NCBI GenBank assembly: GCA_025677815.1
Contig: JAIXMP010000017.1
Span: 372,001-436,000, forward strand
DNA: 64,000 bases
Origin: Phascolomyces articulosus
Lineage: Eukaryota > Mucoromycota > Mucoromycetes > Mucorales > Lichtheimiaceae
Direction: 5' to 3'
Of this stretch, positions 1 through 64,000 are shown piece by piece. The notes beneath the pieces are model-generated. The model saw only the letters and a program-made list of their open reading frames with translations. It was not told the origin of the DNA and did not search any database. Numbering within the stretch: position 1 is the stretch's first letter; each line of letters begins with the position of its first letter. Both the position numbers and the translations under genes were made by a program.

Positions 1-1772
1 AAAGAAGATAAATTCTATCATTATAAATAAAATACTGGCCATACTGGTCAAGTAGCTAGCTCGATCCTGTTATGTACAGTCTTGCTTTTATTCCTTGTGT
101 ATTATTTTATTGGAATCCGTAATAATATGACCATTTGTTATATCGACGAAAAGCTTTGTTCAGAAAAGGCACCACTGTTTCAAAAATTAACTGTGAAACA
201 GTCCCAAATGGCTCAGATGTATAAATTATAATAAATCACACAATATTGATGCATGTATTCTTGCATAGCACCACCATCATCATCGAGATATGAACCATCT
301 TTCTTTTTTTGCCTAGAGAATCACTAAGCTATGTTTTATACGATATATTGTTAATAATAATATATCCAATATAATAATTTCATTGTCGGAGGCAAAAGTG
401 AATTATTCTTATTATCTAATAAATGTTTGTGTGTGAGATACTTATGGGCCCCAGTTACTAATACTACAGTTAACAGTAGCCATTATTGCGGTTGTATGAT
501 GTCAGAAGTTTGATAGTTTTACTCATATTATATTACAATGGGTAGATGTTTTTCATAAAAAACAAACATGTGTATCTAGTTGATTAATATTGGTTACCAC
601 ATAACTACATATTAAATAACCAATAAGATAATGCTAATGGTTAGTCTTTGCACTTGTAACAAAAGTTTACATTTCATTTCCCTTGTAACAAGAATGTGTT
701 GTCTAAGCGTTTATTTGGATCGTATGACTTTTTTCTTTTACTTTCTTTATTGGTTTATAATTTACAACAATAGAAATTCTCTCTTCTTCCTGGCATGTGA
801 TTCGTGTATGTGTGCCCTGTGCGCTTTATTGCAGGGATAAGTATTATAACATCAAAACAATCACCGTGTTTCATTTTTTTTTTTTGGTTTCTAGTAGTGA
901 AAAGTAGAATATTATTATAAAACAGAAAGAGAGATAAAAACAAATAAAAAAAACAGAATATATGTTTGATTTTCAGTTCAAGGCAATCGGGTAAACCCTA
1001 ATTTAAAGGTCAAAAAAGAAATATATGTTAAAGAACGATGTGATGTGATGTATGATATAATTTTCAAATGGGCTCAACACTTTTAAGCGCGGGTTACAAT
1101 CAATGAATATTCCATAGTGTGGGTCAGTGATAAGACAAAAGAGTCTATATGCAATCATCATCACTTTAAGAAGCCGGGTTGTTGTACAAATTACTTTTGA
1201 ATTCTGGAGTAAAACATGTTTGTCCGGAGCTTGATCTTTTTTTATATGATTTGTCAGGATGATTTTGGAAATTTACCTGTAAAATGTAAAAATAGCGGAT
1301 GAAATGATTAACCCGAGCCACATGTATAATTGACAGTTTTTTTTTCCCAGATCTTTTTTTTTTTTTTGTGTATGTGATATAAAATGCATTTATTATCTGA
1401 TTTAAATCACCATGATACAAGATTTGATGCAGCATTACTTAATAGTGGTGTAAATAGAATTTATAAATAATGTGTGATAGTCAACCATGAATAAAATGAT
1501 CCGTTTTTTTTTTCTTCTCCACACTTTTTTATTTTTTTCATTGTCGGAGTGGATGTGGATGAATGATAATGTGTCTGATTGAATGAGGTAAAAGAAAATG
1601 ATGTTGCTGACACAAAGAAATGCTCTGGGAAAGCATCCACCCAAGCTTTAGTGCATTAGTAAAGCGAAATGTCATTAAAGATCCGATTCTTATATAACCT
1701 CAGAATTTCCCCCGCTTTTTTTTTTACATTTCCCTGTAACCTTCTTTCTCTTTTTCAACCTACACATTCGAA
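1..1772. other. Intergenic, AT-rich, no gene seen
   Basis: No convincing coding exon, RNA gene or repeat family was found here on either strand. The short open frames are low-complexity or lack codon structure. Long T and A tracts are frequent. The last 100 bp form the promoter and 5' leader of the acyl-CoA oxidase gene. Confidence 0.6.
1691..1697 (+). promoter_or_regulatory. Possible TATA box of the acyl-CoA oxidase gene
   Basis: TATATAA lies 82 bp upstream of the ATG at 1773 and is followed by a pyrimidine-rich stretch and a T run, as expected for a fungal core promoter. This is inferred from motif and position only. Confidence 0.35.
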
Positions 1773-3658
1773 ATGGCTAACGACAACGCTCCCATTCAAT
1801 TCCCCAACATTCCACCTAAGGGTCCCAATGGCGACTTGCTTTTGGCTGCTGAACGTGCAAAGGCTACCTTTGACGTCAAGTCCCTTACAAAGATCATGTA
1901 TACTGAACAATACTTGAAGAAGATGGATAAGGTCCTCGATGTCCTTGAAAACGACCCTGCTTTTGACAAGTCTGATCGTTATCATCATAGTCGTCCTGAA
2001 AAGATTGCTGCTTCCTTGTGGAAGGATAAGCGTCTTATCGAACTTACAAAGTAATTGTTTTATATAATTGGAAAAAAAACATTTGCGCGAAATGACATTT
2101 GATCCTATTACTGACATTTGAAAATTTTCTGTTTATCAGGGAACATAACTGGGACGAAGAAGAAGTTGGTATTGCCAACTTTTTATATGATATGTCTACT
2201 CCTGTAAGTAAAAAAAAAACATACATAGTTATAAATATTTGTTATTGAGAGAAGAACATACGGTTAACATGTTTTGTTTGTTTGAATATAGTTCACTCTT
2301 CACTACTCCATGTTTATTCCTACTTTGAAGAACCAAACTACTGATGAACAAAAGAAGCTTTTCCTTGAACGTGCTCTGAAACATCACATCATCGGTTGTT
2401 ATGCTCAAACTGAAGTAAGTTATTGGTCATAATCCTCTATTACATGGAGGAAAAGATGGACATTGAAAGGGAATCGATCGATCGAGAGAAATGAAATTAT
2501 TTTTTTTAAAAAAGCATGTGAATATTGACGGGTTTTTTTAATTATTTTATTTAGCTTGGTCACGGTTCCAATGTCCAAGGTTTGGAAACTACCGCTACTT
2601 ATATCAACGAAACCAATGAATTCGAAATTCACTCTCCTACCTTGACCGCTGCCAAGTGGTGGATTGGTGGTCTTGGTCGTGCTGCCAACCACGCTATCGT
2701 CATGGCTCGCCTTATTTTGAACGGTAAGGACTTTGGTCCTCATCCTTTCTGTGTTCAAATCCGTAGCCTCGAAGACCATACTCCTTTGCCCGGTATCACT
2801 GTTGGTGATCTTGGTCCCAAGTTTGGTTTCAACAGTGTTGATAACGGTTTCATCATGTTTGATCATTACCGTGTCCCTCACATTTCTTTCTTGGCCAAGT
2901 ACTCTCAAGTCAAGCCTGGCTCTGGTGAATATGTCAAGGTAAATATATCTTTATTATTTTGTATAATCATGGTTTTGTATATTTATGAAATGAAGTTGCT
3001 AAATTAACTGCTTATAATCTATTAGCCACCAAATGCTAAGCTTTCTTATGGTACCATGGTTTGGGTTCGTGCCAACATTGTCTTGGGTAAGGATTCATTG
3101 AAAATAAAACAAGGATGGAAGGATGGATACGGAGGAGCGAAAAGAGAAAAAAAAGGGGGGTATCAAAGGAAATTAAAAATATGATATTTTTGCTTACATT
3201 ATCGTGTAACTATAAAATATATGTATGAATAGGTGTCCGTATGGCCATTGCCAAGGCTGCTACTGTTGCTGTTCGTTACTCTGCTGTTCGTAAGCAATTT
3301 GTTGACGCTGCCAATCCCCGCAAATGGGACAACCAAGTCATCGAAACTCCTGTTATCGATTATACCATGCAACAATACCGTCTTTTGCCTGCTATTGCCT
3401 CTGCTTACGCATGCTATTTCACTGGTCGTGACATGATGCGTCTTTACGAATTGAACCAAGCTGAAATGGCCAAGGGTAACTTTGGTCTTCTTGCTGACTT
3501 GCACGCCAGTTCTTCTGGCTTGAAGTCTCTTACCACTACCATGGCTGTTAGCACTATTGAAGATATGCGCAGAGCTTGTGGTGGTCACGGTTATAGTATG
3601 TTCTCTGGTTTGGGTATGTTCTACCAAGATTACCTCCCCAACGCTACTGTAAGTTTTT

Positions 3659-3695
<37 letters not shown>

Positions 3696-4623
3696 TTTAT
3701 GATGTATCATGGTATATATTGATGGTGATGAACTAATTTATGGAATCTTTTTCTTTTATATGAATATCCTATAGTGGGAAGGTGACAACTATATCTTGAC
3801 TCAACAAACTGCTCGTTATCTCTTGAAGACTTACCGTAACGTTGTTGCTGGTAAGGCTGTTGCTTCTGAATACAACTTCACCGTCAACTACTTGCTTCAA
3901 TACCTCCAAAACCCCAACGCCAAGTGCCCTGCCACTACTGGTGCTGACTTGCTCAACCCTGAATTGATCTTGTCTGCCTTTGGTTTCCGTGCTGCTTACG
4001 GTATTGCCAAGACTGCTGAATTGATTGATAAGCAAGGTCACTCTTGGAACTCGATGCTCGTCGAAATCAACCGTATCTCTCGTGCTCACTGTCAATACAT
4101 GTTGGTCCGCACTTTTATTGTCTCTCTTCAAACAGATGAACGTTTCGCTAAGCCTGAAAACCGCGACTTGCTCAAGGTCCTCCGTAACTTGGCTTCCTTG
4201 TTTGCCTTGTACACCATGGAACAAGAATTAGGTGAATTTTTAACCTCTGGTTACTTCAACTCCGAACAAGCTGCCTTGTTGAAGCAACAAGTCATTGCTT
4301 TGTTGGAAGAAATCCGTCCTAATGCTGTTGCTTTGGTCGATGCTTTCGCTCTTCCAGATTACTACCTCAACTCTGCTCTCGGTCGTTACGATGGCAAGGT
4401 GTAAGTATAATTAATACCATGTTATTTTTTTTAGGTGAGAATAGTTTATGAATAATTAACTAACTTATTTTCTTTTCGTTTTTAAAGATATGAAAGTTAC
4501 ACTAAAGCTGCCGAAGGTGAACCATTAAACAAACAGTTGGTTGTTGAAGGTTACGAACAATTCATCAAGCCTTTGGTTCACGATGGTTTGAACCCTGCTG
4601 GTGCTCAAGCTGCTAAGCTCTAA
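1773..4623 (+). CDS. Peroxisomal acyl-CoA oxidase
   Basis: First enzyme of peroxisomal beta-oxidation: it turns acyl-CoA into trans-2-enoyl-CoA with FAD and passes electrons to oxygen, making hydrogen peroxide. Eight exons: 1773-2050, 2140-2203, 2292-2414, 2555-2938, 3026-3086, 3233-3648, 3775-4400, 4488-4623. They join in frame to 695 aa, the usual family length. Visible signatures are the acyl-CoA dehydrogenase-type TELGHGSNVQGLETTATY around residues 153-170 and the FAD-domain RACGGHGY around 421-428, with the C-terminal oxidase domain following. The protein ends in AKL, a type 1 peroxisomal targeting signal. All introns are GT-AG; intron 6 holds a long TA microsatellite. The start ATG sits in a good context 82 bp after a TATA-like motif. 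Which paralogue this is cannot be told from sequence alone. Confidence 0.95.
3663..3692. repeat. TA dinucleotide microsatellite in an intron
   Basis: About 15 uninterrupted AT units inside intron 6 of the acyl-CoA oxidase gene, shortly after the donor site. Confidence 0.9.
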
Positions 4624-5699
4624 AAAAATCAACACAATCTATTTTTTTTTTGATACCGCCACAATAACACTTTCTATTTTCCTTTTTGTTCATTTATTCT
4701 TCCTATCTTTCTTGTATATTCCGCTATGTAATTTTTTCTTCCTTTTCTTCACTTTTTCCGTGCTGTAATAGCTTATACATAATATGTTTAATCTAGATAA
4801 ATCAGGGCAACATTCTCCCCCCTGAAACAATAGATCTTATTTTTATTTTTTTGCTATCCATTATAAACCTTATGATCATGCTATTTAAAAAAAAAGCATT
4901 TTGTTAAAAATAAAAAGCATTTATAAAAAAATATATAAAAAGGTTCTTTTTTATTCTAGCAGTACTGAATTATTGATAGGGGGATATTCATGCAGGATCA
5001 TTTACATTCGCTACCATGATCGAATTACTGTTTTTAACAATATGTTCCACAAAAGGGTGAATCCCGCAAGTTAGAAAATTTGCAGAACGCTTGAGATATT
5101 ACGCCATTCTCGACATTGTTGGTTATATAATCATTTTTTCGGTGGGAGGGGGGGATTACATGGAAACCATATATGCATGCAAATAGCCCTTCATATATAT
5201 ATATATATATATTTAATATGATGAAATATGGCTTATTAAAACATTTAATGTATAGGGTCACATTGTTTGTAAGCTAAGGAGTTAAGGGTAGAAATGGGTT
5301 TGCTATCAATGGTAATTATACTTTGGACATATTATGAATATGTAATATTTTCAAACTGTTCTTCTAACTTTCTTTTGAACAAATAAATTTATAGTCACAT
5401 CACCGGTAACATGTAGTGCTTCAAAGAAATTTGTTACTAGTAACATGCGATGATTCAAAAAAAAAAATTGTTACCAGTAACAACTTTTTTATTACCCCCG
5501 TAAAAAAGAAAATACTCGTCTTTGTCTTGTTCCACTTACAAACACAGCTTTCTTCAGAAGATAAATTGTTGCTTTTTCAACTTAAACATTGGATCGTCCT
5601 GAATATTGATGGGCCCTGAAGTAATGAACATAATTGTTAAAGCAGTTGTTGATGGATATTATTATTAAATGTATTTGCTTCAGCGATTATATATTCAAT
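4624..5699. other. Intergenic, 3' flank of acyl-CoA oxidase
   Basis: T-rich 3' flank followed by AT-rich DNA with TA runs (5192-5213) and a short degenerate tandem repeat near 5405-5490. No coding exon is supported. Confidence 0.55.
5408..5490. repeat. Two degenerate hairpin-like tandem units
   Basis: Two adjacent units of about 34 and 37 bp each start with GTAACATG and end with TTGTTAC, so each can fold on its own arms (GTAAC with GTTAC). A third GTAAC start follows. No known family is recognised. Confidence 0.45.
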
Positions 5700-6657
5700 A
5701 TTAACCGTATCCTATTGAAATTTTTAGGAAAGGAAGCTATTAATCAACAATATTTACCTGGAAGAACCGAATGGAGAACCGGCAAGAGATCTGATGTTGT
5801 TTACACTACTAAAAAATCAAAATCTCTCCTTCCAATTATCATTGAAGTTCAAAAATGTGGTGGAAGAACGATTTATTTATCGATTAAATGAATGCTACAA
5901 CAGAATTTCATAAAAAGCCTACCGCAGTTGTATTCGGCATCAAGAGCACAAGTAAAGAAGTAATGTCCAACGTTCTCGCGAGCAAAGTACATCCGTTTAT
6001 GCTCCGTGTACCATCCTATCCGTGGGCCATCGATTGTCTTCTATTGAGTGATAATACTATTCAACAATTTACACAAGAAAACAATTACATCCAATAGCAG
6101 CTCTTACGTCATTCCTTACCAAGCAAAAACAAGCATTACGTGAATGTCCAAATAATGATGATCCCACTATCCATATGTTATACCGAATTGCTATGACAAT
6201 ATCTGAAACTTAAGGATTGATGCTAAATAAGCTTTCAAATGACTTTCAATGTGTTTGTGATGAAGAATGAAGTATATAAACGAAGTGGTAGAAGTTTTGA
6301 AAAATGATCGAATAGACGATCTTTTACGAAAAAAAACTATGGATTGTTTGGAAGAAGGTATCAAGGTTGTCAATGCTTATTCAAAAAAAACACAAGACTG
6401 AAATCGATAAGGCAATAGCAGTATCTTCAACATCATCATCACTCTCTTCTTCAATATCAACATTACCATCCTCTTCATCCTTATTGCCAACATCATCTTC
6501 AACTTCTTCTCCACCTTATTCCTCTTCATTGACATTACAACTCAGGAATTGGGAATTCGTGAACATTTACTTCGACAAAAATGACAAAGTTGAGACTGTT
6601 ACAGTGACGGCAAGAAGAAAGGATTATTCACATAATATAAAAATTATGGTCCTTTAA
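5700..6657 (+). pseudogene. Frameshifted PD-(D/E)XK-like gene, Mucorales-type family
   Basis: Four consecutive stretches in different frames read as one protein family. An N-terminal part (about 5717-5856) has RSDVVY followed by LLPIIIEVQ, the spacing of a PD-(D/E)XK nuclease-fold core. A middle part (5888-6094) holds PTAVVFGIKS and VPSYPWAIDCL. A third (6093-6212) continues with PIAALTSFLTKQKQAL and DDPTIHMLYRIA. A last part (about 6268-6394) reads as a charged helical tail, followed by a serine-rich segment to 6657. Frame changes near 5856 and 6090 and a stop at 6210 break it, with no splice sites to explain them. From memory, similar proteins are abundant in Mucorales, but their function is not known to me. 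The nuclease assignment is inference from the motif. Confidence 0.55.
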
Positions 6658-8574
6658 AGGCAGCTTATTACAGATATAGAAATAACAACAAACAATGATT
6701 TGAATTCATAATTTTTCATGTTCCTCTTGTTTTACCTCACATTGCATATACATACACAAATATATCTACCCCCCTTGTAATATATATATTATATAGTAAA
6801 ACATCTTTCGAATAACATTTCTTTTTACCCATATTTTTTATTATTATCATATCTCTATTTTCTTTTTTTTTTCTCACTCATCCCCGTCATGCGGTAATTT
6901 GAACACACTTTTATAAATTGATATTATTCCTTTTGATGACTATGAAAAAAAGTAGAAGAAAAGTTGTTGAATAGTTGGAGCAAGCTGTCTTGACCAACAC
7001 TGGATTGACTTTGGTGATTTCCTAGTAGAGGTGTTTTGAGGGATGATAAAGAGTTGAGTGTGCTGTCGTTTGAACAATATCATTGTAACCCATTGCCGTA
7101 CAATATGCTAAGGAGTAAGTGACCGAACTTAAAATAGTAGAAACGGCAAAAGTAAACAGATGTCTATACAGTATAAATATTTGTTATGTGTGTCAAGCAA
7201 AGCTTCAAACAACCACAATAATAATAGTAAATGTAAGGAAACTGCCAATCAAAATGAGAACTACTGGTTGCGTCACGCTTTTTCATTGGATCATTATTCA
7301 AAGTTCTTGGTTTCTGTGTTGTATTGTAAAAAACAACCAAAACCAACAAACCTAACAAAAAATAATAATCACGCCCTCTTATTACTTTTATAATTTACAA
7401 GCTGCTTCTTTTTAAACATTCTCGCCATAATAAAGAGCAATATATATATATATGGAATCAATAATGCATTTAACAGTATTACTCAAGTATGTATAGGAAG
7501 AAGAGGCTTACATCCACTTTTTGCACTTTCAATAACAAAATACCTGGAAACGCTGAGGAGGTTATGAGAAGGGGGGGTAACAATCATGTCTCCCACATCT
7601 GATACACAACAACTGGATGTTGTGTTTGTTGACAACACCCTTTCTTTTGGTTTTACAAATATTACAGTTCTTTATTAATCAAATTATTATTTCCTTACTT
7701 ATCATATAGAGCTCAGTCCTTCATTTTGTAAATTTGCTGAAAGGATGCGTGAATTACATATTGGATGGCAAGGCCCAAAAAAAATTGTTAAGAAAACAAT
7801 GTATATTTAAAAACAGCCCTACTTCTTTATCAAGAGAGGTCCATTTAATATAACACCATCCATATGCATACATGGGTCATCAAGGGTAAGATAATACATC
7901 ATACATTTTATGCTTTGATTACCAAGGTTCTATCATATAGAGCATCCACAAAATGTCGATTTGGTTGGTAAAGTGACAAAATATAAGTGCTTATCAAAAA
8001 AAAAGTGGTACAAGCAGCTGCAATTTTTATGCAAAAAAAAAAAAAGAGATGAAAGCAGTAGTTGCTGTTTACCTTTATATATATTATATAAACAGATGAT
8101 TACCATGTTTTCAATTACTATTTATATTGGACTATATGAACATCGATGTAAAAGTAATAACTGCTAACTGGTTCTTATTGATGTCATCAGTAGTCAGTTT
8201 GTAAATGAGATAAGCATAGAGATATGCTTCTATAAAATGGACACAATAGAACTGGATGCTTATTTTTATATTAGGATAATCTATACTGGGAAATCATCAC
8301 TCGATTATGGTATTACGCATTACCCAATCCAAATTCTCTCATTGCCGAGATCAACATAAAATAAAAATACGAGAGACTTGCTTGTATGAAAAATACCAAA
8401 TGTCAATTTTGTTTGTTTTTTTTTATGAGAGAAAAGAATTGGGGAACATGTCGTGTGATTGGTTGATTATGTATAAGTTACTAAGTTATTTAATTTCGTT
8501 CTTTGATCCTTCCTCGCCTTTGATTTTGCCTTTTTTGTGTGTGGTGTGTAAGTTTGTTGTATGAATGTTCTTTA
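6658..8574. other. Intergenic, no gene seen
   Basis: AT-rich stretch of 1.9 kb with homopolymer runs. No recognisable exon, RNA gene or repeat was identified. Confidence 0.5.
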
Positions 8575-10218
<1,644 letters not shown>

Positions 10219-13054
10219 TTCTATTATAAATAATAAAATAAATGATATTAGCCATGAGTTGAATAAAAGCTTTTATAGTCCATGTTTTCTCTTTGATCCA
10301 TCTAATATTTTTTTCGACTTGACTCGGATCGCAATCTCTTTTTTTTTTTTTTTTTTTTTCTCTCTCAAATCCGCTTTGTAAGAAATAATATCGATCGAAT
10401 AATGGTCCATTCTATTTTGTTTCATTTCCTCCCCAATTCCCCTTCCTCTTCAAATAATGTATTGGATTATTAATAAAAGATCTACTTGTATATACATACA
10501 AAAAAGGTGCGTACTGATGAAATGGCAAAAAAAAGGTGGTCAAAGATGGAAAAGGAAGAGATCGGAATGCAAAGAGTCGGTCTTTTGAAGTTTGCTTTTT
10601 TTTTTTTTTTGCGCTCACTTGTTCGTTTTTTAGTTGACACCATACATACACAGCCCAATAACTTATTGCGCAGTCACCTTTGGAGTGAACCAAAAGAAGT
10701 TCAAAGAGGTTGTTATTGTTGAATATATACTTTCTGTAAAAATTGTTATTTCTTTTTTTTTCTGAATAAGGCCATATTGATCAAGATAAGGATAGTATCA
10801 TTTATAAAAGACTGGTGCCTTTTCTTCCCTTTTTTATTACTCTGTCGGGACAGTGAATAGCTTTTTACACATAACTATTTTTATCCTCATAATATATAAA
10901 TCCAGAAATATAGAACTAGGTAAGATTATTTTTGATACCATTTAATTACACACTATATAACCAATAGTTGATAAATAGAAAAGAATATTTTTCTTGGATG
11001 GAAGTATACGGAAAGGGAAGGGGGGAGGGAAAACATAACAGGATCATAGATACAGCAGCAAGTTGTGCACCAATCATATTGTGAGTTTCCTTACAACCTA
11101 ATATCTTATTTGTTACCAAGGAATAAGTAGTCTTCTTTTAAAAGATGCATACAATTCTTTGATCCAGGAGCAAAAAAAAAATACTATTCAGGGCTCTCTC
11201 TATTTTTCATGCATCCCTGGGTATGTAACTAGCATAATAAACAGTAAGTTGCAGTAGTGTGCAGTGTGAATTTTATTTTGGCTTTCTTTTCTTCATTACA
11301 ATCTAATACTTTATCTAATGATAGTTGCTTGGTACCTTCATTTGTTGAACCATTACATAATAATGGAGTAAAATGATTTTTATACATTTAATTGGTGGTG
11401 AATTTATAACAGATACTAATAGGATAATATAATTGATCCTAGAAACACTATGAAAAGAAGTTGTTATCCTCTGATGATTGGAAGAAGTCGACCGCCAAAC
11501 AGGTGGCATGGGGACCCTTGGCTAACAAAAATAACTGTATTACCCACAGTACAAGGTTTCTCCCAGATTACCGACCTGTTACAAGATTATTCTAGAATGA
11601 GAATTCGAATAATTGAATAATCATCCCAAGGAGAATAAATATATATCCGCTCACTAGTTACCACTAGTGATGAAAATTTCGTATATTGAAACAATTACAT
11701 ATATTCTACGTATTAGGTAATTTTATGTTTTTAATACCAATATTAGATTATTTATATACTAGCTACTACAATCACTTTAGAAACGTAAATAGTTATTGAA
11801 ATATACCTACATCTGCATTACAACTGATTAATAAGGTAGAAAAAAGACGATCCTTCATTAATAATAGAGTTATTTCTAATAACTTGCTCCTACCCCATCT
11901 TTGATATGGTCATTTACTTTGCTTATATAGAGTCTTCAATTCAAATATGCTAATCTTTCTTTATGGATATGAAATATATATTCACACTACTTACATGTTC
12001 TATTACATAGAATCATGATAATGATTATCTTTCTAATCACTATTATAAATAACAAAACAAATCAAAGCTATAGTCGAATTTTAAGTGTGAGAATAGAACA
12101 AAAAGTTGTTCGATAAACATAACTAAAATGTGGGAAGAAAATCTCTCTTATGCATATACAATTCTTCCGTTACTTCTATACGAATAAAAAAGTTTGGGAT
12201 GAGACTGAAAAGTAATGCCATGTATGATCTATCCATCATGAACAATGATTTATTTTATACCAAAAGAGCAAGTATCGTCAATTTGCTTCTCCAAAAAACA
12301 AAATTGGATTGCCATTATAGAGGTAAGAACAAAACCTGACAAACTGAGCAACAAAAGATGATATGTAAATTACATTACGTTCATACGATATGAAAAAAAA
12401 AAAATACTTTGGGTTGTTACTACGGGTAATGGTTCTGGAGTGAAACCATGGAAACATATGTTTATATATCCTGCAATATCAATTTTGTAACACAAGTTAT
12501 ACATTATATTTTCTATCAGTGTATATATTATCACAATTTTGAAATAAAAAAGAGGAGCATGCGTGCAAAAAAAGGTTTCGTTTGATTAGTTTCGTTTCTT
12601 CAATGTAATGACGAAAGTCCAAAACATTGGAGGAGTAGATAATAATTTAATAATACATTTATTAAGCTTGTGTTTTATATGAAATGTATGACGATGATTA
12701 AGTAGATTGGTTCCCTATTAATATTATAATGATAGTAAACTACTACAAGGATTTAATTTTATTTTCTCTATATTTGGAATTAATCAAACATGCGGGGTAA
12801 CAGATAGCGGTGTTAATAAACTACTTTTGCCTCCTAGCGGATTATTTTTGCCTCCTAGCGGATTATTTTTGCTTCCTTGTCCTTGTTTATTTGCTTCTAC
12901 TATCCAATCAATGATCCTATACCGTTCAACCCACAAATAAGAGGCCAAGGACCTTTTTATCCGTATTTCCATGTCTTTATTAAATTTATCTGAGCATCAA
13001 TGATTTAAATATCCTGGTTTTTTTTTAATTGCATAAAAAAAATCAAATTAAATT
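10219..13054. other. Intergenic between divergently read genes
   Basis: Shared upstream region of PP1 (minus) and the CocE-like hydrolase (plus), 2.8 kb and AT-rich. It holds a 21-bp tandem repeat at about 12826-12878 and no supported gene. A possible TGTTAC-bounded LTR-like stretch was considered and rejected. Confidence 0.5.
12826..12878. repeat. 21-bp tandem repeat, about 2.4 copies
   Basis: The unit TTTTTGCCTCCTAGCGGATTA occurs twice in succession, followed by a diverged third start. It lies 180 bp upstream of the CocE-like hydrolase ATG. No known element is recognised. Confidence 0.7.
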
Positions 13055-15086
13055 ATGACAGAATATAAAATTGGAAATATTTCTGTGATTCAACGACCCA
13101 GTGTTCGCCCTCAAGAAAATGATCCAATCAACCCTTATACACCTTATGGACCAGAGAGCAAAGAATTACCCAAAGGTTGGCAAAAGAATCCTGAAAGAAA
13201 CAGTCTTCCTTTACCAGAACCCTTGATCATCGATAAGGATGTGTCCATTATTCTTCGTGATGGAACCGAGATTTACACCGATATCCTTCGACCTGCTGAT
13301 AATGAACGCCATCCAGTATTGATTGCATGGAGTCCTTATGGTAAAACGGGCGATGGTTACTTTTCATTAGATGCTTTCCCACCTTATCGTGTCGGTGTCC
13401 CGTACGAAGAATTATCCAACTTGGAAAAGTTTGAAGCGGTGGATCCAGCTATTTGGTGCGCCGAAGGCTATGTAATTGTCAATGTGAATATTCGTGGCAC
13501 TTACGATTCCAAAGGCAATATCGTTTGGTGGGGTTCCCAAGATGGTCGCGATGGTTATGATGTAATTGAATGGGCTGCAAAGCAAGCTTGGTCTACTGGC
13601 AAAGTGGGTTTAATGGGTAATTCTTGGTTGGCTATTTCCCAGTGGTTTATTGCTGCAGAACAACCTCCTCATCTCTGTGCTATTGCTCCATGGGAAGGTG
13701 CCGCTGATGCGTATCGTGATTTTCTTGGATTTGGTGGTTTTCCTAATCTTCAATTTTGTAACTGGTTGCGTGATTGTGCATTAAAGGGTAAGATTATTTT
13801 TCACGCATACTCATACATATGAGAAATGATATCATGAAAAAGTGTATTGATAGAAAATGGTGGTCTTTGTGCGGTTTATTCTATAGGAAGAAGGATGGCA
13901 GAAGATGTCCCAGCTATGCTGGAAAAGTATCCTCTTTGGAATGAATATTGGGAAGACAAACGGGCCAAACTCGAAAACATCACAATTCCTACTTATATCC
14001 TTGGTTCGTATTCTTCACAATTACATACCGCTGGTAGTTTCCGTGCCTTCCAACAAATCAAAACTGATAAGAAATGGTAAGTATATTATCCATAAGAATA
14101 AGACGGTGGAGAAATTGGAGGTGGGGGGGGGAATAATTTTAAAAAAGAGTATAAAGGATTATTAAGAAATAAATGCTTTCATATGTAGGTTACGAGTTCA
14201 TCCTTACTTTGAATGGTATGATCTCTATCAAGAAAAAAGCAACAAGGATTTATTACGCTTTTTCAACCATTATCTCAAAGGTGAATCAAATGATTGGGAA
14301 AGCACTCCTCGTGTACGACTCTCTCTTTTGGGATTCAATCAAGATAGCGTGGTTGAACGTCCTGAACAAGAGTATCCTTTGGCTCGTACTCAATACAAGA
14401 AGTTCTACCTGAACGATCTTGCTTTCCAAGAAGCCTCTTCCAAGAAAAATGAAATTGAAGTTGGAACATTGTCAGAGTCTAAACAAAGTAACACTCCTAG
14501 TGTTATTTCTTACAACAGTGAAAATGACGATGAAATGATTGGATTTACAAAGACCTTTGATGAATACACAGAAATTGGTGGTTATACACGGATGACACTT
14601 TGGGTCTCCTGTTCCGATAATGATGATATGGATTTATTTGCCCGTCTTCGGAAATTGGATGCCAATGGCCATTTGTTGACTCATATCAATGTACCTTTAA
14701 AGGATATGCCAGGTTGTCAATCAAAAGAAGATGTTCCTTATTATAATGTTTATCGTTATGTTGGAGCGCCTGCTCGTTTGCGCGTCTCTCATCGTCATTT
14801 GATCCGAGAACCCAAGGACGGTGAAGAAGTAGAACTATTACGTGATCACAAGAAAGAAGAAAAGGTGACACCTGGTACTATTATTCCCGTCGAAGTAGGT
14901 TTTTGGCCATGTGGAATGACTTTTGAAAAGGGAGAATCTTTACAAGTGGTCTTGGCTGGTCATGATATGGTACTTCCAGAGACAAAATCGGATGCAGGGT
15001 TCAAACTTCCAACTTTGAATCGTGGTACACATAATATCCATGTGGGTGGTTCTTATCCCTCATCTATTACTTTACCATTTATCTAA
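13055..15086 (+). CDS. CocE/NonD-family alpha/beta hydrolase (X-Pro dipeptidyl-peptidase type)
   Basis: Serine hydrolase of the S15/CocE superfamily; members cleave X-Pro dipeptides, cocaine-like esters or acylated substrates, so the substrate here is unknown. Exons are 13055-13787, 13887-14076 and 14189-15086, giving 606 aa. An alternative acceptor at 13853 would add 11 codons in frame; the model at 13887 is preferred because it joins as ALKGRRMAEDVPAML. The nucleophile is Ser190 in GNSWLA. Upstream lie RDGTEIYTDILRP and VIVNVNIRGTYDSKG, typical of the fold, and the HNIHVGG near residue 590 fits the C-terminal jelly-roll domain. No signal peptide or membrane segment is visible, suggesting a cytosolic enzyme. 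Codon use looks like that of neighbouring genes, so recent transfer is not indicated. Confidence 0.88.
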
Positions 15087-16694
15087 GGGATAGAGTATTC
15101 CATTAATAAGAAATAGAATAATAAATATTGTCTTTTATTTTACGTAATAAAGTATGTATATATTCCTATTTTCAATGATCATTCAGCAATTACAATCTTA
15201 GCGTAACAAAAAGTAACAATATACTACCAGAAAAAATACATTATATTAATATACTGAACAAAAAGTATACTAAGCAAAGTAATCTGCCCCAAGTTACAAG
15301 TTGCATAATAAATGTGTTACATTCCCTTTCCTTTTACTGTTCGATTATAGTGGTGGATGGGAATGACCTGCCTGTTCCACCACCACAAAAACTTTTTATA
15401 GTACCTCGATTTGGAAAAAAAAATCGCGGTGTTACCAAATTTGTTCGTGTTCGAACGAGCCATTCAAACTATTTGCGCACGAACTGTAATGTTATATAAG
15501 CACAACCTTGACAAAAGGGTAATCTTTGGATATACTTTTTCCGGGTTGATACCACTATTGTATTACAAAATATAAACTTCCTTTTAGGCTTGACAGGATA
15601 TGGGTTACTCTCCATGAACAATCTAGTATTTCATCGAAGCTTATTGCTGGCATAGTGACAGTCAAAAATGTAAAGCATTCCTAGTTACTACTCTTTTGAA
15701 AAAGATCCCTAGGTACATATATATATATATATAGAACATATTTGCTATTTAACACCATCCACTCCTGTTTCCACAGTTCTCTTTAGCAATAACAAAAAAT
15801 TTGTAATAAGAATATAATTGGTGTAAAGGGTACAAGTAATACAACATTGAAGCATAATTTTATTTTTTATGATGTTACAATTGCTGCGTCTCTATCCTGA
15901 TCTTCGGATGTTATTTTGTCCCATTTTTTATGGCATTGGCAGTTATCAATCATTTTTTCAAGTCGTAAAGGGTTTTTTTTAGTATTATCAATTTAAAGCT
16001 AGCCCATGATTCTTATTTATGGTGTGTTGTTATGGATGTATTATAAACTATGCGTTCATTTCAGTTTAAGATAGATAGATATATATATATATATATATAT
16101 ATGATTTTGAAAACATGTTAATTAGATAAGCATTTCTTGGTATACGATTCTTCTTGTTTTCTAAATTTTTGTCTATTTAGGGCAATTCTGATTGAAATGC
16201 GAAGAGGCTGATGGACCACGTATTATTAATTAAAAATGTTACACCCCCAGTAGAATTACCGAGAATTGGTAGCACATTTGAAATGATTTTTACCCTCATG
16301 CTCGTCCATCCTAGGAATAAAGGAACAACATGTGATATTTTTTCTTGTTGTAAAACATCTTCTATGATCATTTGAAAAGCTAATATTCTTAGAATACTAA
16401 TATAAAAAAGAGAAAATGACAAATAATAAGAAGGGTATAACAATCGGATGGATGTAAGGAATAAAGAGTAGAAAAAAGATACTTATTTTTCAGTGTAAAT
16501 CCTGACTCTGTACAAACGGGACGCGCTCCTGCATTTTGAACGGCCCCTGTTCCGCATATATATTTTAGAGGCACTGGAATTAATATTTTACCGTCTTACT
16601 CGTGTCACCTCAAAAGAGTATATATTTCTTTTCTTAGTGCAAAAAAAAAGACCAGTTTATTATCAACCGGTTGTAACCATAAGGAAAACAAAAT
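15087..16694. other. Intergenic with possible decayed minus-strand exons
   Basis: AT-rich 1.6 kb with a TA microsatellite at 16078-16101. Apart from the possible decayed exons at 16180-16575 on the minus strand, nothing is supported. Confidence 0.5.
16180..16575 (-). pseudogene. Possible decayed exons, family not recognised
   Basis: Two minus-strand frames look like protein rather than noise. One contains LKYICGTGAVQNAGARPVC (near 16560-16500). The other contains DVLQQEKISHVVPLFLGWTS then VKIISNVLPILGNSTGG (about 16360-16220). A donor-like GTATCTTTT sits between them. No start codon or full-length frame can be built, and no family is recognised. Confidence 0.25.
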
Positions 16695-18059
16695 ATGCTT
16701 GAACAAGACAGCTATTATTGGGGTATACCGTATGTATTTTACTAGATAGTTATTATGAAATAGTAGGGTTTTCTAACTGCCGTCTACTATTCTTTTAGAA
16801 CGTCCACCATTGACTGGTGTGAGGTAAAAAAAAAACCATTAGTTTTCATGGCCATGTTATAAACTTCGCAATCGCGCGTTTGTGCAAACAATAAAAAAAA
16901 AAAAATACTAGGCGCGTTCAACTCATTCATTCCATTTTCTTACATGTTATTTTTTTTCACTTCGTCATTAGGAAAACTATGTTGTTTCACAATACCTTGC
17001 AGAATACTTTAACGTGAGTTTTTTTTTTTTTTTTTTTTTGTAAACAAATAATATAGTTATGTTTATGAGAAAACTGACTTTTTTTTTCATTTGATAACAA
17101 TACCTTATGAAGACAACCACAAACTTAGCTTTTGGTAAGATATGTTTTTCTTTTTTGCAATAAGTTACATGTTGAATATTTAACTAAATAATATATTGAA
17201 TTGATAATGATGATGATTGTCTATATATAAAAACAGTTTTCCTGGCTTTCTTTGGTATTTATAACACAATCACCAATAATTTTAGCAAGACATTTGTGAT
17301 TGCCCATCTGGCTGTACTATTTGTAGGGATTGGTTCGTGCGTAATTATGGCCCTTGAAATTCTTTGTTATCCCGCAAAAAAAAAAAAAATTAATTTGGTC
17401 ATAAATCTCTTGTTTTTTTTATTAAAGGTGGTTCTTTCACATGACACTTCAATATGAAATGCAGCTACTTGATGAACTACCCAGTAAGTTAAATATATTT
17501 CTATGTTATATATATATACTTTGTACGAATCAATGGGATGGGATGTTTTTTAATGTATATATTTATATAAATTTAGTGATTTATGCAGCTTGCGTTATGG
17601 TTTGGCACATGTAAGTTTAGGATTACAAAAATAGGTTTATATACTACGCAATTATGCGAGATAGACATTTATTTCCTGGTTTATCTCATATTTTATTTAT
17701 TTATTTAGTTTCGAAGTCCATCCTCAAAAACGTTATGGTGTCCTTTTGCCTTTGTTTTTAGTTGGATATTCAGCATTTGTGACGTATTCATATATTATTA
17801 TTAATAATCCTGTATATCATCAAGTATGTTATGGATTGTTGGTTGGCACTGTTGTTATTCGATCCGTCTATGTTTGTCATAGAATCCCTACAGCTTATCA
17901 AGCTTATGAACAAATTTGGATGTCACGATTATTATGGATGGGAGCTGGATGTTTTGGTTGTGCTTTTTTGGTTTGGAACATTGATAATCAATTCTGTTCC
18001 TTTTTACGAGATTGGCGATCCACAGTAGGATTACCCATTGGTGCTATTAGTGAGGTAAG

Positions 18060-18092
<33 letters not shown>

Positions 18093-18439
18093 CAAGATCT
18101 CTTGTTTTCTCCCATTTTGTCTCATTTATTAAATGTTTTTTTTTTTTTTTTTTTTTTGGCGGGTAATTATATAAACAAATGATGATCCTCTATAGTTACA
18201 CGGTTGGTGGCATATCGGAACAAGTAAGTGAAAGAATTCTTTTCTTTCAATTTAGAAAGTCTACCTTGTCATACTAATAAAATGTGTATTTATATCTAGG
18301 TCTTGGCGTTTATTACTTTCTGGTTTTCTGTGAATGGGTTCATCAAGTTATGAATGGAAAAGCTCCACGTTATGAACTTCAATGGATCGGACCATTATGC
18401 TATTTGAGACCTGCAAAAGGTCAAATCAAATCAAATTAA
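16695..18439 (+). CDS. Alkaline ceramidase
   Basis: Seven-span endoplasmic reticulum or Golgi amidase that splits ceramide into sphingoid base and fatty acid. Ten exons: 16695-16729, 16799-16823, 16972-17013, 17113-17134, 17237-17336, 17428-17483, 17577-17610, 17709-18054, 18196-18223, 18300-18439, giving 275 aa. The active site known from human ACER3 is fully kept with identical spacing: zinc ligands His79, His222 and His226, plus Ser75 and Asp90 (GSWFFH, LLDELP, HGWWH). The calcium site is also present as Asp17, Trp18, Glu20, Asn22 and Glu31 in TIDWCEENYVVSQYLAEYF. Several exons are tiny (22-35 nt), so simple ORF searches miss the first half. The donor of intron 5 is GTGCGT. Intron 8 carries an ATT microsatellite at 18062-18091. 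Orthologues in yeast are YPC1 and YDC1. Confidence 0.93.
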
Positions 18440-19677
18440 TTATATATTTATATATATATTTAAAAAGGAACGTCATCATGAATTTATTGTTGGATTACAC
18501 TGGATTCATAAAGATTCACAAGACTAGAGAATTTTAAAATAACTAATATCTATATATACTATTATTAGAGTGATGAGAAAGGATAGAATGCAAATCATCA
18601 TCATTATTTTATTTTATTCAAATGACTTTATATACATATATAAAATATATGCATTTACTTTTATATATGCGTAACTTTGATAGTTTTTCTTTTTCAGGTA
18701 GAAAAAAAAATAATTAGTCCATAACTATAATTTATAATGCTGCCGTTTAAATATTCAGACGGGAACAAAGATTTTACATTTTTGGATAGCATATTTAGGC
18801 AGGATGGGATAAGAATCAATATACTAAGTAACTCAATTGAGTAATATAAAGTGTTGTTGTTGTTATTGCATTTTTTTCTTTTATGATCTATAAAATCTTG
18901 GTATAAAAGTAAGATTATTTAAAAGTGAGCTACAGTACCTATCAAGCTGCACATTGTTGTTTATGCTAAACTATTAATGATGCAGATCTATGAACGAAAC
19001 ACATAAAAGCTCAATTGCCTTGGCGCGCGTACACCACATTTTGCTAAGCTAAAAAAAATTCAACCCGATACCAAATAAGGGAGTCATCGTGTGATTTTGC
19101 TTCAGCCGACCGACAACATCATTATATATTCAAATGAAGTCAAAGTAATGTATTATACTATACTATCTACATCATCCTCATCCTCATTATTCTTATGATT
19201 TCATAATTATAAATATAGTAAAGGAAATAATAACTTATCTATCTTTTCGCAAGATTCGAATTTGAGGAGGTTATCATTAACAAGTAGAATTATTTATTAA
19301 GTTGTAGATCCATAGAAAGTAAATACACCAAGTATTTTGAATAGGTGAAAAAAAACAGGTAAAGGCAAAACTTAATTTTCCATTTGGGTAACAAGGGGGC
19401 GGGCACACATTCACACTCCATGTTCACCCTGCATTCCAATTTTTTTATATATCTTGCCTTCCTTTCCTTTATTCCCTTTTTTTTTCAACCTAAATATCAA
19501 TTAACGCCTTCAAACACACATACACTAAAAAAAAATTTATATATAAAACATTCATCATTTATTATTTATTGTTATTGTTTCTTCTTTCCCTCTTTTGTTT
19601 TAACTAAACTGTTTAAAATATCTATCCTGAACTAAACTTTGTCCGTGTGTCAAAAACCAATATTTTATTTTAACTCT
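18440..19677. other. Intergenic, promoter region of the HSF-type gene
   Basis: 1.2 kb of AT-rich DNA. It ends in a long pyrimidine-rich leader before the ATG at 19678. No exon or RNA gene was seen. Confidence 0.5.
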
Positions 19678-21210
19678 ATGGATCACGGCCGATATTCCTC
19701 GTCTTCCTCGTCTTCTTATTCAATATTTAACGATGGTTCAATTTCCTCTTGTTCTTCATTCAGTTCACCAGCAGCTTCACCATTACATTCACCATTTGAA
19801 TCGCCCAACGATTCTCCTGTCCGGGAACTCCAGTTACATAGTAACAATCTAGGCTATACCCAGCAACAACCAATGACAAGTTTACAGCCACCCACAGGTA
19901 CTGAACAACAACAACAAACAAATAAACAACCAATCCCTTCTGGAGGTGGCGATATGAACGGTACGAATGGAAATAACTCAAATAATAATAACAATAACAC
20001 TTTTGTTCATAAATTATACAAGCAAGTAAAAGAGAATAGATCATTAAAAGGATTGAATAGATTCCGAGAAGAGTTCTAAAAAAACTAATGATAAATCCAT
20101 TCCATTGTTTATATAGTATGGTTGTTGATAAGCAATACCAGCATTTGATTGCTTGGAATTTTACAGGAACATCCTTTGTTGTATGTAATATTATGGAGTT
20201 TTCAAGAGATGTTTTACCAAAACATTTTAAACATAATAACTTTTCCAGTTTTGTTCGACAATTGAATATGTAAGTAGTAGTAGTACTAATGGTAATTACC
20301 GTTGGATTGATTGGTTTTTGGGGGAATGAGGAGGAGGAGGATAGGGAAAAATGATGCTGATTCGTTGGTTATTTTTAAATCTTATTGTTGATTTATGTAT
20401 AATAATAAAGGTATGGTTTTCATAAAGTGAACAAATCACCACGCGGGCACCGCACAATGGCTGAGAACCAGATTTGGGAATTTTCACACTGCAAATTCAT
20501 GAAGAGCCGCCCGGATTTATTGGATGAAATAAAACGTAAAGCGATCGAGCCTGATACAGTTCGACGAGACAACAGCGACCTGCACACTCGAGTTCAAATG
20601 ATGCAATCATCACAAGCATCCATGATGCAACAAATAGCTCAATTACAAGAAAACTTTTCCGAAGTCCTACGAGAACTTGCCGAGACCCGACGGAAACATA
20701 GTTTACAACATCAAGTATTAAAAACTATAATGGATTACATGACACAACAGCAAGGTGCTCAATGTAAGTGATTTCAATCATCATTCTAATAGAGTGCTCT
20801 TATTTTATTAGCAGTAAAAATTATATACAAATATTTATTAAGCATTGTTTGCTTGATTTATTCAATTTCCCGATTTATAAATATTATATATACTTACATA
20901 TTATAAAACAAATATGCACAGTATCTATGTCTTCTGACGTAGCTGCTTTGAATGGATTTGGTGATATGAAGCCAGATCCCGAGCAACGACCCCCTTCCAT
21001 ATTCATCACTTCACCTGAAATGGATTCCACTACTCAGCAATTACAAAACTTTTATCTTGATGAAAGTTACCAACAGCAACAACAACAACAACAACAACAA
21101 CAACGAAATACTAGTAGATCATCTTCACCACTTTCAGTACAAACACAAAATCTTCCTAGACAAGCCAATGAACCCTGTCTTCAAGTGCATAGTAATAATC
21201 ATGCTTCATC

Positions 21211-21241
<31 letters not shown>

Positions 21242-21598
21242 GAATCTCCTCTTTCCCCTTCTGTATCCATGTATGAGGCAGCTATCAACACACCCCTCCC
21301 TCCTAGCCCTAGTCCAAGTACGTTCATGTCGGACGATGACGCTGCAAGTATATGCAGTCCCCATAGTCCGTATACGCCAAGTACCTGCAATTATGGTCCG
21401 ACTCTTGCAACAACAGACATAAATGGAGTTACCCCGATACAGCAAGATCAATTTCAACAACAACAGTTACAACAACAACAGTTACAACAACAACAACAGC
21501 AACATCAATCTTATTTTAATGTGATGCAACAAAATATAGTACCACAACAAAACTTTGCTCTTCAGCAACAGGCTATGCCAATTTACCACCAAGAATAA
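19678..21598 (+). CDS. Heat-shock-factor-type transcription regulator
   Basis: Nuclear DNA-binding activator of the HSF family. Exons are 19678-20021, 20117-20269, 20411-20763 and 20922-21598, giving 508 aa. Residues 1-105 are serine- and asparagine-rich. The HSF domain runs from about 107 to 210, with LPKHFKHNNFSSFVRQLNMY and the wing PRGHRTMAENQIWEF. A heptad-type coiled coil follows at about 217-265, then a long region with four glutamine tracts built of CAA/CAG (near 21069-21101, 21211-21240, 21456-21502 and later). Intron 1 starts with GC (AA|GCAAGT) rather than GT; this is the only junction that rebuilds the conserved KLYNMVVDKQYQHLI. If the intron is kept, translation stops at 20077-20079, before the DNA-binding helix. 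The true start is the ATG at 19678. HSF1 versus another HSF-type paralogue is not resolved. Confidence 0.92.
21069..21105 (+). repeat. CAA/CAG trinucleotide tract encoding polyglutamine
   Basis: Run of about 12 CAG/CAA codons in exon 4 of the HSF-type gene. It is the first of four such tracts between 21069 and 21570. Confidence 0.85.
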
Positions 21599-22043
21599 AT
21601 AACAGCTCAACTTTTTTTTCTTCCGTCATGATCAAAGGAGAATTGTAGTATATGAGACTTGTAGTATTTTCATAAAAAAAGGTCTTCTACAAATACACTC
21701 ACAATCACCTCTTTTGTATATTGTACATAATTTAGCATAACGTTATTACCTTCACATCATTATCACTATCATCTTTTTATCACTTATATATTTTTTCTTT
21801 ATATTTTACAATCAACACGTTCGTCATTTCACCTACTTTTTTCCCCATCTATATATTTATTATTATTTGTTGTTGCTTTTCTTTTTTTTTTTCCTCAATC
21901 AATCCATAACAACTTTTTTTTTATCTTTCATTCATTTATATCATGTATTTATTACACAAATATATAAAAAAACAAGAACTTTCAAAAAAAAATATACAAC
22001 ACGTTTAAATATATTTTTACAAGTTTGTCTATTTCTTTTTTTC
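21599..22043. other. Convergent 3' intergenic region
   Basis: T-rich spacer between the ends of the HSF-type gene (plus) and the FAD oxidase gene (minus). It probably holds both polyadenylation regions. No gene was seen. Confidence 0.6.
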
Positions 22044-24037
22044 TTACAACTTGGCAAAACGGTTATCAGGATCCCATTTTTGCTTAAGTTTGTTTAATTC
22101 CATATAATTGATACCATATTCACGAGCACTTGGACCACCAAAATCAGAATGATTGGCATATAATCGATAACTATCACCACGGGAAGATAAATATTTTCCA
22201 AACTCTTGTGCCCATGCTACCATTTTGTCTTCTAATTTGGCATCTGAGAATGCCGCGGCAACGCCCACATCAAAATGATCATCTCTCCAACTAAATGCCA
22301 TGTCCGTTCGATGATGCTTCATAATACCATCAGGTTGAACCATCAAAATCAATGAACCTGTACCACTGGCTTCGGGTTCTTCAGCATATAATTGATCCAA
22401 TCGATCCAATGCACCACGGATATGGTCCACATCTAATTGGGGTTTAATATTGGCAGAGGCGAAACGAATAGGGACTGAGGCAATTAAATCGGGTGCATCT
22501 GATAATGTATTGATCTTCCAATAAGGCATGGATGAAGTGTTTTGTGAAGTCGATGGAAGTTTAAGAAGGGGTTCAAAATTGGCTTCGGCATCTTGTTCTG
22601 AACCATCGTAAAAGGGAAGGACGGTAAATCCAGCTTTCCCATCGCCACCTTTTCCAAGGGCTACAGCCGCTGCAGCTTTGATATTATGTTTGCCATACCA
22701 TGCATTGAGTGCCTCCACTACTTCCTTTACTTGACTACCAGAGTAAGTAAGAGCACCACCCCAAACAGATTTTGAAACAGGATGTGCTTGAATAATAAAC
22801 TATAATAACAATAAAAAAGGATTACAGAAATGTTAGTAGTGAAAAGGTGGAATATATACATACTTCCTTTTGTTGTTTCGTTTCCCTCACCTTGGTCACA
22901 ACTCCAAATTTATTGCCTGCACCACGAATACACCAAAACAGATCTGGGTTCTCATCTTTGTTTGCCCATACAATTTGACCTTTTGCAGTAACCACTTCAG
23001 CTGCAACAATGTTATCTACAGCCAAACTTGAATGCTCTTCGTTAATGCCTTTGTTTTTTTATCTAGAAAAAAAAAGTAATACATCATCCTATTTACCCAT
23101 ATTCGCCTGTCAAATATCCGTAACCACCATGTAACGTCAATCCACCAATACCCACATGGCTAGTCGATCCCGTTACTATGTAATAAAAAAAAAGTTAATT
23201 TGAAAATTTCTAAAACAAACATTTTTTCCTCTCCGTTCTTTGCGTACATAGTAACCAACCATCCTTCCCAAGCTTTACAATCCTTTCCTTATCACTTACC
23301 ACATGCAAGACCATATTCAGCAGCTGCCTTAATGACATGACTAGCAAGTGCACCACCTCCAGCAACCACTTGCTTTTCATCTGCTTTGACAAATACTTCA
23401 TTCATCAAACTTAAATCAATAACAATACCATTCTCGATACTTGACGCGCCGCTGGGGGAATGTCCACCACACTTGACAACGAATTGAAGTCCATGACTTT
23501 CACACATAATTATCTATTTAAGATAACAAAAAAAGAGCCCCCCGGCATAATTACCAAATAAACCAAATATTAATATGTTGTGGAGGAGGTGGGTAGATTT
23601 CTCTCGGATATAGAACTCCTCATTTGTAAGCGTATGTTCACCAAATTTCATGATAACTAGGATAAACTCACCGTTTTTCGAACGTCTTCAGCACTTGTCA
23701 CCTTGACAACAGCTAATGCACGTTTTACTGCACATGGAGACCAACGTTGAATGGCGTCGTTATAAGCTTGACCATGGTGACCCATAATAACGCGTGCATT
23801 AGGTGACAAGGACGATCCAAATGTCGTCAATTGCTGTGTCGTGATTCTACCACCTTCTTGGTAACGTTTATTTGTTGGTTTCAAACGGAAAAAGTTGGGA
23901 GCAGGAGCGTCACCACTGGCTGCTGGCATTGTTCCTTCCGTTGATTGTTGTTCTTGTTGTGCTCCATTGTTATTATCATTGGCAGGATCGTCGAAGTACG
24001 CAGCAAATGCTGGATCAACACCACAGAATTGACACAT
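22044..24037 (-). CDS. FAD-linked oxidoreductase, berberine-bridge-enzyme-like
   Basis: Flavin oxidase of the PCMH-type FAD-binding family with a C-terminal BBE segment; the substrate is unknown (sugars, alcohols or secondary metabolites in relatives). Exons are 24037-23672, 23513-23300, 23175-23097, 23026-22891 and 22799-22044, giving 516 aa. [12 protein letters not shown] supplies the histidine expected to bind FAD covalently. The position that usually carries the second attachment cysteine (GTC..VG) reads [10 protein letters not shown], so bicovalent FAD is unlikely. [18 protein letters not shown] and [12 protein letters not shown] follow, then [16 protein letters not shown], and the BBE motif [18 protein letters not shown] at the C terminus. 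There is no signal peptide, unlike many secreted fungal relatives. Residues 15-45 are acidic/Gln-rich. Intron 3 uses the acceptor CAAG at 23027-23030, the only one that keeps frame. Confidence 0.9.
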
Positions 24038-27000
24038 TTTTTATATTAGTAAGAAAAGAGAGTAACAGCTTAAAATAAAGCAAGGGAGTTTTTTTTTGGG
24101 TGAAGATAATGAGCATCATGCTGATTGGCAGGTTTTCGAGTTACCCTTCCGCACTCTCGGGAAATTTCTACGTTTGACCTGACCTGATATGGTAAAAATG
24201 GGTTTGCATAATGATGAACGGGTAAAACTTTAAATCAAGGCCACGAATTTATCAATCTTCTTTTTCATTTTCATCTTACCAGAAGATAGGTTCATTTGTA
24301 TGTATTGCATTGCTATAATTTATTTGAAAAGTGCGTTGGTATTTTAAAGTTAGCAAACTATTTCCTCATCCTCATCTTTACTCTTAGTAGTGCGTGCATT
24401 AGTACATTTTACTTTTTTTTTTTGAACTGTATCCAATGCATAACAAGATGCTCTGTTAAAAATGGTACCTCAAATGTTTCATGTTAAATTTGTTTTTAAT
24501 CCATCTACAGCGGCATGTTTATAAAATGTATGATGGTGCACTTTGAGAACACGAACACTATGTCGCAGTAGCTATCTCCTCATCGACATATTATTTATGT
24601 TTTTGGAGAACCTTTCCACAAAATAGTATCGATACAAAAAAGAAAGCACACACTCCATTTCATCTTGGTTCAAAATCAAGAAGTTTTCAATTGAGTATTA
24701 TATTAAGGTTGTTTTTTAATATAAAAGTTGAATATGTATAAAGAAATATAGGAAAAGGGACGCTCTGCTGGTGATGTCTAGAAAAAGTTGATAGTAGGAG
24801 AGAGTGTGTGCAACATACCTCAACTCTGATTATATTTTTAACTAAAGGAACTGTAAGATAGTCCCGTTCTTGTTGCTCCTGTTTTCTGTGTTAAAAAGCA
24901 TTAAAATGTCTTTTTTAGGGTACAGATTTACCTACTTTGTCGGGCCGTATGACCTTATTATAATCCGTTACTTTGACAGCTATAAAATGTCACAAAGTAT
25001 GATAGTAGATTATTAATAATAGTCTAAAAACCTGCTAAGTCTATAAAAACATCATATTACTGTGATTAAATCATAATGCCAAAGCTATTAAGCGGTGTAA
25101 AGAGTTCTTATCGAATCTAATTATGACTTTGTAGTACCATTACAGGTGCGGATTATTCTGCTAAGAATTCCTCTACTTGATCAAATATTGTTATTTTGTT
25201 GGGTTATTCTTGTGTTATCGGGTAGTAATTTGAGGTTTGAATTTAGCTACCAAGTGTTGTATCCATAAATATCAATAAATAAAAGAAATAAGCAGGAGAC
25301 GAGATAAGTCAACGAGACCCGAAAATAATTCAGTGAAGTTTATTACGATTCAAAATACTCTCTCTATTTATATTAAATTGCTCATCATGGATGGACTGCC
25401 ACTACATGTGCATTACGGTATCATATTTCTTATGGACCACATCATTTAGATTGCGTACTATGCTATAAGACTGTGTGAATAACAGAAGTTATAGAACGTG
25501 CGAACGATGATGGTGGGAATCAGGAAGGGAGTTGCGCGTTTGCATAATGACATAATCCGTGTCACAGTAACTGTGCTTCAAATATAAATTACCACACAAG
25601 CGAGGCAAAGGGTGAATAGCGTTTTCTATTACTAATAATAATAATCAGGAAGCCATTGTATGTTGGATACAACACCAAGAATTCGTGAGGTTCTTGCCCA
25701 ATATCAACATAAAAAATTAAATTCACCTTTCTTGTTCCTCCAGAATGTTGTTTACAGGTGGCTTATAACGCTATCAATGATAAATTAGGAAGGAGGTGAG
25801 TTAATGCAGTCCGCTCATGTCGCTCCTTTATTTCTGTTAATACATGTATTAGTTTACCTTTTGATTTTTATTGATGTATCGTGTAATAATGTTCTGAATA
25901 ATGGTTTCTAATATCCAACAATCCCTACTTCGGAATTTTCATTCCGTCCCGTTAGTTGCTGTTATTGCTTTAATCTACGTTTAGTTAAAATTAGTCTGTG
26001 GTATAAGTGGCAACATCATTTGATCTATCCAATATAATAAATAATCCAAAGTACTCCCTTTACTTACATATGGTCAATCATATAGAGAACAATCACAAAT
26101 TTTGAGTCCTTGATATTAATTTTTGTTTCATTGGCTTCAAGCTTTGATTTAAAAATAATTTTTCGAGCAACAGGTATTTATTTAGCTTCATAGATGTTGT
26201 ATGGATGAAACTTTTGAATCTGCCTTTTTTTAGGCGTATGAAAATGCCTTTGTGATCTGTTATGTTATCTGTCATCCAACTTTTTCACTTTGCCATCACT
26301 ATCAAGAAAGACTCCTCACTATCATTATCTTTCCTTCAAACACATTCTCCCGCAGTTATTCGTTGGGCTTTTTTTAAGCCATCTACATATCTCTAACAAA
26401 AACAGAAAAAGCAGAGGAGGGTGAGCTCAAGGTAGTCAGAGCAACACTTGTATCATTATTGTTTGCCTCAAAATCTACCTTGTTTTATATTAGTAAAAGC
26501 ATATCATAAATCATCTTCTTGGACATTGTGACTACAATAGCGTGTATGCACGATGAATCATCGATATATCTCTTCCACCTAAAAGGAAGTTATCGGAGGC
26601 TCATTAAGTATTAACTTGCCTAAAGTTGAAAGAAAAAATCTCGAGGAAAGATGGTTAAATATATACAGGTTTTTAAGACTGGTTTTGCGTATAATTTTTT
26701 ATTTTATAATACAAAATATACGTAAATGCGCAAAAGCAGTCTTAAAATACAGTACATATTACATGCTTAAAAAATAATAAAAGTTCATATTTGAAGGTAA
26801 TATCAGTCTTGTGGCTACCTAAACCAAGCAACAACAAACCAGCAATTAGATTATTGCCACAAGGAAGAGGGATTTGTCGCTGCCAAGTCTAGCAATGACT
26901 GAGTCGAGCTAACCATCGTTTGAATTTCCAAGTCCTTCAATAAACGGTGGTAATTTATCGCCTTTCAGCCGAGCTTCCAGCGCTCAAGGTGATGAAATAA

Positions 27001-27477
27001 TACTTGTATCGTTTCAATATGTTGTCATCTTTATTCAAAAATGAGAATATTTTGAGAAAATTAGTAAAGTATAACAATCAGGAAAGTTTGTATAAATTTT
27101 CCACGTTTGTATAAGTGCCTCTTTTAGGAAAAATTAATCATCATTTGATAACAGTGATATCGTATTTGTAACTTTTTTTCTTCATTTGATCCAAACAATA
27201 CATTATCATTTCAAGTTTTCCTTATTAAGGATTACATTTATCGGACTGGATAGTTATATTTGGTTAGTTTACTATAGAAGCAATAGCAAATGGCTTTGAG
27301 GGAAGGAATAGTCTAACGGAATGTTTTTCTTTGGCACAACCAAATTGGGGTTCACATTGAATATGATTGGGTTGCCGGAACATTTATTACAAAAATGGAA
27401 GTACAGTTCCTGAAAAGTTTCTGCAGTTCGCATCTTTTTCTTTCCCCTTTCATTCATAAGTATATATCAAATTCACC
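24038..27477. other. Long intergenic region containing a solo LTR
   Basis: 3.4 kb of AT-rich DNA with no gene seen. The only structured element recognised is the LTR at 25255-25674. Short frames here lack family resemblance. Confidence 0.5.
25255..25674. mobile_element. Solo LTR of a retrotransposon
   Basis: A 420-bp segment begins TGTTGTATCC and ends GGATACAACA, a perfect 10-bp terminal inverted pair of TG...CA type. It is flanked on both sides by the identical 5-bp sequence CCAAG (25250-25254 and 25675-25679), the target duplication left by integrase. No internal gag/pol DNA or second LTR is present in the window, so this is a recombined solo LTR. Superfamily (Ty1/copia or Ty3/gypsy) cannot be decided. 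Confidence 0.85.
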
Positions 27478-28985
27478 ATGAGCAACAATCTCATTCCTGT
27501 TACTGTATTAACAGGTTTTTTAGGAAGTGGAAAGGTAAATTAGAACTTTGTTATCCATTCCTTGCCGAGATTGAATGAAACTTTCGAATGTAACAACATT
27601 GCATTTCTGTATTTTATCCATAGACCACTTTGTTAAATTATATCCTCCAAGCACAACACGGAAAAAAAGTAGCCGTGATAGAAAATGAATTTGGCGAAGT
27701 TGCGGTGGATGATAAACTTGTAGTTGTTGATGCTGGACAAGAAATATATGAAACACAGAATGGATGGTAAGCATTTTTTCCCCATCGAACAAGAATACTA
27801 CAGTATTGAGTTTGGAAGACTAATAATAATAAAAAACATACAGTCTCTGTTGCAAGGTATACATTATTTTATAAAATTCTAAGCATTTTTATATTTCAGA
27901 TAATAATATATATAATATAAGAAAGTGAGGAAAATGGTAAGGGTATTAACAATCCATAAATATGGGTGGGTTTTTTATATTTTCATGCAATATTTAAGGT
28001 TCGAGGTGACTTAGTCAAAATTCTTCACGAATTGGTGGAATCCAAAAAACCATTGGATATGGTTTTGATTGAAACGACAGGAATGGCAGATCCAGGACCT
28101 GTTGTACAAACATTTTTTGTGGATGAAAAAGTTCAAGAATCATTTCATATGGATGCTATTATTACCATGGTCGATGCCAAACACGCAGAAATACACTTGA
28201 CAGATGATACGGATCATCGAGCAGAAGCCTATCAACAGATTGCATTTGCTGATGTCTTATTACTCAACAAGATTGATCTTGTCCAACGATCCGAACGAGA
28301 TATAATTATTCAACGGATAAAGGATATCAATGATGTACAAATCATCCCGTGTGAATATGGACATGTGGATCTTGATAAGATTATCAATATCGGTGGATTC
28401 GATCTTGAACGTGTATTAGAACGAGAGCCAGCATTTTTAAAAGAAGCAGAAGAACATGAGCATGAGCATGAAGAACATGTAAGTTCCCTCCAAAGAAAAG
28501 GGATCATGAATTCATGGATAGTGTATCTATTTGGTAGGAGAAAAAATAAACTAATATTGTTGGGTGTTATTTCTTGAAATTAGAAACGCCATGATGAACT
28601 TGTCACATCTGTTGGCATTAGTGAAAAAGGGGAACTTGATTTTGATCATCTCAATCGTTGGATCCAAAGTGTACTAGCATCATTAGGTCCTAATATATAT
28701 CGTATGAAAGGAATTCTCAATGTAGAAGGGGAGGATGATCGTTATGTTTTCCAAGGTGTACACATGGTAACATATTGTTAATTGCTTTTTGTGGAAGAAA
28801 GCGGGTAATACATTGAAAGATGGTATATTTAATATGCTATTTAATTATGGTAGGTATTTGATGGACAACAAGATCGAGCATGGAAAGAAGGAGAGGATCG
28901 AACAAATAAATTAGTATTCATTGGTAAAAATTTGAGTCGAGAAAAACTTGTAGAAAGCTTTAAACAGTGTATTGTAAACAAATAA
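27478..28985 (+). CDS. CobW/G3E-family GTPase (putative zinc metallochaperone)
   Basis: G3E P-loop GTPase related to COG0523/ZNG1 proteins that hand metal, probably zinc, to client enzymes. Exons are 27478-27534, 27624-27766, 27844-27856, 27999-28478, 28584-28766 and 28854-28985, giving 335 aa. Walker A is GFLGSGKTT at residues 13-21; IENEFGE (38-44) is the glutamate-rich switch; the metal-binding CxCC lies at 67-70; [10 protein letters not shown] and LLLNKIDLV complete the GTPase core. A His/Glu cluster (EHEHEHEEH) near 223-231 probably binds metal. The C-terminal CobW domain ends at the stop. The CxCC is assembled across three exons through a 13-nt microexon. Two introns after codon-rich exons are short. 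The gene converges on the peptidyl-tRNA hydrolase gene 153 bp away. Confidence 0.93.
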
Positions 28986-29138
28986 TAATATATGTACAGG
29001 AAATGTAAAATAAGATTGTGAATATATAAATATACTAGTGTATTATTATTATTATAATGTGTAATATTAATTTTATAAAAAATGCAATGTACAAGTGATT
29101 TTGTGAAATAAAAAAAGAAATGCTATATATTATACTAT

Positions 29139-30058
29139 CTATGCTGTTGTTGCTGCAGTACCAGTCGTTGCTGATTCTGTTGTCGATTGTTTTTGTTTTT
29201 CCATATCATTCAACTCTGCCGGTTTTGACAAAACCACCTTTTTAGGTTGCTTTTGTTTCTTCTTTTTCGTCGGTTCACGCCACAATTGTTTCCGGAGTAG
29301 TAATGTTTCCAATCCTAAACCAGGGCCAATATCCAAAATAGGATATGTCTTGGATTCCAATGCCCTAATTTCAGCAGGTGAAAAAGGTGCTAATACGAAA
29401 TCGGATACATCATCCACTTCACGAGATTCAGGTCGACCTACACCTAATCGAACTCTCCAAAATGCATCTGTTCGTAAATGTTGAATCACGGATTTGATAC
29501 CATTGTGACCGTTCGCTGAACCCGATGATTTTAAGGATGCTTTTCCGAGATCACGCTGTAGATCGTCTTGGAATACATAAATATTGGTTTCGGGAATGGC
29601 AAGATCGCGAGCTATACATACATAAAAAGAATGGGTTGGTTTTAATATTTACACAATCAAAAGGTTTTCCTTCCCCCCCAACTTTGATATTCGTATCCTC
29701 TCTTTTATTATTAATGTACCTGCTTTGGCAACTGAGGGACCAGATACATTCATAAGTAGCCTTGGTTTTAACAATGTCAGCTCTATTTCTGTATAATCGG
29801 CACCTTCTTTGCGATCAAAAGGGAGTAATACTGTTGTTTGTGCAATGTGACCTTTCCATGGTTTATGTGGAATCCAAGAAAGTTCAAGTCGGCTAGCAAG
29901 GTGATCAAGAATCATCATGCCAGCATTATGTCGAGTATTCGGATGGGTATAATTACCTAAACCAACAAACTATATTCAATGTATAAATAATTACGATTGT
30001 AAGGACTTTGGAAAAATAAGAGGGAAGGGAACCATACCAATATTCTATTCTTCGACAT
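29139..30058 (-). CDS. Peptidyl-tRNA hydrolase, bacterial-type (Pth1)
   Basis: Esterase that recycles tRNA from dropped-off peptidyl-tRNA, in fungi usually mitochondrial. Exons are 30058-30038, 29969-29720 and 29611-29139, giving 247 aa. The catalytic core is visible: the Asn of GLGNYTHPNTRHNAG and its His, the aspartate region VFQDDLQRDLGK, and GHNGIKSVIQHL. The motif RVRLGVGRP closes the domain. The C-terminal 50 residues are lysine- then threonine/alanine-rich and absent from bacterial enzymes. The first exon codes only seven residues (MSKNRIL). No clear mitochondrial presequence is seen, so localisation is open. It is tail-to-tail with the CobW gene. Confidence 0.93.
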
Positions 30059-31435
30059 TGTGTTTAGGAAAAGGACGACAACAAGAAAACAAAGCGGAAA
30101 GAAAAAAAAATAGTTAGTTTTTTTATAAACAAAAAGAATCATGAATTTATGCAAAAATTCAGTTAAATAAGTAGAACATTAGTCATATCAGATACATGTA
30201 GCAACCATTGTATTGACTAATTAAGTGTCAAATCCGAAGGATTAGTAGCCGCAGTAACTTGTATCATTGCAGCATTTTATATAGCGCACTTCTTGCCAAG
30301 AACACTTATTTATAATACTACCAAAATGGTAATCTAATAAAGAACCAGATAGTAAAATCGGATAATGAAGTCTAGTTCATTTTAAATATACAGATCTTAA
30401 TTCTTCTCTACGTACTGGTAGCTATGAGCAATATTTATGTAATAAGGAATAGATATATATTTATATTTTCATTAGCAGCTCTGCAATCTTAATTAACAAA
30501 ATGTTAATAGTTGGATGACACATAGTAGCTATAAACTTGATCAATTCCTGCTTCATATTTCATTGATATTATTAAGAGCTATGTATTCTAACACATGCTG
30601 CTGGTAGCATTGGTTCCCAACATTGGGGTGGATTATTTCATCGTCAGGGAGGATATGTAGGGTATTTTTTATGTATTTTTTTTAGTACGTACAAAATATG
30701 AGCATACATAGTCGCTTAAACTTCGTTGTAATTAATATAATATTAGACAGCAAAAAAAACCTACAAAATCTCAAGTTACCTTTTTCACTCAATCCAAAAA
30801 TATATGTCAATTCACGGAATATGTATCACCGTCTATTGATTGACACTTCATTTGAAATCATAAAAAGCTATGAGTTTTGTTGTTGGTATCTGAACAAGAC
30901 CCAAGCAATAAAATATTTCTATTGTTCGTATATATAACTTGAAATGATTATCCAAGCATAGTTCCAAGTGCCTTTTTTCTTATGGATAATGTACGATTGA
31001 TCTACGCCTTTATTGGCATGTGCCCACTTTTTCGCTGTACGAAAAGTTTATGTTCAATTATTCCCTTGTCCGTTGTAAAATAATAGTAATATTGGTGACC
31101 AGATGTAGAGACTGTGACAAGAAACAAAAAATATAACTATTGATGATGCATATCTTTTTTCTTATATCAATTATAACCACGGATTTTTCTTTTCATAGTA
31201 ACGTCCATAACTTAGCACATCAACGAACAGCTTTAAATATGAATCTGAATATTTAGTGTTGAAAACTTATTTAGCTCAAGTATTACAAAAACGAGATAAA
31301 TCTGTCAAAAACCTCGTTTTGTTGTAGCGGGACCTGAATCAAAAGAGAAAAAATATGAACGCGTTGTCGCCGACCTGGAGAAGAAACAACTTGACATCTC
31401 GAACTCATCGTTCAAATAAAAAACTGATACCAAAA
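30059..31435. other. Intergenic upstream of CCT gamma
   Basis: 1.4 kb of AT-rich DNA. It contains a possible coding remnant at about 31200-31419 that runs almost to the CCT gamma start; otherwise nothing is supported. Confidence 0.5.
31200..31419 (+). pseudogene. Frameshifted coding remnant, family unknown
   Basis: Three frames in series read as plausible protein: VHNLAHQRTALNMNL, then LKTYLAQVLQKRDKSVK, then KPRFVVAGPESKEKKY and VVADLEKKQLDISNSS before a stop at 31417-31419. Shifts near 31245 and 31310 break it. It sits 16 bp before the CCT gamma ATG, so it may be transcribed as leader. No family is recognised. Confidence 0.3.
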
Positions 31436-33920
31436 TGCAAGCACCTGTCCTAGTTATGAGTAATATCATCGTTTCCAACCCATCAATTAGAATGAAATTG
31501 AGCATTTTTTGAAAAGAAAAGTAAATAATTAATCCTTTTATTATTAATCAACAATAGACACCAATATGGAGCGTGAGCAAGGTCGTAAGGCTCAACTCTC
31601 CAACATTACTGCAGCAAAGGTAAGCCCCCCTCAAAAAACCATTTTGATTGGTATTTTTTTTGGTTATAGGATAGATCGCGTATATAAAGAAAACGAAAAC
31701 TTTTTTTTCAACTTGTTGGATGAAAAGCAACTATACATCATGAACTCGATTGATTAATGCCTAATATTTCGATTGTTTCTTGCTCATCTTTTTTTTATTA
31801 TTATTGTTACTATTAGACTGTTGCTGATGTTATTCGTACATCGCTCGGTCCACAATCTATGCTCAAGATGTTGCTTGATCCTATGGGTGGTATTCTTTTG
31901 ACAAACGATGGTAACTCAATTCTTCGTGAGATCGAAGTAGATCATCCTGCTGCCAAAAGTATGATCGAACTTTCCCGAACACAAGATGAAGAAGTGGGTG
32001 ATGGCACAACCAGTGTTATTATTCTTGGTAAATATAATGACAAGTTTTTATATATCAATGGGAAATGTATAAAAGAATATAGAGCAAGCTTAACGTTTAT
32101 TTTAATTTATTTTATAAAGCTGGTGAAGTCCTTGCACAAGCATTGCCTCATATCCAAAACAACATTCATCCTATCATTATCATTAGCGCATTCAAGAAGG
32201 CTCTTGAAGATGCATTGCAAATTGTTGAAGATATTTCTGAACCTGTCGATGTAAATAACACAGAAGAAATGTTGGGTCTTATCAAATCTTCAATTGGTAC
32301 AAAGTTTGTCAGTACATGGAGTGATTTGATGTGTAAGCTTGCATTGGACTCCGTTCGAACAGTTGCACAGGAAGGAGAAAATGGTCGCCGCGAAGTTGAT
32401 ATCAAGCGTTATGCTCGCGTTGAAAAGGTAAATAGGAATCAATGTGAAAGAACAATAAGGGAGAGTACGTGTATGTGTTATGGGTAGGGTGATGAGGATG
32501 GCTCCATGCCCAAGAAAAAAGTAATGCTAATTACTTTTGATGTTATGTTAAACAAAAAAAAAGATTCCCGGTGGTGAAATTGAAGAATCCCGAGTATTGG
32601 ATGGTGTGATCCTTAACAAGGATGTAACCCACCCAAAGATGCGTCGCCGTATTGAAAACCCGCGTATTGTCTTGTTGGATTGTCCTCTTGAATATAAGAA
32701 GGGTGAATCTCAAACCAATATTGAAATCTCCAAAGAAGCTGACTGGAACAGAATTTTGCAAATTGAAGAAGAACAAATCAAGACTATGTGTGAAAAGATT
32801 ATTGCTCTTAAGCCAGATTTAGTCTTTACTGAAAAGGGTGTCTCAGGTATATTCTTATATAAGGAAACTTGGTTATTGTGTTGCAAGAGAGAAGGAGAAA
32901 CTGTGTGTAAAAATAAAAAAATACAACTGGGTCCAAAAATTTCTTAACAAACGATGCCTCTTTTTTTTTGTATTATAGATTTGGCCCAACATTACTTTGT
33001 CAAAGCAAACATTACTGCCATCCGTCGTGTCCGTAAGACTGATAACAACCGTATCGCTCGCGCTGTTGGTGCTACTATTGTGAACCGTGTTGATGACCTC
33101 AAGGATTCTGATGTTGGTACCAAGTGTGGCCTCTTCAACATTGAAAAGATTGGTGATGAATACTTTACCTTCTTGAGCAAATGTGAAGACCCTAAGGCTT
33201 GTTCTATTATCTTGCGTGGCCCTAGCAAGGATATCATTGCTGAAGTTGAGCGTAATTTGCAAGATGCTATGTGCGTTGCCCGTAACGTCTTTTTCAATGC
33301 CAAGTTGGCTCCCGGTGGTGGTGCTACTGAAATGGCTGTCTCTGTCAAATTGGAAGAAAAGGCAAAATTATTAGAAGGTGTTGAACAATGGCCTTATCGT
33401 TCTGTTGCTGAAGCAATGGAAGTTATTCCAAGAACACTTGTTCAAAACTGTGGTGGTAATGCTATCAAGACCTTGACTACATTGCGCGCCAAGCATGCAA
33501 ATGGTGAACATACTTTTGGTATTGATGGCTTAACTGGTAAGGTCGTTGATATGAAGGAATATGGTGTTTGGGAACCTTCTGCTGTCAAAGTTCAAACTAT
33601 CAAAACTGCTATTGAGGTAAGAAATCAAGTTCAATTATATTCTATCCGTATTTTTTTCTTGTTATGTTTCAAATGAATTAATCTTAAAAAAAATTGATAA
33701 TTTTTTCTAGTCTGCGTGTTTGTTACTACGTGTCGATGATATTGTATCAGGTCTTTCAAAGAACAAGCCCCAAGGTGGCGGTGGCATGAGTGCCGAACAA
33801 GCTCAGGTAAGAAAATGAAATATTTTTTTTTTGAGTATAACAATATAAAAAAGTATCAAAAGCAATCTAACTTGTATTATTATTATCAATTGATAGGAAA
33901 TGGCTGAGCAACAACAATAA
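31436..33920 (+). CDS. CCT3: T-complex protein 1 (CCT/TRiC) subunit gamma
   Basis: One of eight paralogous subunits of the cytosolic chaperonin that folds actin, tubulin and other proteins with ATP. Exons are 31436-31460, 31558-31619, 31817-32027, 32120-32427, 32564-32846, 32979-33616, 33711-33806 and 33897-33920, giving 548 aa, the family size. The first 25-nt exon is needed to restore the conserved N terminus [15 protein letters not shown]. Group II chaperonin signatures are present: [29 protein letters not shown], and the ATPase motif VGDGTTSV. Gamma-type identity comes from [48 protein letters not shown] and [19 protein letters not shown]. The short C-terminal tail ends in glutamines. All introns are GT-AG. 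Confidence 0.96.
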
Positions 33921-34384
33921 GTTTAGGGTGTAAAAAAAAGTAGTTTAGTCCGTTTCTTATTATTAGATGCATTAAAAAAATTTGAAATTTGTGAACTTAA
34001 AAAGAAGTGTATGCACAATCTATTTTTCTACTATTTGAGTTGTATTCTGTTAGTGCAGATGGCGTGGATCAGGCTGAAGAACTTTAGTGGTTGATTATAA
34101 CTTATCGTAAATCAATTTTGCCACATTGTAACCATTCAGGGGCGCCTTTATGATCGTTAGAAGAAATGGATTGATATGGATGGGTTGTGTATTTTTATAT
34201 TAGAAAGAGCCTCAAATATCTTGCTGTAACACATATGCTCTATTTTTAGCTTCAGGGCATATTCTTTTTTTTCTTTCTTGTAGCACTATACATATACACA
34301 AGCCTCTCCATCTAACCCTTCGACTTTTTTCTTCCCCCCCCCTTCTAACAAAACCCGTTCAAATTAATTCCCCCTTCCATCATC
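33921..34384. other. Intergenic spacer
   Basis: 464 bp between CCT gamma and the secreted-protein gene, ending in a C/T-rich leader before the ATG. No feature is supported. Confidence 0.6.
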
Positions 34385-35016
34385 ATGATTCATTCTCGTT
34401 TATTAGCAACGTTCATTGCACTCATTTGTGCCGTTGGTCTTACTTTTGCTGCCGATATCATTAGAATCGATCAACCTACTGGTAATCAACAAATTCCTAG
34501 TAACGCTGATAATCCTTTTGTGTACACAATCTTGGGTGGTCAAGCCAGTAAGTGATAGTATTGTTATTGTTTGTCACTAGGAAACAATATCTCCATAGAT
34601 ACAAAAAAAAAATCCAATCGTTGCCTTGACCGAAAATAATAATCCTCATCCTTAATACTGCTATTTTCCTGATAGACGGAATCACAGATGCTTATTATCC
34701 CAACTCATTTTCTGTTGATTTCCAATGGGTACAAAACGGCAATGATAACAATGTGTTAAAATTCAACGCAATCAGCTCCTTGGATGCTACACCTGCACCT
34801 GCAGGTGTGACTGATAAGCAGTACACATCGTCCTGGAAGACACCCAACTGCCATTTCTTCACGCGTTATAGAACAAACGATTATACATTCTCTTTAGTGG
34901 TTACACCACGATATTCAACTCTCACTGTGAACCAAACAGCTCCAGGACCTGAACAACAAGTTTTATCTGTGCCTCTCAATATTCAAGTCAATAATGGCAC
35001 TTTCCCTCGATGTTAA
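34385..35016 (+). CDS. Small secreted protein of unknown function
   Basis: Exons 34385-34547 and 34676-35016 give 167 aa. The N terminus MIHSRLLATFIALICAVGL is followed by TFAA, a typical signal peptide with cleavage near residue 22. The mature part has two cysteines (PNCHFF and the last residue), which could pair, and N-glycosylation sequons NQT and NGT. It contains NPFVYTILGG and SFSVDFQW, suggestive of a beta-sandwich, but no family is recognised. There is no transmembrane segment or GPI signal, so release to the wall or medium is likely. A pyrimidine-rich leader precedes the ATG, as for expressed genes nearby. Confidence 0.8.
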
Positions 35017-38000
35017 AGAACCTTTCTTATTTTTACATAGATCCTTCTCAACACACACACCTATTCCAATCAACGTCCCTTTTGTAATTGAAACACACCC
35101 TATTTATCGTTTTGATCCACTCCCCGATCATCTTGGTCTCGTACTTTTTCTCTACATAATATATTTTTATATAACCTCATCTATTTCTGGTTTTTTTTAT
35201 TTGTTTTATTTTTAAAACAAAGCATTAAAAAGAGTAATTTATTTTTAAAAATGTATTCTCCGTTTTTTTATGGTGTGCAAATCTTTGATTTTTTATATTA
35301 GGCTTTATCTGCGTGGTGGATGATTATACATATGGAAATATAATAAGTTTAATAATTAAGATTGTATAGCCAGCAATGCTCCTTCATACCATATATAGAT
35401 ATATAAAATTGACACTGGATTCACTATTTTTGACACTGTTTAGCATGTTAATCCGTAGTTGGTCGCATTTAATTTGGTCCTTGTGTGTTTCCAATGTAAA
35501 TGCTGATTCAGGTTATCTTCACAGATAAAGAGGTCATGCTGAGACCTCAAGTGAAGGTAGATCATACCCCACTTTCTTGATTTTGAATCGCTATCTAATC
35601 TACTAATTTCTTACAATTTCTTTTCGACAATGGATGAGTATTCCGACCTAATTTATGTATAATATAACCTGTCAAACCATATTCTTTTTTTCAAAAAATA
35701 AAAGTTACTTCTGAGGATTCCATGTACCATTTTAATATGTACCGAATAATCCCAAAGTCGTGATCTTGAAGTATTACATCATCTAACGATAAGCCATTTA
35801 CGTACACTGATAAAATGTCTCCTTGTGTGATGGGAATGTTTTTAGATGTCGATTTTCATATAAAGCGGTTCTATATACAATAGAATTGAGTGAGAATCTA
35901 TTTTGGGTATGATAACATGAAATCATAGTGAAAGGTGGTACGTACAATTAGTTTAAAGCCGTTCGAATATATTTTAAATTGGGAGTACATCATCCATTGG
36001 AAGGATAAGCAATTCATCTCGCATTCTTTCGATATCATCCAAACCACTCCCTCCAGCAAACGTGAAAGAGAAGAATGCTCATCCAGGGTAGGGCATATTT
36101 AAGTTCCAGATTAAGTATGTCGCTTCATCAACTTTTTTTTTGTATTTATAAAGATCTTCTTTAGAATTTTGGGTAATATTTCTAAGATTGAAAATGACTA
36201 AAAACCTGCCGTTGATGCTGCAAAAAAAATAATGAGGTTTTTACAGGCCAAAGTTCTTCTGCTTCTATTGTTCGATAATTCAATAAACCGCGTTCACGTT
36301 CAAATTTGAGAGTATTCTTTAAAATATAGAAATATGGCTAAGTTTTTGTACCATATAATATAATATGGAATCAGAGAAAAAAGATAGAATGTTACAATTT
36401 GAACACCAGTGGCAAACTTTTTTTTTAATATTGGGAGAACCAATGAATTTGGTTGAGGTGCCCTTGAAAAGATTGACAGTCGCCAGATCGCCACGACCCA
36501 ATACAGATTACTAGACTTGATAAATACCTACCAATGCTATTTTGAATTTGTTCCTAATTTAAGAGGCAGATGGCTCGACATTATCTGGTATATGTGTGAA
36601 CCGAATCAACTTTGCATTGTTTCTGGTATATGTAACCCACATAAGGATCTGTGTTGAATTGTTGTTCTATATTTTGTTATTGTCCCATATGTATGTGTAT
36701 AAAAATAAGACGGTAATGCTTCACACGAGTATGAATAATAATATTAATAATAATTTTGTGGTTGCTAATGATTGTTCTTATTCAAGAGAATACATAGCTG
36801 GATGGTATTGATAATATTTTATTTCATCACCTATAATGAAATAGCAGTAAGTTGAGAAACGCTAACGAGGGTACGGTGGATTTGAATTTTTTCTTAATGA
36901 AACTTCATCAATATCATCAATCTTATTATTTGACATACAAAACCAAGATTCCACCCTACTATACATGCTGTCTAAGTTCCTAATGTTTATATACCTTTTA
37001 ACAATAATCAAAGCTTTCTCAATCACAATACTGCCTTGCTTCAAGCTTTCATATTGATCGATAAGAAATTAATTTAAAGATGGTGTATCAACACAAGCAC
37101 CAAGGAGCGTGTCAATTCGACTTGGGGAAGTGGGTGAACACAACAATGCAAAGCAGTGTGAAGCCCATTAATAAAAAAAAATAGTCGTTTCAACACAAGC
37201 ACAAAGGAACATATAGTTATCAAATAAATATTTTATCAAGAGGTGTGAGGTTTATTATCAATACAAATTAACAAAGCAAAAGATACAAAATTTGAAATAG
37301 TTTTAAAAGTTGAAGTAGTTTTTTATTATGAATCACCACCAGGAAAAATTCAAACAATGCCTTGAAAGAAACTCTTGATATGAATTCCAAACTATGTAGT
37401 ATTCCCGCCCGAGCTTGAAATGAAAATAAAAGAGCCATAACACCACATTAAATCAAGTTAGCCAAAAAAAAAAAAGAAATAAATGCATAACCTCTAAAAC
37501 ATATACATACAAATATCCTTTTGCTTTTTGTCAACGTCTTGATAATTTAGAGGCATATGCTATTGATGGAGCGTTCAATGCACGTAATACGAACAAAGAA
37601 AACACTCCATGTTCACTTGGAATAACTCATGGCATGTAATACAAACCACGCAGTATCCCTGGCCAAACCTGTTAGATGAAAATAGAAAAGAAAAAGATGA
37701 GTGACATGTTCAATACCTGAAAACAAAATAAAAAATAAAAAAAGATTTGTAACATTGTTATAAAAACAATTACCTTGTAAGTTCAAAAACATAAACTACT
37801 AATAAAATGTCCAACGCACCTATGACAAACTATACGACATCTCTTACACGAATCTGTAAAAAAATAAAGTAAAAAAGAAGGAGAAAAATAAAAGTAAATA
37901 AAATGGGTGATGCAACACTTGACAAGCAGAATAAGCAAAATAAACAAAGCCATCGTACTTGCTGCGGAAACATTTATCTTGGAGTTGAAGCAAAACAAGC

Positions 38001-38299
38001 AAAAGAGCTGAGTTTTTTTTAGTCTACCAAGGAAAACGCGACTCGCATTAATAAAGTGCATTTACTTGTTTCTGTAGCGAACGCGTTCACATTCATATTC
38101 AAAATACAAAAATAACTCTCTTCACACATACGCCTACAAATACATTGAATAACAGCAAAAAGAATTCTTATTCAAAACTAAGATTGATATTCAAAAGGTA
38201 CTGCTTGTATAGATCATACTTTTTTATACGTTTTTTTGTATATAAATATTGTTTTAAATATATTAGAGTACAATATATTTTCGTATAGTCAAATCCAAC
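35017..38299. other. Long intergenic region with decayed gene and weak repeats
   Basis: 3.3 kb. It holds the decayed minus-strand gene at 35690-36510. Between 37080 and 37680 weak internal similarity was seen (CAACACAAGCAC at 37090 and 37193; the neighbourhoods of 37395 and 37655), which suggests an old tandem duplication. No intact gene was found. Confidence 0.5.
35690..36510 (-). pseudogene. Decayed multi-exon gene, family not recognised
   Basis: A series of minus-strand segments look like exons of one gene. SVLGRGDLATVNLFKGTSTK begins near 36506 behind a TAG acceptor. LKFERERGLLNYRTIEAEEL lies near 36312-36250, followed by a GTAAAA donor. EDLYKYKKKVDEATYLIWNL lies near 36160-36100. FAGGSGLDDIERMRDELLIL lies near 36066-36005. 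KNIPITQGDILSVYVNGLSL, then IIRYILKWYMESS, lies near 35855-35705. In-frame stops interrupt it (TGA near 36085 and near 35865) and exon joins are missing. The last segment has a PDZ-like look (GDILSVYVNGLSLDDV), which is inference only. Confidence 0.4.
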
Positions 38300-39030
38300 A
38301 TGGGTAATATCGAAATCTACCCTGATTTCCTTGAACTCAAGAAATACCTAAAATATGCTCCCAAACCTACTTTTACCAAATTCATTAAATGTAGTGTGAA
38401 GGATATTTGTATCTGGTCTTTGACTTCGAACGCACGTTATAGAAACACCTTATTTTCGTTGTGGAAAGACAGATTTACAAAGTTATGGAAACATCTCAAA
38501 ATCGAACGTTACCAATCGTAAGATTTAGTTATTTGTATTTTTTAAAAAAATTTAAACAACAGTAATTACACTAATAGATATACTATATACAATGATGCTA
38601 AAACTTTTTGTAGCTTATAGTATCATGTATGATAAGGATTTGTGGTTGAATATTGAAAACGAAGTGACACTATTGGTATGTGAGAACACTAACTTATTAT
38701 GCTTGGGGTAACATCGCAAATATCAGTTAATTTGTCTGACAGGTTAACTACTTTTTTTTCCCTTTAGCTGATGTCGAAAATTCTTATCGTATGCAAGCTT
38801 ATCAAATTCTTGATAAAATTGGAAGCCAAGCTACTCGAAGTATTCTTCAAACTATTGATCAAAACCAATCTAAGTAAGTAGTAAGCTGGCGAGTTACGGA
38901 GAATGGGATATATTTCGGCCTGGTATTGGATATCGTAATAGTTTTTTTAGTGATAATAATTTGGTTGGTGGTGACAGTCGTCATACCAGCAAAAGTAGTG
39001 GCCATCGTCCCAACGCAACCAGTAATAATA

Positions 39031-39368
39031 GGGGTTTTCAGATTGAATTTTGATATTTGCGCGTTGGACCTTATTTTTGCGCGTTAGCACATATATCAAC
39101 AACACGAACTCCACTTAACTCACGCGGCATCAAGAATTTAATGGCTTTGTCGACTTGAGCAGGAGTCCATTGGCGGTCAGAAACTTTTGACATTGGTTAA
39201 AATTCAAAAATGATTTTGAGTGAGGAAAATGTGTGTGTATTTGAGCAAGATTAAAGGGAAATGCGAGATAGTCCAACACGCAACTTTAAACTTGCGCGAT
39301 AGATTTTGGAGCCAACGTGCAAAAATAAGCGCCAACGCGCAAAAATCAAAAATCAATTTGAAATCCCC
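39031..39368 (-). mobile_element. TA-flanked MITE with 37-bp terminal inverted repeats
   Basis: The left end (39031-39067) starts GGGG and closes with TTTGCGCGTTGG. The right end (39332-39368) is its inverted copy, 33 of 37 positions matching. TA lies directly outside each end (39029-39030, 39369-39370), as for Tc1/mariner-type insertion. CGCAAAAAT/GCGCGTT motifs recur as subterminal repeats near both ends. A 40-codon minus-strand frame (39193-39071) reads MSKVSDRQWTPAQVDKAIKF and continues to VVDICANAQK before a stop. This looks like the N-terminal piece of a transposase left by internal deletion. The element is 338 bp and non-autonomous. Confidence 0.85.
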
Positions 39369-40488
39369 TAATGGGGATGATGGTGGTGATGACGATGACG
39401 ATGATGATAACGATGATGATGGCTATAACCAGGATAAGAAAAGTGGCGAAAATTTTTGTACCAAGATACCATCGTTGCAAGATAGATATCGAGTTGACGA
39501 AACTGATGTGTCACTAGCATCTTATGCTTTCCAAATCGTTTGCCAAAATAATTACAAGGAACTATTATTGGAAACTCATGTTCAACACATCTTGTAAGTA
39601 AATAAATTGGATGGAAAGAAGATGAATGAGTTACTAACTTTTCTTTCTCTTTTTTTTCTCCAGAATAGAGCCATGTCATCCGTGTTGTTGATTCAAAAAG
39701 ACCGATACAATGATGATTTCAAAGTGATACTTGATAAAGACACTCTTGGTTCTATTGATGATAAAATGCAAAAGTATTACAAAACGCATTGTTATAGTAA
39801 TGGTGCATTCGATTCAACATTGGAAGAAATCATTCGACAAACCATCAAGGTAAAAAAAAAAAAAAAGAGACAATCACGACGACAAGAAGGTTGAAAACAA
39901 GATTACTCAGAGTTTACTATTCGTTTTCATTATTTAGAACGTCAAGAATAAAGACATGACAAGCCTGGATGCTACCGTTAAATTACTTACTTTATCAAAA
40001 GACAAAATTAAAACAGAAAAGAAAATTATAAATATGTGGTGAATTTGTACGTATGTTTTTTTTACTTTTATTTTTATTTATTTGTCATAATTTATATAAA
40101 ACCCCATAACCTTTTTTCTTTTTTTAGACTTGAAAAGTTGACTGATAAAGGTTTAAAGTCGGAAATTAAGGAGGTTGAACTCTGCTACTGTTTTATCGAT
40201 CCCATTTTATCTGCATTGTTTGACGATCCGGAAAATGGCATTTTGTTCCGATGGTAAACTATCTTTTAAATATTAAAACTAATCGGCAAGCTTGAGATCT
40301 TGTGCTAATTATGATTGTAGGGTTTTTAGGACAAGTACGACGAATCAAGAATATAAAGAATCATCAGCAAAAAGGTCAATTTCAAGTCAACGCCCTGACT
40401 CTTGTGTTAGTGAATTGGATGGTTTATACTTTGGATCCTCGTTGGGATACGTTGAAGTTAAACCCGCATCAGAAGCAAATAACAAGTA

Positions 40489-40883
40489 AAATCAAACAGT
40501 TTTTATAATGTGGCACTAAGTGGCCTGTGTCCTATTGGCAAAGTGGCTGGCTACTTGCGGTACTTAGATTTATGATGGTACAAGAGAAAGCATGCTATAC
40601 AAGGTGAATGAATTAATGAATAACACTAAACTAGATATTTGCTGCTATGATTTATTTTACGAATTAACGCCCTTATGGTACCCATAAGAGTAGTAACGGA
40701 GAGGAGAGAAACTTGATAGGGGATCAAGTGGAGTCAGCGCGGAAAAAGGACAGTATCACCCAAGAGACAAACAACAAGGAAGCGGCATCAAAACTCTTGA
40801 CCTGCTTGGCGCAGCAGTGGAACCTTCAAACTCTGCGGTGGGAAGGTGGCGTGGACACCATTACGCCAGGGGCCGAAGCCCCT
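40489..40883 (-). mobile_element. 395-bp insertion with 14-bp target duplication, SINE-like
   Basis: GCAAATAACAAGTA occurs identically at 40475-40488 and 40884-40897, flanking 395 bp that interrupt a coding exon. The insert has no terminal inverted repeats. On the minus strand it begins with a GGGGCTTCGGCCCC hairpin, then TGGCGTAATGG, which fits the RNA polymerase III A-box pattern TRGYNNANNNG. A weak B-box-like GGTTCCACTG lies about 44 bp on. The long duplication suggests target-primed reverse transcription, so a SINE or truncated LINE is the best guess; the polymerase III assignment is tentative. Confidence 0.65.
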
Positions 40884-42525
40884 GCAAATAACAAGTATCG
40901 AGTATCAAAAGATTTAATTCGATTGGGCATGTTGACCAAGAATTCACCTGATGTCTCTGATTTGAAGGATTGTATGGCTATTCAAGTTATTAGCAAGTCT
41001 TTTTTTTCTACTTATTACTATATCAAAATTATAAATGAGGGGTGGTACTAAAATAAGCATATTTTTTTTCATTTTTTTTAGATCACAAATTCACTTTTTT
41101 TATGAATAAGCTTCAAGCTGATGGTCTTTATATATTCACTGAAATCGCTTCAATCAAATCTCCCACATGTATCGAAGATCTTGGTACATATTTGAACTAT
41201 TTTGATGGCCTTACAGCAGTTTTAAACTGTTATGAAAATAATTGTATTCCGTTGCGGCGTGGTGAAATCAGTACTATATATGTGAAAAGACGGCCAACCT
41301 TACGAGATAAACAATTTGATTCGTTATATAACAACAAAATCAAATAAACGAAAATCAGTCAGCATGCCACCACACACAAGGACAAACACAATAATAACAT
41401 ATGATCATTTGTATATACTACCTTTTTAATTTTTTATTTTCTCTCTTCTCTTTACATATTTTTTTTCACTTTTTCCAAAGTATATAATAGCATATATTTT
41501 TTCAGCATATTATACAAACACCCACACATACAACTTGTAATATAAAATATTAGTAGCACTATTGTTATCATCATCATCTTCCCCCACTCTTCTTTCTTTT
41601 TCATATTTTTTTTATGTATACCAAAAAAACAAAATACCATAATTTTTTTATCACAAAAAAAGTACTAATAAAAATTATAGTAACAATCTTCAATGAAAAA
41701 AATATTAGATTTTGGTTACGTGTAATAAATAGTCTAAATCTACATTAAATCAATAACTTATTTATTATATTGATTTAGATTATTTATGACCTACTGTGTG
41801 TATGTATGTAACACACACGTTTCTTTTTGTTCCCATGCTTCAAAACGAATGAGTCTATTCAACTTGAGGAAAACGAAGTCAGGGATTCATAGTTGATGAG
41901 GTCCATAAGAAAAAATACGAGTGATTAGGAATATCAGTCACTTCAATTTTTTAAAAAAAAAAGATTTTAATACTTGAGTTAATAAAAGCTTGTTGCCATA
42001 GTTGTGATGGTTGACTTGTTAGAACTTTCCATGATGTTGAATAAAGATAAAGTAAAAATAAAAATATTTTTCTTTGTGAGAGGTTAAAAACTTGATCTTG
42101 CTTCTTGAAGAACTCTTTATTTTCTACTACCCGTCAACTCCTGCTCCTCCATTTTACACTGTCAAATGTGACGAAGCAAATATGTATACTATTCATTGGA
42201 CTTGATTATGAGGCGCTACGCAAGCGAAGTCGCGTTGGTTACAAGAATGTAAGTAACATATTTTATTGATGAATACCATATTTGTATGCTATTACTAGCA
42301 GATCAAAAAGCAGCTAAAATAACGCATCGTTTATTATGCATAATGGTAGAAAAACGGTTGGCCCTTGGATTCGGAGTCCTCCTGTTTGGATTGATTTTGC
42401 TGTTGCCTCCTCAATCACCACCATTATTGCTGTTATTGATATTTGGGACTTCTTGTGAGTAATTTTTTTTCTTTTTTGTATTCATTCACTTCACTTTCTT
42501 TTTTTTCTGTAATGCATGCCATCTA

Positions 42526-42526
<1 letters not shown>

Positions 42527-42566
<40 letters not shown>
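42527..42566. repeat. TAA trinucleotide microsatellite
   Basis: Thirteen uninterrupted TAA units, in intergenic DNA. Confidence 0.95.
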
Positions 42567-42567
<1 letters not shown>

Positions 42568-43193
42568 TCGTAACACAAAAAAGCGGCACAAAACAGGCTC
42601 AATAATCTTCTGTTAGACAAGGCTCCTTGTAAGTTGACAGTAATCTTGCTGTAAAAACGAAAGTGAAATAACTTTAACCTACTTTTCCTTTATTTATAGA
42701 TTTATCTAAATATCACAAGAATTACTGGCACCAGTATTTACTTCGTTACTCATATTAAACTTAATTTCATTATCTCAAAGTTGTACTTATTTACGTACCA
42801 ATATTAATACCTTATCTAATTAAAGTCGTATTATAACAGCAATCGAAGGAAATGTGTTAAAATTAAATCGATAATATACGTAGTCAGTTACCTTTTGATA
42901 TATGTTGATCTCAAGTAGTCGCGTATCAATTTTTCTACGCATTTTCCTAAAATCATTATTAATCGAACTTACTATTCCTATTTCAGTAGTTCATTATGAA
43001 AAAAAAACATTATACTATTCTCTTCTAGTATCATTGGGTCGTGGGAAATAGATCCACTCATGGTGGTGGTTCCAAGTGATCTAAAGGACAGGAGTAAAGA
43101 ATCTGATGGAAGAGTAAGAGGGAGGCTCTTTTATTACCAATTTGCTGCGGATGTGCTGATGTGGCGACCCACTTCTGTGATGAGTCCTTTCTA

Positions 43194-43195
<2 letters not shown>

Positions 43196-43223
<28 letters not shown>
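43196..43223. repeat. ATT trinucleotide microsatellite
   Basis: About nine ATT units, in intergenic DNA. Confidence 0.9.
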
Positions 43224-43224
<1 letters not shown>

Positions 43225-44343
43225 TGCAAGTCGAGTGTAAGCGCAGCCTTTGTTTATATAATCTAAATAGAGATTTGGTTCTCGCTCGCCAGCGCCAGAG
43301 TGTCTTTGATTCACAACTTTCGTGCTGTGGCAAGCGTTTGCATGGTATCTACTTTGATGGGTTTTAACAGCTTGACTGGATCTTTCATTGTGGGAGTGCA
43401 TGCTTTTGCAAGCAAAGATAATGATGTACATTCAGATGGTGCGTTTCACGTTTGTATTATCTTTAACGGCATCTTTTGGGGAAAATCTCGCAAGAAATAT
43501 ATACTAATTTAACTCTTCTGTTTCTACACAAAGGATTCTTCGCCAGTACAAATCGCCGGTTTATGGTCCCTGGATTCACACAACCTAGTGTTGAACCAGC
43601 TTCTCCTTTTTGATTTGTGTTTAATTGACCAACAACATTGTGTTTACAATGAAGGTAACTGTTTTGTACAATTGTATTTTTTTATGAGAGCATCTCAGGT
43701 GATGTATGTAGATGTTTGATGCTAAAAAATTCTTTAACCAATTTATAGTACTTCGAGCCTTTGAATCTTCTGAATTGTGAATAGTGGATAATTATAAAAT
43801 AAATGAACGAATTATCAGGTACATAGAAAAACAATGTTAGAGAATTTTGGTATAATTGAGCCACTGTCACGAATCCATTATTCTCTTTTTCTTTCTGCTA
43901 GTTGTACAACATCATACTCTTTCATGAATTCTTTGTGTATCAAACGTGATTCTATATTTCTCGCTTACACTGTGGCCTTTGCCTTAATAGCAATCTTCTT
44001 CCCTACTAAAAAAAATCATTATGACAATCCTTTTATAAGCGGAGATTTGCCACATTATTATTTGTTTGTATTATGTGACATTTACCGATAAGAGTTCACT
44101 TCAAACTTCAGAAAATTCTGTTTATATGGTTGTGTTATATAAAACAGTAGTTACACTTGTATGTAATTGTTATTGTCGCAAGATTGAAAATAGTTAGTTT
44201 ATCACTTACCGAAGGATAAGCAGGTATAATTGCTCATTAATTTTTACGATACATATAATTTGCATAAGCACATCAACTAATATATCTCTTAATCTGTTGT
44301 CATGCTCTTTTGACTAGAACCGAGGTGGTTTTGAACAATTTAT

Positions 44344-44724
44344 GAATTGCAGCTTGTTTCTGAGTGTAATCAAGGACGGGTCAGTGCAGACAATCGTTTA
44401 ATAGTATCACCAACGTACTGTTGAATATATATAACGTCGATAAAAACTTGATTTTGTTATTTGCTGATTAAGAAGTACTCTTGGATTGTTATCACACTAT
44501 TGTTTCAAATATAAATTTTTATATTGGTTAGGTATTCGTCACAAGAAGGAATAGAGTTCTCCTTCAGGCGCTTTGAGTTTACAGATCCCTTTTCACTTCT
44601 GTCTAAAATAAATAACCATTTGTTTTTTGTCAATAAATATAAAAAATTGTTAAAGCAAGAGGACCAAACTAGTAATAAAATATTTGTACCTGATGAGTAT
44701 CCTTGGAAGATGGATTCAGTTTAA
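44344..44724 (+). pseudogene. Two terminal exons of a gene whose 5' part is not found
   Basis: Exon-like segments 44344-44414 (LVSECNQGRVSADNRLIVS) and 44532-44724 join through GT-AG sites as SPTYSSQEGIEF. The second exon continues with RRFEFTDPFSLLSKINNHLF and ends VPDEYPWKMDSV before TAA. Codon structure and splice sites are convincing, but no upstream exons or start were located, so this is a truncated copy or the end of a gene I could not assemble. No family is recognised. Confidence 0.4.
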
Positions 44725-45138
44725 TAAACGTTCATGCAAGCAGCAAATATTCTATAGCAATAAATCAATAAGGGTATAAATATTTGATAGGTTGTACAAT
44801 CATCAAATGTCGTAATATGATTCGTTTGACTCCCCAGATGCCGGAAACGTCAAGCAAAAAAGAAGGCGGAGTTGAGCATTGACTAATATCATCAATGATT
44901 TAACAACTCCGGTTCTTTACATATTGTTTCTCCTTGTGACTATTCATCTAGATTTCTGAGATAATCGACTTTATGTGGGTTTCCATCGCGTTACAAAAAA
45001 AAAAAAGAGATTGTCTTTGAAAGTTGCTTTTTTTCCATCAATTCTCTCTTCTTTTCTCTTTCTCTTCACTTACATTAAAAAACTACTTCTTCCTCCCTTT
45101 ATCCTATTCATCCCCTATTCCTCACAAAGAATAACATA

Positions 45139-46727
45139 ATGGCTCAACAAAACGGAAAATCAACCGGTGATCGTGCTCACGAACCCATTGTTTCGCCATA
45201 TATGCAGAAATACCCCGATCCCATGTCTAATATCTCAAACTTCAAGATCATTGAATCGACTTTGAGAGGTATATTTATAAAACACTCAGCATTCTATTTA
45301 CAAAATACAATCATAGAATGTGTATATGCAACACGCACATACACTTTTCTTGATTGAAAAGAGAAGGAAAGAGGAAAAGATGTGGGGGACAATTAAGACT
45401 CATCAAATTAATATTTACCGTATTTTTTGTTTTTATGCAGAGGGTGAACAATTCGCCAACGCTTTCTTTGACACTGAAAAGAAGATTGAAATTGCCAAGT
45501 CACTTGATGAAATTGGTGTTGACTATTTGGAACTTACCTCCCCTGCCGCATCAGAACAATCTCGTAACGATTGTAAGGCTATTTCCGCCTTGGGTTTGAA
45601 GGCCAAGATTTTGACTCACGTTCGTTGTCATATGGATGATGCTAAGCTCGCCATTGATACTGGTGTGGATGGTTTGGATGTTGTTATCGGTACTTCCAGC
45701 TACCTTCGTGAATTTTCACATGGTAAAGATATGGATTACATTACCAACAAGGCTATTGAAGTCATCAGTTATATCAAGGAGCAAGGTTTGGAAGTTCGTT
45801 TCTCAACTGAAGATTCTTTCCGCTCTGATCTTGTTGATTTATTGAGCATTTACAAGGCTGTGGATAAGATTGGTGTGAACCGTGTGGGTATTGCTGATAC
45901 TGTTGGTTGTGCCAACCCTCGCCAGGTCTATGAATTGGTCCGTACTTTGAGAAGTGTTGTCAGCTGTGATATCGAATGTCATTTCCACAATGACACCGGT
46001 TGTGCAATTGCAAACGCTTATGCTGCCTTGGAAGCTGGTGCCACTCATATTGATACTTCTGTCCTTGGTATTGGTGAAAGAAACGGTATTACTCCTCTTG
46101 GTGGTTTGCTTGCCCGTATGTATGCTGCTGATAAAAATTTCGTCATGAACAAGTACAACTTGACCAAGATTCGTGATGTTGAAAATATTGTTGCTGATGC
46201 TGTTGAGGTATATTTTAATTCTTTCTATATTTTATGTGTACTTCGAATGGATTTTTGGGAAGGATGACATGATTTACTAAAAAAAAATATAATGGGGATT
46301 GGTTTTTTCTTTCTCTCTATTTTAGGTCACTGTTCCTTTCAACAACTACATTACTGGTTACTGTGCTTTCACTCACAAGGCTGGTATTCACGCCAAGGCT
46401 ATCTTGAACAACCCATCCACTTATGAAATTTTGAAGCCTGAAGATTTTGGTATGTCTCGTTATGTTAGTATTGGTCATCGTTTAACTGGTTGGAACGCTG
46501 TCAAGAACCGAATTGAACAATTACAACTTACGGATCTTAAGGATGAAGATGCAAAGGTGGTAACTCAAAAGATTAAGGAATTGGCTGATGTTCGACCATT
46601 ATCACTTGATGATGTGGATACTCTTCTTCGTCATTATCATAATGCCAAGAATGAAGGTGTACACACTCACTTTTTGAATAATATTGATACACCCGATCAA
46701 ATCACTCAAATGGGTACAAAGGCATAG
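45139..46727 (+). CDS. Homocitrate synthase
   Basis: First enzyme of the fungal alpha-aminoadipate lysine pathway: condenses acetyl-CoA with 2-oxoglutarate to homocitrate. Exons are 45139-45268, 45441-46207 and 46326-46727, giving 432 aa, close to yeast LYS20/LYS21. The HMGL-like TIM barrel shows [17 protein letters not shown] near residues 36-52, [32 protein letters not shown] with the metal-binding histidines, and [12 protein letters not shown]. The C-terminal part with [20 protein letters not shown] carries the catalytic/regulatory segment of the LeuA-like family. Homocitrate rather than isopropylmalate synthase is called from overall length and FHNDTG context. Lysine feedback residues cannot be judged by eye. 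A long pyrimidine-rich leader precedes the ATG. Confidence 0.94.
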
Positions 46728-48757
46728 AAAGGAGAACCTCTTTTCCTCTCTTCTCAATCATCTACCCTCAAATCATATAAAATTAACGCATAACACACAC
46801 TCTTTTATTTCCTTCATCATTTTTATAAAAATCCTTCACTCATGTATAAAAAGTTGCTTATTTTTTTTTCCTTTTTCGTCGATTTGGGATTATATACATG
46901 TCCTAAGCATCCTTTTTCTTTTAAAAAAAAGAATTATATATATAAATATATAAACATTCATATACACATAAGCATGCACACACACACACACATACACGTA
47001 TATATATACTACTATTATTATCTTATTATTATTATAGTAAATATTTTAAATAAAAAAAAAGTATTGCAAGTTTCTATCATGATTTGACGTTGCACCATAC
47101 AATCAAATGCTGGGTTTCAGTTTGACGCGTGTCTCACTGTTTCTCACTAACTGCATTTGAAGATTCACTCCGATGCATTATTCTTAACTACCTCTGAAAC
47201 ATTATGAAAAAGTGTAATCACGATCTTCGACAGACGATTCACGAGACGCTTACTAAACGTTCAAAAAGGTTGGTTGTTTTTGGATCGATAAATATCATGT
47301 AAATTTTGCATATAAATACCTACCATTCATATACTATACCTCATTACGGAAACTGTTGATTATGCTTAAAAACATACTGCAACCTTTCTTACAAAGCAGT
47401 GGTGGTGGTCTGTAATAATCATAAATACATAATTCTGTATATTTCACATGAAATAATCAATTTATCCCTACGAATAAATATTCCTTGGTTATGTTATTTC
47501 CCATTTGGTTTAGCATTCTTTGTATATAAAAGAGGATTTATATAGCATGATTTCCTACTATTTTATAAATTTATCCAGAATAAGGTTTGTTTCTTATTCT
47601 TTTAAAAAATATGATCATGTCCACACCTACACTATCATTCATGAATTGGTTTAATAAGTATGTACGATAAGTTTTTTTTTTAATTTGAAGTAGTACTTTT
47701 GTTAAAAATAATATATATGATTTAATATTTATTTACAATCCAAACGATCAACAAAGATCACCCCGTGTTACACAGCCATTATCACCATAACAGTCAAAGT
47801 TTTGAGCTGCATATGCAACAGGACTTTAGGAAAACAGAACAACATGAATAAACTTAAACCTTTTTCCATGCTTAAATACAAATTGTTCGTTGTTCTTTTA
47901 ATAATACTACAACAATCAATTGAATGTCTACACTGTATATAATTAGAACAGCAATAAAATAATGTTTAGTATTTTTTAAACTAAATAATATTTTTAATTT
48001 CTTTCAACATTACATCACGTTTAGTGTAATTTTCATATATAACCAATGTAATGCACTGTAGAGATTATATGGTCAACGAATGTATATCAATACACAAAAA
48101 AAGGTTAAATAGAAACAAATAGTCATTATTTCCTCACAGCTAGGATATCGTCACTCATTATGGATATATTCTTCGTTTAGCTTTTTATCAGGGGTCCAAA
48201 TCTTCGTTCCATTGAAAGAGAATTTCGGAACAAAAACCCTAAGCTTGGTTTCGCGTTATTGGCGTAGTGTAGAATGCACCTATCCAAAACATCCATGCGG
48301 GCGCATCTGCAGGTTATTTTATTATATACGCACGAGCGAGCGGTTCTTTTGGTTGTGGCTCTTGTTTCTGTAAATATGAACTTAACGTTTACTTTTTCCA
48401 ACCCCCTAACTTTTATGCTTAACCGCAAAGCAACTCACACTCTCTAAAGACCTATTTACTCCTTTTAATTAACTAGAATAACGGTAAGAAGTAGATTTTT
48501 TATACAAAGAAAAAAAAGAAAATCCAGGAGTTTTGAAAGGGAGAAAAGGGGAAACAACGAAAGCTAGGAGGCTCTTTTAAAAACAAGACCAATGGTTGTA
48601 TATAAAACTGTCATTCAACCAGCATTCACAAAACGTTTTGATATTTGCCACCTCCTCTCATCACTATTCTTCTCCTCATCTTTTATTTTTTTTCTTATAT
48701 ATAAAAAACATACAAGAAGAAATACAATCACGCACAACAATTATATATGCATTAAAA
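46728..48757. other. Intergenic, no gene seen
   Basis: 2.0 kb with a CA/TA-rich microsatellite-like stretch at about 46930-47040 and a long leader before 48758. The 83-codon minus-strand frame near 48177-48428 shows no family resemblance. Confidence 0.5.
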
Positions 48758-50009
48758 ATGTCTTCCCATTATTACACTACGGTAGATGATTTACCTAATA
48801 TCATGTATCAAAATCCAGCAATTACTGAGAAATTACATACGCAATTCCATGATGACGACGATGATTACGAAGATGGCAATGAAAGTATTTTTCACTACTA
48901 TCAGCAGCATAATAAAACCATCGATAGTTCAGGCACCTCTTATTTTCAAATTCATGATACAAGCCATGATCCTTTTCAAGAATATAAAAACCACAGAGAA
49001 AATAACCCATACTACTATTATGACGACCTTGATGCAACTAGTGACTCATCCTTATCATTGGAATTAGAAGATGATGGAGATGAACGTGTATATTATGAAA
49101 AAGAAAATCCAGAAGATAATGAACAGCAACAAGAACAACATCATAATTTGAAAACACAAAGGAGACGATGGAGTTTGGATATAAATAATAAGAACTCAAT
49201 TCTACATCAACTTTTTTCATCTATTCACCAACGAGACACAGCAACAATAAAAACAGTGAATACTACAAGAGCAATTCCTTTGGAGTATCGTTCAGCATCC
49301 CAATGGATTCATCGTGAATGGGAATTCTTTTGTTTCACACTTTTCTTGAACTTTCTTGCGAACTTAGCCATATTCTTTGATCCGCCAGTATTATTGAAAA
49401 ACAGTATGTACATATCACTTGTTATAGCACTGGTGGAAGGAGTTTTATACAGTTTTGCAAGTTATTTTGTATGGAAGCGACCTGTATGCAATGCGTACAT
49501 GACAGACGATTCCGTGCACCGTAGTAAGTAATTCATTGTTATTCTGACATTTTCTTACTGTACGATTATTAATTAAAAAATTGAATTTTTTTTACCAGCA
49601 CTTTTCCTTGCATTTAATGCAGTTCATATCATATTTACTACTTATAAATTGATTGGCGTTCCAACAAGGTAAAGGTCATTTTCATTATATTTATTATTAA
49701 AGCAACGACCTCGCGCTACTACTCTTCCTTATTTCCCCATTCTTTGGCGTTGTCTGTGATATTTGAATTATTTATATGTAGTATATAAAAATGTGGAGAG
49801 ATAAAAAGTAGCACGAACTCATCCTGTCATACTTTTTTATATAATATAGTGGAAGCGCTGGAATTGTACTACTCTTCATTTTGTTCTCAGAAGGAGGGTC
49901 CATTGTCACCATAGTTCTGACACTTTTGGCTTCGATCAGCTGGTTATCGTTACTTGGCCTTTCATTGTATTTGTATAAAGAAACATATAAGCATTTTCGA
50001 TCTATATAA
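48758..50009 (+). CDS. SCAMP-like tetraspan membrane protein
   Basis: Probable secretory-carrier-membrane-protein relative acting in Golgi/endosome vesicle traffic. Exons are 48758-49523, 49599-49668 and 49850-50009, giving 331 aa. The first 165 residues are acidic, tyrosine- and glutamine-rich and lack the usual NPF repeats (one DPFQEY is seen). The C-terminal half has four hydrophobic spans. It keeps SCAMP hallmarks: IPLEYRSASQW before span 1, WKRPVCNAYMTDDS in the loop after span 2, and KLIGVPTSGSAG before span 4, ending LYLYKETYKHFRSI. The ATG at 48758 is the first in frame. The family call rests on these remembered motifs, so a diverged member is possible. Confidence 0.72.
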
Positions 50010-50588
50010 AGGATCACACTAGTAGCATGGTTTTTTAACATGTGAAGGATATCTCATCATCCACGGACCTAATGACAGCAAACAAGAACAAACAATAAAA
50101 TTTAATTTCTTTCTTCTTTTCTTTCTCCTTTTACTCCGTCATCATTGCCATCCAACCTTGTTTATATTATTAAAATGGTTGTATAATAATAAAGAAATGA
50201 TAAAGAAATTGAATAAACTATATAGAAATTTAAGCGTGTGATAAAATAATAATAAAAAGGAATGTATACAGGTGATAAAATATTTTATATAGACGGCGTA
50301 TTTTATATAAGAAACGGAGGGATTGCTGAGATTGACAACCATGGTTACGTCGGTTACGTAGGTAACGATGCACCATGTGAAATTCTTTTTCTTTTAAAAG
50401 TACATGTGATAATTATTTCTCCACATTTTTGTGTCTTTTCAATTTTCCCTTTTTTTGTTTTTCCAGCTTCTCTGACAAGATTGGAAAGACTTAAACATCT
50501 TTTTCTCTTTTTTTTTTCCTTCCACCTTCTTGCACATATATATCCTCTATACCTTTAAGAAAAAAAAAAATAACCCCACACCCCAACC
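50010..50588. other. Intergenic, promoter of the ABCD transporter
   Basis: 579 bp AT-rich spacer ending in a long T/C-rich leader and an A run before the ATG at 50589. No gene was seen. Confidence 0.55.
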
Positions 50589-53500
50589 ATGCCACTCTTT
50601 TCTCAGCCGCTTGATAATCGGCCGTGGCTTCAGTCAAATAACTTTCTTATATATTCTTCCTTAGCGGCTGCAACAGCTGCTTTGGCCTATCGAAGTTCGC
50701 GACAATCGACATCAAAGACATCGGCTGCCGATCTATTAAATAGCACCAAGCGAGCACTTTTTAAAGAAACTGAAGAAGAAACATTCAAACAACATAAACC
50801 ATTGTTCCCTGTTGTTGACGTTGCTAAAAAAGTGGGTGTCAATGACGAATTCTATCGACAATTGCGTGCCATTGCAAAAATTCTTTTCCCTAGTTTTCAT
50901 ACAAAAGAAGTCTTTTTGCTTATTTTACATTCAATCTTTCTTGTTCTCCGTACTTATCTAAGTGTGGTCGTTGCAAGAATTGATGGTCGGATTGTTAGAG
51001 ATTTGGTATGTTCATATCTGATATCCATTTTCTTTTTTCATGATTGCATTATTTTTTTTTCTACAAAGCTCTGGGTCTCATGCATTATTATTAATATTAT
51101 TATAGGTCAGTGGTCGTGGTAAACGTTTCCTTACTGGTTTAATGTATTGGTTTGCAATTGCTATTCCAGCAACATATACAAATAGTATGGTAGGTGAACT
51201 GTTTTCATTTTTTAACCATTACATCAGATTGTTATACAAGTAATTTTCTCATTTATATGTGTCCTACAATAATAGATCCGATATTTACAATCAAAACTTT
51301 CAATTGGATTCCGTACACGATTAACTCGATATGTTCATGATTTATATTTGAACGATGACAAGACCTTTTATAAATCTATCAATTTAGATGGTAGAATTCA
51401 AGGCGCTGATCAGTAAGTTTTCTAATATTATTATTTTTATCATTCGGCATGAATTATTGGAGCTGTCTTTTTCTCTCCCCTTTTCCGGAGGATGAGCGGG
51501 TTCGGGTTAATTATAGATTATAGAATAAATGGGAAATGGGAATTAACCTTTCGGTTTATATCATTCATCATTTAGATTTATTACAACCGATATTGCCAAA
51601 TTCTGTGATACTTTAGCATCGCTCTATTCTAATCTTGCAAAACCAATGCTCGATATGTTGATTTTCAATTATCAATTGATGAAATCAATTGGTTTGGCAG
51701 GTACCATTGGTCTTGGTGTGAATTATGTTGTTACCGCTCGACTTTTAAGAGCTGTAACACCTTCCTTTGGTAAATTGGCAGCAGTAGAAGCTAAACTTGA
51801 AGGTGATTTCCGTGCTGCTCATACTCGATTAATCACCAATGCAGAAGAAATTGCCTTTTACAATGGTGGTGAATTGGAGCACTCAATTTTGGATAAAGCT
51901 TATTATCGACTTGTCAAACATATCAATTCCATTTACAAGATTCGTATCAATTACAACATGTTTGAAGATTTCTTAATCAAGTATGCATGGAGTGCTTTTG
52001 GTCTTATTCTTTGTGCTATTCCAGTCTTTGCACCTCATATGGTGGGTGATATTGCTGGCAAAATTACAAAGGAAATGAATGAAGATGCTCAAGTTGGATC
52101 ACGTACTCGTGGATTTATCACAAATAAAAGGTATGATAATAATAAAAAAGAAGGCTATGGCAGGAAAGAAAGAAAAAAAAACCTTATCTGGATAAATGCG
52201 GGAAAAAACTGATGGATGAACGATCTTTTTCATAGATTGATGATGTCACTTGCTGATGCGGGTGGTCGTATGATGTATTCTTACAAAGAATTGGCTGAAT
52301 TAGCAGGTTATACAACCCGTGTCTATAGTTTAATTTCAGTCCTTCATTCATTACACGTGGGCGAATTTGATGGTCCAAAGGAAGCTGTTCGATTCGCATT
52401 GACCAATATTCAAGGCAAAATTAAACTTGGTGAAGATGGTATCAAGTTTGAAAATGTCCCCATTGTAACGCCTGCTCCTGGTAAAGATCGTCAAGGTGAA
52501 CTTTTGGTTGAAAATTTAAATGTTCGTATTCGTCCTGGAGAACACATGCTGGTCACCGGTCCAAACGGTGTGGGCAAAACTGCGGTTGCACGTGTGATTG
52601 CCACCCTCTGGCCAACATTTGGTATGTTTATTTATTTGGGTTGTTGTTGATATTCTGAGATGCATGAAATCTAGAAAAAACAATAGTACTGATGTTCTTG
52701 CATTATTATTTATTATTTTATAGAGGGTACCTTATCACGGCCTGAAGACAGAAACATCTTTTATATTCCACAAAGACCTTACTTGAGCATGGGTACACTC
52801 CGTGATCAGTAAGTATTCTTTTATTTTTATTTTTTGAGCAAATGAAAGCTATGTTTTTATATTGATTAGCTTTCTAATTCCATGTCCTTATTTTTTTTCA
52901 TTACAGAGTTATCTACCCTCATACTCATGAAGATATGAAAAAGGCCGGACGAACCGATGATGAACTTATGAAGATCCTCGATGTTGTACGCTTAGCTTAT
53001 ATTCCTGATCGTGAAGGTGGTTGGGAAACTAAGAAAGAATGGAAGGATGTATTCTCTGGTGGTGAAAAGCAAAGAGTAAGTTAAATAATCACAAGCTTAA
53101 GGAGGAGAGAGGGAGAGTGCATGCTGCTGATAGTGTAATGATCTTGATAAGCTGATTAAAAAATTATAATTATAGATCGGCATGGCACGTTTATTCTATC
53201 ATCATCCAAAATATGCTGTTTTGGATGAATGTACTAGTGCTGTATCTGCAGACGTTGAAGGTCTTATGTATGCACATGCAAAAGATATGAATATCAGTAA
53301 GTATATATTTTTATCAAGAATTAAATAGATCATCATCGTAGATGCGCATAATTGAGAAATGATATATTAATTACATTGAATTTTTTATAGCACTTTTGAC
53401 AATTTCTCATCGCCCTGCATTATTCAAATATCATCAATATCTCTTACGACTTACTGGTGATCATGGTAAATGGGAATTAGAACAAATTGGTACCCAACAA

Positions 53501-53614
53501 CAACAACAATCCTTAGATAAAGAAATGCAATCTCTTGAAGACAAATTACAAACTGTTGAAGCACTGAAATCACGACTTGGTGAAATCGATAATGAACTCA
53601 GTTTGAAGCTTTAA
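50589..53614 (+). CDS. Peroxisomal ABC half-transporter, subfamily D (PXA/ALD type)
   Basis: Half-transporter that dimerises to import long-chain acyl-CoA into peroxisomes. Exons are 50589-51005, 51106-51189, 51276-51412, 51576-52130, 52236-52621, 52724-52808, 52907-53075, 53176-53296 and 53391-53614, giving 725 aa. The transmembrane domain occupies the first 400 residues and includes the ALD EAA-like motif [14 protein letters not shown]. The nucleotide-binding domain has Walker A GPNGVGKT at 506-513, signature FSGGEKQR, Walker [13 protein letters not shown] and the H-loop [16 protein letters not shown] and FVDRIQ-type text ([15 protein letters not shown]) are typical of ABCD1/ABCD2. Walker A is slightly unusual: most ALD proteins read GPNGCGKSS. 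A Gln-rich, coiled C-terminal tail follows. It complements the acyl-CoA oxidase in the same window. Confidence 0.94.
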
Positions 53615-54119
53615 GTTGTTTTTTAGAGCTTGCCATGTTGATCATGGAACCTTTTTTTAATTTGTTGTAGCAGTATAACTTCATAGAGGGTATCTTTTAT
53701 CATTATTATTATTATTAATTATTCCACCTTTTTTTCTGATCTACCACTCTTTCTTTTTTTTTTTAACCACAGAAAAAAAAACACATTACACATACAAAAC
53801 TCCTATGACCCTTTCCTTTCTTCTGACACAACTTTTGTTAGTATTATTCCAATTTATTATATTCAACTTCATATTATTATTATTATTTTTCTTAACCATT
53901 GTACGGATTCCAATATACCACCATCTCTCCCACCCCCAAATTAATGATAGAAAACTGTACGCTTTTTTTTTAAAAAAAAACATACCAGAATACAACAAGC
54001 CCATTTTAATATGTCATTTCAAAGGGAACCATGATCGTTTTATTATTTTATAGTGAAAATTTGATATATAAACTACTGTTGAAATATAATAATAGGAAGG
54101 GTATTATCTATTTCAATTC
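53615..54119. other. Intergenic spacer
   Basis: 3' flank of the ABCD transporter, T-rich with an ATT run near 53700-53720. No exon is supported. Confidence 0.5.
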
Positions 54120-55175
54120 AATATTGTAATAACAATGGATTATAAGAATGTTCGTTTTCACCGTTAATAATTCCTGCAAGACTGGATCCAATGTTTCATT
54201 GAGATAATCAGTTTTGTACTGTCTGCGTTGGATTCCGCTACAATATAGTACGCATACATTGGAAAAGGTAGTGCATAAATGAATTGGAAGATCGCGCACA
54301 TGTTATAAAACATTAGAGCGTGTGCATAAATATTCATCATTTTTAAAAAGATGATTTGTATAATAAGGGACGAAGAAAAGTTTGAAAGTATACTCAATGC
54401 CATATTTTTACATTATAATATGGTCGCTAATACCTATTACAACGTGGCCGAAAGTAACTAAGATATTGCTATGATAATCACAAATATTATTGGTATTCGT
54501 AGTGGTGTTGTATATATTTCATCATTGATCGTGTCGATGATACGCTCATCCTCAGCATTCTGAACAATGGTGGTGTTAAAATTGACGTTAGACGCGATTT
54601 TCCGATTATACTGATAAAGTAGAATTAAATCAATTCCGAGAGCTAAATAAACGGTAAGCCCTTGGAACTGGAGAAAACAAAACATCCAATGACCAGGGCG
54701 CGAATATCACGATAGGAACTGTAAATAACAAATAAACTAGACAAAATGGGATAAATAATCAATCACTGTAGCATATTTCATAAAATGCAAATATGAACAA
54801 ATATGGGTTAACCTTTCTATTATGCAGCATGTGAAGTAGTGTGGGTGTGGGTATTATGTGTATACAATACAAATGTTTTATTATTTTATAATACTAAAAA
54901 TCGGATCGCCTAATAAAAATACAGTAGAGTAACGCGATTTCGAAAAACACCAAATTCGATAGGCTTCTATTAATGTAAAAGTAAGGTTTGCAGCAAATGT
55001 TAGAACATCAGAATAGTTTGATTGAAATGTCTGATGATGAGTTTTCTTCCAGAAACCATATAGCGATATATGAAATAAAGCACAAATAAACCTTCCATAA
55101 CAATGGTAAATATGGTGATATCATTTGTGTTCAATACATGAGTGCCATCGTAATCTATTTCAGTTATCCCATTTT
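54120..55175 (-). pseudogene. Decayed multi-span membrane protein gene
   Basis: Minus-strand segments read as a hydrophobic, multi-span protein in broken frames. TEIDYDGTHVLNTNDITIF, then VMEGLFVLYFIYRYMVSGRK, lies near 55165-55045. VLTFAANLTFTLIEAYRIW lies near 55003-54940. LTVYLALGIDLILLYQYNRK and PLRIPIIFVIIIAIS lie near 54665-54458. NIYAHALMFYNMCAIFQFIY lies near 54340-54270. Frame changes near 55005 and 54670 and stops without clear splice sites indicate decay, although unrecognised introns could explain part. No family is recognised. Confidence 0.4.
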
Positions 55176-55344
55176 ATGGATTAGAAAAGATAGTTCAGCA
55201 TTATACTGGTTTTTCCAAATTATATGTGCCAAGCAAGAATAGTTTTGCGCCAATAAGAACAAGCTTGAATCAGTGATGTTGCGATACTAGTTTTACGTAC
55301 CTATTTTTGTGTTGAAGTATTTACACTTTACTTACTTATTTTAT

Positions 55345-55615
55345 CAACTCGAACAGCGTGGCTATAAGTACACCTATCTGACTCCCTATTCTTCCTTTCT
55401 CAATCCGATGGAATAATTTTGGTCGAGGGTGAAGTTAAGTATGTATGACAATAGTCAGCATAGCTGTTTTAATAAGTTTAATATTATTAATATAGACTAA
55501 TAGGTATTCGAATAGACAAATTGAGTGGGAAAGATCAACTGATCCCAAGAATAACGGAAGGTGCTAAACGAGTAACTAAGGATGTCTGTTGGATGGATTA
55601 ATCCCACGAAGTCGT
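55345..55615 (+). mobile_element. Remnant of a Tc1/mariner-type transposase (C-terminal end)
   Basis: LEQRGYKYTYLTPYSSFLNP is followed by ME, a stop in place of the usual residue, and FWSRVKL. This is the DDE_3 motif block YLPPYSPxLNPIExFWSxxK that holds the last catalytic acid. After about 60 bp, GIRIDKLSGKDQLIPRI and KRVTKDVCWMD continue the typical C terminus. No terminal repeats were found, so only a dead fragment remains. Confidence 0.75.
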
Positions 55616-56405
55616 TTTTTGATGCTAGAGTAAAAAAAAAGTCCTGTAGTAATCTGTTGTATTAGTAGTCTTGTCCTAAATAAAAGTTGATACATATTAA
55701 AAGCGCAGATAACGACACAAAAACAAGAAATGCAAAATTTCGTAAAAGCCAGTATATACTTGTATTATTTTTTTACCATTAATAGGGATGATCCATGTTG
55801 GTATGCGTCCCAAGTACTTTATCTTGTCACTAAGACAGCGGAGCATCGAAAATCTCAGATACGGAACAACACAGGATTATCAATAGAGAAATGTTGCATA
55901 AGATTTTCTTCCATTTCATAACAGGGTAAACTTGATAATGGTCCTCTGTATGGATTGCTTGTGTGCGAAAGAAGAGTATTTGATCATTGTTTTTTACATA
56001 TAGGCAAACAATTTCGGAAGATGGTTCGGTATAAATTATTTCAATCGTCATCCAATAAATTCTTGGTTTCTTTTTTCTTCTTTTTCTTCTCCCTCCCTTC
56101 CATTTTGTTCATAATAATAGTCTCACAGTTTTATCCGGTAATATATTATAGCTTTCTATAAAGACGTCAAAATGATAGAAGATCCTGCGCTGTTTTAACT
56201 GATTGGGATCGGGTATTCAAGGGGACATGCATCCAATGACTCATTCATGGGCCATGCCTTTTACCCTAAAAGGCTTCGTCTTGTTGCAACTAATTTTTGC
56301 GCGGTCTTTTGTTTATCCTCAGCATAAAGATCATCTATATGTTTTCAGGGTTCCCGTAACTATTCATTTTTTTTCTCATGGGGATTTGGGAACTGGGAAA
56401 ATAAC
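55616..56405. other. Intergenic, upstream of the thiamine gene
   Basis: AT-rich stretch before the THI5/NMT1 promoter. Short frames near 55780-56060 (for example NGPLYGLLVCERRVFDHCFL) look weakly coding but cannot be joined into a gene. Confidence 0.4.
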
Positions 56406-56414
56406 TATATAAAG
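56406..56414 (+). promoter_or_regulatory. Possible TATA box of the THI5/NMT1 gene
   Basis: TATATAAAG lies 103 bp upstream of the ATG at 56509, followed by a short leader rich in pyrimidines. Called from motif and spacing only. Confidence 0.45.
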
Positions 56415-56508
56415 AAGAGAAACTAGAAAAACAAACGAATCTTCCTTTCTCTTTACAGTTATTTCATTTCCTCACCTCAACTTTTTATATTTGAACGAAA
56501 ACTAAAAT

Positions 56509-57730
56509 ATGTCTACCGATAAGATCACCGTTGTTATGAACTGGTAAATACTTTTATTTTTCTGCAAGACGCGTTTTCATATTCCATGTATAGCCCTTGA
56601 AACTCATAAATTCCAAAACCTGTGTTATTAGGCACGCTATTCCGTACCATCTTCCCGTGTACCTTGCTGAAAAGCTCAACTACTTTGTGGAAGAAGGCAT
56701 CAAGGTTGCTATTTTGGAACCCAACAACCCTTCTGATGTTACGGAAATTGTAGGCAGTGGTAAATCTGACTTAGCTTTAAAGGCCATGATCCACACTATT
56801 GCTGCCAAAGCACGTGGTTTCCCCGTCAAATCCATTGGTACTCTTTTGGATGAACCTTTTACTGGTGTCGTCTACTTGCGTTCTAAGAGCGGTATTACCA
56901 GCGATTTCCAAAGTTTACGTGGCAAGCGTATTGGTTACGTTGGTGAATTTGGCAAAATTCAATTGGACGAGTTGACCCGTCACTATGGTATGACACCCAA
57001 CGATTATACTGCTGTTCGTGTTGGTATGAACGTGACTGGTGCCATCATTCGCGGTGAAATTGATGCTGGTGTTGGTCTTGAAAACGTTCAAATGGTCGAA
57101 TTGGAAGAATGGTCCGTTCAACAAGGTCGTACCGCTGATGATGTTGCTATGCTTCGTATTGATGAACTTGCTCAATTGGGTTGCTGCTGTTTTTGCTCGG
57201 TAAGAATTGTTAATTTAAAAAAAAAGATACAAAGAAAAAAAAACCAAGAATATAAATCACTAACCAAAAAGGTGATGGCCTATATATAGATCCTCTTCAT
57301 TGGTAATGAAAACTTTATCAACAACAACCCTGAGAAGGTCAAGGCTTTCATGAAGGCCATCAAGCGTGCTGCTGACTTTATGTTCAAGGATCCCGTCAAG
57401 GCCTATGATCTCTTTGTTGAGATGAAGCCACACATGAACAGTATTGTGAACCGCAAGATCTTCCAACGCTCCTTCCGTTACTTCTCGCGTGATTTCAAGA
57501 ACGTTCAACGCGATTGGGATAAGGTTACCAACTACTGCAAGCGTTTGGAAATTGTTGATGATGCTTTTGAACAAAACCAAACCAATGAATTCTTGTCTTG
57601 GGAATTGTTGCCTGAATCGACTCCTGGTGTTGAACCACCCACTGTTGATACTGGTGTTGTTAGTTGCGGTTGCCGTAGCAACCACCCTCAAGGACCAACC
57701 CCTGACGTTGTCTCTGCTATCAAGGCTTAA
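56509..57730 (+). CDS. 4-amino-5-hydroxymethyl-2-methylpyrimidine phosphate synthase (THI5/NMT1)
   Basis: Makes the thiamine pyrimidine HMP-P from pyridoxal phosphate and a histidine of the enzyme itself, in an iron-dependent single-turnover reaction. Exons are 56509-56543, 56632-57199 and 57290-57730, giving 347 aa. The numbering matches yeast Thi5: Lys62 (binds PLP) and His66 (histidine donor) in LALKAMIH. The iron-linked CCCFC motif is at 196-200 in [19 protein letters not shown] at 11-18 and [11 protein letters not shown] complete the periplasmic-binding-protein fold. The C-terminal extension ends in a cysteine-containing SCGCRSNH tail. A complete TPP aptamer lies 230 bp after the stop, so thiamine feedback on this mRNA is likely. 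Both coding introns are GT-AG. Confidence 0.96.
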
Positions 57731-57735
57731 CAGAC

Positions 57736-57958
57736 GTAAGTTTTAAATATTGTATCCATGCTTTTTTTCTTTATATTTTTGGAAGAGTGAGTGGAGAGGA
57801 TGGAACGAGATGGGTGAATGGATAACATAAAAAGTAAAAACAGATAACTGACGAGATATTTTTACCTTGTTTCCCATTCCAAATTTTCTGATTTGGTTGG
57901 GATTCGATTTTTCGATTTTCTTTTTTTTTCTTTCTACCTTCTTTTTACATTTATACAG
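57736..57958 (+). other. Candidate 3'-UTR intron of THI5/NMT1
   Basis: GTAAGT starts six bases after the TAA stop, and TTTATACAG ends at 57958, one base before the first paired base of the TPP aptamer. A second strong acceptor, TATTTTTTTTAG, ends at 58066 just after the aptamer, so alternative 3' site use could keep or remove the aptamer. The interval has a pyrimidine-rich 3' part typical of introns here. Splicing is inferred; no transcript was seen. Confidence 0.6.
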
Positions 57959-57959
57959 C

Positions 57960-58053
57960 GGTCGAACCTAGGGGTGCTTGAGTTTATCTTGGGCTGAGAT
58001 CATTACCCTTCGAACCTGATCGGGTTAATACCTGCGCAGGGAAGCGTTCGACC
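57960..58053 (+). promoter_or_regulatory. TPP riboswitch aptamer (THI box) in the THI5/NMT1 3' region
   Basis: The conserved TPP aptamer core is present in order: GGGGTGC, CTGAGA, ACCC, AACCTGATC, GGTTAATACCTGCGCAGGGA. P1 is an 8-bp perfect helix, GGTCGAAC (57960-57967) with GTTCGACC (58046-58053). P3 is short and wobble-rich (CTTGAG with CTTGGG). CTGAGA in the pyrimidine-binding arm and the GCG-AGGGA region of the pyrophosphate arm match the family consensus. It lies downstream of the THI5/NMT1 stop and on the same strand. An AATAAA follows at 58077-58082, and no gene start lies closely downstream, so it most likely acts in the 3' UTR of that mRNA. Confidence 0.93.
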
Positions 58054-58076
58054 CTATTTTTTTTAGTTTAGCTTTT

Positions 58077-58082
58077 AATAAA
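58077..58082 (+). terminator. Possible polyadenylation signal
   Basis: AATAAA 24 bp after the riboswitch P1 helix, followed by A-rich DNA. It would place the aptamer inside the THI5/NMT1 3' UTR. Confidence 0.45.
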
Positions 58083-60062
58083 AAAGAATAGCTTATTGAT
58101 TTATCTCTGTATTAAATTGTTGTTGCTTAACGGCAAATGTCGGGATGATGCGGTATGTAAACACCCTGGCCATTTCCAATTTTTTATGGGCACGTGACTT
58201 AAGTTACGAGGGAAATAATTTCAAAAAAAAACATTTTATCAATTAGTGGTCATAAGTTGTACTAAGTTTATAAATGGAGCTTTTATAAAAAGAGAAATAA
58301 AGAATAATAGAGTATAAAAAACAGATAATGGATAATAAGAGAATATAAAGTTGGAATAACACTTACAAAGCTACGTGCTCATTTATTTCACCATGATTTT
58401 CTATACCATCTAGAGTATTAGAATGCTCAAGTAGGACACTACCGATAGCATCAAATCGTTGGTATAGTAGAAGATTGAAAGACATTATCCACCAAAACAT
58501 ACATAAGAACAACTTCTGGATGGGAAAGAGGAACCATCATCTACTATTTCTGAACAAGAGTATGTTCTTCAATCAATGCAAGGTGATCAAACTATTATGT
58601 CTGGGGCACTCTATTTCCATTTATTATATAAGTTAATAAATAGGAGTTAATATTGCTTAATTAACAAACCACATCAATCATTGTGGTGCAAATAAGGACC
58701 ATGTCAACTACATAAAATACATATATTATTATATAACCAGATTTTTATAATCTTTCCTCTACATATTTGGTATATTACATATTTTTAATGCTGTTTGTTT
58801 AGAATGTGGAATCTAGATTCAAAAACAACAGTCATTCAATATCATGAAGGAGGTGCAGCTAAAGTTTATTACGCTTAGCAAAAATGAAAGTACTGCGGCT
58901 ACTATTGTCACCTCTGTTTCGACTCTGTTCCTTCCCTGCAAATTTACCTTTCTCTCTTTTTTTCTCTTCACTTGTACCATTTCTCCTCATTACTCACTTT
59001 AACTTAGTTTTCCTCCCAAAGGAGAGTTTTTCAACTGATGTCATATATCTCTTTCATATATACGGTGATTGGACTCAAAGTACCACAAGGAAGCGATCAT
59101 ACGCCTATAGGCACAGGACAATCAAGTCTTCCACATTAAGAAATATAAATTTTAACCTGTAGCCGCCATTACTTACTGGCTGTAGACCCTTCCTCGTTGC
59201 TGCTGAGATCTTTTCCTGCTGTATCATTTGCATCAGGGTTATATACTAGAGCACAAAAATACTTTTATTAGTGTTGCTAAAGAACCATATGTATAATATA
59301 AAACAAAAAAGAAAACTTCAGCAAAGCATGGAAGTCTCACCGTTGTGTCTGTGAGGAAGCTCTTCTCTCTCCCGAAAGTTTTCAATACCCAACATAATCA
59401 AATTGATATATGGTACAGATTCTTTTTCTACCACAGGAGGTAAGGAAAAAGAAATACTTGTAAAACATATCTTCACAAATTGTCTAGTTAATTCGATTTG
59501 GTAGAATTTCAACTATATGAGGACGAGGAATAGAAGATTGAATTAATGGAAGAGAAGGAAGACATAATGATAGAGAGGCTTGCTATTCGAAAGCGAGCGC
59601 CTAAAAAGAAATTGGAGTCACTCGTTCTACATGAGGTGTGGGGAGAGAGATATGTCAATTTGGGTTAGAAGAACAACGTTCGTTTTTTTTGCAATTTTAT
59701 GAAAGCCCAGGCCCCTTTTCTATATGATGTTGGGGATGGATACGGTTCATTACTATATCCTTGAATCAAACCAATAATAAAAAAATCAATCAAATAAGGT
59801 AATATGTAATAATCCATAGAAATTCAATCAACTCTAAAAAAGAGAAACTCGTCCATAATTTGACACACTACTACACATTATAGTATTCAATCCAATTTGT
59901 CCAAACAAAGTATAAATATAAATATTATATCACAAACATTTTCAATTGAAAATATCAAAGCAAACGCCATTATACACATGCAAAACAAATACATTTTTTT
60001 TGTGAAAGCATGACAAATGCCTCTTTTATTACTAAAAGTTGTCAACATGAATATCAAAACAC
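58083..60062. other. Intergenic with weak coding remnants
   Basis: 2.0 kb. Short coding-like traces occur on the plus strand near 58528-58648 (PSSTISEQEYVLQSMQGDQT) and 58802-58878 (MWNLDSKTTVIQYHEGGAAK), each ending in a stop, and on the minus strand at 59169-59512. No intact gene can be built. Confidence 0.45.
59169..59512 (-). pseudogene. Possible gene end or remnant, family unknown
   Basis: A frame from about 59512 reads FTSISFSLPPVVEKESVPYI then IMLGIENFREREELPHRHN and reaches a GTGAGA donor at 59340. An acceptor (CTCTAG) at 59246 opens an exon in the right phase: VYNPDANDTAGKDLSSNEEG, ending with a stop at 59169. No start codon or upstream exon fits, so it may be a truncated copy. No family is recognised. 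Confidence 0.3.
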
Positions 60063-60644
60063 TTATTGGGTGTTAAGAATATCAGAGTCACCGGCATCAG
60101 TGATGGAAAGGACGGTGGTGCGGAAAAGCTTACCGCAAGCGGTACCAAGGTCAATGTTGTCTATTAACAAATTAAATTTTTTTTAGTATTTCTGCTTCCA
60201 TAACTATTGTCTCTGTCAAATAAAAAAAATTTTCTGTTCGATCACATACTGCCGTTGTAGTGGTGGACACCGGTCTTGGACAACATGGCGTAGTATTCAA
60301 GCTCGGACTTGCGAAGAGGGGGGCAGTTACCGGCAATGATGATGAGCTTGGCTATGAGATTTAGAGAAAAAAAATTGGACATAGATTAGCAAAACGAGGC
60401 GGGGGACGATCTCAGCCCGAACAGTACCCAGGGCGACTACTTTTTGTATGTCTTTTTTTCATGGGCTCCTGTCCCCCAAGTAGTCTTTCAAAAGAATTCC
60501 CAATTTGATATACTTACACTTTCCTTGACGGAGGGTCTTCAAGGTAGACTTGTAGCCCAAGGTGTACTTGCCAGACTTGGTGACGAGTTGGAGACGCGAG
60601 TTGATAGACTCAGAGTTCTTCTTCGACTTGTTTGCGGGGGCCAT
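60063..60644 (-). CDS. RPL30: 60S ribosomal protein eL30
   Basis: Component of the large cytosolic ribosomal subunit; in yeast it also binds its own transcript. Exons are 60644-60518, 60351-60250 and 60160-60063, giving 108 aa, the family size. Conserved blocks are [60 protein letters not shown] and [20 protein letters not shown]. The start is the ATG at 60644; a TTTTAG acceptor sits seven bases upstream and a GTAATT donor at 60756, suggesting a 106-nt 5'-UTR intron, common in ribosomal-protein genes. It is divergent from the EF-Ts gene across 332 bp. Confidence 0.97.
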
Positions 60645-60976
60645 GTCCAACTAAAATAATATTATATATATATAATATATATCATGTAAGTTTACATACA
60701 TTTATTCTTTTGGTTCAATCGAGGAAAAAAAAAAACATAATGGATTGCAAAATTACCAATTAGATTCAGAGGGAGGAAAAGAGAGGAAGGTCTTGAGTTC
60801 GTTGATCGTCTGCGTGTAAAAAACGAAAAATTTTGGTATACAAGCCACAATGAAAAAAGACAGCGCCTGTGCTTTTTAGATCGGAGACTTCTTAGCGGTG
60901 CACAATGAAAAAAAAGAGAACCTAGGAACCGCAACAGGGGGGTTTCTGTCATAAAGTAGAGAGGAACATAAAAAAA
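60645..60976. other. Bidirectional promoter region
   Basis: 332 bp between the divergent eL30 and EF-Ts starts. It contains the inferred 5'-UTR intron of eL30 (60651-60756) and must hold both promoters. No clear TATA box was identified. Confidence 0.5.
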
Positions 60977-62122
60977 ATGTATCGTTGGACACCATTAGCA
61001 AGTCAAGCAAGTCGTTTATTATGCAGAAACTATGCTGCTGCTGCCACTATCAAACCTGATATTAAATTACTCAAACAGTTACGTCAAGAGACCGAAGTGT
61101 CTATGACCAAGGCTAAAGAAGCACTTGTCAAGAATGGTAACGATTACCAAAAGGCTTTAGAATGGCTCGAACAAGACGCGCAAGTTGCTGGTGCCAAGAA
61201 GGCTCAAAAGGTTGCTGGTCGTACAGCTGGTGAAGGTCTTATTAGTATTGCTTCTGTCAGCGCTGGAGGTATACAAAGCAAGAGTACTATTATTGAGGTA
61301 TATACAAGTTCATTTACATAATGATTTCAAACATGATTGATTCCAAACGAAATATTAACATTGTTGTGCATATGGTTTCTTATTCTTTTTTAAAATATTT
61401 AGCTCAACTGTGAAACTGACTTTGTATCGCGCAACGATGTCTTTAAAAACTTGGCCTCGCGTATTGCCGCCACTTCGTTACTGTTACATGATCCTTCAAC
61501 AGCTGCTGTAGAAGAAATTCCTATCGAAAGCTTACTTCATTCACCTTTAATGCCCCATCCCGATCAGCCTACTGACGATATCGATGTTGCCAGTGGAAAG
61601 ACCGTGAATGAAATCATTGTTGAAACTATTGGAAAGCTTGGTGAAAACATTACTTTACGTCGTGCTGCCATTGCTGTAGCCAATGGTGCTACAGCAGGAT
61701 ATGCCCATGGTGGTGATGCTACCACTGGTAAAATTGGCGGTTTAGCTGCTTTGCAACCACTCAAGGTTTCCAACTTGAATGAATCACAGGTCACTGCATT
61801 AACAAAGACTGCTCGACAAGTTGCTCGCCAAGCTGTTGGTTTCAAACCAATCTTCCTTAACAAGGAAGAAATTCCAACGGAAGAACTGAACGCACAATCC
61901 GACAAAAAACAATACATCTCTGAATCTGTCTTGAATGAACAATCCTATCTTTTAAACCCTGATATCACCATTGCTGAACATGTTTCCAAGGCTGCTCAAG
62001 ATGCTGGTATTTCAGAAGGTGCCACTGTTTCTGGATTCGTCCGTTGGGAAGTTGGTGAGGGTATTGAAAAGAAGGAAAACGACTTTGCAAGTGAAGTCCA
62101 AAAAGCTGCTCAAGGAAATTAG
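60977..62122 (+). CDS. Mitochondrial translation elongation factor Ts
   Basis: Guanine-nucleotide exchange factor for mitochondrial EF-Tu. Exons 60977-61297 and 61403-62122 give 346 aa. The N terminus (MYRWTPLASQASRLLCRNYA) is rich in Arg, Ser and Ala without acids, a mitochondrial presequence. The UBA-like N-domain reads LRQETEVSMTKAKEALVKNG; the core signature is NCETDFVSRND. The C-terminal dimerisation part is long and continues to EVQKAAQGN. The intron falls immediately before the NCETDFV motif. Confidence 0.95.
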
Positions 62123-64000
62123 ATATAAAAAATTACACTTTTGTTGCAGTTTCTCCGTCTTGTCATTAATCATTAGAAAAAAAAGTATTTCATTCACCTT
62201 GCTCTTCGTCATTAGAAAACAAAATCCAATATGAATCCTCTCTCTTTCTCACTCATCCATCCATTGTATAGATTTTAATTATAATTTTTCCCATCTATTT
62301 TTTCTACGTACATATAATATATATCAAAAGTAATACTATTACAGCACTGTAACAATTCGTCACCATTTCTTCATGAGACATATTTTTTCATGAAAATCAA
62401 TTTATTCTCCCATAACTACTTGTTATACAATTAGTACGTATTATGGCTGCTGATACGGCAATGAAATTTCAATGTAAACAAATGCTAAAACTCATGATGG
62501 GTCATTCAATCTGTATATGATTAAGCATTTCTCATAAATACTTTATTGTTAATATATACGATTACGAACATCCCCAACAATAACCCATTTTTTTTTCGAT
62601 ATTACTTATACAATGTCTGTTCCTTTCTTTAATTTTTTCTCGTCGAACATCAATGAGTATATAGTAAGAAAACCTATAGGGTTGAATACAGGGTTTGATT
62701 TACATTATAGGTCTTTCAGTAGTACCTATATAGAATATTTAATTTGATGTTTTTTATATAATAACTTTCTTCCTTTATGAACATTTAAACTATAATTATT
62801 TTTTTTTGTATATAGAATACATTCTGTAATGCAGCAGAAAAAGTAGTAGACATGCTGACATTTGATGATTATTTGATTTCATTACATTCTCTCATGATGA
62901 GTTAGCATGATATCTTCTCACATGGAGTAGTGACACATGGTTATTCGCGGAAAAATAATATATAGCTTATATAAACTAACATCGATACATATATCCGAGC
63001 AACCGGCTTTTTTTTTCAATTAGGTTAAAAGAAGAACAGGTTAGTGGTATTTATATACTTCAATGAAGGATTTTTTTCTGCTTTCAATCATGATATAGCA
63101 ACACGACTCGTGTTTTATTCTTATATTAAAGTGAATATTATTATCGTGTTAAATACCTCGATAAGCATAAAATAAAGTATTTTGTTTTGGATACAAGCTA
63201 ACAAGAGAGAAAATTAACAAAAAGAATTACATTCTATTACCCACAAGACGCATATATAAGGGAAACGAAAGGTTTTTTGGTATCATAGTAGTAAATCTAA
63301 GTTTAATTTGATAGTCCGTAGGACAGAATGGTCTGTTTACTACATAACAATAATTGCTTGCACTGTTATTAATGAAGGGTAGTATTATATGTATCTATTT
63401 AATTAATTGTAAGCTATTTGTTAGTATCATTTTTTAAAGGCACAAGCTCTATTAGGAATTTACTTCAGGAATTTTATTCAAATAGTACAGTACTTCGTTA
63501 AACAGAAGAAAAAAAAAGTGTTTTATATGCTGCTTTATTCTTATTATCAGTCTTTTTCATAGGATTTTACATTCAATAAAATGGATTATCCTATTGTTGA
63601 AGGAACCCAGGCAAGTTCATGATGGTATGTTATTCTTCTTTGTAATATCTTCTAATTATATTATATATAAAGCAAGTAAGTGGAATAGTTTATATAATAT
63701 CCATTATTTATATTTAATTCAATATTTATGAGTTATAGGGTTTCTCAGGAGTTACAATACATTAGGAGACCGTATCATGAATACTCTTGAGACCAACTAG
63801 ATCATTTCCATGATTACAGAGTAGACGTTGTGGGGTACGTCATAAGAACTAAGTTGACTATAATACAGTAGTATTCACTAGTTAACATGTAGAGTTTCAA
63901 ACACATTTGCTTATTTTATAAAGTCATAGCCTAGGAGGTGCTCTAGCTGTACTTCTTGGTGCTGTAGATATTTTTAACAGATATCAAACACGATATTGTG
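62123..64000. other. Intergenic, AT-rich, no gene seen
   Basis: 1.9 kb to the window end with T and A tracts. No exon, RNA gene or repeat is recognised; a gene may lie beyond the edge. Confidence 0.5.

Follow-up and report, generated by a model that had tools for sequence, protein, structure and literature searches.

Three strong TPP aptamers are present in the genome of the mucoralean fungus Phascolomyces articulosus, each of them on the sense strand and 3' of the stop codon of a gene: the pyrimidine synthase gene THI5 (NMT1), the thiamine gene THI4, and a gene of the sugar-transporter family of MFS proteins. This 3' placement is well supported by the sequence. For THI5 we favor the interpretation that the aptamer is part of a TPP riboswitch in the 3' UTR, with a role in the splicing of that UTR or in the choice of the transcript's 3' end, and we give this reading a probability of roughly 0.55.

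A TPP aptamer behind THI5

The window analysed here is a stretch of 64,000 nucleotides from contig JAIXMP010000017.1 (features in Table 1). The protein encoded by its THI5 gene matches the Pfam NMT1 profile (PF09084) with 238.7 bits and the THI5 structure 4h65 of the PDB with 444 bits over residues 1-310. A search of the assembly (47.4 Mb in 110 contigs) found a single THI5 locus, whose 3' region likewise has no further copy. The next gene 3' of THI5 is RPL30, which is encoded on the opposite strand.

The original prediction, made from the letters of the window, was that a full TPP aptamer with an 8-bp P1 helix follows the THI5 stop codon, and a covariance-model search with the TPP family was proposed as a check. 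That search bears the prediction out: RF00059 matches positions 57960-58059 on the plus strand over its full length (model positions 1-105 of 105), with 61 bits against a gathering score of 54.3 and an E-value of 1.6e-9, and this is the sole Rfam match above gathering score in the window. The aptamer is on the strand of the gene and begins 229 nt 3' of its stop codon. Its P1 helix (GGUCGAAC/GUUCGACC) consists of 8 bp between 57960-57967 and 58046-58053, and two further pairs beyond a 1-nt bulge extend it to 10 bp. The minimum free energy of the aptamer is -35.3 kcal/mol, as compared to -26.24 +/- 3.13 kcal/mol for shuffled sequences, of which one in 200 equalled it. Membership in the family is thus indicated by score, and also by the core motifs together with the P1 helix. 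The THI5 transcript would extend through the aptamer.

Table 1. Coordinates of THI5, the TPP aptamers and the candidate processing signals. Positions are those of the window unless a locus (L006, L007) is named.
Feature	Position	Strand	Basis or remark
THI5/NMT1 pyrimidine synthase gene	56509-57730	+	3 coding exons, 347 aa (spliced translation)
THI5 coding exons	56509-56543, 56632-57199, 57290-57730	+	
THI5 introns	56544-56631 and 57200-57289	+	
THI5 stop codon TAA	57728-57730	+	
Candidate 3'-UTR intron donor GTAAGT	57736-57741	+	5 nt after THI5 stop
Candidate branch point CTGAT	57888-57892	+	putative
Stretch complementary (with G-U) to aptamer J2/4-P4-P5 strand	57889-57908	+	weak alternative-pairing candidate
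Candidate acceptor AG (TTTATACAG)	57957-57958	+	one base 5' of P1
TPP aptamer, P1 to P1	57960-58053	+	RF00059; Rfam match extends to 58059
AG at aptamer P1/P2 border (CCTAGGGG)	57970-57971	+	sequence and family consensus
Candidate acceptor AG, after T8 tract	58065-58066	+	immediately 3' of aptamer
AATAAA poly(A)-signal-like hexamer	58077-58082	+	
THI4 locus	L006 (G000 C16), stop 5133-5131, aptamer 5049-4908	minus	RF00059, Pfam Thi4
THI4 donor GTACGT	L006, 12 nt after stop	minus	GTANGT match
MFS gene, Sugar_tr family	L007 (G000 C100), stop ends 4251, aptamer 4332-4458	plus	RF00059, Pfam

Two other features of this neighborhood were recorded. The gap 3' of THI5 holds an AT-rich tandem repeat (29 bases, 2.3 copies, 58284-58350). 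An intron of RPL30 (Pfam L7Ae/L30e; 60352-60517, minus strand) contains GGGGGACAGGAGCCC ... GGGCTGAGATCGTCCCCC, which we take to be similar to the autoregulatory kink-turn of yeast RPL30; the stretch has no Rfam match, and its predicted fold has no extra stability over shuffles (z = -0.26).

The strong aptamers of the genome all lie 3' of genes

In the genome-wide search with RF00059, 49 out of 1128 first-look candidates went on to scoring, and five gave matches at E <= 10. The three strong matches are those at THI4 (63.8 bits), THI5 (61 bits) and the MFS gene (48.9 bits); the last is under the gathering score of 54.3, yet has an E-value of 2.7e-7 in the genome. The remaining two (24.2 and 21.5 bits) gave no TPP match at E <= 1 when searched again. 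None of the five lies in the 5' region of THI5. The predicted 3'-UTR placement of the THI5 aptamer is supported, and within the same genome it recurs at THI4 and at the transporter gene.

The core motifs CTGAGA, TAATRCC and GCG are intact in all three aptamers. The P1 helices differ in sequence and all pair when at most one bulge is allowed on each strand; every one of the six innermost pairs varies, with pairing kept. The THI4 aptamer has a long P3. The MFS aptamer starts 80 nt 3' of the stop codon. Of the MFS gene the last exon was scanned, and the Pfam profile ends at residue 341 of the 344 scanned; because the profile thereby reaches its end, we regard the stop as the true end of the protein.

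A pattern search with GGNTAATNCCNGCG, allowing up to one mismatch, returned 114 places as compared to 100 for the reversed control. The places listed include seven without a mismatch: the three known aptamers, and four others that gave no TPP match at E <= 1. Elsewhere (L009, 1586-1671) a long inverted repeat matches a plant miRNA model on both strands with 31.9 and 30.8 bits, against a cut-off of 67 bits; it is perhaps the hairpin of a mobile element. The genome also contains 22 matches to the CotH family, a family that is expanded in Mucorales.

Candidate splice and polyadenylation signals in the 3' flanks

The processing signals of the original prediction were all found behind THI5: a GTAAGT donor five bases past the stop codon (at 57736), acceptors ending at 57958 and 58066, and an AATAAA that follows the aptamer, starting at 58077, 17-23 nt 3' of the aptamer end. 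The candidate 3'-UTR introns of THI5 measure 223, 236 or 331 nt. The two strands of the window (128 kb together) hold 144 GTANGT motifs, a density that gives a chance of 0.0145 of meeting one at any of the 13 start positions that follow a stop codon. This chance applies to each of two genes, THI5 with a donor at 5 nt and THI4 with a donor at 12 nt.

Individual signals carry different weight. The candidate branch point, CTGAT, is also the motif that stands before the acceptors of two MFS coding introns. The AG ending at 57958 has no other AG in the 103 nt before it, a gap matched by 26 of 2000 shuffles; this is weak evidence, because many such gaps occur in the window. The AG at the P1/P2 border resembles an alternative acceptor reported in plants and green algae (PMC9544697), and is not diagnostic here because it belongs to the RF00059 consensus.

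Behind THI4, the distal acceptor ends at 4535 and is accompanied by CCTAACC and a T tract. An AATAAA at 4843 lies between the donor and this acceptor, use of which would remove both the aptamer and the hexamer. The distance from the donor to the P1/P2-border AG is 81 nt at THI4; at the MFS gene it is 83 nt, measured from a GTAATG 9 nt after the stop. For comparison, the seven coding introns of the THI5, THI4 and MFS genes measure 78-123 nt. This GTAATG is not a consensus donor and is the only candidate there: no GTRNGT was found between the MFS stop and the aptamer. A poly(A) hexamer at 4299 lies between it and a distal acceptor. The first consensus donors at the MFS locus are 3' of the aptamer, at 4473 with others up to 4607, and with the acceptor at 4698 the last of these bounds a 92-nt intron-like stretch (4607-4698).

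Predicted pairing between donors and aptamers

In the 3'-UTR switch of plants, the donor pairs with the P4-P5 strand of the aptamer. THI4 differs from plants in that its donor pairs with the 5' strand of P1. A 22-nt window around the donor reaches -19.3 kcal/mol in its pairing with this strand and the adjoining 5' flank, a value matched by 7 of 500 shuffles and by 5 of 406 neighboring windows. With a 30-nt window the result is weaker against the same controls (18 of 500 shuffles, 53 of 404 windows), and with the aptamer cut at 5049 the donor pairing falls outside the six best windows. When the P1 strand was compared to the stretch from stop to aptamer, none of 300 controls was as good; we do not rely on this figure because the strand was chosen after the first result. 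Pairing through the P4/P5 strand of THI4 was tried and rejected (252 of 300 as good).

In the predicted ensemble of the THI4 RNA, P1/P2 pairs have a probability of 0.00-0.01 without ligand. Forcing seven P1/P2 pairs costs 6.7 kcal/mol in a 280-nt RNA; in a longer RNA with all 22 modelled pairs imposed, the cost is 12.6 kcal/mol. For the MFS aptamer the P1/P2 probability is 0.05, and forcing P1 with part of P2 costs 3.1 kcal/mol. Low P1/P2 probabilities and forcing costs of 6.7 and 3.1 kcal/mol are as expected of a two-state switch. With the aptamer forced, the nine donor bases of THI4 are unpaired less often (down from 0.52 to 0.35, and from 0.34 to 0.24 in the longer fold). The modelled THI4 flank agrees with a plant-type two-state switch, with the caveat that the forced ensemble does not free the donor bases. 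On these predictions it is the best candidate in the genome for a plant-like 3'-UTR switch.

At the MFS gene, donor-aptamer pairing is at chance (74 of 500 and 227 of 500 as good; 88 of 300 and 104 of 200 in separate runs). The weak donor opens upon forcing from 0.23 to 0.53, and hardly moves in a longer fold (0.25 to 0.30). Its acceptors close, from 0.78 to 0.06 at 4343 and from 0.83 to 0.16 at 4698. A pairing of the exon start at 4699-4707 with the P4 strand was not significant (30 of 300 shuffles) and was set aside.

THI5 presents a different picture. Donor-aptamer pairing, the lever known elsewhere, was dropped for this gene because 268 of 500 and 231 of 500 shuffles were as good. P1 is predicted to form without ligand (pair probabilities 0.64-1.0). 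Accessibility at THI5 was computed with a corrected P1 register, since the register of the covariance model mispairs the THI5 P1, and with fewer forced pairs and shorter RNAs. Under these settings forcing the aptamer produced no change in the predicted ensemble at the donor, the branch point or the acceptors at 57958 and 58066; only the AG at 57971 closes slightly, from 0.19 to 0.07.

Other pairings at THI5 were considered. The branch-point region 57888-57908 may pair with the P4/P5 strand, a pairing equalled by 13 of 300 shuffles and by 9 of 299 random stretches; against the whole aptamer 105 of 200 were as good, and the pairing is missing from the predicted ensemble. We regard it as a weak lead. 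The P1/P2 strand showed nothing against the THI5 intron, since 262 of 300 shuffles did equally well. Inclusion of the AG at 57958 in an extended P1 was confined to the local fold; in a longer fold this AG is 0.88 unpaired, with or without the aptamer, and the pairing was dropped.

Comparison with known TPP riboswitches

Fungal TPP riboswitches have been divided into four types, all of them in the 5' UTR or in internal introns as that classification describes them (Mukherjee et al. 2018, PMC5882874). The THI5 aptamer does not lie in a 5'-UTR intron before exon 1 (type I), nor in a coding intron (types II and III), the THI5 gene model ending 5' of it. Ascomycete NMT1 and THI4 genes are of type I: the aptamer, within a 5'-UTR intron, switches donors and upstream ORFs (PMC5882874), in Neurospora NMT1 by means of a donor lever through P4-P5 (PMC5882874). 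What is shared with P. articulosus is the aptamer class, the target genes and splicing as the likely output; what differs is the position, 5'-UTR intron in the one case and 3' of the stop codon in the other. The same source lists one TPP riboswitch at a Mucor NMT1 gene, and an aptamer in the 3' UTR of eIF5B of Postia placenta, unvalidated by that paper's own fold check (PMC5882874). The latter is, as here, a fungal 3'-UTR TPP aptamer, but eIF5B is not a thiamine gene.

A 2024 survey reports TPP riboswitches of Mucoromycota at THI4, NMT1 and sugar transporters (PMC11683625); all three kinds of target recur here. As given there, the sugar-transporter group is in the 5' UTR, and 5'-UTR type I is the commonest type overall (PMC11683625), whereas in P. 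articulosus all three aptamers are 3'. The original claim that no description existed in this lineage therefore does not stand for TPP riboswitches of NMT1, THI4 and sugar transporters as such, which are published for Mucoromycota (PMC11683625; PMC5882874 for Mucor NMT1). As to their place, no description of a 3'-UTR TPP riboswitch on a fungal THI5 or THI4 gene was found in the main-text passages searched. As far as this literature goes, systems of this kind are already known, and what is new is the position 3' of fungal thiamine genes.

TPP aptamers in the 3' UTR are known in plants (PMC10226581). The plant THIC switch and the THI5 locus share an aptamer 3' of the stop codon of a pyrimidine-synthesis gene, a 3'-UTR donor and acceptor, and an AG at the P1/P2 border; the gene family differs, being THI5 and not THIC. 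The resemblance to plants that had been suggested for THI5 is better sustained at THI4, where pairing of the donor region with the aptamer and an AATAAA before the distal acceptor are both found. At THI5, pairing between the aptamer and the 3'-UTR donor is no better than chance, and the candidate intron (57736-58066) was found to hold neither AATAAA nor ATTAAA, the hexamers sought as a sign of a processing site of the plant kind. In algae, 3'-UTR TPP riboswitches are reported for SSUA/THI5-like genes of Micromonas and Aureococcus (PMC4260697), an arrangement that is, in aptamer, position and gene, like that of THI5 here.

A contig scan of GTDB genomes recovered six bacterial THI5-like loci; the same scan gave no fungal loci, and a scan of viral contigs gave no THI5-like locus. 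In five of the six (L010, L011, L012, L013 and L015, from MAGs labelled Chlamydiales, Gammaproteobacteria, Myxococcota and Pseudomonadota) the sense strand carries a TPP match over the cut-off 5' of the gene match, within about 440 bases of it at four loci and about 2.4 kb away at L013. This suggests that the THI5-like family is served mostly from the 5' side in these bacteria, and from the 3' side here.

Discussion

How might an aptamer in this position act? At THI5 an intron would open just 3' of the stop codon, and binding of TPP would alter either the splicing of this 3'-UTR intron or the end of the transcript, such that high TPP would reduce the amount of stable mRNA. The likelier lever at this gene would be the folded aptamer itself, standing between the alternative acceptors at 57958 and 58066. 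At THI4, the probable switch would keep the 5' strand of P1 paired with the donor region as long as TPP is absent; formation of P1 would draw that strand away. It is possible to generalize, and to suppose that in an early-diverging fungal lineage the whole TPP-riboswitch regulon moved to the 3' ends of genes, there to control an intron close to the stop codon, independently of plants and with levers specific to each gene (sequestration of the donor by the P1 strand at THI4, choice of acceptor around a preformed aptamer at THI5). We offer this wider view tentatively, and would sooner doubt it than assert it.

The most serious alternative, in our judgement improbable, dispenses with splicing: the aptamer would work in the 3' UTR by altering, once TPP is bound, cleavage and polyadenylation at the AATAAA at 58077, or the stability of the mRNA. 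The short distance from the end of the aptamer to that hexamer is in keeping with it, as is the predicted preformed state of the THI5 aptamer, which implies that ligand would stiffen the structure and not switch it; moreover, the 3'-UTR aptamers of Micromonas and Aureococcus are on THI5-like genes without introns (PMC4260697). Such a mechanism, however, leaves unexplained the consensus donors next to the stop codons of THI5 and THI4 and the good acceptors that go with them, and for a diatom 3'-UTR aptamer alternative polyadenylation is reported as tested and not found (PMC9544697). The diatom is also the precedent for an aptamer that is conserved, and binds TPP now or did so formerly, and no longer regulates, given that a predicted 3'-UTR TPP riboswitch there was unresponsive to thiamine (PMC9544697). 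Unused aptamers should decay; the intact core motifs of the three aptamers, and P1 helices kept with differing sequences, therefore count against a loss of function, and we consider it quite unlikely. Least credible by far is the reading in which an unannotated transcript starts in the THI5 3' region and has the aptamer as its 5' leader, as the upstream TPP matches at bacterial THI5-like loci might suggest. It would need to apply at three loci, and RPL30 behind THI5 is on the other strand. Downstream of the three aptamers, the sense ORFs with a minimum length of 45 aa between stops number 22 (9 in window 58060-60040, 4 in L006 4907-3170 on the minus strand, 9 in L007 4459-6250), and none has a Pfam match at E <= 0.05; this test, which covers coding ORFs, lends no support to a downstream gene with the aptamer as its own leader.

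We return, then, to a riboswitch in the THI5 3' UTR that acts on splicing or on the 3' end. Counting against it are the preformed THI5 aptamer with its unchanged splice sites, the chance-level donor pairing at THI5 and the MFS gene, the lack of a GTRNGT donor before the MFS aptamer, the weaker THI4 figures in the wider window and longer fold, and the diatom aptamer that did not regulate (PMC9544697). According to a 2025 paper (PMC12335538), no riboswitch ligand other than TPP has been convincingly demonstrated in eukaryotes. Three aptamers 3' of stop codons in a fungus would show that control of thiamine genes from the 3' end arose, or survived, outside plants and algae, and would offer a tractable fungal system for ligand-controlled splicing of 3' UTRs. 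They would also prompt a re-check of the assignment of riboswitches to genes in Mucoromycota; if the regulon as a whole has moved to gene 3' ends, it is the published 5'-UTR assignments that would need to be checked again.
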